A stretch of DNA of 64,000 bases from contig NZ_CP110128.1 of assembly GCF_028471945.1 (NCBI RefSeq), forward strand, positions 856,501 to 920,500. The letters run 5' to 3'. Shown here one piece after another: positions 1 to 64,000 of the stretch. The translations under genes and the position numbers were made by a program. Under the pieces are notes generated by a model. The model was given only the letters and a program-made list of their open reading frames with translations. It was not told the origin of the DNA and did no database searches. The stretch's first letter is position 1. Each line of letters starts with the position of its first letter. This DNA comes from Pseudomonas sp. WJP1 (GTDB lineage: Bacteria; Pseudomonadota; Gammaproteobacteria; Pseudomonadales; Pseudomonadaceae).

Positions 1-333
1 AATGAAAGCGTTTCCCATGCCAGCGATGCCGTGGCCTCGGACTTCCAGTTCCACCTGCAGATTGCCCTGGCGACCGGCAACCGCTACTTCACCGACATCA
101 TGACCCACCTGGGCACGAGCATCATCCCGCGTACCCGCCTCAACTCGGCGCGACTGGCCCATGACGATCAGCAGCACTACATGAATCGCCTCAGCCGCGA
201 GCACGAAGAGATCTACGACGCCATCGCCCGCCAGGACTCCGATGCGGCGCGTGCGGCCATGCGTTTGCACCTGACCAATAGCCGCGAACGGCTGCGTCAT
301 GCCCATGAAGAGGCTGAGGCGCAGCGGGGGTAA
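1..333 (+). CDS. GntR/FadR-family transcriptional regulator, C-terminal ligand-binding (FCD) part
   Basis: The reading frame is open from the first base, so only the last 110 residues are present and the DNA-binding N-terminus lies outside the window. The visible part is an all-helical FCD domain. The segments DFQFHLQIA, SREHEEIYDAI and MRLHLTNSRERL carry the spaced His residues that hold the metal/effector site in FadR-type regulators. It lies upstream of, and in the same direction as, a glucarate/galactarate catabolic operon, which suggests that it senses a sugar-acid intermediate and controls that operon. The role is inferred from position and family. Confidence 0.85.
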   Translation, partial: NESVSHASDAVASDFQFHLQIALATGNRYFTDIMTHLGTSIIPRTRLNSARLAHDDQQHYMNRLSREHEEIYDAIARQDSDAARAAMRLHLTNSRERLRHAHEEAEAQRG

Positions 334-370
334 GATTCCGGGTCAGGTAATCAATTGCCTGTCAGATCCT

Positions 371-466
371 CTTCGCGAGCAGGCTCGCTCCCACAGTTGA
401 TCGTGGCGGTTCACAAGATGTGTGGCCGCAGGTGAGCCACTGTGGGAGCGGGCTTGCCCGCGAAGG
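371..466. repeat. REPIN (paired REP elements), GTGGGAGCG class
   Basis: Two inverted REP cores (371-396 and 440-466) flank a spacer of about 43 bases. The left arm reads GCGAGCAGGCTCGCTCCCAC and the right arm GTGGGAGCGGGCTTGCCCGC. The arms differ at a few positions. It sits in the 413-base gap between the regulator and kdgD. Confidence 0.9.
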
Positions 467-651
467 GGCCATAAACCGATGCACACATCCTTCAGGCGCT
501 CCGCCGATCGTTATTGAATCTTCCGACAACGTATCTCTATCAAGCCGTTGATCGCGAAACCTAACTCCATCCTCCTAGCATGTAAGCCCAGCAAACACGG
601 GCGTTCACGCCTTCTTGTCGAACAATTTTCACCCCTGACGATGAAATGCAG

Positions 652-691
652 TTGACGGTTGTATTTTAAGTTGTACGATGACCTACAACTT
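652..691 (+). promoter_or_regulatory. Putative promoter with overlapping dyad operator of the glucarate/galactarate operon
   Basis: TTGACG at 652-657 and TACGAT at 674-679 (16-base spacer) resemble a sigma-70 promoter. A perfect 8-base inverted repeat, AAGTTGTA (668-675) and TACAACTT (684-691) with an 8-base spacer, overlaps the -10. GntR-family operators commonly have TTGT...ACAA symmetry, so this could be the site of the regulator encoded just upstream. This is a prediction from sequence alone. The rest of 334-746 holds only the REPIN and no gene that I can see. Confidence 0.45.
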
Positions 692-746
692 CAGCGCAGG
701 CTGAACGGTTTTCTCACATAACGTCGCTACCCAGGGTGTTCGAATA

Positions 747-1658
747 ATGAATCCACAAGAACTGAAGTCCATCCTCTCCTCCGGTCTGCTGTCTTTCCCG
801 GTCACCGATTTCAATGCCCAGGGCGATTTCAACCGCGCTGGCTACATCAAGCGTCTGGAATGGCTGGCCCCATACGGCGCCTCGGCTTTGTTCGCCGCAG
901 GCGGCACCGGTGAGTTCTTCTCTCTGGCGGCCAGCGAATATTCGGAAATCATCAAGACGGCCGTCGACACTTGCGCCACCAGCGTGCCAATTCTCGCCGG
1001 TGTCGGTGGTTCCACCCGCCAGGCCATCGAATACGCACAGGAAGCTGAGCGTCTGGGCGCCAAAGGCCTGTTGCTGCTGCCGCACTACCTGACCGAAGCC
1101 AGCCAGGACGGCGTTGCCGCCCACGTTGAAGCCGTGTGCAAATCGGTCAACATCGGCGTGGTGGTCTACAACCGTAACGTCTGCCGCCTGAACGCGCCGC
1201 TGCTGGAGCGTCTGGCCGAGCGCTGCCCGAACCTGATCGGCTACAAGGATGGCCTGGGTGATATCGAGTTGATGGTGTCGATCCGTCGCCGCCTCGGTGA
1301 TCGCTTCACTTACCTGGGTGGTCTGCCGACCGCCGAAGTCTACGCCGCGGCCTACAAGGCCCTGGGTGTACCGGTCTACTCCTCGGCGGTGTTCAACTTC
1401 ATTCCGAAAACCGCGATGGATTTCTACCACGCCATCGCTCGTGAAGATCACGCCACCGTCGGCAAGATCATCGACGACTTCTTCCTGCCATACCTGGACA
1501 TCCGTAACCGCAAAGCCGGTTACGCGGTAAGCATCGTCAAGGCCGGGGCAAAAATCGCCGGTTATGACGCGGGCCCTGTGCGTGCGCCGCTGACCGATCT
1601 GACCGGCGAAGAGTACGAAATGCTCGCCGCGCTGATCGACAAGCAGGGTGCGCAATAA
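747..1658 (+). CDS. kdgD: 5-dehydro-4-deoxyglucarate dehydratase
   Basis: A 303-residue member of the DHDPS/N-acetylneuraminate-lyase superfamily. It dehydrates and decarboxylates 5-keto-4-deoxy-glucarate to alpha-ketoglutarate semialdehyde. The TIM-barrel landmarks are visible: GGTGE at 52-56, the catalytic tyrosine in VVYNRN (Y141) and the Schiff-base lysine in IGYKDG (K167). The length is usual for the family. It is the first gene of an operon with the aldehyde dehydrogenase that uses its product, a transporter and galactarate dehydratase, which makes the assignment firm. The ATG at 747 is chosen; an antisense frame over the whole gene is a codon-bias shadow. Confidence 0.95.
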
Positions 1659-1673
1659 CAACGATCAAACCGG

Positions 1674-1699
1674 AGCCGCTGAGCGATCAGCGGCTTTTT
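1674..1699 (+). terminator. Intra-operon terminator-like hairpin after kdgD
   Basis: A perfect 9-base stem, AGCCGCTGA / TCAGCGGCT, with a GCGA (GNRA) tetraloop is followed by TTTTT. It lies between the kdgD stop and the dehydrogenase start 19 bases further on. It has the form of an intrinsic terminator and could lower expression of the downstream genes or protect the kdgD mRNA end. Confidence 0.6.
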
Positions 1700-1717
1700 G
1701 CGTGAGGAGAACGACTC

Positions 1718-3157
1718 GTGACAAAGCGCTACGACAACTACATCAACGGTGAATGGGTCGCCGGTGCCGATTACTCGGTCAACATCAACCCGTCCGAACT
1801 GAGCGACGCCATTGGCGACTACGCCAAGGCTGACCTGACTCAGGTCCACGCCGCCATCGATGCCGCCCGTGCCGCATTCCCGGCATGGTCGGTTTCGGGC
1901 ATTCAGGCCCGTCACGATTCCCTGGATAAGGTCGGTACCGAGATCCTCGCCCGTCGCGAAGAACTCGGCACCCTGCTGGCCCGGGAAGAGGGCAAGACCC
2001 TGCCCGAAGCCATCGGCGAAGTGACCCGCGCCGGCAACATCTTCAAGTTCTTCGCCGGTGAATGCCTGCGCCTGTCCGGTGACTACTTGCCGTCGGTGCG
2101 TCCGGGCGTCAATGTTGAAGTGACCCGCGAAGCCCTGGGTGTGGTCGGCCTGATCACTCCGTGGAACTTCCCGATCGCGATCCCTGCCTGGAAAATCGCT
2201 CCGGCCCTGGCCTACGGCAACTGCGTCGTATTGAAACCGGCTGATCTGGTACCGGGTTGCGCCTGGGCCCTGGCGGAAATCATCTCCCGCGCAGGCTTCC
2301 CGGCCGGTGTGTTCAACCTGGTGATGGGCAGTGGTCGCGTGGTTGGCGATGCGCTGGTCAACAGCCCGAAAGTCGACGGCATCAGCTTCACCGGCTCCGT
2401 GGGCGTCGGTCGTCAGATCGCCGTCAGTTGCGTGTCGCGCCAGGCCAAGGTCCAGTTGGAAATGGGCGGCAAGAACCCGCAGATCATTCTCGACGACGCC
2501 GACCTCAAGCAAGCGGTCGAGCTGTCGGTGCAGAGTGCGTTCTATTCCACCGGCCAGCGTTGCACGGCATCGAGCCGCTTCATCGTTACCGCCGGCATTC
2601 ACGACAAGTTCGTCGAAGCCATGGCGGAGCGCATGAAGTCGATCAAGGTCGGCCACGCGTTGAAGGCCGGTACCGACATCGGTCCAGTGGTCTCGCAAGC
2701 GCAGCTTGAACAGGACATGAAATACATCGACATCGGCCAGTCCGAAGGTGCGCGCCTGGTCAGCGGCGGTGGTCTGGTGACCTGTGACACCGAGGGCTAC
2801 TTCCTTGCGCCAACCCTGTTTGCCGACAGCGAAGCCTCAATGCGCATCAGCCGCGAAGAGATCTTCGGCCCGGTGGCCAACATCGTGCGCGTGGCCGATT
2901 ACGAAGCTGCACTGGCCATGGCCAACGACACCGAATTCGGTCTGTCGGCGGGTATCGCCACCACTTCGTTGAAGTACGCCAACCACTTCAAGCGCCACTC
3001 CCAGGCCGGGATGGTGATGGTCAACCTGCCGACCGCCGGTGTGGATTACCACGTTCCGTTCGGTGGGCGTAAAGGTTCATCCTATGGATCACGTGAGCAA
3101 GGTCGCTATGCGCAAGAGTTTTACACGGTCGTAAAAACTGCCTACATCGGATCGTAA
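1718..3157 (+). CDS. Alpha-ketoglutaric semialdehyde (2,5-dioxovalerate) dehydrogenase
   Basis: A 479-residue NAD(P)+-dependent aldehyde dehydrogenase. The signature residues are the oxyanion Asn in TPWNFP (N150), Glu248 in LEMGGKNPQ and the nucleophilic Cys282 in TGQRCTASS. It oxidises the semialdehyde made by KdgD to alpha-ketoglutarate, the last step of sugar-diacid catabolism. The start is GTG at 1718, with a good GAGGAG ribosome-binding site at 1704-1709; no ATG is better placed. It is the second gene of the operon, separated from kdgD by a terminator-like hairpin. The exact substrate is inferred from context. Confidence 0.92.
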   Translation: MTKRYDNYINGEWVAGADYSVNINPSELSDAIGDYAKADLTQVHAAIDAARAAFPAWSVSGIQARHDSLDKVGTEILARREELGTLLAREEGKTLPEAIGEVTRAGNIFKFFAGECLRLSGDYLPSVRPGVNVEVTREALGVVGLITPWNFPIAIPAWKIAPALAYGNCVVLKPADLVPGCAWALAEIISRAGFPAGVFNLVMGSGRVVGDALVNSPKVDGISFTGSVGVGRQIAVSCVSRQAKVQLEMGGKNPQIILDDADLKQAVELSVQSAFYSTGQRCTASSRFIVTAGIHDKFVEAMAERMKSIKVGHALKAGTDIGPVVSQAQLEQDMKYIDIGQSEGARLVSGGGLVTCDTEGYFLAPTLFADSEASMRISREEIFGPVANIVRVADYEAALAMANDTEFGLSAGIATTSLKYANHFKRHSQAGMVMVNLPTAGVDYHVPFGGRKGSSYGSREQGRYAQEFYTVVKTAYIGS

Positions 3158-3259
3158 CCCCACGCTGCACCCGCGCGAGGCCTTCGCCTGAGGCCTTGCG
3201 CGGCACAAGACCAAAGAATGTTTTACCCGCATAAAAATAATCAGTGGGAGTACATCTAC

Positions 3260-4630
3260 ATGCAATCGACCAAGAAGCCGACTCATGTCCGCTATTTGAT
3301 CCTGCTCATGCTGTTTCTGGTGACCACGATCAACTACGCCGACCGCGCCACCATCGCCATCGCCGGTTCCAGCTTGCAAAAAGACCTTGGCATTGACGCG
3401 GTTACCCTTGGCTACATCTTCTCTGCATTCGGTTGGGCCTACGTGGCCGGGCAAATTCCCGGTGGCTGGCTGCTGGACCGTTTCGGTTCGAAAAAAATCT
3501 ATGCGCTGAGCATCTTCACCTGGTCGCTGTTCACGGTGTTGCAGGGTTATGTCGGCGAGTTCGGCATGTCCACGGCGGTGGTTGCGCTGTTCATGCTGCG
3601 CTTTTTGGTCGGTCTGGCCGAAGCGCCGTCCTTCCCCGGCAACGCGCGCATCGTCGCGGCCTGGTTCCCCACCGCTGAACGTGGCACCGCTTCGGCGATC
3701 TTCAACTCGGCGCAATACTTTGCCACCGTGTTGTTCGCGCCGCTGATGGGCTGGATCGTCTATAGCTTCGGCTGGCAGCACGTGTTCATCGTCATGGGCG
3801 TGATCGGCATCATTTTCTCCGGCATCTGGCTGAAAGTGATCTACAGCCCGCGCGAACATCCGATGATCAACGACGCCGAGTTCAAGCACATCGCCGATAA
3901 CGGTGGCATGGTCGACATGGATCAGACCAAGGGCAAAGGTGCAAAAGGCGACGGTCCGAAGTGGGACTACATCCGCCAACTGCTGACCAACCGCATGATG
4001 CTGGGTGTGTACCTGGGCCAGTACTGCATCAACGGCATCACTTATTTCTTCCTGACCTGGTTCCCGGTGTACCTGGTTCAAGAGCGCGGCATGACCATCC
4101 TCAAGGCCGGTTTCATCGCCTCGTTGCCGGCGATCTGCGGCTTCATCGGTGGCGTGCTTGGCGGGGTGATTTCCGATTACCTGCTGCGCAAGGGCCATTC
4201 CCTGACCTTCGCCCGCAAGGCGCCGATCATCGCTGGCCTGCTGGTGTCCAGCAGCATCGTGGCCTGCAACTACGTGGATGTTGAATGGATGGTCGTGGGC
4301 TTCATGGCCCTGGCGTTTTTCGGTAAAGGCGTGGGTGCATTGGGTTGGGCGGTGGTGTCCGATACTTCACCGAAGCAGATCGCCGGTCTCAGCGGTGGCC
4401 TGTTCAACACCTTCGGCAACCTGGCGTCGATCACCACGCCGATCGTCATCGGCTACATCATCAGTTCCACCGGTTCGTTCAAATGGGCGCTGGTGTTTGT
4501 CGGTTGCAACGCACTGGTCGCGGTGTTCAGCTATCTGGTGATCGTCGGTCCGATCAAGCGTGTGGTGCTCAAGGAGCCGCCGGTAAACGGTCCTGAAGCA
4601 TCCGGTAAATTGTCTCAAGCGCATTCCTGA
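3260..4630 (+). CDS. MFS sugar-diacid (glucarate/galactarate) transporter
   Basis: A polytopic membrane protein of about 456 residues in the anion:cation symporter branch of the major facilitator superfamily (GudP/GarP/ExuT type). The first helices carry the motif [11 protein letters not shown] and the loop [14 protein letters not shown], and a long polar central loop (around residues 205-230) separates the two six-helix halves. The ATG at 3260 (MQSTKKP) is preferred because GGGAG lies about seven bases upstream. An in-frame ATG at 3218 would add 14 residues. It probably imports D-glucarate or galactarate by proton symport for the enzymes encoded around it. Confidence 0.9.
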
Positions 4631-4641
4631 GGAGCGGCGTC

Positions 4642-6195
4642 ATGCAGTTGATTGAACATTCCGATTCGCCGCGCTACATCCGCCTGCACGAGCGGGACAA
4701 CGTGGTGATCGTGGTCAATGACCAGGGGGTGCCGGCCGGTACCGAGTTTTCCGATGGCCTGGTTACCGTCGACTTCGTGCCACAGAGCCACAAGGTCACC
4801 CTGGAAGATATTCCCGAGGGTGGCCGGGTGATTCGTTACGGGCAGGTCATTGGCTACGCCCTGCAGCCAATTCCGCGTGGCAGTTGGGTCAAGGAAGATC
4901 AACTGCGCATGCCGACCGCGCCACCGCTGGACAGCTTGCCGCTGTCCACCGAAGTGCCGGCCGCGCAGGCACCGCTGCAAGGCTATACCTTCGAGGGTTA
5001 TCGCAACGCCGATGGTACGGTGGGCACGCGCAATATTCTCGGGATCACCACCACGGTGCAATGCGTGACCGGTGTGCTGGATCATGCGGTCAAGCGCATC
5101 AAGGACGAGCTGCTGCCCAAGTACCCGCACGTCGATGACGTGGTGGCACTGACCCACAGCTACGGCTGTGGCGTGGCGATCACCGCCACCGATGCTTACA
5201 TCCCGATCCGCACCGTGCGCAACCTGGCGCGCAACCCGAACCTGGGCGGCGAGGCGTTGGTGATCAGCCTGGGCTGCGAGAAATTGCAGGCCGGGCAGGT
5301 GATGCACGAAGGCGATGCCTCGGTGGATCTGAGCGAGCCGTGGCTGTATCGCCTGCAGGATTCCAGTCACGGTTTTACCGAGATGATCGAGCAGATCATG
5401 GAACTGGCTGAAACCCGTTTGAAGAAGCTCGATCAACGTCGCCGGGAGACCGTGCCGGCGTCCGAGCTGATCCTGGGCATGCAGTGTGGTGGCAGCGATG
5501 CGTTTTCCGGGATCACCGCCAACCCGGCCCTGGGCTATGCCTCGGACCTGTTGTTGCGTGCGGGTGCGACGGTGATGTTCTCCGAAGTCACCGAAGTGCG
5601 CGATGCGATCTACCTGCTGACTTCCCGCGCGCAAACCAAAGAGGTCGCCCGGGAACTGGTGCGGGAAATGGACTGGTACGACCGTTACCTGGCCAAGGGC
5701 GAGGCGGACCGCAGTGCCAACACCACACCGGGCAACAAGAAGGGCGGTTTGTCGAACATTGTCGAGAAGTCCCTGGGTTCGATCGTCAAGTCCGGTAGCA
5801 GTGCCATCACCGGCGTGCTCGGCCCTGGCGAGCGGTTCAAGGAAAAAGGCCTGATCTTCTGCGCCACCCCGGCCAGTGACTTTGTCTGCGGGACGCTGCA
5901 GTTGGCGGCGGGGATGAACCTGCACGTGTTCACCACCGGCCGCGGCACGCCTTACGGGCTGGCCATGGCGCCGGTGGTGAAGGTATCGACCCGGACCGAA
6001 CTGGCGCAGCGCTGGCCGGACCTGATCGACATCGACGCCGGGCGTATCGCTACAGGGCGGGCGTCCATCGAGGAGCTGGGCTGGGAGTTGTTCCACTACT
6101 ACCTTGATGTGGCCAGTGGCAAGCAGCAGACGTGGGCGGAGCGGCACAAGCTGCATAACGACATTACGCTGTTCAATCCTGCGCCTATCACCTGA
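4642..6195 (+). CDS. garD: Galactarate dehydratase
   Basis: A 517-residue UxaA/GarD-family dehydratase that removes water from galactarate to give 5-keto-4-deoxyglucarate, the KdgD substrate. An N-terminal SAF-like domain (about residues 1-90) is followed by the catalytic domains. Family motifs are [20 protein letters not shown] with its metal-binding residues, ISLGCEKLQ, and [19 protein letters not shown]. It starts 11 bases after the transporter stop, so the genes are co-transcribed. A separate glucarate dehydratase is not in this operon. Altronate dehydratase is the closest alternative, but the neighbours fit galactarate better. Confidence 0.92.
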
Positions 6196-6210
6196 GACCG
6201 CGTTATCGTT

Positions 6211-6300
6211 CTTCGCGGGCAAGCCTCGCTCCTACAAATCCGTGCCGTGCACATTTTTGCGCACGACACGGACCTGTAGGAGCGAGGCTTGCCCGCGATG
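6211..6300. repeat. REPIN, GTAGGAGCG class
   Basis: Inverted arms CGCGGGCAAGCCTCGCTCCT (left, from 6213) and AGGAGCGAGGCTTGCCCGCG (right, ending about 6298) are separated by a spacer with its own short dyad, CCGTGC...GCACGACACGG. It lies between garD and the AEC carrier gene. Confidence 0.9.
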
Positions 6301-6378
6301 ACGGTGTTCCAGACGCCGGAGTCCTCAGTGGCTTATCATTAGCCCCCTAACGACGCCCACCTCAAGGTCATCTCCGGC

Positions 6379-7320
6379 ATGCTGGCAATTTTCCTCGAAA
6401 CCCTGAACATCACCGCGCCGGTGTTCGCCATGCTGTTTCTGGGGGTGTTGCTCAAGCGCATCGACTGGATCAACGACAACTTCATCCACACCGCCTCGTC
6501 CCTGGTGTTCAACGTCACCATGCCGGCGCTGCTGTTTCTGGGCATCCTGCATGCCGACCTGCACGCCGCATTGCAACCGGCACTGCTGATCTACTTCTCC
6601 CTCGCGACCCTGGTGTGCTTTGCCATTGCCTGGGGCTGGGCGATCTTCCGGTGCCCGCGCGAAGACCGGGGGATCTACACCCAGGGTGCGTTTCGCGGTA
6701 ACAACGGCGTGATCGGCCTGGCACTGGCCGCGAGCATGTACGGCGACTACGGAATTTCCCTCGGGGCGATTCTGGCAGCGCTGGTGATTCTGTTCTACAA
6801 CACGCTCTCGACCATTGTGCTGGCGGTGTACAGCCCGGTGATCAAGTCCGACCCATGGAGCATTTGCAAAAGCGTGTTCAGCAACCCGCTGATCATCAGC
6901 GTGATTGCAGCGGCGCCCTTTGCTTATTTCAACATCGGCTTGCCCGGATGGCTGGAGACGTCCGGCCAGTATCTGGCGCAAACCACCTTGCCGTTGGCGT
7001 TGATCTGCATCGGCGGCACGCTGTCGCTGGCGGCGATGCGAAAAAGTGGCTCGATGGCGCTCAGTTCAAGCCTGGTGAAAATGCTCGGCCTGCCCATTCT
7101 GGCGACCCTGGGTGCGTGGCTCTGGGGCTTTCGCGGTGCGGAGCTGGGGATTCTGTTCCTGTACTTCGGCAGCCCGACCGCCGCCGCCAGCTTCGTCATG
7201 GCCCGGGCAGCGGATGGCAATCATGAACTGGCGGCGGCGATCATCGTGATCACCACGTTGATGGCGGCGGTCACCACCAACATCGGGATCTTTTTATTGC
7301 AGTGGGGTGGGTGGATCTAG
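6379..7320 (+). CDS. AEC-family (auxin efflux carrier type) transporter
   Basis: A 313-residue hydrophobic protein with about ten predicted membrane segments in two five-helix halves. It begins with the typical NITAPVFAMLFLGVLLKRIDWIND. The motifs FNVTMPALLF in the first half and FGSPTAAASFVMARAADGN near the C-terminus match bacterial AEC/malonate-type permeases. The family exports or exchanges small organic anions. The substrate cannot be read from the sequence. It stands alone after a REPIN and converges on the pqaA-like gene, whose end is 5 bases past this stop. Confidence 0.88.
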   Translation: MLAIFLETLNITAPVFAMLFLGVLLKRIDWINDNFIHTASSLVFNVTMPALLFLGILHADLHAALQPALLIYFSLATLVCFAIAWGWAIFRCPREDRGIYTQGAFRGNNGVIGLALAASMYGDYGISLGAILAALVILFYNTLSTIVLAVYSPVIKSDPWSICKSVFSNPLIISVIAAAPFAYFNIGLPGWLETSGQYLAQTTLPLALICIGGTLSLAAMRKSGSMALSSSLVKMLGLPILATLGAWLWGFRGAELGILFLYFGSPTAAASFVMARAADGNHELAAAIIVITTLMAAVTTNIGIFLLQWGGWI

Positions 7321-7325
7321 CGCCG

Positions 7326-8792
7326 CTAATCGTCGGCCAGGGTTTTGCACGCCGGCTCGATGACCGGAGGCGCCTGGCTCGGATAGCGCATCGGCATGAC
7401 CTGTACCGGGGTCGTCACGACGAAGCCATCGGCAAAGATCGCTTCGACAAAGGTCGCTTTCCAGCCATTTTCTGGAGTGTCGATCTGCATGCCACCGTCG
7501 AGCGGGCCAGTGAGGCTCAGCTCTTGCGGTTCGTACTGGATGCCACAGGGCTGACGAAAGTCCCGGGCGTGCGGATTGGCCGCCGTCCACTGGATCACCC
7601 GTACCGGTGTTTCGGAAAACTGCAGTCCAATCTTTTGTGGTTGCTGATCCGGGCGCAATGAAATGACCGGCAAGGGCTTGTCCTGTTGCCAGCGATTGAT
7701 GACAGGTATCAGCGAGTTCTCGATGAACCGTTTGATGCCGTAGTGACTGGCATTGGGCGCGACTCGCAAAGCTTTCGGACCTGGAAGCCGGTCGAAGAAA
7801 AATCGCGCATTGTCTGGCAGGAAGAAATCGTCGCTGCTGGCGTTGACGATGTATTTCGGGATCGCCAGGCGCTCGGCATAGCGGGTCTGCAGGTAGCTCA
7901 GCGGGTCTTCGATTTGCATCAGGCGGGCGAAGTTTTCAGTCTTTATCCGTTGGGTGATGCCTTCGTGATGATAGTCAAAAAATGCCAGTGGCCAGTTCTT
8001 GCCGTAGCTTTGATAGGTATGTTCAAGGACGTTATCCGTGCCCAGCACGTCGATGACAAATGGCACGATGGCCTTGACCCTCTCGTCGGCAACGGCTGTC
8101 AGCCAAACGGTCCAGCCACGTTTCGATGCGCCGCTGGCAATGAAGCGGTCTATCCCCCAGGGTTGCAGTTCCTTTTGCGCGAGGTCCATGGCCTTGACCA
8201 TCGACACCACCATGGGCAGGCGCACCGACATGAACGGGCGCTGGTATGGGTCGTCGAGAAAGAGTTTCCAGCTGTGGGCGACGCTGGCGTCTTCAGTGCG
8301 CGCAATGCCGTCGTCGGCATAGGTCAGGTACTGGTTCGGAACGTTGCTGACTGAAATGACAATCGTGCGTGTCTTGCCCGCCACTTCAAGCGCCATGGTT
8401 TCGGTGAAGTCAGTGGGTTCGTTGGCATTGGTTGGCCCGGCGTTGGCGGTTCCGTTGTTGGCCAACAGCAGGGCCTGGCTGTGCAGGGCGTTGTCCGGAA
8501 TGTAGATGTCAACCGCGTGTTTCCACGGTGCCGGGCTGACCAAACCCTGTGGCGACCATTGCTGGGAAGACAATTCGAAACTGCGTTTTTCCACGCCGGG
8601 AAATATCGTGCTCGCCTTGGCGGTGTAAAGCAGCGGGTTGGTGTCCTCGGCTTTCTTGTAACAAGCGAGCACTTCGCTGAAGTCTTGACCGCTGGCTTCG
8701 AAACACGCTTGGGCAGAGGCATGAATCGAGCTGCTGACGAGCAGGCTGGACAACATCAATGTCGACAATATGAACCTGGTGTTCATTCCCAT
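7326..8792 (-). CDS. PhoPQ-activated pathogenicity-related protein (PqaA-like), secreted
   Basis: A 488-residue protein with a clear signal peptide (residues 1 to about 28, ending ASA). The rest is an alpha/beta-hydrolase-like PhoPQ_related domain. The nucleophile-elbow motif is GASKRGW (S223), with NASSDDFF and ASHYGIKR later supplying likely acid and His positions. PqaA of Salmonella is PhoP/PhoQ-activated and linked to antimicrobial-peptide resistance; no enzymatic activity is well established for the family. The start ATG at 8792 has GGAAGG upstream. A second ATG at 8786 is too close to a ribosome-binding site. It is a single gene with no operon partner visible. Confidence 0.88.
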   Translation of the reverse strand: MGMNTRFILSTLMLSSLLVSSSIHASAQACFEASGQDFSEVLACYKKAEDTNPLLYTAKASTIFPGVEKRSFELSSQQWSPQGLVSPAPWKHAVDIYIPDNALHSQALLLANNGTANAGPTNANEPTDFTETMALEVAGKTRTIVISVSNVPNQYLTYADDGIARTEDASVAHSWKLFLDDPYQRPFMSVRLPMVVSMVKAMDLAQKELQPWGIDRFIASGASKRGWTVWLTAVADERVKAIVPFVIDVLGTDNVLEHTYQSYGKNWPLAFFDYHHEGITQRIKTENFARLMQIEDPLSYLQTRYAERLAIPKYIVNASSDDFFLPDNARFFFDRLPGPKALRVAPNASHYGIKRFIENSLIPVINRWQQDKPLPVISLRPDQQPQKIGLQFSETPVRVIQWTAANPHARDFRQPCGIQYEPQELSLTGPLDGGMQIDTPENGWKATFVEAIFADGFVVTTPVQVMPMRYPSQAPPVIEPACKTLADD

Positions 8793-8843
8793 GGGAGCCT
8801 TCCTTGTGATGCAGGGAAAGGCTCGAATCCTGGGCGCGGCGAG

Positions 8844-8883
8844 CTGCGCCGACCATTCCCCGTCTGGTTTTTGGTCGGCGCAG
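8844..8883 (-). terminator. Strong hairpin downstream of the CMD-family gene
   Basis: A perfect 11-base inverted repeat, CTGCGCCGACC / GGTCGGCGCAG, with an 18-base loop lies in the 193-base gap between the pqaA-like start and the carboxymuconolactone-decarboxylase-like stop. There is no T-tract on the minus side, so it could be a Rho-type or mRNA-stabilising hairpin rather than an intrinsic terminator. Confidence 0.4.
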
Positions 8884-8985
8884 TGTGTCGAAAAGAGGCT
8901 TGCGGGAACAGGTTTGGCAGGGCGCCTTTTATTGTCGAAATATGTGGGCGAACTGATTAGCCACGAGGGTTACGAAGAGAAGTGT

Positions 8986-9366
8986 TCACTCCGGCTTCTG
9001 ATAGCTGTCGATCACTTCCTGCGCCGCGCGAAATGCATCGATTGCTGCTGGCACTCCGGCATACACCGCGCAATGCAGCAGCGCCTCGCGTATCTCGTCC
9101 ACAGTGCAGCCGTTGTTCAGCGCGCCGCGCACGTGGCCTTTCAACTCCTGCGGGCACTTCAGTGCAGTCAGGGCGGCAAGGGTGATCAGACTGCGGGTTT
9201 TCAACGGCAGGCCTTCGCGATTCCACACACCACCCCAGGCATGTTCGTTGACGAAATCCTGCAGCGGCTGGGTGAACTCGGTAGCGTTGCCCAGTGCGCG
9301 GTCGACGAAGGTGTCGCCCATCACTTGGCGACGTACTTCAACGCCGGATTTCTTGTTCTCGGTCAT
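8986..9366 (-). CDS. Carboxymuconolactone decarboxylase (CMD) family protein
   Basis: A 126-residue small helical protein. The CMD core includes RSLITLAALTALKCPQELKGHVRGALNNGC and the signature HCAVYAGVPAAIDAF. The family covers 4-carboxymuconolactone decarboxylase (PcaC) and AhpD-like peroxidase partners. AhpD requires a CxxC that is absent here, so the PcaC-like branch fits better. No other protocatechuate-pathway gene is nearby, so the substrate is open. Its ATG overlaps the antiporter stop as ATGA, showing translational coupling in a minus-strand operon. Confidence 0.85.
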   Translation of the reverse strand: MTENKKSGVEVRRQVMGDTFVDRALGNATEFTQPLQDFVNEHAWGGVWNREGLPLKTRSLITLAALTALKCPQELKGHVRGALNNGCTVDEIREALLHCAVYAGVPAAIDAFRAAQEVIDSYQKPE

Positions 9367-10415
9367 GGCGATTCCCTCTTATGGTGTTGGCGACGCCAGG
9401 CGCGCAATGACGTGAACAGCAGGAACGCCATTAGCGCTGGCAGGACGAAAAACAGCATCAGGTGTTCAAGCTTGCCGGCCAGCGGCATGCCGGTGGTGAA
9501 CGACACCACGTGCAGGCCGTAGGCCAGGTACAAGCCCAGAAACAGCAGGCCTTCGGCGCGGGTCACGCGGTAACCGGAATAAAACACCGGCAGGCACAAC
9601 GCGGCGACGCCAAGCATCACCGGCAAGTCGAAATCCAGGGCGTTAGGCGATACCGACAATGGCGCTGGCGCGAGCAGTGCGGTCAAGCCCAGCACACCCA
9701 GGAGGTTGAACAGGTTGCTGCCGATCACGTTGCCCACGGCGATCTCGCGTTCGCCGCGCAGGGCAGCGATCAGCGAGGTGGCGAGTTCCGGCAGGGACGT
9801 GCTGACGGCAACGATAGTCAGGCCGATGATGCGCTCCGACAAGCCCAGATCAGTGGCGACCGATACCGCTGCGCCCAGCAGCAAATGTCCGGCGTACACC
9901 AGCATTGCCAGACCGGTGACGATCATCAGCAGGCTGCTGATCCATGGAGCTTGCCCTGTGTGATCATGAATCGATACCGGGCGCACCGAATGCCGCGATT
10001 GGCGTAACAGCAAAGCCAGGTACACCAGCAGCGCCGTCAGCAGGATCACGCCGTCGACGCGGGTCAGATCTTCGTTCCAGGCCAGTAAGAACACGAGCAG
10101 GCTGGCGCCGATCATCAGGGGAATATCCAGGCGCACCAATTGCCGTGACACCCGCAACGGGATGATCAGCGCCGACAATCCGAGTGTGACGAGGATGTTG
10201 AAAATGCTGCTGCCGATCACGCTGCCGACGGCAATGTCGGCGTTGTGCGCCAGGGTTGCTTGCAGGCTGACCGCCATTTGCGGTGCGCTGCTACCGAGGG
10301 CGACGATGGTCAGGCCGATGATCAGTGGGCGTACATGCAGGCGGGCTGCCAGGCGCACGGCGGCGCGCACCATCAATTCGGCGCCGGCAATCAGCAGCAC
10401 CAGCCCGCTGAGCAA
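9363..10415 (-). CDS. Calcium/sodium antiporter, CaCA superfamily (YrbG-like)
   Basis: About 350 residues with two homologous halves, each carrying the CaCA alpha-repeat: GLTIVALGSSAPQMAVSL and SVIGSSIFNILVTLG in the first, and GLTIVAVSTSLPELATSL and NVIGSNLFNLLGVLG in the second. These line the ion site in Na+/Ca2+ exchangers. There is no ATG start. TTG at 10415 gives an N-terminus (MLSGLVLLIAGAELM) that fits the start of YrbG-type proteins, but no strong ribosome-binding site is visible. CTG at 10478, overlapping the upstream stop, is an alternative. It is the middle gene of the rlpA-like/antiporter/CMD run. Confidence 0.88.
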   Translation of the reverse strand: MLSGLVLLIAGAELMVRAAVRLAARLHVRPLIIGLTIVALGSSAPQMAVSLQATLAHNADIAVGSVIGSSIFNILVTLGLSALIIPLRVSRQLVRLDIPLMIGASLLVFLLAWNEDLTRVDGVILLTALLVYLALLLRQSRHSVRPVSIHDHTGQAPWISSLLMIVTGLAMLVYAGHLLLGAAVSVATDLGLSERIIGLTIVAVSTSLPELATSLIAALRGEREIAVGNVIGSNLFNLLGVLGLTALLAPAPLSVSPNALDFDLPVMLGVAALCLPVFYSGYRVTRAEGLLFLGLYLAYGLHVVSFTTGMPLAGKLEHLMLFFVLPALMAFLLFTSLRAWRRQHHKRESP

Positions 10416-10474
10416 TTCGATAACGCTGATCAGGGGTAAATCGGCTAGTCCGAAAATGGTCGGGGCTCCGTCGG

Positions 10475-10846
10475 TCAGTCGAGGGCTTGCACGCGAACCC
10501 GCGCGGTGCCGCTCTTGAGCATGCCCAGCCGTTCGGCGGCTTCATGGGACAAATCGATCAGGCGGCCACGGGTGTGCGGGCCACGGTCATTGATACGCAC
10601 CACGCAGGATCTGTCGTTGTTCAGGTTGGTGACCTTCACCCGTGTACCGAAGGGTAGCTGGCGATGGGCGGCGGTCATGGAATTCTTGTTGAAACGCTCG
10701 CCACTGGCGGTGCGTTTGCCTTGGTGTTTGGCGCCGTAGTAGGAGGCAACGCCGGTTTTGTCGTAGCCGTGCGGGTCGACGGTGTCGGTGCTGGCGCAGC
10801 CGGTCAGTAGGGAGAGCAGGGCGCAAAGTCCAAGTAGACGCTTCAT
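10475..10846 (-). CDS. RlpA-like lipoprotein (double-psi beta-barrel)
   Basis: A 123-residue lipoprotein. The signal peptide ends with lipobox LTGC (Cys17). One RlpA-type double-psi beta-barrel follows, with GVASYYGAKHQGKRTASGERFNKNSMTAAHR and the catalytic-type RINDRGPHTRGRLIDLSHEAAERLGM. RlpA of P. aeruginosa is a lytic transglycosylase that acts on peptidoglycan lacking stem peptides. This protein lacks the C-terminal SPOR domain that targets RlpA to the septum, so it is a short paralogue. It starts about 20 bases from a REPIN and leads the operon with the antiporter. Confidence 0.87.
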   Translation of the reverse strand: MKRLLGLCALLSLLTGCASTDTVDPHGYDKTGVASYYGAKHQGKRTASGERFNKNSMTAAHRQLPFGTRVKVTNLNNDRSCVVRINDRGPHTRGRLIDLSHEAAERLGMLKSGTARVRVQALD

Positions 10847-10867
10847 TCAAGGTTTTCCCGAAACAAT

Positions 10868-10959
10868 TGTGGGAGCGAGCCTGCTCGCGATTGGCATTCT
10901 GACAGTCAACTTTGTGTTGAGTGCCGGACCGCTATCGCGAGCAGGCTCGCTCCCACAGG
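10868..10959. repeat. REPIN, GTGGGAGCG class
   Basis: Arms GTGGGAGCGAGCCTGCTCGC (from 10869) and GCGAGCAGGCTCGCTCCCAC (ending 10956) are perfectly complementary and enclose a spacer of about 48 bases. It sits between the stop of gatB and the start of the rlpA-like gene. Confidence 0.92.
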
Positions 10960-10995
10960 GATTTGAGCCAGGTTTGAATGCTGGCTCCACTCCGG

Positions 10996-12441
10996 TCAGC
11001 CTTCGAGCTTGCTTTTCAGCAGTTCGTTGACCTGTTGCGGGTTGGCCTTGCCTTTGGAGGCTTTCATGGCCTGGCCGACGAAGAAACCGAACATCTTGCC
11101 GCGTTTGGCTTCGTCTGCCGCGCGGTATTGCTCGACCTGCTCGGCATTGGCTGCGAGCATTTCGTCCAGCACCGCCGAGATCGCGCCGGTGTCGGTCACT
11201 TGCTTGAGGCCGCGCTTTTCGATGATCTCGTCCGCGCTGCCTTCGCCGTTGGCCATGGCTTCGAACACCACCTTGGCGATTTTGCCAGAGATGGTGTTGT
11301 CCTTGATGCGCAGTAGCATGCCGCCCAGAAGCTCTGCGGAAACCGGCGACTGCTCGATGTCCAGGCCTTGCTTGTTGAGCAGGCTGCCCAACTCGACCAT
11401 CACCCAGTTCGCCGCCAGCTTGGCGTCGCCGCCGATGCTCGCAACCTTCTCGAAGTAATCGGCTTGCTCGCGGCTGGTGGCCAGCACGCTGGCGTCATAG
11501 ACCGACAGACCGAACTGCTCCTGGAAACGCTCGCGTTTCTGCGGTGGCAATTCCGGCAGGGTGGCGCGCACGTCGTCGAGGAACGAGTTTTCGATCACGA
11601 CAGGCAGCAGGTCCGGATCGGGGAAGTAACGGTAGTCGTTGGCTTCCTCCTTGCTGCGCATCGGACGGGTTTCGTCCTTGTTCGGATCGTACAGGCGGGT
11701 CTGCTGGATCACCTTGCCGCCGTCTTCGATCAGCTCGATCTGGCGTTGGATTTCGCTGTTGATCGCCTTCTCGATAAAGCGGAACGAGTTGACGTTCTTG
11801 ATCTCGCAGCGGGTGCCGAACTCGACCTGGCCCTTTGGACGGATCGACACGTTGCAGTCGCAACGTAGCGAACCTTCGGCCATGTTGCCGTCGCAGATGC
11901 CCAGGTAGCGCACCAGGGCGTGGATCGCCTTGACGTAAGCCACGGCTTCCTTGGCGCTGCGCATGTCCGGCTCGGAAACGATTTCCAGCAACGGCGTGCC
12001 GGCACGGTTCAGGTCGATGCCGCTGGCGCCGCTGAATTCTTCGTGCAGGCTCTTGCCGGCGTCTTCTTCCAGGTGCGCGCGGGTAATGCCGACGCGCTTG
12101 ACCGTGCCGTCTTCCAGGGCGATGTCCAGGTGGCCCTTACCGACGATCGGCAATTCCATCTGGCTGATCTGGTAGCCCTTGGGCAGGTCCGGGTAGAAGT
12201 AGTTTTTACGGGCGAACACGTTGTGCTGGCCGATCTCGGCGTCAATCGCCAGGCCGAACATCACCGCCATGCGCACCGCTTCCTGGTTCAGCACCGGCAG
12301 TACGCCGGGCATGCCCAGGTCTACCAGGCTGGCCTGGGTGTTCGGTTCGGAACCGAAGGTGGTGGAACTACCGGAAAAGATTTTCGACCGGGTGGTGAGC
12401 TGGGTGTGAATCTCCAGCCCGATCACGACTTCCCATTGCAT
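10996..12441 (-). CDS. gatB: Aspartyl/glutamyl-tRNA(Asn/Gln) amidotransferase subunit B
   Basis: A 481-residue kinase-like subunit that phosphorylates the mischarged Glu/Asp on tRNA before amidation. It starts [15 protein letters not shown] and contains the signatures [43 protein letters not shown] and [16 protein letters not shown]. The C-terminal GatB/YqeY tRNA-binding helical domain occupies about residues 330-481. It is the last gene of gatC-gatA-gatB, 10 bases after gatA, so the three heterotrimer subunits are made together. Confidence 0.98.
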
Positions 12442-12451
12442 GTGTGTCTCC

Positions 12452-13903
12452 TCAGAAGCCGGTTGGGGTGCGGGTGTGCCAGTCAGTGTTTAACTGATAC
12501 TGGTGGGCAACGTTCAACAGGCGACCTTCCTGGAAATACGGAGCGAGCAGTTGCACGCCGACCGGCAGGCCGTCGACAAAACCGGCCGGCATCGACAGGC
12601 CTGGCAGGCCGGCGAGGTTGGCGGTGATGGTGTAGACGTCTTCCAGGTAGGCGGCGACCGGGTCGCTGTTCTTGGCGCCGAGCTTCCAGGCCGGGTTTGG
12701 CGTGGTTGGGCCGAGAATGATGTCGACCTCATTGAAGGCCGCCATGAAGTCGTTCTTGATCAAGCGACGAATCTTCTGCGCCTTCAGGTAGTAGGCGTCG
12801 TAGTAACCGGCGGACAGGGCGTAGGCACCGACCATGATCCGGCGCTGCACTTCCGTTCCGAAACCTTCGCCACGGGAGCGCTTGTACAGGTCTTCGAGGT
12901 TTTTCGGGTCTTCACAGCGATAGCCGAAACGCACGCCATCGAAACGCGACAGGTTGGAAGAGGCTTCCGCCGGGGCGATCACGTAGTACGCAGGAATCGC
13001 ATGCTGCATGTTCGGCAGGCTGATTTCCTTGATCACGGCGCCGAGCTTTTTCAGCTCTTCGACGCTGGCCATGACCAGGTCGGCGATGCGCGGGTCAAGA
13101 CCGGCGCTGAAGTACTCTTTAGGCACGCCGATGCGCAGGCCCTGCAGCGAACCGTTCAGGCTGGCGCTGTAGTCCGGCACGGGTTCGTCGATGCTGGTGG
13201 AGTCGTTCGGATCGAAGCCAGCCATACCTTGCAACAATATTGCGCAGTCTTCGGCGGTGCGAGCCAGAGGGCCGCCCTGATCGAGGCTGGAGGCGTAAGC
13301 GATCATGCCCCAGCGCGAAACGCGACCGTACGTCGGTTTCAGGCCGGTGAGGTTGGTCAGCGCCGCTGGCTGGCGGATCGAACCGCCGGTGTCGGTACCG
13401 GTGGCGGCTGGCAGCAGGCGTGCGGCTACCGCAGCAGCGGAGCCGCCGGACGAACCACCCGGAACATGTTCCAGGTTCCACGGGTTTTTCACCGCGCCGT
13501 AGTAGCTCGACTCGTTGGCCGAGCCCATGGCGAATTCGTCCATGTTGGTCTTGCCCAGGGTCACGGCCCCGGCAGCGGCCAGCTTGGCGACGACGGTGGC
13601 GTCGTACGGCGCCTTGAAGTTGTCGAGCATCTTCGAGCCGCAGCTGGTGCGGATGCCCTGGGTGCAGAACAGGTCCTTGTGGGCGATCGGCGCACCCAGC
13701 AACGCGCCGTTCTCACCATTGGCGCGGCGTGCGTCAGCGGCTTTCGCCTGCGTGAGCGCAAGCTCTTCGGTGAGGCTGATGAAGCTGTTGAGCTGCGGGT
13801 CGAGCTGGGCGATGCGCGCCAGCAGGGCTTTGGTCAGCTCTTCGGAGGAAAACTTTTTATCGGCGAGTCCGCGGGCGATCTCGGCCAGAGTCAATTGATG
13901 CAT
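12452..13903 (-). CDS. gatA: Aspartyl/glutamyl-tRNA(Asn/Gln) amidotransferase subunit A
   Basis: A 483-residue amidase-signature enzyme that releases ammonia from glutamine for transamidation of Glu-tRNA(Gln) or Asp-tRNA(Asn). The Ser-cisSer-Lys catalytic set is visible: the Lys in [10 protein letters not shown], and the serines in [16 protein letters not shown] and [12 protein letters not shown]. The length is normal. It is encoded between gatC and gatB on the minus strand with short spacers. A 475-residue antisense frame covers it and is a shadow. Confidence 0.98.
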
Positions 13904-13919
13904 TGCAGGCTCTTTCCCT

Positions 13920-14207
13920 TTAGTCGATGACTTTCGGAACCAGGTACAGGCCGTTTTCGACCGCTGGTGCGATGGACTGGTAGGCCTCGCGATTGTTGCT
14001 CTCGGTCACGACGTCTGCACGCAGGCGCTGGCTGGCTTCCAGTGGGTGGGCGAGCGGCTCGATACCATCGGTATTGACCGCCTGCATTTCGTCGACCAGC
14101 CCGAGAATGCTGTTGAGGGCCGAAGTAATGTGTGGAAGATCGGCATCATTGAGGCCAAGGCAGGCCAGATGAGCGATTTTTTCCACGTCGGAGCGTTCAA
14201 GCGCCAT
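13920..14207 (-). CDS. gatC: Aspartyl/glutamyl-tRNA(Asn/Gln) amidotransferase subunit C
   Basis: A 95-residue small helical subunit that wraps and stabilises GatA against GatB. Typical features are [18 protein letters not shown] at the N-terminus, [21 protein letters not shown] in the middle, and an extended C-terminal tail ending [15 protein letters not shown]. It is the first gene of the gatCAB operon, divergent from mreB. The 211-base gap to mreB must hold promoters for both directions, but I could not assign their boxes with confidence. Confidence 0.97.
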
Positions 14208-14406
14208 TGGGATTCTCCAGTGGAAAACAAGACGGACGGCGTCCGTGTGTTAGATTGTCGGAACACTACCGCACTTCTACGGTCATATGGCCGCGATTGT
14301 GGGGCTTGGTGCACAGAAAAGCGGCCAATTTAACATATTGGCGCCTTGCCCAAAATCCCTGTCGTTGTTAGAGTTTGCCGCACTTTTTTACCCACGCGTT
14401 GCCTAG

Positions 14407-15456
<1,050 letters not shown>

Positions 15457-15598
15457 GTCGTCGGATCGCCTCCATGCTGTTGAGCGCGCAGGCGGCACTT
15501 TGCAGTGCTGCCTGTTCGCGTTTATCTTCTGTCGTCTGCATCCAGGCCGGTTTGATGCCGTATGAATAAAGAGAACATTTGCCTGGGAGGAGCGGCTT

Positions 15599-16720
15599 AT
15601 TAAACCGCTTTTCACCAAGGGTCCCTCACTGGGCGTGCGCTTGTTGGTGCTGGTCGTGCTATCGGTCGCGCTGATGGTGGTCGATGCCCGCTTCACACTG
15701 CTCAAGCCAGTGCGTAGCCAGATGTCGCTGGTGCTGATGCAGTCTTACTGGATCACCGACCTGCCGCAGCGGCTATGGCAGGGTGTGGCCAGCCAGTTTG
15801 GCAGCCGCACCGAACTGGTCGCCGAAAACGAAAAGCTCAAGAGCGAAAACCTGCTGTTGCAGGGGCGTATGCAAAAGCTTGCCTCCCTCACCGAACAGAA
15901 CGTTCGGCTGCGTGAGTTGCTCAACTCGTCGGCGCTGGTCAACGAAAAGGTCGAAGTGGCCGAATTGATCGGCATGGACCCCAACCCGTTCACCCATCGC
16001 ATCATCATCAACAAGGGTGAGCGCGACGGCGTGGTGCTCGGTCAGCCGGTACTCGATGCCCGTGGCCTGATGGGCCAGGTGGTCGAGTTGATGCCCTACA
16101 CCTCCCGGGTCCTGTTGCTGACCGACTCCACCCACAGCATTCCGGTGCAGGTCAACCGCAACGGCCTGCGCGCCATTGCCAGCGGCACCGGCAACCCGGA
16201 GCGCCTTGAGCTGCGCCACGTGGCCGATACCGCCGATATCAAGGAAGGCGACCTGTTGGTCAGTTCCGGCCTCGGCCAGCGCTTCCCGGCGGGTTACCCG
16301 GTGGCGACGGTCAAGGAAGTGATCCACGATTCCGGTCAGCCGTTCGCCATTGTTCGCGCCGTTCCGACCGCCGCCTTGAACCGCAGCCGATACCTGCTGC
16401 TGGTGTTCAGCGACACCCGCACGGCCGAAGAACGCGCCAACGATGCGGCCCAGGCCCAGGAAAGCCTGGATGCGCAGGGCGGTGGGCCGATCATTCCGGC
16501 AACCGTGCCGAGGCCGGCAGTTGTACCGGCGGCTGTTGCGGCTCCCGCTGCTCCGGCGACTCCAGCAGCGGCCGCGCCGGCTGCCACGACCCCGGCCAAA
16601 CCTGCCGCCAAACCTACCGCGACGGCACCCGCCAAGCCACCGGCGGCGCAGCCCGCTGTCGTCAAGCCTGCTGCCAAACCGCCAGTCTCCGCGCCGGCTA
16701 CCACTGGGGGACGAGAATAA
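15599..16720 (+). CDS. mreC: Rod-shape-determining protein MreC
   Basis: A bitopic inner-membrane protein whose periplasmic beta-barrel part links MreB filaments to the PBP2/RodA complex. It has a short cytoplasmic start, a membrane helix ([18 protein letters not shown]), a coiled coil ([36 protein letters not shown]), the conserved barrel region ([24 protein letters not shown]) and an unusually long Ala/Pro/Lys-rich tail. I place the start at ATT 15599 because a strong GGGAGGAG lies 6 bases upstream (15585-15592). This adds [13 protein letters not shown] before the GTG at 15635, which has no ribosome-binding site. The total is 373 residues. The stop overlaps mreD as TAATG. Confidence 0.9.
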
Positions 16721-17211
16721 TGGTCGGTGTTACTGCTTCCCGAAACGGCTGGATCGTCTGGCTGACTTTCGCCGTCGGCATGTTGCTCAGCGTATCGCCG
16801 CTGCCGCAATTCATGGAAATCCTGCGCCCGCTGTGGCTGGCCTTGCTGCTGGCGTTCTGGGCGCTGGCACTGCCGCAGAAAGTCGGGATGGTCACCGCCT
16901 GGTGCCTGGGCCTGGCCGAGGACGTGCTGTACGGCACGCTGCTGGGCCAGAATGCATTGATCCTGACGCTCATCACCTACCTGGTGCTGGCGCTGCAACA
17001 ACGCCTGCGAATGTTCCCGATGTGGCAGCAGAGCCTGGTGATCCTGGTGATCTTCGGCCTCGCCCAGCTGGTACAGCTATGGCTCAGTGCCCTGACCGGC
17101 AACCGTCAGCCAACCCTGGCACTGGTGTTGCCCGCACTGGTCAGCGCGTTGCTCTGGCCTTGGGTCAGCTTCGGTTTGCGCGGATTGCGTCGACGCTACA
17201 AAATCAATTAA
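16720..17211 (+). CDS. mreD: Rod-shape-determining protein MreD
   Basis: A 163-residue integral membrane protein with five or six predicted helices. It includes the family region [42 protein letters not shown]. It partners MreC in the elongasome. Its ATG overlaps the mreC stop, indicating translational coupling, and it is followed 32 bases later by maf. Confidence 0.95.
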
Positions 17212-17243
17212 TTCGCTCAGGCATTAGACAGGGAGAGGTCTTG

Positions 17244-17840
17244 ATGAAACGGTTGTACCTCGCCTCTGGCTCACCGCGTCGACGTGAACTGCTCACGCAG
17301 ATCGGCGTGCCATTCACCGCCATCAGTGCGGAAATCGATGAAACCCCTTTGACTCACGAATCCCCGTCGGCCTATGTCGAGCGCCTGGCGCGCGGCAAGG
17401 CCGAGGCCGGACGCAGCGCCGTCTCGTCTGAAACATCCTGCTGCGTGCTCGGTGCAGATACCGCCGTGGTGCTCGGCGGAAAAATTCTTGGCAAACCAGT
17501 TGATGAAGACGACGCGTGCGCCATGCTGAAGATGTTGTCGGGGCGTGAGCATCAGGTCCTGACCGCGATTGCGCTGCTCGACGGTGAGCGTTGCGAATCT
17601 TTGGTGGTCACAAGTGGCGTACGTTTTCGTGAGATCAGCGCTGAAGAAGCGGCGGCCTACTGGGCCAGCGGCGAACCCCGGGACAAGGCCGGTGGCTATG
17701 GCATTCAAGGATTGGGCGCGGTGTTTGTCGCCGGGCTCACTGGAAGTTACTCGGCGGTGGTTGGACTGCCGCTGTGCGAAACCGCGCAACTGCTCGGCCA
17801 TTTCGGCATACCCTGTTGGCAACCCAATAACGCGCACTAA
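17244..17840 (+). CDS. maf: Maf-family nucleoside triphosphate pyrophosphatase (YhdE type)
   Basis: 198 residues from the ATG at 17244, which has GGGAGAGG upstream. Maf proteins hydrolyse dTTP/UTP or modified nucleotides to monophosphates, a house-cleaning role, and overproduction inhibits septation in some bacteria. Motifs are [14 protein letters not shown] at the N-terminus, [18 protein letters not shown], and [13 protein letters not shown] with [11 protein letters not shown] near the end. It resembles E. coli YhdE, a dTTP/UTP pyrophosphatase, more than YceF. An in-frame extension to 16443 exists through mreCD but lacks any support. Confidence 0.95.
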
Positions 17841-17888
17841 GCGTCGTAGCTGGCCATTATCGTGAACATGCCTGAACGAGACCCTGCC

Positions 17889-19346
17889 ATGAGTGAAGAG
17901 ATCCTGATCAACATCACGCCGATGGAATCGCGCGTGGCGGTGGTCGAAAACGGTGTCCTGCAAGAAGTTCATGTGGAGCGCACGCAAAAGCGCGGGATCG
18001 TCGGCAACATCTACAAAGGCAAGGTCGTGCGGGTATTACCCGGCATGCAGGCGGCGTTCGTCGATATCGGCCTGGACCGCGCCGCGTTCATTCATGCATC
18101 GGAAATCTCCTTGCGTGAAGGTCCGGCAGTCGAGAGCATCAGTGCGCTGGTGCACGAAGGCCAGAGCCTGGTGGTGCAAGTCACCAAGGACCCCATCGGC
18201 TCCAAAGGTGCGCGCCTGACGACGCAGCTTTCGATCCCTTCGCGTTATCTGGTGTACATGCCGCGCACCGCTCACGTCGGTATTTCGCTGAAAATCGAAG
18301 ACGAAGCCGAGCGCGAACGCCTCAAGCAAGTGGTCACCGATTGCGTGGCCAAAGAAGGTATCAAGGAAGCGGGCGGGTTCATCCTGCGCACGGCGGCCGA
18401 AGGCGCCGGGGCCGATGAAATCCTCATGGACATCCGCTATCTGCGCAGGCTATGGGACCAGATCAGCGAGCAGATCAAAACCATCAGCGCACCGAGTGTG
18501 ATCTATGAAGACCTCGGCCTGGCGCTGCGCACGCTACGGGATCTTGTGAGCCCGAAGATCGAGAAAATCCGCATCGACTCCCGGGAAACCTTCCAGAAAA
18601 CCACGCAGTTCGTCGCCGAATTGATGCCGGAGATAGCCGATCGTCTGGAACATTATCCGGGCGAGCGGCCGATTTTCGACCTGTACGGTGTCGAGGATGA
18701 AATCCAGAAGGCCCTCGAGCGCAAAGTCCCGTTGAAGTCTGGCGGTTACCTGGTGGTCGACCCGGCGGAAGCCATGAGCACCATCGACGTCAACACCGGG
18801 GCATTCGTCGGGCATCGCAACCTTGAAGAAACCATCTTCAAGACCAACCTCGAAGCCGCCACCGCCATCGCTCGCCAATTGCGACTACGCAACCTGGGCG
18901 GGATCATCATCATCGACTTCATCGACATGGAAGACGAAGAACACCAGCGCCAGGTGCTGCGCACGCTCGAGAAGCAACTGGAGCGCGATCACGCCAAGAC
19001 CAACATTATCGGTATCACCGAGTTGGGCCTGGTGCAGATGACCCGCAAGCGCACCCGAGAAAGCCTCGAACAGGTACTGTGCGAGCCGTGCACCAGTTGC
19101 CAGGGGCGTGGCAAGCTGAAGACTCCCGAAACCATTTGCTACGAAATCTTCCGCGAAATCCTGCGTGAGGCTCGCGCCTATCAAGCGGAAGGCTATCGTG
19201 TATTGGCGAACCAGCGAGTCGTCGACCGCCTGCTCGATGAAGAGTCGGGTAACGTCGCCGAACTTGAAGGGTTTATCGGGCGCACCATCAGGTTCCAGGT
19301 CGAAACCATGTATTCCCAGGAACAATACGACGTCGTGCTGCTCTGA
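17889..19346 (+). CDS. rng: Ribonuclease G
   Basis: A 485-residue endoribonuclease of the RNase E/G family that processes the 5' end of 16S rRNA and degrades some mRNAs. An S1-like RNA-binding domain (around residues 35-125: IVGNIYKGKVVRVLPGMQAAFVDIG) precedes the catalytic region with DVNTGAFVG and GGIIIIDFIDM, which hold the Mg2+-binding aspartates. The zinc-link cysteines are in LCEPCTSCQGRG (about residue 397). It lacks the long C-terminal scaffold of RNase E. The ATG at 17889 (MSEEILINITP) is the conserved start; an upstream GTG at 17862 would add nine unconserved residues. Confidence 0.97.
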   Translation: MSEEILINITPMESRVAVVENGVLQEVHVERTQKRGIVGNIYKGKVVRVLPGMQAAFVDIGLDRAAFIHASEISLREGPAVESISALVHEGQSLVVQVTKDPIGSKGARLTTQLSIPSRYLVYMPRTAHVGISLKIEDEAERERLKQVVTDCVAKEGIKEAGGFILRTAAEGAGADEILMDIRYLRRLWDQISEQIKTISAPSVIYEDLGLALRTLRDLVSPKIEKIRIDSRETFQKTTQFVAELMPEIADRLEHYPGERPIFDLYGVEDEIQKALERKVPLKSGGYLVVDPAEAMSTIDVNTGAFVGHRNLEETIFKTNLEAATAIARQLRLRNLGGIIIIDFIDMEDEEHQRQVLRTLEKQLERDHAKTNIIGITELGLVQMTRKRTRESLEQVLCEPCTSCQGRGKLKTPETICYEIFREILREARAYQAEGYRVLANQRVVDRLLDEESGNVAELEGFIGRTIRFQVETMYSQEQYDVVLL

Positions 19347-19421
19347 ACTGCTACGTCCTGAATTTTCCTGAACGGCTGGCCTCAGCTTTCTGCAGAACTT
19401 TTGCCATGGGAGCCAACTGAC

Positions 19422-22400
19422 ATGGAGCGTCTGACACGCATAGTGGCCGCACTGACCCGCTGGGGTCTAGGCCTGTGCGCGTTGGTTTTGGTGGTGATGG
19501 CGTTGTACGTCAGCCTTGGCCGGGAACTGGCGCCGTTGGTGGCCGAGTACCGTGCCGAAGTCGAAACCAAGGCCAGCGAAGCCTTGGGCATGCCCCTGCA
19601 AATCGGCGAGTTGAAAGGCAGCTGGAGTGATTTCGCGCCCATCTTGTCGGCTCACGATGTGACTGTGGGCGAGGGTGCCAACGCCCTGCATCTGGAAAAC
19701 GTACGGGCTGTCCCGGACATTTGGGCCAGTCTGCTTGCACGCGACGTGCGCATCGCCAATCTGGAGCTCAATGGCCTGAAGATCAGCCTCAAGCAAGGCG
19801 ATGATGGCGCGTGGAGTCTGGAGGGTTTGCCGGTCAAGGACGATCAGCCCCTGGACCCTGAGCAGTTGCTTAATCGCATGCAAATGATCCAGCAGCTGTC
19901 AGTGCTCGACAGCCAGGTCACTTTGCAGCCCTGGGGAGAATCGCCGCTGACCCTGACGTACGTCGGCGCGACGCTGAAAACCGGCGCATCCCGCCAGCGA
20001 TTCGATGCCCGCTTGACCCTGCCCGATGGCCAGCCATTGGCCTTGAGTGTGCGTACCCGTATTCGTGCCAGCCAGTGGAAGGATGGCGAAGCGCAAGTCT
20101 ATGTGAGCTTGCCGCAGAGCGACTGGTCGAAATGGTTGCCCGAAACCCTGACCCAGCAATGGAATTTCTCCGAGATCAAGGCCGGTGGCGAGCTGTGGGC
20201 AACCTGGGGCAAGGGCGCCTTGCAAAGCGGCGCCGTGCGTTTGAATGCGCCGCAATTCAAAGGTGCCTATGCCGAGCGCAAGCCTATCCAGATCAACAAC
20301 CTGGCGCTTAACGCTTATTTCCAGCGCAGCGTCGAGGGCATGCTGGTAACGGTTGACTCCCTGGCCATGAACCTTGGTGAGACCCGTTGGGAATCGCGTC
20401 TGCAGTTCAAGCAGACCGAGGCTGTGGACCGGACGCAAAATCTCTGGCACCTGCAAGCCGACCGACTCGACCTGACACCACTCACGCCCTTGCTCAATGC
20501 CTTGGCGCCATTGCCGGAAGGTGTTGCCACGGTGGTCGAGCGGCTCAAGGTCACCGGTGGGTTGCGCAACGTACTGATCGACGTGAAGCCCAATGCCACC
20601 GACGACAGCCGGTTGAGCTTCGCGGCCAACCTCGATAGCGTCGGCTTTGACGCGTATCACGGCGCCCCTGCAGCACGAAATGTCACGGGCAGCATCAGCG
20701 GCGACCTTGGCCATGGCGAGTTGCGCATGGACAGCAAGGATTTCATGTTGCACCTGGACCCGATTTTCGCCAAACCATGGCAATACATCCAGGCCAACGC
20801 GACCTTGACCTGGAAGCTCGACAAGGAAAGTTTCACCTTGATCGCACCGTACCTGAAGGTACTGGGCGAGGAAGGCAAGATTGCCGGCGACTTCCTTATC
20901 CGCCTGTTTTTCGATGAGACACAGGAAGACTACATGGACCTGCGGGTCGGTCTGGTGGACGGCGACGGTCGCTACACCGCCAAATACCTGCCGACCGTCC
21001 TCAGCCCGGCGCTGGACGAATGGCTGCGAACGGCGATTCTCAAGGGTGCCGTGGATGAGGGGTTCTTCCAGTACCAAGGCTCCTTGAACCATGGCGCGGA
21101 GGAAACCGCCCGCAGCATCAGCCTGTTTTTCAAGGTCCACGACGCCGAGCTGGCGTTTCAGCCTGGCTGGCCGCATGTCAGCAAAGTCACGGGTGACGTG
21201 TTCGTCGAAGACAGTGGCGTGCGGATCCTGGCCAGCAAGGGGCAATTGCTCGACACCCAGGTCCGCGACATCTACGTCAATATTCCCCACGTGCCTGCCG
21301 GGCACAACAGTCACCTGTTTCTCGATGGCGCGTTCGCCGGCGGATTGGGCGACGGTCTGAAAATTCTCAAAGAAGCGCCGATCGGCACAGCCGAGACTTT
21401 CGCTGGCTGGGAAGGCGAGGGCGATCTGCAAGGCAAGCTGAAGCTTGATATCCCGCTGGCCAAGGGCGAGCAGCCGAAGATCCTGGTTGACTTCAAGACG
21501 GCAAAGGCCCGCCTGAAACTGCCCGAGCCCCCCCTCGAGCTGACTCAGCTCAAGGGTGACTTCCGTTTCGACAGCAGCAAAGGGTTGAGCGGGCAGAACA
21601 TCAGTGCACGCGCCTTCGATAAACCTGTGACTGCGCAGATTTTCGCCGAGGGTCGCGAGGGCAAGCTCAACACCCGGGTCACCGCTTCCGGGCAGGTCGA
21701 AGTCAAGAAACTCACGGACTGGCTAAGCGTGACCCAGCCGTTGCCGGTGAGCGGCGTGATCCCGTATCAACTGCAACTGACCCTGGATGGCGCCGATAGC
21801 CAGTTGATGGTGAATTCCAATCTCAAGGGCGTTACGGTTGATTTGCCGGCGCCCTTCGGGATGGCTGCCGACGTGGGGCGTGATACGACGTTCCGCATGA
21901 CCTTGCAGGGACCGGAACGGCGCTACTGGGTGAATTACGGTGAATTGGCGAACTTCACGTTTGCCGCACCGACCGGCAATTTTGCCAACGGCCGCGGCGA
22001 ATTGTTCCTCGGCAATGGCAATGCCGTGCTGCCCGGGGCCAAGGGCCTGCGCATTCGTGGCGTGCTGTCGGAACTGGATGTCGGCCCGTGGCAGGATCTG
22101 GTGAGCAAATATGCCGGCCAAGACCCCGGCGGCAATGCCAAGCAGTTGCTCAGTGGTGCGGACATCAAGGTCGGCAAGCTCAGCGCCTTCGGCACCACGC
22201 TGGACCAGGCAGCGGTGCAGTTGACGCGCAAACCGTCCGCATGGGCCTTGCAACTCGACAGCCAGCAGGTCAAGGGCGCTGCCAGCATCCCCGATGCCAA
22301 GGCCGCGCCGATGGTGATCAACCTGCAAACCGTGCGGCTGCCGGCACCTGACCCAAAGGTTTTGGCCGACGAAAACTCGCCGGATCCACTGGCCTCGGTA

Positions 22401-23225
22401 GACCCGAAAAATATCCCTGCGCTGGATATCACCATCAACCAGTTGTACCAGGGCAACGATCTGGTCGGCGCCTGGTCGTTGAAGGTGCGTCCGACCGCCA
22501 AGGGCATTGCGCTCAACTCGCTGGACCTGGGCCTCAAGGGCATCCTGTTACAAGGCAGCGGCGGTTGGGAAGGGGCGCCCGGCGCCAGCACCAGCTGGTA
22601 CAAGGGGCGGATCAGCGGCAAGAACCTGGCGGATGTACTCAAGGGCTGGGGCTTTGCGCCGAGCGTCACCAGCCAGGAATTCCACATGGATGTCGACGGC
22701 CGCTGGCCCGGCTCGCCGGCATGGCTGGCGACCAAGCGTTTCTCCGGCACCCTCGATGCCTCGCTCAAGGAAGGCCAGTTTGTCGAGGTTGAAGGCAGTG
22801 CCCAAGCGTTGCGGGTGTTCGGCCTGCTCAACTTCAACTCCATTGGCCGCCGCTTGCGCCTGGACTTCTCCGACCTGTTCGGCAAAGGCATGAGCTATGA
22901 CCGGGTCAAGGGCCTCCTGGTGGCGATCAACGGCGTGTACGTGACCCGCGAGCCAATCCGCCTGACTGGCCCGTCCAGCACCATCGAGCTCGATGGCACC
23001 CTGAACATGGTGGCCGATCAGATCGATGCGAAACTGCTGGTGACCTTGCCGGTGACCAACAACCTGCCCATTGCCGCGCTGATTGTCGGCGCGCCGGCGA
23101 TCGGCGGGGCGCTGTTCCTGATCGACAAGTTGATCGGTGACCGTGTGTCGCGTTTTGCCAGCGTGAAGTACAACGTCAAGGGACCGTGGAAAGAGCCGAA
23201 AATCACCTTCGACAAGGCTTTTTGA
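19422..23225 (+). CDS. yhdP: YhdP-family AsmA-like envelope lipid-transport protein
   Basis: 1267 residues, an inner-membrane-anchored periplasmic giant. One N-terminal helix (about residues 7-30, ALTRWGLGLCALVLVVMALYV) is followed by a long beta-rich DUF3971/AsmA-like region up to a C-terminal part that includes LRLDFSDLFGKGMSYDRVKGLL. In E. coli YhdP acts with TamB and YdbH in phospholipid movement to the outer membrane and in enterobacterial common antigen control. The ATG at 19422 has GGGAG 9 bases upstream; a TTG at 19401 is less likely. It fits the envelope theme of the mre and mla genes nearby. Confidence 0.92.
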   Translation: MERLTRIVAALTRWGLGLCALVLVVMALYVSLGRELAPLVAEYRAEVETKASEALGMPLQIGELKGSWSDFAPILSAHDVTVGEGANALHLENVRAVPDIWASLLARDVRIANLELNGLKISLKQGDDGAWSLEGLPVKDDQPLDPEQLLNRMQMIQQLSVLDSQVTLQPWGESPLTLTYVGATLKTGASRQRFDARLTLPDGQPLALSVRTRIRASQWKDGEAQVYVSLPQSDWSKWLPETLTQQWNFSEIKAGGELWATWGKGALQSGAVRLNAPQFKGAYAERKPIQINNLALNAYFQRSVEGMLVTVDSLAMNLGETRWESRLQFKQTEAVDRTQNLWHLQADRLDLTPLTPLLNALAPLPEGVATVVERLKVTGGLRNVLIDVKPNATDDSRLSFAANLDSVGFDAYHGAPAARNVTGSISGDLGHGELRMDSKDFMLHLDPIFAKPWQYIQANATLTWKLDKESFTLIAPYLKVLGEEGKIAGDFLIRLFFDETQEDYMDLRVGLVDGDGRYTAKYLPTVLSPALDEWLRTAILKGAVDEGFFQYQGSLNHGAEETARSISLFFKVHDAELAFQPGWPHVSKVTGDVFVEDSGVRILASKGQLLDTQVRDIYVNIPHVPAGHNSHLFLDGAFAGGLGDGLKILKEAPIGTAETFAGWEGEGDLQGKLKLDIPLAKGEQPKILVDFKTAKARLKLPEPPLELTQLKGDFRFDSSKGLSGQNISARAFDKPVTAQIFAEGREGKLNTRVTASGQVEVKKLTDWLSVTQPLPVSGVIPYQLQLTLDGADSQLMVNSNLKGVTVDLPAPFGMAADVGRDTTFRMTLQGPERRYWVNYGELANFTFAAPTGNFANGRGELFLGNGNAVLPGAKGLRIRGVLSELDVGPWQDLVSKYAGQDPGGNAKQLLSGADIKVGKLSAFGTTLDQAAVQLTRKPSAWALQLDSQQVKGAASIPDAKAAPMVINLQTVRLPAPDPKVLADENSPDPLASVDPKNIPALDITINQLYQGNDLVGAWSLKVRPTAKGIALNSLDLGLKGILLQGSGGWEGAPGASTSWYKGRISGKNLADVLKGWGFAPSVTSQEFHMDVDGRWPGSPAWLATKRFSGTLDASLKEGQFVEVEGSAQALRVFGLLNFNSIGRRLRLDFSDLFGKGMSYDRVKGLLVAINGVYVTREPIRLTGPSSTIELDGTLNMVADQIDAKLLVTLPVTNNLPIAALIVGAPAIGGALFLIDKLIGDRVSRFASVKYNVKGPWKEPKITFDKAF

Positions 23226-23286
23226 CGCCATCCTCCAGACCTATGGAGTAGCATGGCCTCACGTTCCCATGCTCCGACGCTAATCT

Positions 23287-23379
23287 CTGTAGGAGCCAGG
23301 CTTGCCGGCGAAGAACGATGACGCGGTATAGCTGAAACACCGCGGTGTCTGGTTCGCGGGCAAGCCTCGCTCCTACAGG
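23287..23379. repeat. REPIN, GTAGGAGCS class
   Basis: Left arm GTAGGAGCCAGGCTTGCCGG (from 23289) and right arm CGCGGGCAAGCCTCGCTCCT. The left arm has diverged (CCAGG and CCGGC instead of CGAGG and CCCGC). It lies between yhdP and the amidase gene. Confidence 0.88.
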
Positions 23380-23410
23380 AATGTGTTGATTTCCAGATAT
23401 AGGAAAGGCC

Positions 23411-24259
23411 ATGTCTGTAGCGGTAATTCAAATGGTCAGCCAGAGCGACGTACCGACCAATCTGGCCCGGGCGCGTCAGTTGCTGGAACAAGCGGCTGCA
23501 GGCGGTGCGAAATTGGCCGTGCTGCCGGAAAACTTCGCCGCCATGGGCCGGCGCGACATCGCCGACATCGGCCGCGCCGAGGCATTGGGCGAAGGCCCGA
23601 TCCTGCCCTGGTTGAAACAGACGGCCCGCGACCTCAAGTTATGGATAGTGGCCGGCACCTTGCCGTTGCCGCCGGTGGATCAACCGACGGCCAAGGTGCA
23701 CGCCTGTTCGTTGCTGGTCGATGATCAGGGTGAAACGGTCGCTCGCTACGACAAGCTGCACCTGTTTGACGTGGACGTGGCGGACAATCGCGGCCGTTAT
23801 CGCGAATCCGATGACTATGCTTATGGCAGTGGTGTGGTGGTTGCGGACACACCGGTGGGGCGAGTCGGCCTGACGGTTTGTTATGACTTGCGCTTCCCGG
23901 AGCTCTACAGTGAATTACGGGCTGCCGGCGCGGAACTGATTACCGCACCGTCGGCTTTTACCGCCGTGACCGGCGCCGCGCACTGGGACGTGCTGATTCG
24001 TGCGCGAGCCATAGAAACCCAGTGTTATGTGCTTGCGGCCGCCCAGGGTGGAACGCATCCAGGGCCACGGGAAACCTGGGGCCATGCGGCAATTGTCGAC
24101 CCATGGGGGCGGGTGCTGGCGCAACAGGATCAAGGCGAGGCCGTGCTGCTGGCCGAACGCGATAGCAGCGAACAGGCGTCCATCCGGGCGCGGATGCCGG
24201 TGTCCAGTCACCGGCGCTTTTTCTCGCAGGGCGCCCAGCGGCCTGCCTCAGAACGATGA
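23411..24259 (+). CDS. Carbon-nitrogen hydrolase, likely deaminated-glutathione amidase (Nit1/YbeM-like)
   Basis: A 282-residue nitrilase-superfamily amidase. The catalytic triad is visible as Glu40 (AVLPENFA), Lys115 (RYDKLHLFDVDV) and Cys157 (LTVCYDLRFPELY). The DVDVADNRGRYRESD and CYDLRFPELY segments match the Nit1 branch, which hydrolyses deaminated glutathione formed by transaminase side reactions. It precedes tldD by 18 bases and is probably co-transcribed with it. The general nitrilase fold is certain; the substrate is inferred from family likeness. Confidence 0.9.
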   Translation: MSVAVIQMVSQSDVPTNLARARQLLEQAAAGGAKLAVLPENFAAMGRRDIADIGRAEALGEGPILPWLKQTARDLKLWIVAGTLPLPPVDQPTAKVHACSLLVDDQGETVARYDKLHLFDVDVADNRGRYRESDDYAYGSGVVVADTPVGRVGLTVCYDLRFPELYSELRAAGAELITAPSAFTAVTGAAHWDVLIRARAIETQCYVLAAAQGGTHPGPRETWGHAAIVDPWGRVLAQQDQGEAVLLAERDSSEQASIRARMPVSSHRRFFSQGAQRPASER

Positions 24260-24277
24260 ATTTAAGGCGTAAAGCAT

Positions 24278-25720
24278 ATGAGCGAGTTGTTGTCCTCAGT
24301 CAGTGAACACCTCCTGGCACCCGGTGGCGTAACGATCGAAAGCCTGCAGGGTGTGCTCGGCGACCTGGCCGGCCCCGGCATCGATGCCGCCGACCTGTAT
24401 TTCCAGGGGCAGATTTCCGAGTCCTGGGCGCTGGAAGACGGCATCGTCAAGGAAGGCAGCTTCAACCTCGACCAAGGGGTTGGCGTTCGCGCGCAATCCG
24501 GGGAGAAGACCGGATTTGCCTACAGCAATGCCATCACCCTGGAAGCCCTCGGCGCGGCGGCCCGTGCCGCCCGTTCGATCTCCCGGGCTGGGCAGAATGG
24601 CACCGTACAAGCGTTCACCACCCAGGATGTCGCGCAGTTATACGGGCCGGATAATCCGCTGGAAGTGCTGACCCGCGCCGAGAAAGTCGATCTGCTCAAG
24701 CGCATCGATGCCGCCACGCGCGCCCTCGATCCGCGTATCCAGCAAGTCACTGTGAGCATGGCCGGTGTCTGGGAGCGGATTCTGGTGGCGTCCACCGATG
24801 GCGGCCTGGCGGCGGATGTACGGCCACTGGTACGTTTCAACGTCAGTGTGATCGTCGAACAGAACGGCCGTCGCGAGCGCGGCGGCCACGGCGGTGGCGG
24901 GCGTACCGATTACCGTTATTTCCTCGCGGAAGACCGCGCCATGGGCTATGCCCGTGAAGCGTTGCGCCAGGCACTGGTCAATCTGGAAGCCATTCCGGCG
25001 CCGGCCGGTACCTTGCCGGTAGTACTGGGTTCCGGCTGGTCGGGCGTGCTGCTGCACGAAGCGGTCGGCCACGGCCTGGAAGGCGACTTCAACCGCAAGG
25101 GCAGCTCGGCGTACAGCGGGCGCATGGGTGAGATGGTCGCGTCCAAGCTGTGCACCATCGTCGATGATGGCACCCTGGCCGGTCGCCGTGGCTCCTTGAG
25201 CGTCGATGACGAAGGCACGCCGACCGAGTGCACGACGCTGATTGAAAACGGCGTGCTCAAGGGCTACATGCAGGACAAGCTCAACGCCCGCCTGATGGGC
25301 GTGGCCCGCACCGGAAACGGCCGTCGTGAATCCTACGCGCACCTGCCGATGCCGCGCATGACCAATACCTACATGCTCGCCGGCGAAAGCGACCCGGCGG
25401 AGATCATCGCCTCGGTGAAGCGCGGCATCTACTGCGCCAACCTCGGCGGCGGTCAGGTGGACATCACCAGCGGCAAGTTCGTGTTCTCCACCAGCGAGGC
25501 GTACCTGATCGAAGACGGCAAGATCACCGCCCCGGTCAAAGGTGCGACGTTGATCGGCAACGGTCCGGAGGCCATGAGCAAGGTGTCGATGGTCGGCAAC
25601 GACCTGGCACTGGATAGTGGTGTGGGGACGTGTGGCAAGGATGGGCAGTCGGTGCCGGTGGGTGTCGGCCAGCCAACGCTGAAGATTGATGCGATCACCG
25701 TGGGTGGCACGGGCTCGTAA
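24278..25720 (+). CDS. tldD: Metalloprotease TldD
   Basis: A 480-residue subunit of the TldD/TldE heterodimeric zinc protease. The metal motif [11 protein letters not shown] (HExxxH, about residue 260) is present. The N-terminal [34 protein letters not shown] is typical. TldD/E removes leader peptides such as that of microcin B17 and degrades the CcdA antitoxin in E. coli. Its partner pmbA lies 680 bases away in the same direction, with darP inserted between them on the other strand. Confidence 0.96.
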
Positions 25721-25732
25721 GGATGGAGCTGT

Positions 25733-25757
25733 GGGTGAGTCGCGTGGCGACTCACCC
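25733..25757. terminator. Hairpin between convergent tldD and darP
   Basis: A perfect 11-base stem, GGGTGAGTCGC / GCGACTCACCC, with a GTG loop lies in the 47-base gap between the two stop codons. There is no T-tract on either side, so it may be a bidirectional roadblock or mRNA 3' protection. Confidence 0.45.
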
Positions 25758-25767
25758 GGTCCGGGAT

Positions 25768-26292
25768 TCAACGCAGACCGCGTTGAGTCTCGTCCAGCTC
25801 ACGGATGTACTTGAAGATTTTACGGCTCGAAGCAGGAGGCTTGTTTTGCGCAACCTCGTGCTGGGCCTGACGGATCAGGGAGCGCAATTGCTGGCGGTCC
25901 GCGTCCGGGTAGTCGACGACGAATTTTTCCAGTACGGCATCGTCGCCGGCGATCAGGCGATCGCGCCAACGCTCCAGGTTATGGAAACGTTCGTTGTACT
26001 GGCGAGTGGAGGCATCGAGTTGATCGAGCAAAACCAGAATGGCGTCAGTGTCCTGATCGCGCATCAGTTTGCCGATGAACTGAAGGTGCCGTTTACGCGC
26101 GATGTTCGCGGTGTGCTTGGGCGCATCGGCCAGAGCCCGGCGCAAGGCGTCGGTCAAGGGCAGTTTTGCCAGCAAGTCAGGCTTGAGCGTTGTAAGGCGC
26201 TCGCCGAGGTCAACCAGAGCATGCAGCTCGCGTTTGACCTGGGATTTGCTTTTTTCTCCCGTATCGAGGGAGTCGTCGTAAGAATCAACCAT
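25768..26292 (-). CDS. darP: Ribosome biogenesis factor DarP (YjgA)
   Basis: A 174-residue protein of the DUF615 family that binds the 50S subunit precursor late in assembly. It is rich in charged helices: [46 protein letters not shown] and [19 protein letters not shown] regions, ending [17 protein letters not shown]. The frame stays open upstream to 27282 across pmbA, but the ATG at 26292 (MVDSYDDSL) is the family start. The longer version is only antisense to pmbA. Confidence 0.94.
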
Positions 26293-26400
26293 GGTGGCCG
26301 TCCGCAAAGAAACGCCGCCATGATAACCAGTCGGGGGCCGCTTGTCCGGCCCGGTCGCTCGATGACCGTTACCGAAAGCAGAATTTGAGTGGAGAACAGC

Positions 26401-27747
26401 ATGAGTGCAGTTGAAAGCGTCGGCCCACAAGCGTTGCCGGCACTGCAAGAACAAGTCGAGCAGATCATCGCTGAAGCCAAGCGACAGGGCGCCAGTGCCT
26501 GTGAAGTGGCGGTATCCCTGGAGCAGGGCCTGTCGACCACGGTTCGCCAGCGTGAAGTCGAAACCGTCGAATTCAACCGCGACCAGGGTTTTGGCATCAC
26601 CTTGTACGTCGGTCAGCGCAAGGGCTCGGCCAGCACCTCGGCCAGTGGGCCGGAGGCAATTCGTGAAACCGTTGCCGCTGCCTTGGCTATCGCCAAGCAC
26701 ACCTCGGAAGACGAAGCCTCGGGTCTGGCAGATGCCGCGCTGATGGCCAGAGATGTGCAGGACTTCGACCTGTTCCATCAATGGGACATCTCCCCGGAGC
26801 AAGCGATCGAGCAGGCGCTGACCTGTGAGGCCGCGGCGTTTGCCGCCGACAGCCGGATCAAGAATGCCGATGGCACCACCCTGAGCACGCATCAGGGCTG
26901 CCGCGTCTATGGTAACAGCCACGGGTTTATCGGCGGTTATGCGTCGACCCGGCACAGCTTGAGTTGCGTGATGATCGCCGAGGCCGATGGCCAGATGCAG
27001 CGCGATTACTGGTACGACGTGAACCGCCAGGGCAATCTGCTGGCTGACCCGGTGAGCATCGGCCAACGTGCTGCGCAACGGGCAGCGAGCCGCCTGGGCG
27101 CGCGTCCGGTGCCGACCTGCGAAGTGCCGGTGCTGTTTTCCGCGGAGCTGGCCGGCGGCTTGTTCGGCAGCTTCCTCTCGGCGATTTCCGGTGGCAGCTT
27201 GTACCGTAAATCCTCCTTCCTCGAAGGCACGCTGGGGCAGAAGCTGTTCCCGGAATGGCTTACCATCGACGAACGTCCGCATCTGATGCGAGCCCTGGGC
27301 AGCGCGGCGTTCGATGGCGATGGCCTGGCCACCTACGCCAAACCTTTCGTCGAAAAAGGCGAGCTGGTGTCTTACATTCTCGGCACCTACTCAGGTCGCA
27401 AGCTTGGCATGCCTAGCACCGCCAATGCGGGTGGTGTGCACAACCTGTTCGTCACCCATGGCGATGAGGATCAGGCTGCTTTGCTGCGTCGCATGGGGCG
27501 CGGACTGCTGGTCACCGAATTGATGGGCCAGGGCCTGAACATGGTCACCGGTGATTACTCCCGTGGCGCGGCGGGTTACTGGGTCGAGAACGGTGAAATC
27601 CAGTTCGCGGTCCAGGAAGTGACCATCGCCGGCAACATGCGTGACATGTTCAAGCAGATCGTCGCCGTGGGTAATGACCTGGAACTGCGCAGCAACATTC
27701 GCACGGGCTCGGTGTTGATCGAGCGGATGACGGTGGCGGGTAGCTAA
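26401..27747 (+). CDS. pmbA: Metalloprotease PmbA/TldE
   Basis: A 448-residue partner of TldD. It shares the fold ([39 protein letters not shown]) but lacks the HExxxH zinc motif, as expected for TldE. The C-terminal [27 protein letters not shown] is strongly conserved in the family. The ATG at 26401 has GGAGAA upstream; an in-frame GTG at 26389 would add four residues. A strong intrinsic terminator follows at 27766. Confidence 0.96.
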
Positions 27748-27765
27748 GCCTCGCCGTTACACCCA

Positions 27766-27801
27766 AAGGCGCGCCACCCATCGGGTGGTGCGCCTTTTTT
27801 T
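27766..27801 (+). terminator. Intrinsic terminator of pmbA
   Basis: The stem AAAGGCGCGCCACCC / GGGTGGTGCGCCTTT, with an ATC loop and one mispair, is followed by a run of T. It lies 19 bases after the pmbA stop. Confidence 0.92.
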
Positions 27802-27822
27802 ATGCGCTTTACACCGAGCCCC

Positions 27823-27913
27823 CTGTGGGAGCGGGCTTGCTCGCGAATGCGGAGTGTCAGCCACCCTATGCATCGGCTGACACACCGTATTCGCGAGCAA
27901 GCCCGCTCCCACA
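27823..27913. repeat. REPIN, GTGGGAGCG class
   Basis: Arms GTGGGAGCGGGCTTGCTCGC and GCGAGCAAGCCCGCTCCCAC are perfectly complementary. Inside, a second dyad TGTCAGCC...GGCTGACA extends the potential cruciform. It separates the pmbA terminator from the fagA promoter. Confidence 0.93.
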
Positions 27914-27937
27914 TTGAGTGTGCGCCAGAGTCTGCAC

Positions 27938-27975
27938 TTGTTTTGGTTCTCATTATCATCTAATAATAAATCTCA
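27938..27975 (+). promoter_or_regulatory. Fur-box-like promoter of fagA-fumC-orfX-sodA
   Basis: The AT-rich run GGTTCTCATTATCATCTAA (27945-27963) reads in reverse as ATGATAATGAGAAC, close to half of the Fur consensus, and a further NATWAT-like stretch follows to 27977. TTGTTT (27938-27943) and TAATAA (27961-27966) with a 17-base spacer make a possible sigma-70 promoter under the box. The same operon in P. aeruginosa is Fur-repressed, which supports the reading. Confidence 0.75.
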
Positions 27976-27996
27976 TTACCGAATGAGCCCCGGATC

Positions 27997-28404
27997 ATGA
28001 GTTCTGCCTTGCACGAGCAGCCCTACCTCGAAAGCTGGCGCTGGATGAGTCGCCAGATCCGTTGCGCGTTGAATCCTGACGAACCGCGCCTGATCGACCA
28101 TTACCTGGCCGAAGGCCGGTATCTGGCCTGTTGCACGGCGACCTCACCCTGGACTGTCGCTGAAACTTCCTTCCGTTTGTTGCTCGACACCGCCGCCGAT
28201 GTCGCGCTGCCCTGGCACTGGCGCACTTACTGCCTCGACCAGGCCTGGCGCCCGCTGCGCGAACTCGAGCGCCTCTCTCTGTGCAAATGCCGCCTCAAAC
28301 GCTGGCAGAGCTACACCTGGCAATTGGCGACCTGCGAGTTGCAGCCTTCGATTCCCTTAACTGAACTGGTGCAAGGATATTCAGATGACCAAGACACGTA
28401 TTGA
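27997..28404 (+). CDS. fagA: Fur-associated gene A product
   Basis: A 135-residue soluble protein of unknown biochemical function, with no signal peptide or membrane helix. It is rich in Trp and Cys (ESWRWMSRQIRCAL, LPWHWRTYCLDQAWRPL, CKCRLKRWQSYTWQLATCEL). It heads the operon, directly behind a Fur-like box, and its 3' end overlaps fumC by 20 bases. In P. aeruginosa the equivalent gene is induced by iron starvation with fumC and sodA. Identification rests mainly on synteny and the Fur box. Confidence 0.85.
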   Translation: MSSALHEQPYLESWRWMSRQIRCALNPDEPRLIDHYLAEGRYLACCTATSPWTVAETSFRLLLDTAADVALPWHWRTYCLDQAWRPLRELERLSLCKCRLKRWQSYTWQLATCELQPSIPLTELVQGYSDDQDTY

Positions 28405-29761
28405 GCGCGACAGCATGGGCGAGCTTCAGGTCCCGCAAGACGCCCTCTACGGCGCACAGACCCAGCGTGCGGTGGATAATTTCCCGATCAGCGGCAAGCC
28501 GATGCCGGTGCAGTTCATTCGCGCGCTGATCCTGGCCAAGGCTGCCGCTGCCCGGGCCAACATCGAGCTCAAGCAGATCAGTGAGTCCCAGGGCAACGCT
28601 ATCGCCCTGGCGGCGCAAGGCCTGCTCGAAGGTGATTTCATGCAGCATTTCCCGGTGGATGTTTTCCAGACCGGTTCCGGCACCAGTTCCAACATGAATG
28701 CCAATGAAGTGATCGCCACCCTGGCCAGCCGCCTGCTCGGCGAGCCGGTGAATCCCAACGATCACGTCAACTGCGGCCAAAGCAGCAACGACATCATCCC
28801 GACCACTATCCATGTCAGTGCCGCGCTGGCCTTGCACGAGCAGTTGTTGCCAGCCCTGACCGAGCTGGTACAGGTGATCGAGAGCAAGGCGCAAGAGGTG
28901 CATCACCACGTCAAGACCGGTCGCACCCACCTGATGGATGCCATGCCGGTGCGCATGAGCCAGGTACTTAATGGTTGGGCGCAACAGCTCAAGGCCAACA
29001 TCGGCCATTTGCAGAATCTGCTGCCAAGCCTGCAATCCCTGGCCCAGGGCGGCACGGCAGTGGGCACTGGCGTCAATGCGCATCCCGAATTCGCTGAGCG
29101 CTTCAGCCAACAGCTGAGCAAGCTGACCCAGGTGCAATTCACCCCAGGGGTGGATCTGTTTGCCTTGATCGGGTCCCAGGACACTGCCGTTGCCGTATCC
29201 GGCCAGCTCAAGGCCACCGCGGTTTCGCTGATGAAAATTGCCAACGACCTGCGCTGGATGAACTCCGGCCCCTTGGCCGGCCTGGGTGAGATAGAGCTCG
29301 AAGCCTTGCAACCGGGGTCTTCGATCATGCCCGGCAAGGTCAACCCGGTGATCCCGGAGGCCACCGCCATGGTCGCCGCCCAGGTGATCGGCAACGACAC
29401 GGTGATCACCATCGCCGGTCAGTCGGGCAATTTCGAGCTCAACGTGATGCTGCCAATCGTCGCCCAGAACCTGCTGAGCAGTATCGAATTGCTGGCCAAC
29501 TCCAGCCGGCTGCTGGGTGAAAAGGCAATTGCCAGTTTCAGGGTCAATGAAGACCGGATCAAGCAAGCGCTGTCGCGCAACCCGATCCTGGTGACCGCAC
29601 TCAACCCGATCATTGGCTACCAGAAAGCCGCTGAAATCGCCAAGAAGGCCTATCAGCAGGGCCGCCCGGTGATCGATGTCGCGCTGGAGCACACGGACCT
29701 GTCGCGTAGCCAGCTGGAAGAGTTGCTCAACCCGGAAAAACTCACCGCTGGCGGCGTGTAA
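28385..29761 (+). CDS. fumC: Class II fumarate hydratase
   Basis: A 458-residue iron-independent fumarase that converts fumarate and malate in the TCA cycle. The fumarase/aspartase signature GSSIMPGKVNPV is present, along with TGSGTSSNMNANEV, NCGQSSND and GRTHLMDAMPV. Being free of an iron-sulphur cluster, it can replace class I fumarase when iron is scarce or superoxide is high, which fits its place in a Fur-type operon next to Mn superoxide dismutase. It overlaps the end of fagA. Confidence 0.97.
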   Translation: MTKTRIERDSMGELQVPQDALYGAQTQRAVDNFPISGKPMPVQFIRALILAKAAAARANIELKQISESQGNAIALAAQGLLEGDFMQHFPVDVFQTGSGTSSNMNANEVIATLASRLLGEPVNPNDHVNCGQSSNDIIPTTIHVSAALALHEQLLPALTELVQVIESKAQEVHHHVKTGRTHLMDAMPVRMSQVLNGWAQQLKANIGHLQNLLPSLQSLAQGGTAVGTGVNAHPEFAERFSQQLSKLTQVQFTPGVDLFALIGSQDTAVAVSGQLKATAVSLMKIANDLRWMNSGPLAGLGEIELEALQPGSSIMPGKVNPVIPEATAMVAAQVIGNDTVITIAGQSGNFELNVMLPIVAQNLLSSIELLANSSRLLGEKAIASFRVNEDRIKQALSRNPILVTALNPIIGYQKAAEIAKKAYQQGRPVIDVALEHTDLSRSQLEELLNPEKLTAGGV

Positions 29762-29788
29762 ACACTACCACCGCTTTGGAGGCTCACC

Positions 29789-30229
29789 ATGGAGCACTGG
29801 AAACGCACGATCGAAAGGGCAAATCGCTATTTCATGTTGGGTGAGCTGGTTGATGCCCGCGAGGCTTACTTGCAGGCATTGGCCCTGGCCCAGGTGCTTT
29901 TCGAGCGCTGGGGAAATGCCGATGAAGCGGTGGCGGCCTGCGTGATTTCCCATCACAACCTGGCGGACCTGCATCTGCGCCTGAATCAGCCGGAGGAGAG
30001 CGCCGAGTACCTGTGCGCCATCCACCAGCGTCTATTGCAAGCCATGCAGGACCCGCGACTGACGCCAGCCCTGCGCGAAGCCGCACTGCGCCAGAGCAAC
30101 AAGACCTACGTCGAGCTGCTGAATTTCATCAGCGAACACGGTGAATACCCACGCACCCATCGTTTGCTGCACATCGATGCTGCTTCACCCTCGCAACGCC
30201 CTTCGCCTCACCCTCATGGAGTCCACTGA
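29789..30229 (+). CDS. Conserved hypothetical protein (OrfX of the fag operon)
   Basis: A 146-residue protein of unknown function. It is mainly helical, with TPR-like character in [42 protein letters not shown] and further His-rich helices, and no signal peptide. It starts 27 bases after fumC and ends 2 bases before sodA, so it is co-transcribed and probably co-translated with them. The same gene stands between fumC and sodA in P. aeruginosa. I infer a helper role in iron-limited or oxidative-stress metabolism but see no catalytic motif. Confidence 0.8.
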
Positions 30230-30231
30230 AC

Positions 30232-30843
30232 ATGGCTTTTGCCCTGCCTACCTTGCCGTATGCCTACGACGCCCTGGAACCGCACATCGATGCGCAGACC
30301 ATGGAGATTCACTACACCAAGCACCATCAGACCTATATCAACAACCTGAACGCTGCTGTCGAGGGCACCGAGTTCGCCGAGTGGCCAGTGGAAAGGCTGG
30401 TGGCCGCCGTACAGCAACTGCCTGAGAAGCTCCGTGCGGCAGTGATCAATCAGGGTGGCGGCCACGCCAACCATTCACTGTTCTGGGAGGTCATGGCGCC
30501 CCACGGCGGCGGCAAGCCCGAAGGCACGCTGGCCCGGGCCATCGACGAGCAACTGGGTGGCTTCGACAGTTTCAAGGAGGCTTTCACCAAGGCTGCGCTG
30601 AGCCGTTTCGGCAGTGGCTGGGCCTGGCTGAGCGTTACACCGCAGAAGACCCTGGTGGTGGAAAGCAGTGCTAACCAGGACAGTCCGTTGATGAATGGCA
30701 ATATGCCGATCCTCGGCCTGGATGTGTGGGAGCACGCTTACTACCTGCGCTATCAGAACCGCCGTCCGGAATACATCGGCGCGTTCTACAACGTGATCAA
30801 TTGGCCAGAAGTTGCTGCGCGCTATCAAGCTGCACTGGCCTGA
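30232..30843 (+). CDS. sodA: Manganese superoxide dismutase
   Basis: A 203-residue Fe/Mn-type SOD. The metal ligands are visible as the His in [15 protein letters not shown], the His in [13 protein letters not shown], and Asp and His in [16 protein letters not shown]. Its place in a Fur-controlled operon argues for the Mn form, used when iron is low, as in P. aeruginosa. The protein is cytoplasmic, with no signal peptide. The start ATG is 2 bases from the orfX stop. Confidence 0.95.
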
Positions 30844-30873
30844 GTGTTCAATAAAAACAACCCAAGGCTGATT

Positions 30874-31767
30874 ATGGGCACTGAAACACTGGCGATCGGA
30901 AGTGGACGAATGTTTCGTTACGCATTTGGATCGCTGCTACTGCTGGCGGGCACGAGCTTGCTGGTTGCACACGGGCTGGCGTGGCTGGATCTGGAGCCGC
31001 GGCTATCGCGGGCGTTGCAGGGCGGTGCGATCTGCGCCCTGGGTACCGCGCTCGGGGCCGTACCGGTGCTGGTGATCCGGCGTATGCCCCTGGCACTCAG
31101 CGATACCCTGCTGGGCTTTGGTGCTGGCGTGATGCTCGCGGCGACAGCGTTTTCGTTGATCGTGCCGGGCATTGCCGCGGCAGAAAACCTCGGCATGACG
31201 CCGTGGGCAGCCAGCAGCCTGATCTGTTTCGGCATCATGCTCGGCGCGCTCGCTTTGTTCCTGGTGGATCGCAAGGTCTCGGGAGCTTCACCAGAAATGC
31301 TCATCGGCTCCGTGGAGCATCCGGTGATCCCGCCACGGATCTGGCTGTTCGTGTTTGCAATCATTGCCCATAACATCCCTGAAGGCATGGCGGTCGGCGT
31401 GTCGGCCGGTGGTGGTATGCCTGATGCCGACAGCCTGGCAATGGGCATTGCCTTGCAGGATGTGCCGGAAGGGTTGGTGATCGCGTTGGTCCTGGCCGGG
31501 GCAGGGATGTCGCGTTTCAAGGCTTTTTTGATTGGTGCAGCGTCAGGGTTGGTTGAGCCGGTGTTCGCGCTGTTGTGCGCGTGGCTGGTGAGCCTGGCTG
31601 AACTGTTGTTGCCTTTGGGTTTGGCGCTGGCGGCGGGGGCGATGCTGTTGGTGGTCACCCACGAAGTCATTCCCGAGTCGCGACGGCATGGTCACGACAA
31701 GCTGGCCAGCCTTGGGTTGCTGATCGGGTTTTGTTTGATGATGGTGATGGATACGGCGTTGGGCTGA
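30874..31767 (+). CDS. ZIP-family divalent metal transporter
   Basis: About 297 residues with eight predicted membrane helices. The ZIP signature in helix 4, AIIAHNIPEGMAVG, and helix 5, GIALQDVPEGLVIAL, supply the metal-binding His, Asn and Glu residues. A His-containing end, THEVIPESRRHGHDKLA, is also seen. It imports Zn2+, Fe2+ or Mn2+. Its position right after sodA suggests a link to Mn or Fe supply, but this is inference. ATG at 30874 is chosen; GTG at 30844 would add ten residues. Confidence 0.88.
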   Translation: MGTETLAIGSGRMFRYAFGSLLLLAGTSLLVAHGLAWLDLEPRLSRALQGGAICALGTALGAVPVLVIRRMPLALSDTLLGFGAGVMLAATAFSLIVPGIAAAENLGMTPWAASSLICFGIMLGALALFLVDRKVSGASPEMLIGSVEHPVIPPRIWLFVFAIIAHNIPEGMAVGVSAGGGMPDADSLAMGIALQDVPEGLVIALVLAGAGMSRFKAFLIGAASGLVEPVFALLCAWLVSLAELLLPLGLALAAGAMLLVVTHEVIPESRRHGHDKLASLGLLIGFCLMMVMDTALG

Positions 31768-31769
31768 GA

Positions 31770-31812
31770 AAAAGATCGTCCGAATGAGGCCCGAGCCTGC
31801 GGACGATCTTTT
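31770..31812. terminator. Bidirectional terminator between the ZIP gene and ptsO
   Basis: A 13-base stem, AAAAGATCGTCCG / CGGACGATCTTTT, with A and T runs at its ends lies between two convergent stop codons. It works in either direction by form. Confidence 0.88.
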
Positions 31813-31817
31813 GACCT

Positions 31818-32093
31818 TTACTCGCCTTCGTCGAAGTAGTTGTTGATCAACGTCACCAGCGCATCCAGCGCTTCCTGTTCCTGCTCGCCTTCGGTACTCA
31901 GATGAATCCTGGTGCCCTTGCCGGCGGCCAGCATCATCATCGCCATGATGCTTTTACCATCGACGGTGGTTTCTGGCGTGCGTCCCACCCTGATCGTGCA
32001 ATCCTTGAATTGACCGGCGACCCCAACGAATTTTGCCGAAGCGCGGGCATGCAGGCCCAGCTTGTTGATGATTTCGATTTCCAGAGCAGGCAT
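31818..32093 (-). CDS. ptsO: Nitrogen-PTS phosphocarrier NPr
   Basis: A 91-residue HPr-like protein. The phosphorylated His15 lies in NKLGLHARAS, and the conserved serine region is VDGKSIMAMMML. It carries phosphate from EI-Ntr (PtsP, encoded elsewhere) to PtsN in the regulatory nitrogen PTS. It is the last gene of rpoN-hpf-ptsN-rapZ-ptsO. Its start lies 15 bases after rapZ. Confidence 0.96.
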   Translation of the reverse strand: MPALEIEIINKLGLHARASAKFVGVAGQFKDCTIRVGRTPETTVDGKSIMAMMMLAAGKGTRIHLSTEGEQEQEALDALVTLINNYFDEGE

Positions 32094-32108
32094 CGCGATG
32101 TGAATCCT

Positions 32109-32966
32109 TTAGCTGAGGTCGCGGTGGCGAACCTGGACATTCTTCAGGGATTGCTGCAGGACCTGGCCAAGACGTTCAGTCAGGTAGACGGAGCGGTGAT
32201 GGCCGCCGGTGCAGCCAATTGCAATGGTGACATAGGCACGGTTGCTGGCGGCAAAGCGTGGCAGCCATTTGAGTAAATAAGTAGAAATGTCCTGGAACAT
32301 TTCCTCGACATCGGGTTGCGCCGCCAGGTATTCGGCCACCGGTTGGTCGAGCCCTGACTGCTCGCGCAGTTCCGGCTTCCAGTAAGGATTGGGCAGGCAG
32401 CGCACGTCGAATACCAGGTCGGCGTCGACCGGCATGCCGCGCTTGAACCCGAACGATTCCACGAGGAATGCCGTACCGGGTTCCGGCTGGTTCAGCAGGC
32501 GCAGCTTGAGGGTATCGCGCAGTTGATACAAATTCAGGCTGGTGGTGTTGATCTTGAGATCGGCAAGGTCGGCAATCGGTCCAAGCAGGGTGGTCTCGTC
32601 GTTGATCGCTTCAGCCAGTGAGCGGTTGGCATTGCTCAGCGGGTGCCGCCGACGGGTTTCCGAGAAACGTTTGAGCAGGGTTTCCTCGTCGGCATCCAGA
32701 TACAGGACATCGCACTGGATGTGGCGACTGCGAACTTCGGCCAGCAACTCGGGGAACCGCGACAGGTGGCTCGGCAGGTTGCGAGCATCGATGGATACGG
32801 CAACCAGCGGTTGTGCCAGCTCGGTGTGGATCAGCGCTCGCTCGGCCAGTTCGGGCAGCAAACCGGCAGGCAGGTTGTCAATGCAGTAGTAGCCGTTGTC
32901 CTCGAGGACGTCGAGGGCAGTGCTTTTACCTGAGCCGGAACGACCGCTGACTATGATCAAGCGCAT
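32109..32966 (-). CDS. rapZ: RNase adapter protein RapZ
   Basis: A 285-residue protein with a P-loop NTPase-like N-terminal domain (GRSGSGKST, residues 8-16) and a C-terminal domain with [20 protein letters not shown], which binds GlcN6P and sRNA in E. coli. RapZ there delivers GlmZ sRNA to RNase E. The role in Pseudomonas is less clear because GlmZ is enterobacterial. It is two bases from the ptsN stop and part of the rpoN operon. Confidence 0.95.
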
Positions 32967-32968
32967 GA

Positions 32969-33433
32969 TTAGTGACCGTTTTGCTCGCTCAGGACAACCT
33001 GATACAAGGCTTCATTGCTCGAGGCGCTACGCAGTTTTTCGCGCACTTCCTTACGGTCGAGCATGCTGGCGATCTGGCGTAACAGCTCCAGGTGCGCATC
33101 GGTAGCGGCTTCCGGGACCAGCAGCACAAACAGCAGGTCAACCGGGGCGCCGTCGATGGCGTCGAAATCGATGGGGGCATCCAGGTGCATCAAGGCGCTG
33201 ATGGGTGCGTTGCAGCCCTTCAGTCGACAGTGGGGAATGGCGATGCCGTTGCCAAAACCGGTCGAGCCTAGTTTTTCGCGGGCAATCAAAGCCTCGAAGA
33301 CATCTTGCATCTCCAGATCCGGCACTTCGCGATGGATAAGGTTGGCAATTTGCTCGAGGGCTTTCTTTTTACTGCCGCCCGGCACGTTCACCAGGGAACG
33401 GCCGGGGGTCAGGATGCTTTCAAGTCGGATCAT
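32969..33433 (-). CDS. ptsN: Nitrogen-regulatory PTS IIA protein
   Basis: A 154-residue EIIA-Ntr domain. The phosphorylatable His68 lies in [14 protein letters not shown]. In pseudomonads its phosphorylation state controls K+ transport, carbon and nitrogen balance and sigma-54 promoters. It begins 12 bases after hpf and is followed by rapZ two bases later. Confidence 0.96.
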
Positions 33434-33445
33434 GGGTTGGGAGTG

Positions 33446-33754
33446 TTAACGACCCGTAGCGCCCTGGAGGAGGCTCTGGGTCTTTTCCTTATGCTTTTTG
33501 AGTTGTTTATCCAGCTTGTCGGTCAATGCGTCGATCGCCGCGTACATGTCGGTATGTTCCGCGTTGGCGACCACTTCATTGCCGGGAATATGCAGCGTGG
33601 CTTCGATTTTCTGCTTCAGCTTTTCGACCGTCATCGTGACCTGCACGTTAGTGATCTTGTCGAAATGTCGCTCCAATCGTTCGAGTTTTTCGCCGATGTA
33701 GGAGCGAAGAGGTTCGGTCACTTCCAGTTGGTGTCCACTGATGTTGACTTGCAT
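33446..33754 (-). CDS. hpf: Ribosome hibernation promoting factor, short form
   Basis: A 102-residue protein with the S30AE fold (MQVNISGHQLEVTEPLRSYIGEKLERLERHFDKI). It lacks the C-terminal dimerisation domain of long HPF, so this is the short type that works with RMF to form 100S ribosomes. A frame extension to 33781 adds nine residues without support. It is encoded directly after rpoN, as in most gammaproteobacteria. Confidence 0.95.
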   Translation of the reverse strand: MQVNISGHQLEVTEPLRSYIGEKLERLERHFDKITNVQVTMTVEKLKQKIEATLHIPGNEVVANAEHTDMYAAIDALTDKLDKQLKKHKEKTQSLLQGATGR

Positions 33755-33829
33755 ACAGCTTCTCCTTCGTTGCCAGTGCATAAAGCGGCAGATCCAGATG
33801 ATCTGCCACTGGAACGCTGTGGCGTGGCC

Positions 33830-35323
33830 CTACATCAACCGCTTGCGTTCGCTCGAAGGCGCGATCCCCAGGGATTCGCGATACTTGGCGACGGTGCGGC
33901 GGGCCACCTGAATGCCTTGTGCCTCCAGTAAACCAGCGATCTTGCTGTCACTCAACGGCTTTTTCTGATTTTCCGCAGCTACCAGTTTTTTGATGATCGC
34001 GCGAATCGCCGTGGACGAGCATTCTCCGCCTTCGGAGGTGCTGACGTGGCTGGAGAAAAAGTATTTCAGTTCATAGATGCCCCGAGGGGTATGCATGAAT
34101 TTCTGCGTGGTGACCCGTGAAATCGTCGACTCGTGCATGCCGACTGCTTCGGCGATGTCATGCAGGACCAATGGTTTCATGGCCTCGTCGCCGTACTCCA
34201 GGAAGCCGCGCTGATGCTCGACGATCTGCGTGGCCACTTTCATCAGGGTTTCGTTGCGGCTTTGCAGGCTCTTGATGAACCAGCGGGCTTCCTGCAGCTG
34301 ATTGCGCATGAAGGTGTTGTCGGCGCTGGTGTCGGCACGGCGAACGAACCCGGCATACTGGGCGTTGACCCGCAGGCGAGGCACCGACTCCTGGTTGAGC
34401 TCCACCAGCCAGCGTTCGTTGTCCTTGCGCACGATCACGTCGGGAACCACGTATTCGGCTTCGGTCGACTCGATTTGCGAGCCCGGGCGCGGGTTGAGGC
34501 TCTGGACCAGTTCGATGACCTGGCGCAGTTCATCTTCCTTGAGCTTCATGCGGCGCATCAGCTGGCTGTAGTCGCGGCTGCCGAGCAAGTCGATGTAGTC
34601 GGTGACCAGGCGCTTGGCTTCGGCCAGCCAAGGTGTCTTGGCGGGTAGCTGGCGCAATTGCAGCAGCAGGCATTCGCCCAGGTTGCGCGCACCGATACCG
34701 GCAGGTTCGAATTGCTGGATGCGGTGCAGGACGGCTTCGATTTCGTCCAGTTCGATGTCCAGTTCCGGATCGAAGGCTTCGAGGATTTCCTCCAGCGTCT
34801 CGTCCAGATAACCCTGGTTGTTGATGCAGTCGATCAGGGTCACGGCGATCAGGCGATCGGTGTCGGACATCGGTGCCAGGTTCAATTGCCACAACAGGTG
34901 GCTTTGCAGGCTCTCGCCGGCCGATGTGCGGGTGGTGAAATCCCACTCGTCGTCATCGTTGCTCGGCAGGCTGCTGGCGCTGGTCTGGTAGACGTCTTCC
35001 CAGGCGGTGTCGACAGGTAATTCGTTGGGGATGCGCTCGTTCCAGTCGCCTTCCTCGATGTTATCGACGGTCGGGGCGCTTTCCTGGTAAGAGGGTTCCT
35101 GGATGTCGGTACTGGGCTTGTGTTCGGCGTTGTCGGCCAGTGGGTCGGAATTGTCGAAGTCGTCGCCTTCTTCCTGGCGCTCGAGCATCGGATTGGACTC
35201 CAGGGCCTCCTGGATTTCCTGTTGCAGGTCCAGGGTCGACAATTGGAGCAGGCGGATGGCCTGTTGCAGCTGCGGTGTCATCGTCAGCTGCTGGCCCATT
35301 CTCAAGACTAGCGATGGTTTCAT
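33830..35323 (-). CDS. rpoN: RNA polymerase sigma-54 factor
   Basis: A 497-residue sigma-54. Region I is Gln/Leu-rich ([35 protein letters not shown]). An acidic region II follows, and the C-terminal DNA-binding part carries the RpoN box [14 protein letters not shown]. It directs transcription with enhancer-binding proteins for nitrogen, motility and other functions. It heads rpoN-hpf-ptsN-rapZ-ptsO; an AT-rich palindrome stands in the 184-base gap upstream. Confidence 0.98.
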
Positions 35324-35431
35324 GGCAGGGGCTTAACACCTTATTCGCCGGCGCACATGCGCCATCCACTACAGGGCGCCGGAGCGCCAAACTTAAGCAA
35401 ATTATATGCCCGAAACTGCGGCGTTTGCCTA

Positions 35432-35481
35432 GAGCGCTGTAACAATAAAAAAAGATTGATTTTTTATTGCGGCAAGCGCTC
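35432..35481. repeat. AT-rich extended palindrome between lptB and rpoN
   Basis: CAATAAAAAA (35443-35452) and TTTTTTATTG (35460-35469) are a perfect 10-base inverted repeat with a 7-base spacer. It is nested in outer arms GAGCGCT / AGCGCTC at about 35431-35437 and 35475-35481. It could terminate lptB transcripts and/or sit in the rpoN promoter region. Nothing else was recognised in 35324-35507. Confidence 0.6.
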
Positions 35482-35507
35482 GGCCGACCCGCCGGACACC
35501 GCGATGC

Positions 35508-36232
<725 letters not shown>

Positions 36233-36233
<1 letters not shown>

Positions 36234-36781
36234 TACGGGGCCTTTTGCTCGTCGGTTTTCTTTTTCGGCTGGATCACCATATCGATGCGCGGGCGCGATT
36301 CGGTCACCTTGCTGCCCGTGGCGCGACCGGCGCTGGCCAGCTTCTTCTCGGTGTCATAGACGATTTTCTCGCCTTGAGTGATGTTGTCGTCCTTGTCGAT
36401 GACCTTGGCCTTGTCGATCAGCACGACACGATTTTGCTTGGCAAGGTACTGGATGGTCACGCCCCAGCCCTGCACGGGCTTGGAGTCGCCGGCGGTCTGC
36501 AGTTGCTCGAAGTAGGCCAGGTTGCCAACCGAGGTCACCACATCGATGTCGCCATCGGCGGCGCGGGTCATTGTCACCTTGTTGCCCTTAACGATGATCG
36601 AGCCCTGGGTGATGATCACATCGCCCGTATAGGTGGCTACACCGTTCTTGTCGTCCAGCTGGGCATCATCGGCCTGAATGCGGATTGGCTGCTGCTGATC
36701 GTTCGGCAGAGCCCAGGCGCTCACGCTTCCCAGTGCTGCGCCCAGACTGAGCAAAATAGGGAGGGTTTTAACGAGCCTCAT
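36233..36781 (-). CDS. lptA: LPS transport periplasmic protein LptA
   Basis: 182 residues with a signal peptide ([24 protein letters not shown]). The mature OstA/beta-jellyroll ([38 protein letters not shown]) makes the periplasmic bridge carrying LPS to LptD. The Lys-rich C-terminal tail is variable in the family. It overlaps the end of lptC by 14 bases and the start of lptB. Confidence 0.95.
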
Positions 36782-37340
36782 ACTGTCCTCTTACGTTCGA
36801 TAGCAGGTGTATCCTGCTTTCTTTCAAATACGCCTTCATTCCCTTGCCAGTCGATACACCGCCAGCGCCGTCGATTCTAACGTCTCGCTCGGTCTGCGCA
36901 TATTGCTGCTGCGGGAACACGGTCATGCGGGTGGTGGTAATCAGCGTCCTGCGGTTTTTTTCGTCGAAACGGGTAATGCGCACCGAATCTATCAATTCGA
37001 CCTGCGTGCCGTCGGGATTGACTTCGCCTTTTTCGCTCTGGACGTGCCATGGGAACTCGGTGCCCCGGAACATGTTCAGGTCGGGGTTGGTCAACAGCGT
37101 CACTTCGGTGGCTTTCAGGTGCTCGACCTTGTCCGACGTCATCTCGTATTGCAGCCTGCCGTCCGGCAGGAACTGCACGCTGTGGGCGTTGGTGGCGTAA
37201 TAGTCGATAGCGCTCTCATCGACGTGCACTACCGGCTTGTCGAGAAAGCGTTCCGGGCTGATGTTCCAGTAGCCAACCGCAGCGAAAATCGCCGTGATGC
37301 TACCGAACAACAGGGTGTTACGAATCTTTTTACTCAGCAT
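36768..37340 (-). CDS. lptC: LPS export protein LptC
   Basis: About 190 residues: a bitopic protein with one N-terminal membrane helix (RNTLLFGSITAIFAAVGYW) and a periplasmic jellyroll that receives LPS from LptBFG and passes it to LptA. The start is uncertain. ATG at 37340 (MLSKKIRN) is used, while GTG at 37352 overlaps the kdsC stop as GTGA and would add four residues. Neither has a clear ribosome-binding site, so translational coupling is likely. Confidence 0.9.
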   Translation of the reverse strand: MLSKKIRNTLLFGSITAIFAAVGYWNISPERFLDKPVVHVDESAIDYYATNAHSVQFLPDGRLQYEMTSDKVEHLKATEVTLLTNPDLNMFRGTEFPWHVQSEKGEVNPDGTQVELIDSVRITRFDEKNRRTLITTTRMTVFPQQQYAQTERDVRIDGAGGVSTGKGMKAYLKESRIHLLSNVRGQYEAR

Positions 37341-37348
37341 GATCTGGC

Positions 37349-37873
37349 TCACAGGTACGCGGCATTGGCCTCGTCGAGGCGGCCTTGGGCGCGCAGGATC
37401 AATTCGCAGAATTCACGTGCGGCACCTTCACCCCCGCGGGCTTGGGTTATGCCGTGAGCGTGCTCGCGCACGAAGCTGGCGGCGTTGGCCACTGCCATGC
37501 CCAGGCCGACGCGGCGGATCACTGGCAGGTCCGGCAAATCGTCACCGAGGTAGGCGACCTGCTCATAGCTTAGGCCGAGTTGGGCAAGAAGCTCGTCGAG
37601 CACCACCAGTTTGTCTTCGCGACCCTGATACAGGTGGGGAATGCCGAGGTTCTTCGCGCGTCGTTCGACCACCGGGGTTTTGCGGCCGCTGATGATCGCG
37701 GTCTGCACGCCGGCCGCCATCAGCATCTTGATGCCCTGGCCGTCGAGGGTGTTGAACGTCTTGAATTCGCTACCGTCTTCGAGGAAGTACAGGCGCCCGT
37801 CTGTCAGGACGCCATCGACATCGAACACCGCCAGTTTGATTTGTTGGCCGCGTTCCAGCAGGTCCATGCTCAT
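37349..37873 (-). CDS. kdsC: 3-deoxy-D-manno-octulosonate 8-phosphate phosphatase
   Basis: A 174-residue HAD phosphatase that makes KDO for LPS. Motif I is VFDVDGVLTDG with the nucleophilic Asp, motif II is IISGRK, and motif IV is LGDDLPDLPVI. There is no cap domain, as usual for the C0-class tetrameric KdsC. It starts in the TAATG overlap with kdsD and overlaps the region of the lptC start. Confidence 0.96.
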   Translation of the reverse strand: MSMDLLERGQQIKLAVFDVDGVLTDGRLYFLEDGSEFKTFNTLDGQGIKMLMAAGVQTAIISGRKTPVVERRAKNLGIPHLYQGREDKLVVLDELLAQLGLSYEQVAYLGDDLPDLPVIRRVGLGMAVANAASFVREHAHGITQARGGEGAAREFCELILRAQGRLDEANAAYL

Positions 37874-38847
37874 TACATTACTCCCGCACGCAGCAAGTCG
37901 TGCATGTTCAGGGCACCGACCGGGCGATCTTCGCTGTCGACCACGACCAGCGCGTTGATTTTGTGATCTTCCATTATTTTCAGGGCCTCGGCGGCGAGCA
38001 TTTCGGCACGGGCGGTCTTGCCATGGGCGGTCATGACCTGGTCGATAGTGGCGCTGTGGATATCGATGCTGCGGTCCAGCGTGCGACGCAAGTCACCGTC
38101 GGTGAAGATCCCGGCCAGCTTGCCGTCGGCCTCGAGTACCACGGTCATGCCCAGGCCCTTGCGGGTCATTTCCATCAGCGCATCCTTGAGCAGGGTGCCG
38201 CGCAGTACTTGCGGCAGCTCTTGCCCGGCGTGCATGACGTTTTCCACTTTCAGCAGCAGGCGTCGGCCCAGTGCACCGCCCGGGTGGGAAAAGGCGAAAT
38301 CCTCGGCGGTAAAACCGCGAGCTTCCAGCAATGCGACGGCCAAGGCATCGCCCATGACCAGCGCGGCGGTCGTCGACGAGGTGGGCGCCAGGTTCAGCGG
38401 GCAGGCCTCATGCTCGACCTGCACATTCAGGTTGACCTCGGCCGCCTTGGCGAGTGGCGAGTCGGGCTTGCCCGTCATGCTGATCAACTGGATACCCAGG
38501 CGCTTGATGAGCGGCAGCAGGGTGACGATTTCATTGGTTGAGCCGGAGTTCGACAGCGCCAGGATGATGTCGTCGCGGGTGATCATGCCCATGTCGCCAT
38601 GGCTGGCTTCGGCAGGATGCACAAAAAAGGCCGTGGTGCCGGTACTGGCCAGGGTAGCGGCAATCTTGTTGCCGATGTGCCCCGATTTGCCCATGCCGAC
38701 CACGACGACACGCCCTTTGCTGGCCAGAATCATTTCGCAGGCGCGCACGAAATCCCCGTCGATACGGGGCAGCAAGCTTTGAACGGCTTCCAGTTCGAGG
38801 CGGATGGTGCGTTGTGCTGAATTGATCAGGTCGTTGGATTGGCTCAT
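37873..38847 (-). CDS. kdsD: D-arabinose 5-phosphate isomerase
   Basis: 324 residues: an N-terminal SIS sugar-isomerase domain (GKSGHIGNKIAATLASTGTTAFFVHPAEASHGDMGMI) followed by two CBS domains (about 205-324). It converts ribulose 5-phosphate to arabinose 5-phosphate, the first step of KDO synthesis. The ATG at 38847 (MSQSNDLIN) is the family start; a longer frame to 38913 has no support. It heads the kdsDC-lptCAB operon and diverges from mlaF. The 275-base gap must hold both promoters, which I could not fix. Confidence 0.96.
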   Translation of the reverse strand: MSQSNDLINSAQRTIRLELEAVQSLLPRIDGDFVRACEMILASKGRVVVVGMGKSGHIGNKIAATLASTGTTAFFVHPAEASHGDMGMITRDDIILALSNSGSTNEIVTLLPLIKRLGIQLISMTGKPDSPLAKAAEVNLNVQVEHEACPLNLAPTSSTTAALVMGDALAVALLEARGFTAEDFAFSHPGGALGRRLLLKVENVMHAGQELPQVLRGTLLKDALMEMTRKGLGMTVVLEADGKLAGIFTDGDLRRTLDRSIDIHSATIDQVMTAHGKTARAEMLAAEALKIMEDHKINALVVVDSEDRPVGALNMHDLLRAGVM

Positions 38848-39122
38848 TTCGAAAATATTTAGCCTGGTGAAAAGGCGGCGATTATAGCCGGTATGGTTGA
38901 AACCCTCACGCAAGTTCGTTGCCCATTGTCATTCCTTGTAACCGAATCCCCTCTAGATGGAGCTTTCTGGCTGTCATGCTGCTGAACATGGCCCGGCATT
39001 GGCCTTGGGCGCGTGACGCTTGCAGTGATATAGTTCGCCGCCAGTTCGGCCCGCCCGGGAAGTATGTGCTTTTGTCAGGAAGCCAGGCGTCCGAGTGTGA
39101 GGCTGCATCGCAAGGAGTTTAG

Positions 39123-39932
39123 ATGAGTGCCGATAACGCCTACGCGGTCGAGCTGAAGGGACTGACCTTCAAGCGCGGCGCGCGCAGCATTTTCAATAAC
39201 ATTGATATCCGTATTCCGCGCGGCAAGGTCACCGGCATCATGGGACCTTCCGGGTGTGGCAAGACCACGCTCTTGCGCTTGATGGGCGCCCAGTTGCGGC
39301 CTGCCAGTGGCGAGGTCTGGGTCAATGGTCAGAACCTGCCGGCGTTGTCGCGCAGTGATCTGTTCGATGCACGCAAGCACATGGGTGTGCTGTTTCAGAG
39401 TGGCGCACTGTTTACCGACCTCGATGTCTTCGAGAACGTCGCCTTTCCATTGCGCGTTCATACCGGGCTGCCCGAAGAAATGATCCGCGACATCGTCCTG
39501 CTCAAATTGCAGGCCGTTGGGTTGCGTGGCGCCATCGACCTGATGCCCGACGAACTGTCCGGCGGCATGAAGCGTCGCGTCGCGCTGGCGCGGGCGATTG
39601 CGCTCGATCCGCAGATTCTCATGTATGACGAGCCCTTTGTCGGCCAGGATCCCATCGCCATGGGCGTACTGGTGCGCCTGATCCGCTTGCTCAACGATGC
39701 GCTGGGCATTACCAGTATCGTGGTTTCCCATGATCTGGCCGAAACCGCCAGCATCGCCGACTACATCTATGTGGTGGGCGACGGGCAGGTGTTGGGCCAG
39801 GGCACGCCCGACGAGCTGATGAACTCGGACGAGCCGCGTATCCGTCAATTCATGACAGGCGAGCCCGACGGTCCGGTCGCCTATCACTTTCCAGCGACGG
39901 ATTACCGCGCAGATCTTCTGGGGAAGCGTTGA
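39123..39932 (+). CDS. mlaF: Phospholipid ABC transporter ATP-binding protein MlaF
   Basis: A 269-residue ATPase of the MlaFEDB complex, which maintains outer-membrane lipid asymmetry. Walker A is GPSGCGKTT, the signature is [15 protein letters not shown], Walker B is [13 protein letters not shown] and the H-loop is VVSHDLAE. In P. putida and others the system is also named Ttg2 and affects solvent tolerance. It is the first gene of mlaFEDCB, and its stop overlaps the mlaE start as TGATG. Confidence 0.96.
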
Positions 39933-40729
39933 TGCGCAAGATTTCGCTTTTGGAAAGGGTGCGCCGGTTCGGCCACGCCGGCATCGACGTACTGGCGGTG
40001 TTCGGGCGCTCTTCGCTTTTTCTGTTTCACGCACTGCTGGGGCGCGGAGGCATCGGTGGCGGGTTTGGCCTGCTGGTCAAGCAACTGCATTCGGTGGGGG
40101 TGATGTCCCTGGTGATCATCGTGGTCTCCGGGATATTCATCGGCATGGTGCTGGCGCTGCAAGGCTTCAACATCCTGTCCAGCTACGGTTCGGAGCAGGC
40201 GGTGGGGCAGATGGTGGCGCTGACGCTGCTGCGTGAACTGGGACCGGTGGTGACTGCATTGCTGTTCGCCGGGCGTGCAGGTTCGGCGCTGACGGCGGAA
40301 ATAGGCAACATGAAGTCCACCGAACAGCTCTCCAGCCTGGAAATGATCGGGGTGGACCCGCTCAAGTACATCATTGCCCCGCGCTTGTGGGCCGGCTTCA
40401 TTTCCTTGCCGGTGCTGGCGATGATTTTCAGCGTGGTGGGTATCTGGGGCGGTTCCTGGGTGGCCGTCGACTGGCTGGGTGTGTATGAAGGCTCCTACTG
40501 GTCGAACATGCAGAACAGCGTGACCTTTGCCGACGATGTGCTCAACGGCATCATCAAAAGCATGGTCTTCGCCTTCGTCGTGACCTGGATCGCCGTATTC
40601 CAAGGCTATGACTGCGAGCCCACTTCAGAGGGGATCAGTCGTGCCACTACCAAGACCGTGGTGTATGCCTCTTTGGCTGTGCTCGGCCTGGACTTTATTC
40701 TGACCGCCTTGATGTTTGGAGATTTCTGA
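39932..40729 (+). CDS. mlaE: Phospholipid ABC transporter permease MlaE
   Basis: A 265-residue MlaE-type permease with about five or six helices. The conserved [48 protein letters not shown] coupling region is present. It forms the inner-membrane channel of the Mla complex. It overlaps both neighbours by a few bases (mlaF stop, mlaD start), showing translational coupling. Confidence 0.96.
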
Positions 40730-41196
40730 TGCAAAACCGCACCCTGGAAATCGGTGTCGGCCTTTTCTTGCTGGCTGGCATCCTGGCTTTGCTGTTGCTG
40801 GCGTTGCGGGTCAGTGGACTGTCCCCGAGCCCGAGCACCGAAACCTATAAACTTTATGCGTATTTCGACAATATCGCCGGTTTGACTGTCAGAGCTAAAG
40901 TGACCATGGCCGGTGTGACCATCGGCAAGGTCACGGCAATCGATCTGGACCGCGACAGTTTCACCGGTCGGGTGACCATGCAGCTGGAAAAGCGCGTAGA
41001 TAATCTACCGGCAGACTCCACTGCATCTATCCTGACCGCTGGCCTGTTGGGCGAGAAGTACATCGGTATCAGTGTGGGTGGGGAAGAAGCCCTGCTCAAG
41101 GATGGCGGGACCATCCACGACACCCAGTCGTCGCTGGTGCTCGAGGACCTGATCGGTAAATTCCTGCTCAATACCGTTAGCAAAGACGCCAAATGA
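40729..41196 (+). CDS. mlaD: Phospholipid transport MCE-domain protein MlaD
   Basis: 155 residues: one N-terminal membrane helix (EIGVGLFLLAGILALLLLAL) and a single MCE domain (YFDNIAGLTVRAKVTMAGVTIGKVTAIDLD), which forms the hexameric ring over MlaE. LTAGLLGEKYIGISVGGEE is the usual second conserved segment. It starts within the mlaE stop. Confidence 0.96.
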   Translation: MQNRTLEIGVGLFLLAGILALLLLALRVSGLSPSPSTETYKLYAYFDNIAGLTVRAKVTMAGVTIGKVTAIDLDRDSFTGRVTMQLEKRVDNLPADSTASILTAGLLGEKYIGISVGGEEALLKDGGTIHDTQSSLVLEDLIGKFLLNTVSKDAK

Positions 41197-41207
41197 GGAG
41201 CTTTTGA

Positions 41208-41849
41208 ATGATCTCTACCTTGCGACGTGGCCTGTTGGTTCTGCTCGCGGTCTTGCCGTTGGTGGCCAACGCCGTGGCGGCGCCTACCGCGCACGAGCTG
41301 GTTCAGGACACCACCAACCGCTTGCTGGCCGACCTGGCCGCCAACAAAGAGAAGTACAAACAGGATCCGCAGGACTTCTATGCGGCGCTCAACAGCATTG
41401 TCGGGCCTGTGGTGGATGCCGAAGGTATTTCCAAAAGCATCATGACGGTCAAGTACTCGCGCAAAGCTACGCCTGCGCAAATGAAGACCTTTGAGGAAAA
41501 CTTCAAGAAGGGCCTGTTCCAGTTCTATGGCAATGCCTTGCTCGAATACAACAACCAGGGCATCACCGTTGATCCTGCCAAGGACGAGTCGGGCGAGCGT
41601 ACGAGCGTCGGCATGACGGTCAAGGGCAGCAATGGCGCGATCTATCCTGTGTCCTACACACTGGAAAAGGTCGGCGGCGAGTGGAAATTGCGTAACGTCA
41701 TCATCAACGGCATCAACATTGGCAAGTTGTTCCGTGATCAGTTCGCTGATGCGATGCAGCGCAATGGCAACGACCTGGACAAAACCATCAATGGTTGGGC
41801 CGGGGAAGTCGCCAAGGCCAAGGAATCCACGGAGAAGCAGACCCAATGA
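41208..41849 (+). CDS. mlaC: Phospholipid-binding periplasmic protein MlaC
   Basis: 213 residues with a signal peptide (LRRGLLVLLAVLPLVANAVA). The mature Tol-Tol-Ttg2-type domain holds one phospholipid tail pair and shuttles between MlaA at the outer membrane and MlaFEDB. It starts 11 bases after mlaD, and its stop overlaps the mlaB ATG as ATGA. Confidence 0.95.
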   Translation: MISTLRRGLLVLLAVLPLVANAVAAPTAHELVQDTTNRLLADLAANKEKYKQDPQDFYAALNSIVGPVVDAEGISKSIMTVKYSRKATPAQMKTFEENFKKGLFQFYGNALLEYNNQGITVDPAKDESGERTSVGMTVKGSNGAIYPVSYTLEKVGGEWKLRNVIINGINIGKLFRDQFADAMQRNGNDLDKTINGWAGEVAKAKESTEKQTQ

Positions 41850-42151
41850 GTGAGTCGGCGGTCCGGATGGACGAAGCCGGCGAGCTGCGGCTCAGCGGTG
41901 TGCTGGATTATCGCACCGGCCCGCAATTGCGCCAGCAGGGGCAGGCGCTGATCAATGCCAGCAAGGCCGCGGCCGTGGTGGTTGATTGTTCGGCGGTGGA
42001 AAAATCCAGCAGCGTCGGTCTGTCGTTGCTGTTGTGTTTCATGCGTGATGCCCAGGCGGCCGGCAAGGCGCTGAGCATCCGCGGGATGCCAGAAGACATG
42101 CGCGAAATCGCTCAGGTCAGTGAACTGACCGAGCTGTTGGCGCATCCCTAA
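41846..42151 (+). CDS. mlaB: STAS-domain protein MlaB
   Basis: A 101-residue cytoplasmic STAS domain (SESAVRMDEAGELRLSGVLDYRTGPQLRQQGQALI...VVDCSAVEKSSSVGLSLLLCFMRDA) that binds and activates MlaF. The true ATG at 41846 overlaps the mlaC stop. A longer frame starting at 41795 lies inside mlaC. A terminator follows. Confidence 0.93.
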   Translation: MSESAVRMDEAGELRLSGVLDYRTGPQLRQQGQALINASKAAAVVVDCSAVEKSSSVGLSLLLCFMRDAQAAGKALSIRGMPEDMREIAQVSELTELLAHP

Positions 42152-42166
42152 CCCGCATCTATGAAC

Positions 42167-42216
42167 AAGCCCCCCGTCAGAGTCCTGCTTCGCGGGGTTC
42201 GCAGGCGCGGGGCTTT
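42167..42216 (+). terminator. Terminator after mlaB
   Basis: AAGCCCC and GGGGCTT flank an inner hairpin CCTGC...GCAGG, followed by a T-run (42214-42219). This branched structure closes the mla operon before ibaG. Confidence 0.8.
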
Positions 42217-42265
42217 TTTGTATGATGTCCGACCCGCGCGCACAGGGCGCCGATTGAGGTTGAGC

Positions 42266-43793
<1,528 letters not shown>

Positions 43794-43921
43794 TTTCTGC
43801 TTCATGGGCGCAAGGACGTGCCCGTTGATTTGTTCAAAGTCGAGGGTGGTTACACCCTCGATGTGTGTTCGGCGCCATTTGCGACCGGGCATGAGTACCT
43901 TGATAAGGACTGACGTTTCCC

Positions 43922-44557
43922 ATGTTGACCATCGCACTGTCCAAGGGCCGCATCCTTGACGACACCCTGCCGCTTCTGGCTGAAGCGGGCATCGTGCCGA
44001 CCGAGAATCCGGACAAGAGCCGCAAGTTGATCATCCCCACGACCCAGGAAGATGTACGCCTGTTGATCGTGCGTGCCACCGACGTGCCGACTTATGTCGA
44101 GCATGGTGCCGCCGACCTCGGTGTCGCGGGTAAAGACGTGCTGATGGAATACGGCGGCCAGGGCCTCTACGAGCCACTGGACCTGCAGATTGCCCAGTGC
44201 AAGTTGATGACCGCCGGCAAGGTCGGTGCGGTCGAGCCCAAGGGCCGCCTGCGTATCGCCACCAAGTTCGTCAACGTTGCCAAGCGTTACTACGCCGAGC
44301 AGGGCCGCCAGGTCGACATCATCAAGCTCTATGGCTCGATGGAGCTGGCGCCGCTGATTGGCCTGGCCGACAAGATCATCGACGTGGTCGACACCGGTAA
44401 CACGCTGCGGGCCAACGGCCTGGAGCCACAGGATTTCATCGCGGCCATCAGCTCCCGGCTGATTGTCAACAAAGCTTCGATGAAAATGCAGCACGCCCGT
44501 ATCCAGGCGTTGATCGACACCCTGCGCAAGGCAGTGGAGTCTCGACACCGCGGCTGA
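43922..44557 (+). CDS. hisG: ATP phosphoribosyltransferase, short form
   Basis: A 211-residue HisG-S, the first enzyme of histidine synthesis. It lacks the C-terminal regulatory domain of long HisG and so needs HisZ for activity and feedback; hisZ is not in the window. Motifs include [24 protein letters not shown] (shown in part) and the PRPP-binding [15 protein letters not shown]. It is followed by a terminator-like hairpin before hisD, so the three his genes may not form one simple transcript. Confidence 0.97.
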
Positions 44558-44609
44558 TTCACTTGCGCGACGTTGAGTCGCGCCGTCTATCCGCCTCATA
44601 GCCAGAATT

Positions 44610-44659
44610 CTCAGGTGCCCAAGCGGATCGAATGTTAGTTTCGGGCGCCTGAGTTTTTT
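44610..44659 (+). terminator. Terminator-like hairpin between hisG and hisD
   Basis: The stem CTCAGGTGCCC (44610-44620) / GGGCGCCTGAG (44643-44653), with one T:G wobble, is followed by TTTTTT. It stands 24 bases before the hisD ATG. It could be the end of the murA-hisG transcript or an attenuator for hisDC. No His-rich leader peptide was seen. Confidence 0.8.
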
Positions 44660-44682
44660 GCCAATCCTATGAGGCTCTCGCT

Positions 44683-46008
44683 ATGACCGCACCGACTGCA
44701 ATTCGCCGACTCAACGCTGCTGACCCGGATTTCGCGCATCATCTGGATCATCTGCTGAGCTGGGAAAGTGTGTCTGACGACTCGGTCAATCAGCGGGTGC
44801 TGGACATCATCAAGGCGGTGCGCGAGCGTGGCGATGCCGCGTTGGTGGAATTCACCCGCCAGTTCGACGGGCTGGACGTCGCGTCCATGGCGGACCTGAT
44901 CCTGCCACGCGAACGCCTGGAGCTGGCACTTACCCGCATTACCGTGCCGCAGCGCGAAGCCCTGGAAAAAGCCGCGGCCCGCGTACGCAGCTACCACGAA
45001 AAGCAGAAACAGGACTCCTGGAGCTACACCGAAGCCGACGGCACCGTGCTGGGCCAGAAGGTCACGCCGCTCGATCGCGCCGGTCTGTACGTACCGGGCG
45101 GCAAGGCGTCGTACCCCTCTTCAGTGTTGATGAACGCGATTCCGGCCAAGGTTGCCGGTGTGACCGAAGTGGTCATGGTGGTGCCGACCCCGCGCGGTGA
45201 AATCAACGAGCTTGTGTTGGCGGCTGCCTGCATCGCCGGTGTTGACCGTGTTTTCACCATCGGTGGCGCACAAGCGGTTGCCGCGCTGGCTTATGGCACC
45301 GAAAGCGTGCCGCAGGTCGACAAAGTGGTTGGCCCGGGCAACATCTATGTCGCCACCGCCAAGCGTCACGTGTTCGGCCAGGTCGGTATCGACATGATCG
45401 CAGGTCCGTCCGAGATCCTCGTGGTATGTGACGGCCAGACCGATCCTGACTGGATTGCCATGGACCTGTTCTCCCAAGCCGAGCATGATGAAGACGCCCA
45501 GGCGATTCTGGTCAGCCCTGATGCGGCCTTCCTCGATCAGGTCGCCGCGAGCATCGCCAAGCTGATGCCGACCATGGAGCGCGCCGAGATCATCGAAACC
45601 TCGATCAACGGCCGTGGTGCGCTGATCCAGGTGCGTGACATGGAGCAAGCCATCGAAGTGGCCAACCGCATCGCGCCGGAGCACCTGGAACTGTCGGTCG
45701 CCGATCCGCACGCCTGGCTCCCGCAGATCCGCCATGCCGGTGCCATCTTCATGGGCCGTCACACCAGCGAAGCGCTGGGCGATTACTGCGCAGGCCCGAA
45801 CCACGTATTGCCGACTTCCGGCACGGCGCGGTTCTCGTCGCCGCTGGGCGTATACGACTTCCAGAAACGTTCGTCGATCATTTTTTGCTCGGAGCAGGGC
45901 GCGTCCGACCTGGGTAAAACCGCTTCGGTGCTGGCCCGTGGCGAGTCGCTGACCGCCCACGCCCGCAGTGCCGAATACCGCATCATCGACGACAAGCAGG
46001 GGAACTGA
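44683..46008 (+). CDS. hisD: Histidinol dehydrogenase
   Basis: A 441-residue Zn2+-dependent enzyme for the last two steps of histidine synthesis. The signature region [38 protein letters not shown] is present (given in part), along with [21 protein letters not shown]. It is followed after one base by the hisC ATG, so hisDC are coupled. Confidence 0.98.
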
Positions 46009-46009
46009 G

Positions 46010-47062
46010 ATGAGTAAATTCTGGAGCCCGTTCGTCAAGAACCTGGTGCCCTACGTACCGGGCGAACAGCCAAAGCTGGCAAAACTGGTGAAGCTCAACA
46101 CCAACGAAAACCCGTACGGTCCATCGCCCAAGGCCCTGGCTGCGATGCAGACCGAACTGAACGACAACCTGCGCCTGTACCCGGACCCGAACAGCGATCT
46201 GCTGAAAAATGCCGTCGCCAAGTACTACGGCGTGCAGAGCAACCAGGTGTTCCTCGGCAACGGTTCCGACGAAGTCCTGGCGCACATCTTCCACGGCTTG
46301 CTGCAGCACGATCAGCCGCTGCTGTTCCCGGACATCAGCTACAGCTTCTATCCGGTCTACTGCGGTTTGTACGGCATCAAGTTCGATGCGGTGCCGCTGG
46401 ACGAGCAGTTCCAGATCAACCCTGCGGACTACGCCAAACCGAACGGCGGGATCATCTTCCCCAACCCGAACGCACCGACCGGTTGCCTGTTGGCGCTCGA
46501 GGCGGTCGAGCAAATCCTCAAGGCCAGCCCGGACTCGGTGGTCGTGGTGGATGAGGCCTACATCGACTTCGGTGGCGAGACGGCCATCACCTTGGTGGAC
46601 CGTTACCCGAACCTGCTGGTGACCCAGACCCTGTCCAAATCCCGTTCCCTGGCGGGCCTGCGGGTTGGCCTGGCGGTGGGGCATCCGGATCTGATCGAGG
46701 CGCTGGAGCGGATCAAGAACAGCTTCAACTCCTATCCGATCGATCGCATGGCGAATGTCGGCGCGGCGGCGGCGTTCGAGGATCGCGAGTACTTCGACAA
46801 GACGTGCCGTCTGGTCATCGAAAGCCGCGACAAGGTCGTTGCGCAATTGCAGGCCAAGGGCTTTGAAGTGCTGCCGTCGGCGGCGAACTTCATTTTCGCT
46901 CGTCACCCCATGCACGATGCGGCAGGCCTGGCAGCCAAACTGCGTGAGCAGGGCGTGATCGTGCGGCACTTCAAGCAGGAGCGGATTGCGCAGTTCTTGC
47001 GGATCAGTATTGGCACGCCGGAGCAGAATCAGGCGTTGGTTGATGGGCTTGGTGAGTTGTAA
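46010..47062 (+). CDS. hisC: Histidinol-phosphate aminotransferase
   Basis: A 350-residue PLP-dependent class I/II aminotransferase. The PLP lysine is K210 in [16 protein letters not shown], and [13 protein letters not shown] and NPNAPTGC are typical. The ATG at 46010 has GGGGAACTGAG upstream; the longer frame lies in hisD. Of special note, 107 bases of this gene (46709-46815) recur as a decayed copy at 48323-48416, past two foreign-looking genes. Confidence 0.97.
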
Positions 47063-47073
47063 ATTTTGAATGA

Positions 47074-47106
47074 GAACAGTTCCCGGTGTTTAGGCGGGAA
47101 CTGTTC
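47074..47106. terminator. Perfect hairpin between convergent hisC and an unknown gene
   Basis: An 11-base perfect inverted repeat, GAACAGTTCCC / GGGAACTGTTC, with an 11-base loop lies 11 bases after hisC and 17 bases past the end of the next gene on the other strand. No T-run follows on either strand. Confidence 0.5.
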
Positions 47107-47122
47107 TGTGTGATTACAATAA

Positions 47123-47599
47123 TTAATGTTTTTTATATGGCTCCCCGCTATGGGGCGCTTTTGAATTATAAATGTCTAGCTTTCCGCTCACCGTTGACCC
47201 ATCTGTTAAGGTCATGGTTACATTAGCTTTGATTCTTCCGTATCCAGGTGTAAATCGGCCACTAATGGTTCCGTTTTTTACGTCATATGCACGGTTATCA
47301 TATATAAATTTCCAGGAAACTTTGTAGTTTTGATCGCCCTCATTGAAGATCTGTATAAAGTCTTTTTCGGGCAGGATTTCACTGCGCAGGGATAGCAAAA
47401 TTGTATCGTTTTCGGTACCCCCACGCTCTGCACGGTTTTTTTCACTTAAGTAACGCGCAAATATCAGGCCTTCGGTCGTGCCGTTGTATCCGAATTCAAC
47501 TTTATCGGATTTAAGCTCAGTGCCCTCCCAGTTGAAAGTTGCTGTGCCTGAGTCGCGTGTGGATGTAAAGGCTGATTCGTCTTTTTTTTGACTGGTCAT
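47123..47599 (-). CDS. Unknown protein A of an AT-rich paralogous pair
   Basis: 158 residues that I do not recognise. There is no signal peptide or membrane helix. The sequence alternates hydrophobic and polar residues and is Gly/Thr/Asn-rich, suggesting a beta-sandwich. It resembles the next gene along its length: GTATFNWEG / GDATLNWSG, EGLIFARYL / GGLLFANYL, NGTISGRFTPGYGRIKA / EGSITGVFSNGYRKIEA. GC is about 40% by eye, well below the neighbours, and AAA, ATA and TTT codons are common, which points to acquisition by transfer. AAAGGA lies a proper distance before the ATG at 47599. It is the second gene of the pair (59-base gap). The function is unknown. Confidence 0.85.
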   Translation of the reverse strand: MTSQKKDESAFTSTRDSGTATFNWEGTELKSDKVEFGYNGTTEGLIFARYLSEKNRAERGGTENDTILLSLRSEILPEKDFIQIFNEGDQNYKVSWKFIYDNRAYDVKNGTISGRFTPGYGRIKANVTMTLTDGSTVSGKLDIYNSKAPHSGEPYKKH

Positions 47600-47658
47600 G
47601 GTTGCATCCTTTCTGCTGATTAAATTAGTGAGTGCTTATTTCTGTGGAAATAGCGGCT

Positions 47659-48099
47659 TTAAACTTTCTCTGCGTTAAATAAAGTTACGACGGTCTCGCC
47701 ATTTTCAAGCAGCATTCTGATTTCTGCTTCGATTTTTCTATATCCGTTAGAAAATACTCCAGTGATAGACCCTTCAGTCGCAAAATGTTCAGCGCCCTCG
47801 TAGAAAAGGCCCCACCGGAATGGATGGTTTGTGCTGCCAGCTTTGTAAGGCTGGTCGAATCTTTCAGGGATATCCGTATTGCTCAAGAAGCACGCTACAA
47901 CGATATCGGAATCGTTTCCGCCTTTTGAATTTTTGCTATCTGTCTGTCGTAAATAGTTTGCAAATAGCAACCCACCGGCGGTATTGGTGTTAAAACCTAC
48001 TGATGATGATGTGAGGTTTTTACCACTCCAGTTCAGGGTGGCATCTCCCTTTTCAATTTTAGTTTTAGGGTTATGTTTGTATGTTGGTTGAGTGGTCAT
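47659..48099 (-). CDS. Unknown protein B of an AT-rich paralogous pair
   Basis: 146 residues, roughly 30% identical to protein A by eye. The N-terminus (MTTQPTYKHNPKTKIEKGDATLNWSGK) is unstructured and polar. The core is predicted beta-rich, with an internal KGGNDSDIVVACFL segment, and it shares the GSITGVFSNGYRKIEAEI motif with A. It has no export signal. AAAAGGA precedes the ATG at 48099. It is the first gene of the pair; a perfect 18-base LuxR-type dyad lies 126 bases upstream. The AT-rich composition matches A, so the two probably arrived or duplicated together. No function can be assigned. Confidence 0.85.
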   Translation of the reverse strand: MTTQPTYKHNPKTKIEKGDATLNWSGKNLTSSSVGFNTNTAGGLLFANYLRQTDSKNSKGGNDSDIVVACFLSNTDIPERFDQPYKAGSTNHPFRWGLFYEGAEHFATEGSITGVFSNGYRKIEAEIRMLLENGETVVTLFNAEKV

Positions 48100-48224
48100 G
48101 ATTTTTCCTTTTAAGATAAAAGCTCTACCTGGACTGCAGTTCGTGTTTTTTGATGGGTGAACTTACTACGATTTCTCAAGACGAGGTTGCATTCACAGCT
48201 TACGACGTTTGAGAACGGTGATGT

Positions 48225-48242
48225 ACTGTCACAAGTGACAGT
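48225..48242. promoter_or_regulatory. Perfect 18-base dyad resembling a LuxR-type (las/rhl/phz) box
   Basis: ACTGTCACAAGTGACAGT is perfectly symmetrical. With one flanking base on each side it fits the NCT-N12-AGN form of las/rhl boxes, and its ACT...AGT ends match phz boxes of fluorescent pseudomonads. It lies 126-143 bases before the ATG at 48099. A weak TAAGCT at 48202-48197 on the minus strand would be the -10 if the box were centred near -42. The regulator is not in the window. Confidence 0.5.
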
Positions 48243-48322
48243 GCTTTAGTGCTTTTTGGAATCGCTTTTAATGTTGCGTATGAATATTAAAATAAGCGGT
48301 TGAGCAATTTTGAAACGATTGC

Positions 48323-48416
48323 CGGATCAGCATTGATCCTGTAGACGCGACGTATGGCGAATGTCGGCGCTGGGACGTTCGAGGACCGAGTACTTCGATA
48401 AGATTTGCGAGTTGGT
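48323..48416 (+). pseudogene. hisC: Decayed fragment of hisC
   Basis: These 94 bases align with hisC 46709-46815. A 17-base block, ATGGCGAATGTCGGCGC, is identical (48354-48370 and 46748-46764), and CGTTCGAGGA and AGTACTTCGA are shared further on. Several indels of 1 to 6 bases break the frame. About three quarters of aligned positions match by eye. It is in the same orientation as hisC and separated from it by the AT-rich pair, so it looks like the displaced old 3' part of hisC or a duplication relic. The rest of 48100-48572 holds the LuxR-like dyad, an AT-rich imperfect inverted repeat (48263-48298) and a REPIN. Confidence 0.75.
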
Positions 48417-48454
48417 GGGTCGACTGCCTCGGCAATCTTTGAGCCGCCACTTAT

Positions 48455-48557
48455 CCTGTAGGAGCGAGCTTGCTCGCGATGGACGACAACGATTACGCGC
48501 TTTATCTGAATGATCGCGGTTACCGAAAGTTTTTCGCGAGCAAGCTCGCTCCTACAA
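48455..48557. repeat. REPIN, GTAGGAGCG class
   Basis: Arms GTAGGAGCGAGCTTGCTCGC and GCGAGCAAGCTCGCTCCTAC are perfectly complementary over 20 bases. It stands downstream of the DUF4198 gene and beyond the hisC remnant. Confidence 0.92.
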
Positions 48558-48572
48558 GGGGCGGCGTTGTTT

Positions 48573-49292
48573 TTATTCGTGATGCGGCTCGCCCAAAAAC
48601 GTCAGCGAGCTGAACAATCCCCGACTGCTCACGTCAGTGCTGTCCTTCACCGGCACTTCCAACTGCGCCGCAATCACATTCAACCCTTCATTGCGCACCA
48701 GCACCTGCGCCCGACCGTCTGCATCAGTCTCGGTGGTCAGGGTGTTCGGCGCGTTGCGGTAGTCGCCAACCAACTTCACTCCCGCCGCCGGCTTGCCGTC
48801 CAGTAGCACCCGGACCGGCAACGACTGGCCCGGTCCAACGCCCAGCGGATCGACCTCCGGCAGGATCAGCAGTTTGATCTGATCGAGTTTCGGCAGCTTC
48901 GCTCCCGGCTGATAAATCGCCAGGCTGTATTTGAATGTCTCTGTGGATTCGATGGCGCCGGGCACTTTGCTGCGGCCCTCGTTGATCCATTTTTTATCGG
49001 CTGTTTGCGACCACATGCCGTTGTTCAATGCCACCGCGATAACGGCGGGCGGCTTCAGCGGTTGCAGGCGCGCGTGATCGGCCAGGCGCTGCACCGTGAC
49101 CGGAATCATTTTTCCATTGCCGTCGTAGGCCCAGGCGCCGCTGATTTTCTGCGCTTTGAACGCATTGTCCTCGGCGCCGTGGCCGTAGATCACTTCGATG
49201 TTGCCGCGGCGTTGTTCGGTCCACAGACCGTGGGCGGAGACTTGGGTGGCGAACAGCAAACCGAGCAGCGCCAGGGGTTTGAGAGGGTGCAT
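48573..49292 (-). CDS. DUF4198 (NikM-like) periplasmic protein
   Basis: 239 residues with a signal peptide (LKPLALLGLLFATQVSA). Cleavage at VSA|HGLW would leave an N-terminal histidine, and a second histidine follows in EVIYGHGAEDN. The C-terminal half is an Ig-like beta-domain (DPLGVGPGQSLPVRVLLDGKPAAGVKLVGDYRN), and the chain ends in EPHHE. The DUF4198 family is found with metal and TonB transport systems; its biochemical role is unproved. It starts 12 bases after the TonB receptor gene and is surely co-transcribed. A metal-handling role beside the receptor is my inference. Confidence 0.85.
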   Translation of the reverse strand: MHPLKPLALLGLLFATQVSAHGLWTEQRRGNIEVIYGHGAEDNAFKAQKISGAWAYDGNGKMIPVTVQRLADHARLQPLKPPAVIAVALNNGMWSQTADKKWINEGRSKVPGAIESTETFKYSLAIYQPGAKLPKLDQIKLLILPEVDPLGVGPGQSLPVRVLLDGKPAAGVKLVGDYRNAPNTLTTETDADGRAQVLVRNEGLNVIAAQLEVPVKDSTDVSSRGLFSSLTFLGEPHHE

Positions 49293-49304
49293 GGGGACGT
49301 CCTT

Positions 49305-51410
49305 TTACAGAGTGAGTGTCAGGCTGACAGTGAAGTTGCGCGGCTCGCCGGGGTTGACCCAGTAGTTGCTGTACGAGCGCTCGAAGTATTTCTCGTCGAA
49401 AACATTGTTCAGGTTCAGCCCCACCGTGACGTTTTCGCTGGCCTTGTAATGGGCCAGCAGGTCGACGGTGTGGTAGGCCGGCAGTTCGAAATCGCTGCCG
49501 GCTTCACCTGAGCGATCGCTGACATAGGTGAAGGCCGCGCCGACGTCCGAACCGCGCAAGTGGCCATCCTGAAACTCATAAACCCCCAACAGGCTGCCAC
49601 TGCGTTTGGCCACGCCGAGAATTTGGCTGCCAGTGGGAATGACCTTGTCGCCTTGGGTGACTTCGGCATCGATGTAGGCGAAGGCGCCGATCACCCGTAC
49701 CGCGTCGGTGACTTGCCCGGCCAATTGCAGATCGAAACCCTGGCTGCGCGCCTTGCCCATGGCGCGGCTAGTGTCGGTGCCTGGGTCGAGGGCGAGGACG
49801 TTTTCCTTCTCGATATGGAAAGCGGCGAGGGTGCTGCTCACGCGCTCGTCGAACAGCTCGCTCTTGATGCCGACTTCATAGCCGACGCCTTCTTCCGGGT
49901 CGAAGGATTTGCCGGCGGCGTCCAGGCCGTTATTGGGTTTGAACGAGGTGGAGACATTGGCGAACACGCCGACTTCAGGCGTCAGCTGATAGAGCAGGCC
50001 GGCCCGTTGGGTGAGGGCGTCGTGACGCTGGCGGCTGGAGGTGTCGCGGGTGTGGTCGTCGATGCTCTGCTCGAAGTGTTCGAAGCGTGCACCGAGCATG
50101 CCCCGCAGCTTGTCGGTGAAGATGATCTGATCCTGCAGGTTCAGCGCATGGCTTTCGACGTGCTCGAAGAAGTCCGTCCCTGAGCGCGCACCGTTGGGTT
50201 TCGGCTGGCCGTAAATCGGGTTGTAGATGTCGATGGCGTAGGGGCTGCCAGCGATCGTCGTGACCCGCTCGTCCTTGCGATAGTTCTCGTACTCGCTGCC
50301 GATCAGCAATTCGTGCTGCCAACTGCCGAGGTCGAACAGGCCGCGCAGTTCGAGCTGGGTGATGCTGTCATGCCAGTTGTTGTCACGCTCACGGTAACGG
50401 CGGTTGACCGAGTGGCCATCGGCATTCAGCGGCCGCGACTCGGAGGCGAAACCCCAGAGTTTGCCTTCCTTGTAGTGGCTGGCCAGGCGCAGCTTCCAAG
50501 TGTCGTTGAGCTGATGTTCGAGTGCGGCCTGCAGCAGATTGTTGTGGTTGTCGATATCGCCGTCGTTGGGTTCGCCGAGGAAGGTCGAACGGGAAACGCC
50601 GCTCCACGTATTGTTCGGCGCGACGATGCCACGGTCGAAGGTAGAGCTGTGCCGGACGAATTCGCTTTCCACCAACAGGTTGGTATCGGGATTGAGTTGC
50701 CAGCTGAAGGAGGGCGCGACGAACACGCGTTGACTGTCGACATGATCACGGAAGCTGTGATTGTCCTCGACGGCCATGTTCACTCGCGACAGGACATCAC
50801 CTTGTTCATCCAGCGGCGTGTTGAGGTCCAGCGTGGTGCGATAGCGATCCCAGCTGCCAGCGCTGGTTTGCAGTGTGGTAAAGGCGCCAGGCTGTGGCTT
50901 CTTGGTGACGATGTTGACCGTGCCGCCCGGATCACCCCGGCCATACAGGCTGGCCGCCGGGCCTTTGAGCACTTCGATACGTTCGATGTTGGCCGCATCC
51001 GGTGTGCTGGGGTAGCCACGGTTGGCGCTGAACCCGTCCTTGTAGAACTCCGACGTGGTGAAGCCGCGCACGCTGTATTCGTAAAGGGTCAGGCCGCCGA
51101 AGTTATTCTGCTTCGACACACCGCCGGCAAAATCCAGCGCGCGTTCGACGCTGGTACTGCCCAGGTCCTTGAGCACGCTGGCGGGGATCACGCTGATCGA
51201 TTGCGGGATGTCTCGAATGGCTGTGTCGGTCTTGGTCGCGCTGGAAGAGCGGGTGGCGCGATAGCCCTCGACCGGGCCTGTGGGGGATTCGTAATCGGAA
51301 GTGACGCTGATGGCGTCCAGTTCAAGCGTTGGTGATTCTTCGGCGAAGACCGGGTTTCCCAGCAGGCCGAAGGCGAATCCGACGAACGAGGCCTTTGTTC
51401 GAGACGACAT
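49305..51410 (-). CDS. TonB-dependent siderophore receptor
   Basis: A 701-residue outer-membrane receptor. The signal peptide ends NPVFA. A TonB-box-like ISVTSDY is followed by the plug domain (TAIRDIPQSISVIPASVLKDLG, VLKGPAASLYGRGDPGGTVNIVTKKP) and the 22-strand barrel, ending in the classic aromatic motif VSLTLTL with NNVFDEKYFERSYSNYWVNPGEPRNF before it. There is no N-terminal STN signalling domain, so it does not use the FecA-type sigma-factor cascade. The ligand is not evident. ATG at 51410 is chosen; a longer frame to 51473 runs through the promoter palindrome. A possible Fur box and a long palindrome precede it. Confidence 0.95.
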   Translation of the reverse strand: MSSRTKASFVGFAFGLLGNPVFAEESPTLELDAISVTSDYESPTGPVEGYRATRSSSATKTDTAIRDIPQSISVIPASVLKDLGSTSVERALDFAGGVSKQNNFGGLTLYEYSVRGFTTSEFYKDGFSANRGYPSTPDAANIERIEVLKGPAASLYGRGDPGGTVNIVTKKPQPGAFTTLQTSAGSWDRYRTTLDLNTPLDEQGDVLSRVNMAVEDNHSFRDHVDSQRVFVAPSFSWQLNPDTNLLVESEFVRHSSTFDRGIVAPNNTWSGVSRSTFLGEPNDGDIDNHNNLLQAALEHQLNDTWKLRLASHYKEGKLWGFASESRPLNADGHSVNRRYRERDNNWHDSITQLELRGLFDLGSWQHELLIGSEYENYRKDERVTTIAGSPYAIDIYNPIYGQPKPNGARSGTDFFEHVESHALNLQDQIIFTDKLRGMLGARFEHFEQSIDDHTRDTSSRQRHDALTQRAGLLYQLTPEVGVFANVSTSFKPNNGLDAAGKSFDPEEGVGYEVGIKSELFDERVSSTLAAFHIEKENVLALDPGTDTSRAMGKARSQGFDLQLAGQVTDAVRVIGAFAYIDAEVTQGDKVIPTGSQILGVAKRSGSLLGVYEFQDGHLRGSDVGAAFTYVSDRSGEAGSDFELPAYHTVDLLAHYKASENVTVGLNLNNVFDEKYFERSYSNYWVNPGEPRNFTVSLTLTL

Positions 51411-51473
51411 GTTATGTTGTTCCAATTGCAGTAATTGAAACAATATAACATGTCTAATGAGAATATCTTCCAA
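51406..51473 (-). promoter_or_regulatory. Promoter region of the TonB receptor operon with a 49-base palindrome and Fur-like site
   Basis: On the minus strand TTGGAA (51473-51468) and TTATAT (51448-51443) with a 19-base spacer are possible -35 and -10 boxes. Between them ATTCTCATTAG is Fur-box-like, resembling the fagA site. An inverted repeat with 22-base arms (51406-51427 and 51433-51454), a 5-base centre and only two mismatched pairs covers the -10, the ribosome-binding site and the start codon (51410-51408). Confidence 0.6.
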
Positions 51474-51497
51474 TAGCCCGAATTTCTCGGGCCAGGT

Positions 51498-52658
51498 TTA
51501 GTTCTCTTCTTTTTCCTTGACCGGCGCAGGCGGCGGACGCAAGCCGATTTCTGCCGTGAGCTTGAGCTCCTTGCCGTTGCGCATCACCTGGATAGTGACC
51601 TTATCGGTCGGCTTGATCCGCGCCACCTGGTTCATCGAGCGACGGCCATCGCCTGCTGGCTCGCCGTCGATGCTGAGAATCACGTCACCCAATTGCAGGC
51701 CGGCCTTTTGCGCCGGACCGTCGCGGAAAATCCCCGCCACCACAATGCCCGGACGCCCCGACAGGCCAAACGACTCCGCCAGTTCCTGGGACAATGGCTG
51801 CACTTCGATACCAAGCCAGCCGCGAATCACCTGGCCGTGTTCGATGATCGACTTCATCACCTCCATGGCCAGCTTCACCGGAATCGCGAAACCGATGCCT
51901 TGCGAACCGCCGGACTTGGAGAAGATCGCCGTGTTGATGCCGGTCAGGTTGCCATTGGCGTCCACCAGCGCACCGCCGGAGTTGCCAGGGTTGATCGCGG
52001 CGTCGGTCTGGATGAAGTCTTCGTAGTTGTTCAGGCCCAGCTGATTGCGCCCGGTGGCACTGATGATGCCCATGGTCACCGTCTGGCCAACGCCGAACGG
52101 GTTGCCGATGGCGAGGGCCACGTCACCGATGCGGATGTTGTCGGAGCGGCCGACGGTGATCGAAGGCAGTTTCTTCAGGTCGATCTTGAGGACCGCGAGG
52201 TCGGTTTCCGGGTCACTGCCGATCACCCGCGCCAAGGTTTCGCGGCCGTCCTTGAGCGCCACCACGATCTGGTCGGCACCGCTGGTCACGTGGTTGTTGG
52301 TCAGGATGTAGCCTTCCGGGCTCATGATCACGCCGGAGCCGAGGCTCGACTCCATGCGTTTCTGCTTGGGCGAGTTGTCGCCGAAGAAGCGACGAAACTG
52401 CGGGTCCTCGAACAGCGGATGATTGGGTTTGTTGATGACTTTGGTGGTGTACAGGTTCACCACCGACGGCGCGGCGGTGGTCACCGCGTCGGCATAAGAC
52501 ACCGGGCCTTGCTGCATGCTGGTGGTTTGCGGGGCTTGTTGCAGGTTCACGTCGAGGCTTGGAAGCCCGACCCACTGCGGGTAACGCTGGATGATTAACA
52601 GAGCGACAAGCACGCCGGCCAACAACGGCCAGCCGGAAAAACGCAGCGCCTTGAGCAT
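51498..52658 (-). CDS. algW: Periplasmic serine protease AlgW (DegS-like)
   Basis: 386 residues: an N-terminal membrane anchor (GWPLLAGVLVALLIIQRY), a trypsin-like domain with His in TNNHVTSG, Asp in ETDLAVLKI and Ser in DAAINPGNSGGALVD, then one PDZ domain (about residues 285-375). In P. aeruginosa AlgW cleaves MucA after sensing misfolded outer-membrane proteins, releasing sigma factor AlgU. ATG at 52658 (MLKALRFSG) is chosen over a longer frame to 52727. It diverges from the Nif3-like gene across a 103-base gap. Confidence 0.95.
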   Translation of the reverse strand: MLKALRFSGWPLLAGVLVALLIIQRYPQWVGLPSLDVNLQQAPQTTSMQQGPVSYADAVTTAAPSVVNLYTTKVINKPNHPLFEDPQFRRFFGDNSPKQKRMESSLGSGVIMSPEGYILTNNHVTSGADQIVVALKDGRETLARVIGSDPETDLAVLKIDLKKLPSITVGRSDNIRIGDVALAIGNPFGVGQTVTMGIISATGRNQLGLNNYEDFIQTDAAINPGNSGGALVDANGNLTGINTAIFSKSGGSQGIGFAIPVKLAMEVMKSIIEHGQVIRGWLGIEVQPLSQELAESFGLSGRPGIVVAGIFRDGPAQKAGLQLGDVILSIDGEPAGDGRRSMNQVARIKPTDKVTIQVMRNGKELKLTAEIGLRPPPAPVKEKEEN

Positions 52659-52700
52659 TAAGCACGTCCTGAGAGAGTTGCAGGCGGTATGAGACCGCTC

Positions 52701-52717
52701 ATAATGACGCGCATTAT
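52701..52717. promoter_or_regulatory. Dyad between divergent algW and the nif3-like gene
   Basis: ATAATG and CATTAT with a 5-base spacer form a symmetrical element. Each arm with its flank (TATAATGC on the minus strand, CATTATAC on the plus) could serve as a -10 box, suggesting back-to-back promoters. Confidence 0.35.
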
Positions 52718-52761
52718 ACGAGGCCACGCGTGCCTCTGAACGGGATATTTAGGAGTCTTTT

Positions 52762-53520
52762 ATGGCCGTCGCCCTGAGCACCCTGGTCGAAGAAGCCGAC
52801 CGTTACCTCGGCAGTTCGAAAATTGCCGATTACTGCCCCAACGGCCTGCAGGTCGAGGGCCGACCGCAGGTGATGCGCATCGTCAGTGGCGTCACCGCCA
52901 GCCAGGCCTTGCTTGATGCCGCGGTGCAGGCCAACGCCGACCTGGTGCTGGTGCATCACGGCTACTTCTGGAAAGGCGAGAACCCGTGCATCACCGGCAT
53001 GAAGCAGCGCCGCCTGAAAACGCTGCTCAAGCACGACATCAGCCTGCTGTCCTATCACCTGCCGCTGGACCTGCACCCTGAGGTTGGCAACAACGTGCAG
53101 TTGGCGCGGCAGCTGGACATCACCGTCGAAGGTCCGCTCGATCCCGACAACCTGAAGATCGTCGGTCTGGTCGGCTCGTTGAACGAGCCCGTGACAGCCC
53201 AGGATTTCGCTCGTCGGGTACGGGAAGTCATGGGCCGCGAGCCATTGCTGATTGAAGGCAACGCAATGATTCGCCGCGTTGGCTGGTGCACCGGGGGCGG
53301 TCAGGGCTACATCGATCAGGCGGTACTGGCGGGTGTCGATCTGTACCTCAGCGGCGAAGCCTCGGAGCAAACCTTCCACAGTGCGCGGGAAAACGACATC
53401 AGCTTCATTGCTGCCGGGCACCACGCCACCGAGCGTTATGGCGTGCAGGCGCTGGGTGATTACCTGGCGAAGCGCTTTGCCCTTGAGCACATCTTCATCG
53501 ATTGCCCCAACCCGATCTGA
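52762..53520 (+). CDS. Nif3-like dinuclear metal-centre protein (YbgI family)
   Basis: A 252-residue Nif3/YbgI-family protein. The metal site residues are in LVLVHHGYFWKGE and in AGHHATERYGVQALGDYL. The toroid-forming protein has been annotated as GTP cyclohydrolase I type 2, but its function is not settled. ATG at 52762 has AGGAGT upstream. The same gene lies beside algW in P. aeruginosa. A REPIN follows. Confidence 0.9.
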   Translation: MAVALSTLVEEADRYLGSSKIADYCPNGLQVEGRPQVMRIVSGVTASQALLDAAVQANADLVLVHHGYFWKGENPCITGMKQRRLKTLLKHDISLLSYHLPLDLHPEVGNNVQLARQLDITVEGPLDPDNLKIVGLVGSLNEPVTAQDFARRVREVMGREPLLIEGNAMIRRVGWCTGGGQGYIDQAVLAGVDLYLSGEASEQTFHSARENDISFIAAGHHATERYGVQALGDYLAKRFALEHIFIDCPNPI

Positions 53521-53542
53521 CTTTGCGCGGAGTACGATTTTT

Positions 53543-53633
53543 TGTAGGAGCGAGGCTTGCCCGCGAAAAACGATGACCGGGCGCATCAGGTACACCGCAT
53601 TATCGTTCTTCGCGGGCAAGCCTCGCTCCTACG
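53543..53633. repeat. REPIN, GTAGGAGCG class
   Basis: Arms GTAGGAGCGAGGCTTGCCCG and CGGGCAAGCCTCGCTCCTAC are perfectly complementary, and the outer parts extend into AAAACGATGA...TATCGTTCTT. It lies between the nif3-like gene and cysD. Confidence 0.92.
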
Positions 53634-53777
53634 AGATCGGAGAAGCCCAAACAGGCGGGCATATTCATATGCTCTTTCGATCTAGTTGGCGTCCTGATTA
53701 GAAGGGGGCGCTGTGCTAGGATTCCCCGCTCGAACACGGCCCGCTGGCCGTTCATAAGAATGTTTTCGTGAGTAGCC

Positions 53778-54695
53778 ATGGTCGACAAACTGACGCATCT
53801 GAAACAGCTGGAGGCGGAAAGCATCCACATCATCCGCGAGGTGGCCGCCGAGTTCGACAACCCGGTGATGCTGTACTCCATCGGTAAAGACTCCGCCGTG
53901 ATGCTGCACCTGGCACGCAAGGCGTTCTTCCCCGGCAAGCTGCCGTTCCCGGTAATGCACGTCGACACCCAGTGGAAATTCCAGGAGATGTACAGCTTCC
54001 GCGACAAGATGGTTGCCGAGCTGGGCCTGGACTTGATCACCCATGTGAACCCTGAAGGTGTGGCGCAAGGCATCAACCCGTTCACCCACGGCAGTGCCAA
54101 GCACACCGACATCATGAAGACCGAGGGCCTGAAGCAGGCACTGGACAAGCATGGTTTCGATGCCGCCTTCGGTGGCGCGCGCCGCGATGAAGAGAAATCC
54201 CGCGCCAAGGAGCGCGTGTACTCGTTCCGCGACAGCAAGCACCGCTGGGACCCGAAAAACCAGCGCCCGGAGTTGTGGAACGTCTACAACGGCAAGGTCA
54301 ACAAGGGCGAATCCATTCGCGTATTCCCGTTGTCGAACTGGACCGAGCTGGACATCTGGCAGTACATCTATCTGGAAGGCATCCCGATCGTCCCGCTGTA
54401 CTTCGCCGCCGAGCGTGAAGTCATCGAGAAGAACGGCACCCTGATCATGATCGACGACGAGCGCATCCTCGAACACCTGAGCGATGAAGACAAAGCCCGC
54501 ATCGTCAAAAAGAAAGTGCGTTTCCGTACCCTTGGCTGCTACCCGTTGACGGGCGCGGTGGAGTCCGAGGCCGAAAGCCTCACGGACATCATTCAGGAAA
54601 TGCTCCTGACGCGAACTTCCGAGCGCCAGGGCCGTGTCATCGACCACGATGGCGCAGGCTCGATGGAAGATAAAAAACGTCAAGGCTATTTCTAA
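53778..54695 (+). CDS. cysD: Sulfate adenylyltransferase subunit 2
   Basis: A 305-residue PP-loop (ATP pyrophosphatase) subunit that adenylates sulfate. The motif [18 protein letters not shown] is near residue 35, and [22 protein letters not shown] is typical of CysD. It works with the GTPase CysN encoded next. Its stop is 9 bases before cysNC, so they form one operon. Confidence 0.98.
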
Positions 54696-54704
54696 GGGGC
54701 TGTC

Positions 54705-56603
54705 ATGTCGCACCAATCTGATTTGATCAGCGAGGACATCCTCGCCTACCTGGGCCAGCACGAACGTAAAGAACTGCTGCGCTTTCTGACCTGCGGTAAC
54801 GTCGACGACGGCAAGAGCACCCTGATCGGGCGCCTGCTGCATGACTCCAAGATGATCTACGAAGATCACCTGGAAGCCATTACCCGCGACTCGAAAAAAG
54901 TCGGCACCACCGGTGAAGACATCGACCTGGCACTGCTGGTCGATGGCCTGCAGGCCGAGCGTGAGCAAGGCATCACCATCGATGTCGCGTACCGCTACTT
55001 CTCCACCGCCAAGCGCAAATTCATCATCGCCGACACCCCCGGCCATGAGCAGTACACCCGCAACATGGCCACTGGTGCATCCACCTGTGACCTGGCGATC
55101 ATCCTGGTCGACGCCCGCTACGGCGTGCAGACCCAGACCCGCCGCCACAGCTTCATCGCGTCGTTGCTGGGCATCAAGCACATCGTCGTCGCCATCAACA
55201 AGATGGACCTCAAGGACTTCGACCAGGGCGTGTTCGAGTCGATCAAGGCCGACTACCTGCAGTTTGCCGAGGGCTTGAAGCTGAAGCCGACCAGCATGCA
55301 CTTCGTGCCGATGTCGGCCTTGAAGGGCGACAACGTGGTGAACAAGTCCGAGCGCTCGCCGTGGTACACCGGCCAGTCGCTGATGGAAATCCTCGAGACC
55401 GTGGAAGTGGCGGGCGACCGCAACTTCACCGACCTGCGTTTCCCGGTGCAGTACGTCAACCGTCCGAACCTGAACTTCCGCGGTTTCGCCGGCACCCTGG
55501 CCAGCGGTATCGTCAAGAAGGGCGACGAAGTCGTGGTGTTGCCGTCGGGCAAGAGCAGCCGCGTGAAATCCATCGTCACCTTCGAAGGTGAACTGGAACA
55601 CGCAGGTCCCGGTCAGGCGGTAACCCTGACCATGGAAGACGAGATCGACATCTCCCGTGGCGACCTGTTGGTTCACGCCGACAACGTGCCGCCGGTCACC
55701 GACAGCTTCGAAGCGATGCTGGTGTGGATGGCTGAAGAGCCGATGCTGCCGGGCAAGAAATACGACATCAAGCGCGCTACCAGTTACGTACCTGGTTCCA
55801 TCGCCAGCATCGTCAACAAGGTCGACGTGAACACCCTGGAAGAAGGCCCGGCCAGCGCGTTGCAGCTGAACGAAATCGGCAAGGTCAAGATCGCGCTCGA
55901 CGCGCCGATTGCCCTCGACGGTTACGACAGCAACCGCACCACCGGTGCATTCATCATCATCGACCGCCTGACCAACGGCACCGTTGGCGCCGGCATGATC
56001 GTCGCGCAGCCGGTGGCGCATGGCACCAGCACGCACCACGGCAAACTGGCCCACGTCGCCACCGAAGAGCGTGCACAGCGCTTCGGCCAACAACCGGCCA
56101 CCGTGTTGTTCAGCGGCCTGTCGGGCGCGGGCAAAAGCACTCTGGCGTATGCGGTTGAACGCAAGCTGTTCGACCTGGGTCGTGCGGTGTTCGTGCTCGA
56201 TGGCCAGAACCTGCGTCATGACCTGAACAAAGGTCTGCCACAGGATCGCGCCGGGCGTACCGAGAACTGGCGTCGTGCCGCTCACGTGGCGCGTCAGTTC
56301 AACGAAGCCGGCCTGCTGACCCTGGCGGCGTTCGTTGCGCCGAGTGCCGAAGGTCGTGAGCAGGCTCGGGAACTGATCGGCAAAGAGCGTCTGGTAACGG
56401 TCTACGTCCAGGCTTCGCCGACGGTCTGTGCCGAACGTGACCCGCAAGGCCTGTACGCGGCAGCCGGGGATAACATCCCGGGCGAGTCCTTCCCGTACGA
56501 CGTACCGCTGGATGCCGACCTGGTGATCGATACCCAGTCCGTGTCGCTGGAAGAAGGCGTCAAGCAGGTGCTGGAGTTGCTGCGCAAGCGTGGCGCGATC
56601 TAA
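54705..56603 (+). CDS. cysNC: Bifunctional sulfate adenylyltransferase subunit 1 / adenylylsulfate kinase
   Basis: 632 residues that fuse two enzymes. The N-terminal CysN GTPase (about 1-440) has [20 protein letters not shown] and NKMDL, plus EF-Tu-like beta domains, and drives APS formation with CysD. The C-terminal APS kinase CysC (about 460-632) has its own P-loop GLSGAGKST (from residue 471) and makes PAPS. The fusion is usual in pseudomonads. A 921-residue antisense frame covering cysDNC is a shadow. A strong terminator follows. Confidence 0.98.
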
Positions 56604-56620
56604 GCGTTAGCCTGCAATGA

Positions 56621-56660
56621 AAAACCCGCCGATGAGTGATCATCGGCGGGTTTTTTATTT
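56621..56660 (+). terminator. Intrinsic terminator of cysD-cysNC
   Basis: A perfect 15-base stem, AAAACCCGCCGATGA / TCATCGGCGGGTTTT, with a GTGA loop is followed by T's. It lies 17 bases after the cysNC stop. Confidence 0.95.
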
Positions 56661-56678
56661 CAGATCGACTCGGTCAAC

Positions 56679-56768
56679 TGTAGGAGTGAGCCTGCTCGCG
56701 ATAGCGGTGTATCAGTCGACACAAATTCTGAATGTACGACCGCTATCGCGAGCAGGCTCACTCCTACA
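56679..56768. repeat. REPIN with matched variant arms (GTAGGAGTG)
   Basis: The left arm 56679-56708 and right arm 56739-56768 are exactly complementary over 30 bases. Both carry the uncommon GGAGTGAG/CTCACTCC variant in place of GGAGCGAG, so the change is shared by the two arms. Confidence 0.95.
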
Positions 56769-56773
56769 AGGGA

Positions 56774-57679
56774 TCAGCGTCTGCTTGGGAATTCGCGGTG
56801 CATCTGCCCCAGCAACGCATCCTTGTCTTCCCACAACTGGTTGATCCAGCCCTGGAACTGCAAGCGATACTCACCGTCCTGGTCGTAATTCTTGCCAATG
56901 AACTGCGGCGGAATCTTCAGCTCCTGAAAATGCACCACCACGTCTTTGACGTTACCGCACAGCAAGTCCCAGAAGCCCGGGCGACCGGCTGGATAATGGA
57001 TCGTCACGTTGACGATCGATTCCAACTGTTCACCCATGGCATCCAGCACAAAGGCAATACCGCCCGCCTTGGGCTTGAGCAGGTACTTGAACGGTGATTT
57101 CTGCTGGGCATGCTTGCCTTCGGTAAAGCGCGTGCCTTCAACGAAATTGAAAATGCCCACCGGGTTATCACGAAACTTCGCACAGGTCTTGCGCGTGGTT
57201 TCCAGGTCTTTGCCTTTCTTCTCGGGGTGCTTTTCCAGATAGGCCTTGGAGTAGCGCTTCATGAACGGAAAACCGAGCGCCCACCACGCCAGTCCAATCA
57301 CCGGCACCCAGATCAACTCCTGCTTGAGAAAGAACTTCAGCGGCTGGATACGCCGATTGAGCACGTATTGCAGCACCAGAATATCGACCCAGCTCTGGTG
57401 GTTGCTGGTGATCAGGTACGAGTGCTGATAGTCCAGGCCCTGCAAGCCGCTGACGTGCCAGCGGGTGCGACGGACCAGGTTCATCCAGCCTTTGTTGTTG
57501 CTGATCCAGGCTTCGTGGGTATGGCCCATCAACCAGTGTGCAATGCGTTGGGTGAGCGCGAACGGCAGTACCTTGAACAGCGCCACACAGAACAGGAACG
57601 AGCACAGCAAAATCGTGTTCAGCGCCAGCAGCAGCGCGGCAATCACTCCGCGCAAAAACGCGGGTAGGAAATCCAGCAT
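56774..57679 (-). CDS. PlsC-type lysophospholipid acyltransferase (YihG-like)
   Basis: A 301-residue membrane acyltransferase. An N-terminal helix (GVIAALLLALNTILLCSFLFCVALF) precedes the catalytic motif NHQSWVD (residues 93-99, His94 and Asp99). Motif III is FVEGTRFTEGK and a conserved proline region follows. Enzymes of this type acylate lysophosphatidic acid or other lysolipids. The E. coli YihG/PlsC2-like group fits best. It starts immediately after the pta stop, so the two are co-transcribed. Confidence 0.9.
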   Translation of the reverse strand: MLDFLPAFLRGVIAALLLALNTILLCSFLFCVALFKVLPFALTQRIAHWLMGHTHEAWISNNKGWMNLVRRTRWHVSGLQGLDYQHSYLITSNHQSWVDILVLQYVLNRRIQPLKFFLKQELIWVPVIGLAWWALGFPFMKRYSKAYLEKHPEKKGKDLETTRKTCAKFRDNPVGIFNFVEGTRFTEGKHAQQKSPFKYLLKPKAGGIAFVLDAMGEQLESIVNVTIHYPAGRPGFWDLLCGNVKDVVVHFQELKIPPQFIGKNYDQDGEYRLQFQGWINQLWEDKDALLGQMHREFPSRR

Positions 57680-59779
57680 TTACACATCCACAGGTCGGTT
57701 GGCGGCTTGAATCGCAGTCAGGGCGATGGTGTAGACGATGTCATCGACCTGCGCACCGCGCGGCAAATCGTTCACCGGTTTGCGCAGGCCTTGCAGCATC
57801 GGCCCGAGGCTGACGCAGTCGGCACTGCGCTGCACGGCTTTGTGCGTGGTGTTGCCGGTGTTGAGGTCGGGGAACACGAACACCGTGGCGCGACCAGCCA
57901 CCTGGCTGTTCGGCGCCAGTTGCCGGGCCACGGTTTCGTTGGCGGCGGCGTCATACTGCAAAGGGCCGTCGATCAGCAGCGAGTTTTGCTGTTCATGGGC
58001 GAGCAATGTCGCTTCGCGGACCTTCTCGACTTCTTCGCCGCTGGCCGACTCACCGCTGGAATAGCTGATCATCGCCACACGCGGGGTGATGCCGAATGCC
58101 GCCGCCGAGTCGGCGCTTTGCAGGGCGATTTCGGCCAGTTCCACGGCGCTCGGGTGCGGGTTCATCACACAGTCGCCGTAGACCAGCACTTCTTCGGGAA
58201 ACAGCATGAAGAACACCGACGACACCAGGGTGCAGCCCGGCGCGGTCTTGATCAGTTGCAGGGCCGGGCGGATGGTGTTGGCGGTAGAGTGAATGACGCC
58301 CGATACCAGGCCATCGACTTCGTCCAGCGCCAGCATCATGGTGCCGATCACCACGGTGTCCTCCAGTTGCTGCTCGGCCATCGGTGCGTTGAGGCTTTTG
58401 CTTTTGCGCAGGGCCACCATTGGCTCGACGTAGCGCTCGCGAATCAGGTCAGGGTCGAGAATTTCCAGCCCCGGCGGCAATTCAATGCCTTGGGCGCGGG
58501 CCACGGCTTCGACATCTGCAGGCTTGGCCAGCAACACGCAGCGGGCAATGCCACGGGCCTGGCAAATGGCGGCGGCTTGTACGGTCAACGGTTCGCTGCC
58601 TTCCGGCAGGACGATACGCTTGTTGGCGGCCTGGGCGCGCTGGATCAATTGATAGCGGAACACAGCCGGCGACAGGCGCATTTCCCGCGGGGTACCGCAG
58701 CGCTGGTGCAGCCAGTTGGCGTCGAGGTGACTGGCGACGAAATCGGTGATGATCTCTGCGCGCTCGCGGTCGTCGATCGGGATTTCCTTGTTCAGGCCGT
58801 TCAACTGGTTGGCGGTGTCGTAGGAACCGGTGCTCACCGACAGTACTGGCAGACCGGCCTGCAAGGCGCCACGGCAGAGGTCCATGATGCGCGGGTCGGG
58901 CAGGGTGTCGCTGGTCAGCAACAGACCGGCCAGCGGCACGCCGTTGATGGCCGCGAGGCTGACGGCGAGGATTATGTCGTCGCGATCGCCGGGGGTCACC
59001 ACCAGCACGCCGGGCTTGAGCAGCTCCACGGTGTTGCGCATGGTGCGCGCGCAAATGATGATGTTGGTCATGCGCCGGGTTTCATAGTCGCCGGCGTTGA
59101 GCACTTGCGCGCCCATCAGGTCGGCCACGTCGCGAGTGCGCGGCGCGTTCAGTTCCGGGCGGAACGGAATGCAGCCCAGCAGGCGGAAATCACCACTGCG
59201 CAATAGCGGTGAATGTTCCTTCAGGCGCGCGGCAAAGGCCTCCATGCTTTCGTCTGTCTTGACCTTGTTCAGGATCACACCGAGGACTTTCGGGTCTTTC
59301 GGGCCGCCAAACAACTGCGCCTGCAATTCCACGCGACCGGACAATTCGGTCAGCACTTCGTTTTCCGGTGCCGACACCAGGATCACTTCGGCATCGAGAC
59401 TCTTGGCCAGATGCAAATTGACCCGTGCGGCATAGCTTGCACTGCGGGTTGGCACCATGCCCTCCACGACCAGCACGTCCTTGCCAATAGCGGCTTGCTG
59501 GTAGAGGGTGATGATTTCTTCGAGCAGCTCATCAAGCTGGCCGTCACCGAGCATGCGTTCGACATGGGCCAGGCCCAATGGTTTTGGCGGCTTCAGGCCA
59601 TGGGTACGGGCTACCAGTTCGGTAGAGCGCTCAGGGCCGGTATCACCTGGATGGGGCTGGGCAATCGGCTTGAAAAAGCCGACTTTCAGGCCGGCGCGCT
59701 CGAGGGTACGTACCAGCCCGAGGCTGATGGAGGTCAGGCCCACGCCAAAATCAGTGGGCGCGATAAAAAAAGTTTGCAT
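57680..59779 (-). CDS. pta: Phosphate acetyltransferase
   Basis: A 699-residue long-form Pta with three parts: an N-terminal BioD/CobQ-like P-loop domain (FIAPTDFGVGLTSISLGLVRTLERAG), a DRTGG domain (about 215-330), and the C-terminal phosphotransacetylase domain (from about 370: RIVLPEGSEPLTVQAAAICQARGIA, with SYSSGESASGEEVEKVREAT). It interconverts acetyl-CoA and acetyl phosphate. The usual partner, acetate kinase (ackA), is not adjacent. The ATG at 59779 is 60 bases from the DUF3565 gene. Confidence 0.97.
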   Translation of the reverse strand: MQTFFIAPTDFGVGLTSISLGLVRTLERAGLKVGFFKPIAQPHPGDTGPERSTELVARTHGLKPPKPLGLAHVERMLGDGQLDELLEEIITLYQQAAIGKDVLVVEGMVPTRSASYAARVNLHLAKSLDAEVILVSAPENEVLTELSGRVELQAQLFGGPKDPKVLGVILNKVKTDESMEAFAARLKEHSPLLRSGDFRLLGCIPFRPELNAPRTRDVADLMGAQVLNAGDYETRRMTNIIICARTMRNTVELLKPGVLVVTPGDRDDIILAVSLAAINGVPLAGLLLTSDTLPDPRIMDLCRGALQAGLPVLSVSTGSYDTANQLNGLNKEIPIDDRERAEIITDFVASHLDANWLHQRCGTPREMRLSPAVFRYQLIQRAQAANKRIVLPEGSEPLTVQAAAICQARGIARCVLLAKPADVEAVARAQGIELPPGLEILDPDLIRERYVEPMVALRKSKSLNAPMAEQQLEDTVVIGTMMLALDEVDGLVSGVIHSTANTIRPALQLIKTAPGCTLVSSVFFMLFPEEVLVYGDCVMNPHPSAVELAEIALQSADSAAAFGITPRVAMISYSSGESASGEEVEKVREATLLAHEQQNSLLIDGPLQYDAAANETVARQLAPNSQVAGRATVFVFPDLNTGNTTHKAVQRSADCVSLGPMLQGLRKPVNDLPRGAQVDDIVYTIALTAIQAANRPVDV

Positions 59780-59839
59780 GCGGATTCTCTAAAGGTGCAT
59801 GGCAATGGTGACGGCCTATGACTGGCCAACTACCGAAAT

Positions 59840-60046
59840 TCAGTCGCCAAGGTTATCGCTATCCGAGCCTTGTGCGCACCAACCGCAATCAAAGGGCTGG
59901 CCTATTTTTTCACGGCGCTGCACGGGATCCATGACCCAGGCGCGGGATTGCCACGGCGGCTGGTGGCGCAAGTGCTGGGTGTGGCCGCAGGAAAGCTCGG
60001 CCACCCAGTGGCCGTCTTCGTCCTGATGGAAGCCTGTGATCGTCAC
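59840..60046 (-). CDS. DUF3565 domain protein
   Basis: A small protein (about 68 residues from GTG 60046) with VTITGFHQDEDGHWVAELSCGHTQHLRHQPPWQSRAWVMDPVQRREKIGQPFDCGWC. The conserved Cys/His set (SCGHTQHLRH...CGWC) looks like a zinc or metal knuckle. The function is unknown. The start is uncertain: the frame is open to 60166, past the divergent slyD-like start at 60135, so a longer form would overlap that gene. It lies just upstream of pta in the same direction. Confidence 0.75.
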   Translation of the reverse strand: MTITGFHQDEDGHWVAELSCGHTQHLRHQPPWQSRAWVMDPVQRREKIGQPFDCGWCAQGSDSDNLGD

Positions 60047-60134
60047 GTCCCGTCTGTCCGGGTTGTGTTCGCTTTCGGGCGATTGCTTCGCTAAACTGCG
60101 TCTTTCATCATTCTTATGCAAAAGGTCTCGCCCC

Positions 60135-60620
60135 ATGCTGATCGCCGCCAATAAGGCTGTCTCCATCGACTATACCCTGACCAACGACGCTGGTGAGGTC
60201 ATCGACAGCTCCGCCGGCGGCGCGCCGCTGGTCTACCTGCAAGGCGCAGGCAACATCATCCCGGGCCTGGAAAAGGCGCTGGAAGGCAAAGCAGTCGGCG
60301 ACGAGCTGACCGTGGCCGTTGAGCCAGAAGATGCCTATGGCGAGTACGCTGCCGAACTGGTCAGCACCCTGAGCCGCAGCATGTTCGAAGGTGTCGACGA
60401 ACTGGAAGTGGGCATGCAGTTCCACGCTTCCGCTCCAGACGGCCAAATGCAGATCGTGACCATCCGCGATCTGGACGGCGACGACGTCACCGTAGACGGC
60501 AACCACCCGTTGGCGGGGCAGCGCCTGAATTTCCAGGTCAAGATCATCGCCATCCGTGATGCCAGCCAGGAAGAAATCGCTCATGGCCACGTCCATGGCG
60601 AAGGTGGCCATCACCACTGA
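60135..60620 (+). CDS. FKBP-type peptidyl-prolyl isomerase, SlyD-like
   Basis: 161 residues: an FKBP domain (ANKAVSIDYTLTNDAGEVIDSS, GLEKALEGKAVGDELTVAVEPEDAYGEY) with the inserted-in-flap region (about 70-120) and a short His-rich tail (AHGHVHGEGGHHH) that can bind Ni2+ or other metals, as in SlyD. It acts as a folding helper and metallochaperone. ATG at 60135 follows AAAGGTC. It is divergent from DUF3565, and a good terminator follows. Confidence 0.94.
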   Translation: MLIAANKAVSIDYTLTNDAGEVIDSSAGGAPLVYLQGAGNIIPGLEKALEGKAVGDELTVAVEPEDAYGEYAAELVSTLSRSMFEGVDELEVGMQFHASAPDGQMQIVTIRDLDGDDVTVDGNHPLAGQRLNFQVKIIAIRDASQEEIAHGHVHGEGGHHH

Positions 60621-60648
60621 TTTCTGCGCTAAGCTCAGATAGCTGGAG

Positions 60649-60671
60649 AGGCGCCCCGAGGGCGCCTTTTT
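60649..60671 (+). terminator. Intrinsic terminator of the slyD-like gene
   Basis: The stem AGGCGCCC / GGGCGCCT with a CGA loop is followed by TTTTTA. It lies 29 bases after the stop codon. Confidence 0.92.
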
Positions 60672-60742
60672 AGTCTGCGGCTGTTCCAGGCGACACCACC
60701 AAGTGGCTGTTTAGAGAAGTACACGGGAATCTGGAGTACGTC

Positions 60743-61225
60743 ATGAGTGCTTTTCACGAACTTAATTTGACAGCCCTGGATGGTCAGGCGCTACCTCTGG
60801 CGCCTTTCAAAGGGCGGGTCGTGCTGGTGGTCAACGTGGCCTCCAAATGTGGCTTGACGCCACAGTACGCGGCGCTGGAAAACCTCTACCAGCAGTTCAA
60901 GGGTAAAGGCTTCAGCGTGCTGGGCCTGCCGTGCAACCAGTTTGCCGGTCAGGAACCAGGTACCGAGCAAGAAATAAAGGACTTCTGCAGCCTCAACTAT
61001 GGCGTGACCTTTCCGTTGTCCAGCAAGCTGGAAGTCAACGGTCACGATCGTCATCAGCTGTACAAGTTGCTGGCGGGCGAGGGCGCGGAGTTTCCCGGTG
61101 ATATCACCTGGAATTTCGAAAAATTCCTGCTGGGTAAAGACGGGCGTGTACTGGCGCGCTTCTCGCCACGCACGGCGCCGGATGATCCAAGTGTCGTCCA
61201 GGCGATCGAAAAAGCCCTGGCCTGA
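60743..61225 (+). CDS. Glutathione peroxidase (thioredoxin-type, BtuE-like)
   Basis: A 160-residue peroxidase with a catalytic tetrad of Cys36 (VASKCGLTP), Gln70 (FAGQEPG), Trp123 and Asn124 (DITWNFEKF). Cys82 in KDFCSLNYGVTFP is the likely resolving cysteine of the non-selenium, thioredoxin-linked type. It reduces hydrogen and organic peroxides in the cytoplasm. It has a single-gene layout with a terminator upstream and a REPIN downstream. Confidence 0.94.
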   Translation: MSAFHELNLTALDGQALPLAPFKGRVVLVVNVASKCGLTPQYAALENLYQQFKGKGFSVLGLPCNQFAGQEPGTEQEIKDFCSLNYGVTFPLSSKLEVNGHDRHQLYKLLAGEGAEFPGDITWNFEKFLLGKDGRVLARFSPRTAPDDPSVVQAIEKALA

Positions 61226-61233
61226 CACCTCCC

Positions 61234-61327
61234 TTGTAGGAGCGAGGCTTGCCCGCGAAGGCGGTCGGTCAGTCGACATCATTGTTGGCTGACATAACGC
61301 CTTAGCGGGCAAGCCTCGCTCCTACAA
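61234..61327. repeat. REPIN, GTAGGAGCG class
   Basis: Arms TTGTAGGAGCGAGGCTTGCC and GGCAAGCCTCGCTCCTACAA are complementary. The inner spacer has TCAGTCGACA...TTGGCTGACA, a partial dyad. It lies between the peroxidase and reductase genes. Confidence 0.92.
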
Positions 61328-61434
61328 TGCTTTCTGTCTTTTGACTCTTAATCACTAAAATCAATAATGCTGTTCAAGGCGCTCCACGCCCCATATTATC
61401 ATCGTCATATAGTCATTCTTCGTGGAGCGTCCCC

Positions 61435-62538
61435 ATGCCCGTCAAAGCCCTGTTCAAACCGTTCCACCTCGGCACCCTCGAACTGCCGACCCGCGTCGTC
61501 ATGGCGCCGATGACCCGCTCGTTTTCGCCGGGCGGCGTACCCAATTCCAAAGTGATCGAGTACTACCGTCGCCGCGCCGCCGCTGGCGTGGGCTTGATCA
61601 TCACTGAAGGCACCACCGTCGGGCACAAGGCTTCCAACGGCTACCCGAACGTACCGCATTTCTATGGCGAAGCCGCGTTGGCTGGCTGGAAGAAAGTCGT
61701 CGACGCGGTTCACGCCGAGGGTGGCAAGATCGTTCCGCAACTGTGGCATGTCGGCAGTGTGCGTCGCATCGGCACCGAGCCGGACGCCAGCGTGCCGGGT
61801 TATGGTCCGTCGGAAAAGGTGAAAGAGGGCAATGTCGTGGTGCACGGCATGACCCTACAGGACATTCAGGATGTGATCGGCGCATTCGCCCAGGCAGCGA
61901 AGGATGCCCAGAGCATCGGCATGGACGGCGTGGAAATCCACGGTGCCCACGGCTATCTGGTCGACCAGTTCTTCTGGGAAGGCAGCAACCAGCGCACCGA
62001 CCAATACGGCGGCAGCCTGGCCAACCGTTCGCGTTTCGCCATCGAATTGATTCAAGCCGTACGTGCAGCGGTTGGCGAAGGTTTCCCGATCATCTTCCGT
62101 TTCTCCCAGTGGAAGCAGCAGGACTACACCGCGCGCCTGGTGCAAACCCCTGAGGCGTTGGGTGAGTTCCTCAAGCCGCTGGCCGACGCTGGCGTGGATA
62201 TTTTCCACTGCTCGACACGTCGCTTCTGGGAGCCGGAGTTCGACGGTTCCGAGCTGAACCTGGCGGGCTGGACCCGCAAGCTAACTGGCAAGCCAACCAT
62301 CACCGTGGGCAGCGTTGGTCTGGACGGCGAGTTCCTGCAGTTCATGGTCAACACCGACAAGGTGGCGCAGCCGGCCAGCCTGGAAAAACTGCTGGAGCGT
62401 TTGAACAACGACGAATTTGATCTGGTGGCGGTGGGTCGTGCATTGCTGGTAGACCCGGACTGGGCGCAGAAAGTGCGTGACGGCCGTGAGGAAGACATCT
62501 TGCCGTTCAGCCGTGAGGCGTTGATGTCGCTGGTTTAA
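61435..62538 (+). CDS. Old-yellow-enzyme family NADH:flavin oxidoreductase / alkene reductase
   Basis: A 367-residue FMN TIM-barrel enzyme. The substrate-binding pair is His169 and His172 in DGVEIHGAHGYLVDQF, followed by NQRTDQYGGSLANRSRF. PQLWHVGSVRR and VALGRALLVDP-like VAVGRALLVDPDW bind FMN. Such enzymes reduce activated C=C bonds (enones, nitro compounds) with NAD(P)H. The physiological substrate is unknown. It is a single gene between two REPINs. Confidence 0.92.
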   Translation: MPVKALFKPFHLGTLELPTRVVMAPMTRSFSPGGVPNSKVIEYYRRRAAAGVGLIITEGTTVGHKASNGYPNVPHFYGEAALAGWKKVVDAVHAEGGKIVPQLWHVGSVRRIGTEPDASVPGYGPSEKVKEGNVVVHGMTLQDIQDVIGAFAQAAKDAQSIGMDGVEIHGAHGYLVDQFFWEGSNQRTDQYGGSLANRSRFAIELIQAVRAAVGEGFPIIFRFSQWKQQDYTARLVQTPEALGEFLKPLADAGVDIFHCSTRRFWEPEFDGSELNLAGWTRKLTGKPTITVGSVGLDGEFLQFMVNTDKVAQPASLEKLLERLNNDEFDLVAVGRALLVDPDWAQKVRDGREEDILPFSREALMSLV

Positions 62539-62555
62539 GCAGCGTCCAGAAGGGC

Positions 62556-62650
62556 CCCTTCGCTGGCAAGCCAGCTCCCACAAGGTTTTGTGGCGGTCAC
62601 ATAATCTGTGAACACCCGGAGCACTGTGGGAGCGGGCTTGCCCGCGATGA
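62556..62650. repeat. REPIN, GTGGGAGCG class, diverged left arm
   Basis: Left arm CGCTGGCAAGCCAGCTCCCA and right arm GTGGGAGCGGGCTTGCCCGC. The left arm has the GCTGG/CCAGC variant while the right has the standard core, so the arms are mismatched. It lies between the reductase and the glycosyltransferase. Confidence 0.85.
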
Positions 62651-62673
62651 CTGACTCAAAAGCACCAAAGATA

Positions 62674-63849
62674 TCAGGGGACGGTTGGTGCATTCGGCAC
62701 CACCACCTCCCCAACACAAGCCCCCCGCAACTGCCCTTCGAACTGTTCGATGATCGCCGCCCACCCCTGCCGACTGGCATGCTGACGCGCATTGAGCCGC
62801 AGGCAGCGCAGGGTTTCGCGCTTCTCCAGCAGCCACACAGCGGCATCGCAGAACGCTTCCTCATCCCCCGGCATCGCCAGCACGCCGTTGTAGCCATGAC
62901 GAATATGCTGCGCCGCTGCCGCCTGGTCGTAAGCCACCACACCCAGTCCCGAGGCCAATGCCTCAAGCACCACATTGCCGAAGGTCTCGGTCAGGCTCGG
63001 AAACAGAAACACATCCCCGGACGCATAGTGGCTGGCCAGGGCTTCACCCCGTTGTGCCCCGCAGAAAATCGCCTCGGGCAATTGGCTTTCCATCAGCGGC
63101 CGTTGCGGGCCATCGCCCACCACGATCAGTTTCAGAATGCGCTGTGGATAAGTGGACTTGAGCCTATCGAAACAACGTTTGAGCAAGCCGAGGTTTTTCT
63201 CCGTTGCCAAACGGCCTACATGGATAACGGCAATGTCCTTCTCACCCAGCCCCCATTGCTCGCGAAGCGCGTTCAAGCGTTTGCTGGGGTGAAACAACTG
63301 GCTGTCGACGCCGCGGGACAGCAACGCCAGGCGCTCGAAATGCCGACGCTCCAGCTCCATGCGCTGGCTGACACTGGGCACCAGGGTCAGGTTCGAGCGA
63401 TTGTGGAACCAGCGCAAATAATGGGTCAGCAACCGAGTCAGCAAGCCGAACCCGTACTGACTGGAGTATTGCTGGAAGTTGGTGTGGAAGCCGCTCACCA
63501 CTGAAATGCCCAGGCGCCGTGCCGCGCGCAATGCTGACAACCCCAAAGGCCCCTCGGTGGCGATATACAGCACATCCGGGCGATGGCGTTGCCAGCGTCG
63601 CAGCAGCTTGTGCATCGACGACTGCCCCCATTGCAACCCGGGATAACCCGGCAGCGGCCAGCCTCGACACAGCAACAACCCATCGTCACCGGCCGCCGAT
63701 TGATCGCAACCCTGGCGTGGTCGCACCAATTCCACTTGATGCCCGCGCGCGCGCAGTCCGTCGCACAGGCGCCCTAGGGTATTGGCAACGCCGTTGATTT
63801 CCGGAGGGAAGGTTTCGGTGATCAGGGTGATATGCAGGGCTGTCGTCAT
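62674..63849 (-). CDS. GT4-family glycosyltransferase
   Basis: A 391-residue GT-B glycosyltransferase. The N-terminal acceptor half starts ITLITETFPPEINGVANTLGRLCDGLRARGH. The donor half has HVGRLATEKNLGLLKRCF, and the E-x7-E motif is in FPSLTETFGNVVLEALASGLGVVAYD. It resembles mannosyltransferases of the MgtA/PimB type, suggesting a GDP-mannose donor and a lipid or glycan acceptor, but the substrate is inferred. ATG at 63849 (MTTALHI) is preferred to a longer frame to 63873. Confidence 0.9.
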   Translation of the reverse strand: MTTALHITLITETFPPEINGVANTLGRLCDGLRARGHQVELVRPRQGCDQSAAGDDGLLLCRGWPLPGYPGLQWGQSSMHKLLRRWQRHRPDVLYIATEGPLGLSALRAARRLGISVVSGFHTNFQQYSSQYGFGLLTRLLTHYLRWFHNRSNLTLVPSVSQRMELERRHFERLALLSRGVDSQLFHPSKRLNALREQWGLGEKDIAVIHVGRLATEKNLGLLKRCFDRLKSTYPQRILKLIVVGDGPQRPLMESQLPEAIFCGAQRGEALASHYASGDVFLFPSLTETFGNVVLEALASGLGVVAYDQAAAAQHIRHGYNGVLAMPGDEEAFCDAAVWLLEKRETLRCLRLNARQHASRQGWAAIIEQFEGQLRGACVGEVVVPNAPTVP

Positions 63850-63912
63850 GGCCTCAGTGTGGGCTGAGGCCATGTCGGCGTTGTGACGGCGAGATGATGG
63901 ATTTGTGACCGA

Positions 63913-64000
63913 CTAGCGTTGGGTCACCAGATTTTCCGCCCCCCGCTCACGCACCCAGAACAAGGTCGCCCCGGCCACGGCCGCCGGCATCATCAGGATG
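63913..64000 (-). CDS. C-terminal end of an unrecognised membrane protein (partial)
   Basis: The last 28 codons of a minus-strand frame that runs off the window, ending TAG at 63913. The visible residues are a hydrophobic helix (ILMMPAAVAGATLFWV) and a charged tail (RERGAENLVTQR). It lies 63 bases upstream of the glycosyltransferase in the same direction, so it may share its transcript. Too little is present to name it. Confidence 0.6.
   Translation of the reverse strand, partial: ILMMPAAVAGATLFWVRERGAENLVTQR

Follow-up and report, generated by a model that had tools for sequence, protein, structure and literature searches.

A candidate LuxR-solo-controlled family of exchangeable small proteins at the hisC-algW slot of Pseudomonas

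Genes A and B, which adjoin hisC in the 64,000-nt stretch of Pseudomonas sp. WJP1 DNA analysed here (the window), belong by their sequences to an undescribed, hyperdivergent superfamily of proteins of about 130 to 160 amino acids. We give an even chance to the overall reading that this is an exchangeable accessory protein family, controlled by a LuxR solo and used in an arms race against other organisms. The evidence comes from a palindromic promoter box shared by the relatives, from the distribution of a candidate regulator of that box, and from core-gene relics around the genes (Table 1).

Table 1. Features of the window around genes A and B; the names hisC and algW, and the DUF4198-like and REP/REPIN-like assignments, are presumed
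Feature	Coordinates	Strand	Remarks
hisC	46010..47062	+	core gene; cassette at its 3' end
Inverted repeat, terminator-like hairpin	47073..47107		between hisC and A; read off the sequence
Gene A	47123..47599	-	158 aa; paralogous to B and 59 nt downstream of it; without a box of its own
Gene B	47659..48099	-	146 aa; first gene behind the palindromic box
Palindromic box CTGTCA-N4-TGACAG	48226..48241		exact; outer edge 142 nt upstream of the start codon of B
Decayed copy of hisC 3' segment	48351..48444	+	far side of the cassette, beyond B
Imperfect inverted repeat (REP/REPIN-like)	48457..48556		separates the hisC remnant from the next gene; opposite-strand self-match
Neighbouring gene (DUF4198-like)	48573..49292	-	same place in many relatives
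algW	51498..52727	-	other core boundary of the slot

Genes A and B and their relatives

A preliminary description of this DNA had placed two adjacent, mutually similar ORFs on the minus strand, and their coordinates, strand and lengths were all found to be as described. BLASTP alignment of A and B gave 46 identical residues in 139 (33%, E 3e-22), showing that they are paralogues. Both lie 3' of hisC and convergent with it, and their spacing suggests that they form an operon. The coding GC was 0.430 for A and 0.426 for B in a window of 0.600 overall, and 300-base windows across 47050-48400 ranged from 0.40 to 0.45. The low GC reported earlier was therefore real, although at 0.43 slightly above the "about 40%" given, and the proposal of a low-GC transferred cassette was supported.

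Inspection by eye revealed no hydrophobic N-terminal stretch in either protein, in agreement with the earlier statement that they have no signal peptide. The predicted models of both were all-beta, as expected of the small beta-rich proteins that had been suggested, but had pLDDT values of 56-61, too weak to decide the fold, and fold matches, with calycin, TbpB-like and YceI-like barrels as the candidates considered, were set aside as a clue to function. Nor did either protein match a Pfam, NCBIfam, PHROGs or PADLOC family at cut-off or with a convincing E-value, which bears out the earlier claim that they resemble no known family, and no match above cut-off, hence no solved relative, was found in the PDB sequence set. 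The best family match was that of A (residues 73-136) to the Lamin tail domain (LTD, PF00932; E 0.0093). This assignment was rejected, since its 16.8 bits were half the Pfam gathering cut-off of 34.3, and PF00932 was matched by just 1 of the 22 superfamily members scanned. As for phage defence and phage families, PADLOC gave nothing for A or B and PHROGs merely E-values of 0.12 and 0.26.

The superfamily as collected comprises 31 genes in 26 Pseudomonas genomes, and leave-one-out profiles recognized A and B as members with E-values of 3e-30 and 8e-37, respectively. Searching with B alone found relatives in 5 of 397 genus genomes; this is an undercount, because profile A2 matched 13 of 397 (E<=0.01) and profile A5 matched 19 of 199 (E<=1e-3). 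A family-wide search with the narrower profile A1 matched 3 of 398 genomes, all Pseudomonas, and in a class-wide search of 224 genomes the source genome alone was matched (0 of 223 others). Scans of genome contigs, viral contigs, plasmids and phages returned no relatives, the contig scans being able to detect close relatives only. As far as sampled, the superfamily thus seems to be confined to Pseudomonas. A and B were the sole members found in their own genome, where the other small proteins encoded behind the box were dropped as relatives (best E 0.012, not clear members).

Three members (in genomes G107, G034 and G053) were discovered through their box. They had E-values of 9e-5, 0.017 and 18, respectively, against a nine-member profile and of 7e-19, 1e-11 and 4e-15 against a profile of the other 21 members. 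In G074 (locus L152, 788-1216 and 1480-1920), neighbouring small ORFs away from hisC each had an exact box before them, and the one at 1480-1920 had a weak family match (E 1.4e-4).

Divergence within the superfamily is fast around a few fixed residues. The dN/dS ratio was 0.10-0.15 in three pairs among G124, G173 and G010, 0.35 for G203-G646, 0.40 for B-G628 and 0.27 for G005-G137 (dS 1.8, near saturation), so that six of the seven computable pairs were at 0.10-0.40; the seventh, G137-G151, gave 1.75 as a single pair with a dS of 0.08. Three further pairs were saturated. In comparison, hisC had ratios of 0.04-0.07 in the five pairs computed. The superfamily genes are kept yet fast-changing.

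The promoter box

Upstream of B lies an exact palindrome, CTGTCA-N4-TGACAG; a shared regulatory palindrome had not featured in the preliminary description, which was made from sequence only. With at most one mismatch, this box was present in 28 of 30 superfamily promoters (18 exact) at -76 to -142 from the start codon; the same mismatch limit was reached in 1 of 1800 approximate dinucleotide shuffles. When the box-discovered members in G107, G034 and G053 were left out, 25 of 27 promoters had the box. The two exceptions, G112 and G220, had versions with three mismatches at -97 and -94, and the box of G021 was at about -84. Scoring covered the 250 nt before each first gene; B has its box there, and A, as the second gene of the pair, was boxless.

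Lux and las-rhl boxes have the format CT-N2-CA-N4-TG-N2-AG, and the palindrome of the B promoter fits this dyad format. Across 119 genomes of the genus there were 856 exact sites, with at least one in 83 genomes and a maximum of 35, compared to 14 sites for a reversed control pattern in the same genomes. The richest genomes were G044, G070, G062, G074 and G084 (28-35 exact boxes each), and G062 and G074 both were box-rich and had family members.

The source genome has 13 exact sites, each with an ORF start 55-280 nt downstream. These ORFs were chosen by length and position and are putative genes; 10 of the 13 have a GC content below 0.53. Among their products, one is trypsin-like (PF13365), one has delta-60 repeats (PF17164) and one an autotransporter barrel (GC 0.61); three more are 147-151 aa long. 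At L034 (4106-8368), tandem genes for proteins of 674 and 672 aa have separate boxes and nearly identical C-terminal parts, and the first of these proteins matched no Pfam or NCBIfam family. At L041 (1-4169), a box-preceded gene for a 649-aa protein is followed by an Rhs-core ORF (TIGR03696). The product of one box gene looked PI-PLC-like by eye, Pfam giving a sub-threshold fn3 match alone there, and a box-preceded 147-aa protein at L036 (2113-2556) matched NF052634 (Riean_0653 family) weakly, below threshold. Full-text literature searches did not find the box in the spellings searched, and among the titles and abstract starts listed for hisC with algW and for the regulator and related terms, none described the slot or the regulon.

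The candidate regulator

Correlation across genomes points to a LuxR solo as the most likely regulator of the box. The source genome has one protein with an AHL-binding domain (PF03472, E 6.5e-22), which also has a GerE-type helix-turn-helix (HTH) domain (PF00196, E 5.8e-14). Its gene is located between an fpr-like gene, whose best model was NF008178 with E 7.8e-65 yet 218.6 bits against a cut-off of 390, and a gene which we take to be rlmG-like. PF00765 (AHL synthase) had no match in the source genome, but the control genomes were silent too, so that a synthase might have been missed. According to the available part of PMC8546723, subgroup A LuxR solos are flanked by ferredoxin-NADP+ reductase and 23S rRNA methyltransferase genes and occur in almost all fluorescent Pseudomonas species; the flanks and domains of the solo found here therefore fit subgroup A. 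For the published subgroup A solo Ppu16R, the same part of that paper reports that no dependent promoter activity of the flanking genes was detected (PMC8546723). PpoR of P. putida binds 3-oxo-C6-HSL, and its targets were sought on arrays (PMC2703642, in part). The words "lux box" and "binding site" are absent from the main text of PMC2703642, and no binding site is given for the published solos in the parts of the two papers available (PMC8546723, PMC2703642), whereas here we propose a palindrome, its sites genome-wide and bare-HTH versions of the regulator.

With the LuxR solo as the sole regulator compared and the identity limits of the regulator classes set after the box counts had been seen, at least three boxes were present in 34 of 34 genomes with a solo of at least 45% identity, in 21 of 29 at 35-44% and in 2 of 19 below 35%; the full-length solos include that of G088, which is in two pieces of one broken gene. 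The corresponding numbers in the same 119 genomes were 8 of 9 for an HTH-only match of at least 47% (a class including one partial match of 130 residues, in G065), 0 of 3 for weaker partial matches and 0 of 25 where there was none. Overall, 63 of 72 genomes with a qualifying regulator had at least three boxes compared to 2 of 47 without, counts which are not phylogenetically independent and to which shared ancestry contributes. Among the 73 genomes closest by hisC the numbers were 58 of 63 versus 0 of 10, and among the 50 closest 47 of 47 versus 0 of 3, the three close relatives without a qualifying solo (G092, G061 and G073) having no boxes at all.

Seven of the nine HTH-only cases were read, and each proved to be a short ORF of 77-118 aa between fpr and rlmG (L153-L158 and L160, in G068, G085, G020, G022, G115, G018 and G056) in a genome with 3-10 exact boxes. 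Searches showed no sensor part at these loci. That the same locus keeps the HTH without the sensor while the boxes persist is what we take to be the best support for the HTH recognizing the box.

Two observations count against the regulator step: where the full-length solo is of less than 35% identity, boxes are mostly absent or few, and fewer than three are present in 8 of the 29 genomes at 35-44% identity. The box might instead be owned by another regulator, the fpr-rlmG solo merely sharing its phylogenetic distribution. The dependence of the solo link on correlation among phylogenetically related genomes would allow this, as would the 5 of 63 genomes with a qualifying regulator (among the 73 closest) that have fewer than three boxes, but we consider it unlikely, given the lux-box format of the palindrome, the contrast between the boxless G092, G061 and G073 and all 47 others of the closest 50, and the bare-HTH versions that still accompany boxes from the same locus.

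The hisC-algW slot and the route of entry

The preliminary description had A and B interrupting a conserved hisC-algW neighbourhood. This is correct in substance, although hisC and algW are not direct neighbours here, as B is separated from algW by two further genes, presumably DUF4198-like and TonB-receptor-like. The region downstream of hisC was read in 70 of the 119 genomes, namely the 73 with the highest-ranking hisC matches other than G066, G076 and G007, with G035 and G089 readable to just ~50 nt past hisC. The slot was empty, with the next core gene within 300 nt of hisC, in 37 of the 70 (at least 37 of 62 non-carriers), held a superfamily gene in 8 and another insert of 0.6-1 kb in 3; in the other 22 regions, too short or too divergent for classification, no core gene was reached in the stretch covered (23 counting the window's own). 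Eight of the 70 had a box in the interval from hisC to the next core gene, and these were the very eight with a superfamily gene. Profile A5, which includes the genes of all eight occupied slots and so recovers them by construction, had no match in the other slots of the 70. As to whether such genes occur genus-wide in the same place at normal GC, a question raised by the preliminary description, the place is the same, occurrence is patchy and coding GC across the superfamily is 0.41-0.57.

All 5 carriers found with B alone had the gene in the hisC-algW slot, as did 11 of 13 found with the nine-member profile and 18 of all 26 collected, three of the 18 having been found by inspecting the slot itself. 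Among the eight carriers with the gene elsewhere, three (G150, G098 and G111) had it beside the same gene, presumably sulfatase-like. Most relatives occur singly in this slot, and A lacks a separate promoter box; the dedicated two-component A-B system suggested earlier is therefore unsupported, and an obligate A-B pair was dropped.

Relics of core genes adjoin several members. In the window, the hisC relic has 81% identity over 48351-48403 (E 6.5e-7) and 72% in a longer alignment of 101 columns. B and its nearest relative, a gene of G628, have upstream regions that are alignable over 240 nt at 74%, and a stretch resembling the 48457-48556 repeat likewise adjoins a hisC remnant in G628. Hairpins like the one at 47073..47107 follow hisC 3' copies in G646 and G628. 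G628 carries a pair of genes, with hisD/hisC and hisC fragments separating and adjoining them; G293 and G327 each have two genes with a box before each, separated by a hisC piece in G293 and an algW piece in G327. Core-gene pieces thus lie between the copies in all three separately promoted multi-copy hisC slots. In G646, its own hisC is followed further on by an algW 3' piece fused to another 3' piece of hisC, after which come the gene and a full algW, and the algW/hisC junction is a 12-nt word common to both genes. Of the single-copy slots searched, those of the window and G646 were the only ones in which a second hisC or algW piece was found. A second hisC 3' copy was seen ~70-90 nt downstream of hisC in G059 (L113), with no superfamily match in the stretch read around it, and in G137 and G151 (L148 and L149) fragments alone were found, beside the slot gene, of the two genes that in many cases separate hisC from algW.

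The hisC, hisD and algW leftovers adjoining the genes point to recombination in the core-gene flanks as the route of entry. The simplest reading would be transfer of DNA with hisC and algW at its flanks, one flank being exchanged homologously and the other sometimes joined illegitimately, a process which we take to correspond to homology-facilitated illegitimate recombination. Tandem duplication is an alternative for some cases. A mobile element with an integrase was dropped, as none was seen by eye in the slots read and the boundaries are core-gene pieces.

Proposed function

We propose that A and B form an operon of two duplicated members of a hyperdivergent all-beta family, whose genes would be acquired, swapped and stacked at a few fixed chromosomal slots, chiefly hisC-algW. 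Entry would be via homologous recombination through core-gene flanks, with one end sometimes joined illegitimately at a short microhomology, leaving hisC or algW pieces behind, and each cassette would carry its own promoter with CTGTCA-N4-TGACAG. A LuxR-type regulator, most likely the fpr-rlmG solo, would bind the palindrome and turn the gene on, and the same regulator would activate a wider, mostly low-GC accessory set, including trypsin-like, delta-60-repeat, probably Rhs-like and other, familyless proteins. The product would be an arms-race protein directed at competitors, predators or hosts and, having no signal peptide, might leave the cell by lysis or through an exporter. Action on other organisms is suggested by the exchange of alleles in the slot, the fast change, the probable shared regulation with the protease, repeat and Rhs-like proteins and control by a quorum-type receptor, for which no partner synthase was found in the search with silent controls. 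Against this explanation, neither A nor B shows an export signal by eye, matches any family or motif or has a solved relative; G112 and G220 have just three-mismatch versions of the box, and the other small box-preceded proteins of the source genome are not clear relatives. The product may be toxin-, lectin- or immunity-like, as in the suggestions of the preliminary description.

Polymorphic effector/immunity cassettes are exchanged at fixed chromosomal loci. The A/B family resembles them in having one slot, divergent alleles, stacked copies and pieces of neighbouring genes between; it differs in that no large toxin gene or C-terminal tip swap was seen and in that each unit has its own regulated promoter. 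The main rival to the weapon reading is that A and B are immunity proteins, the slot being an orphan immunity locus that collects cassettes against neighbours' toxins and is induced by competitors' signals. Small, soluble-looking proteins that diverge fast around a few fixed residues, low GC, core-gene relics and copies stacked in one slot (G628, G293 and G327) would all suit immunity, which we nevertheless judge improbable: no toxin gene or remnant was seen by eye beside the slot genes read (flanks mostly ~1.5 kb per side), and the box also precedes trypsin-like, delta-60-repeat and Rhs-preceding genes, a set that looks more like weapons than protection. It is quite doubtful that A and B are instead barrels of the calycin, avidin or YceI-like type that bind small ligands inside the cell and serve in metabolism or in sequestering signals. 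Non-functional transferred debris, which low GC, patchy occurrence and the decayed core fragments nearby might suggest, is highly improbable in view of the dN/dS ratios of six of the seven computable pairs and the box kept in 28 of 30 promoters.

Returning to the arms-race proposal, we place only a little short of even the prospect that fluorescent pseudomonads have an undescribed LuxR-solo arsenal, marked by the box, in which beta-protein cassettes are traded and the solo is sometimes a bare HTH. If so, the most variable part of the arsenal would be the small beta-protein family, traded between species via core-gene 3' ends, and in some lineages the solo would have lost its signal domain and would run the set as a bare HTH. 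By the suggested route, a lone gene could pass from one species to another with no transposon or integrase, the ends of core genes serving as its handles for recombination. For subgroup A LuxR solos, the box provides a candidate regulon open to direct testing, and the family would add to it an output that is hypervariable and traded horizontally, which is the usual mark of conflict with other organisms.
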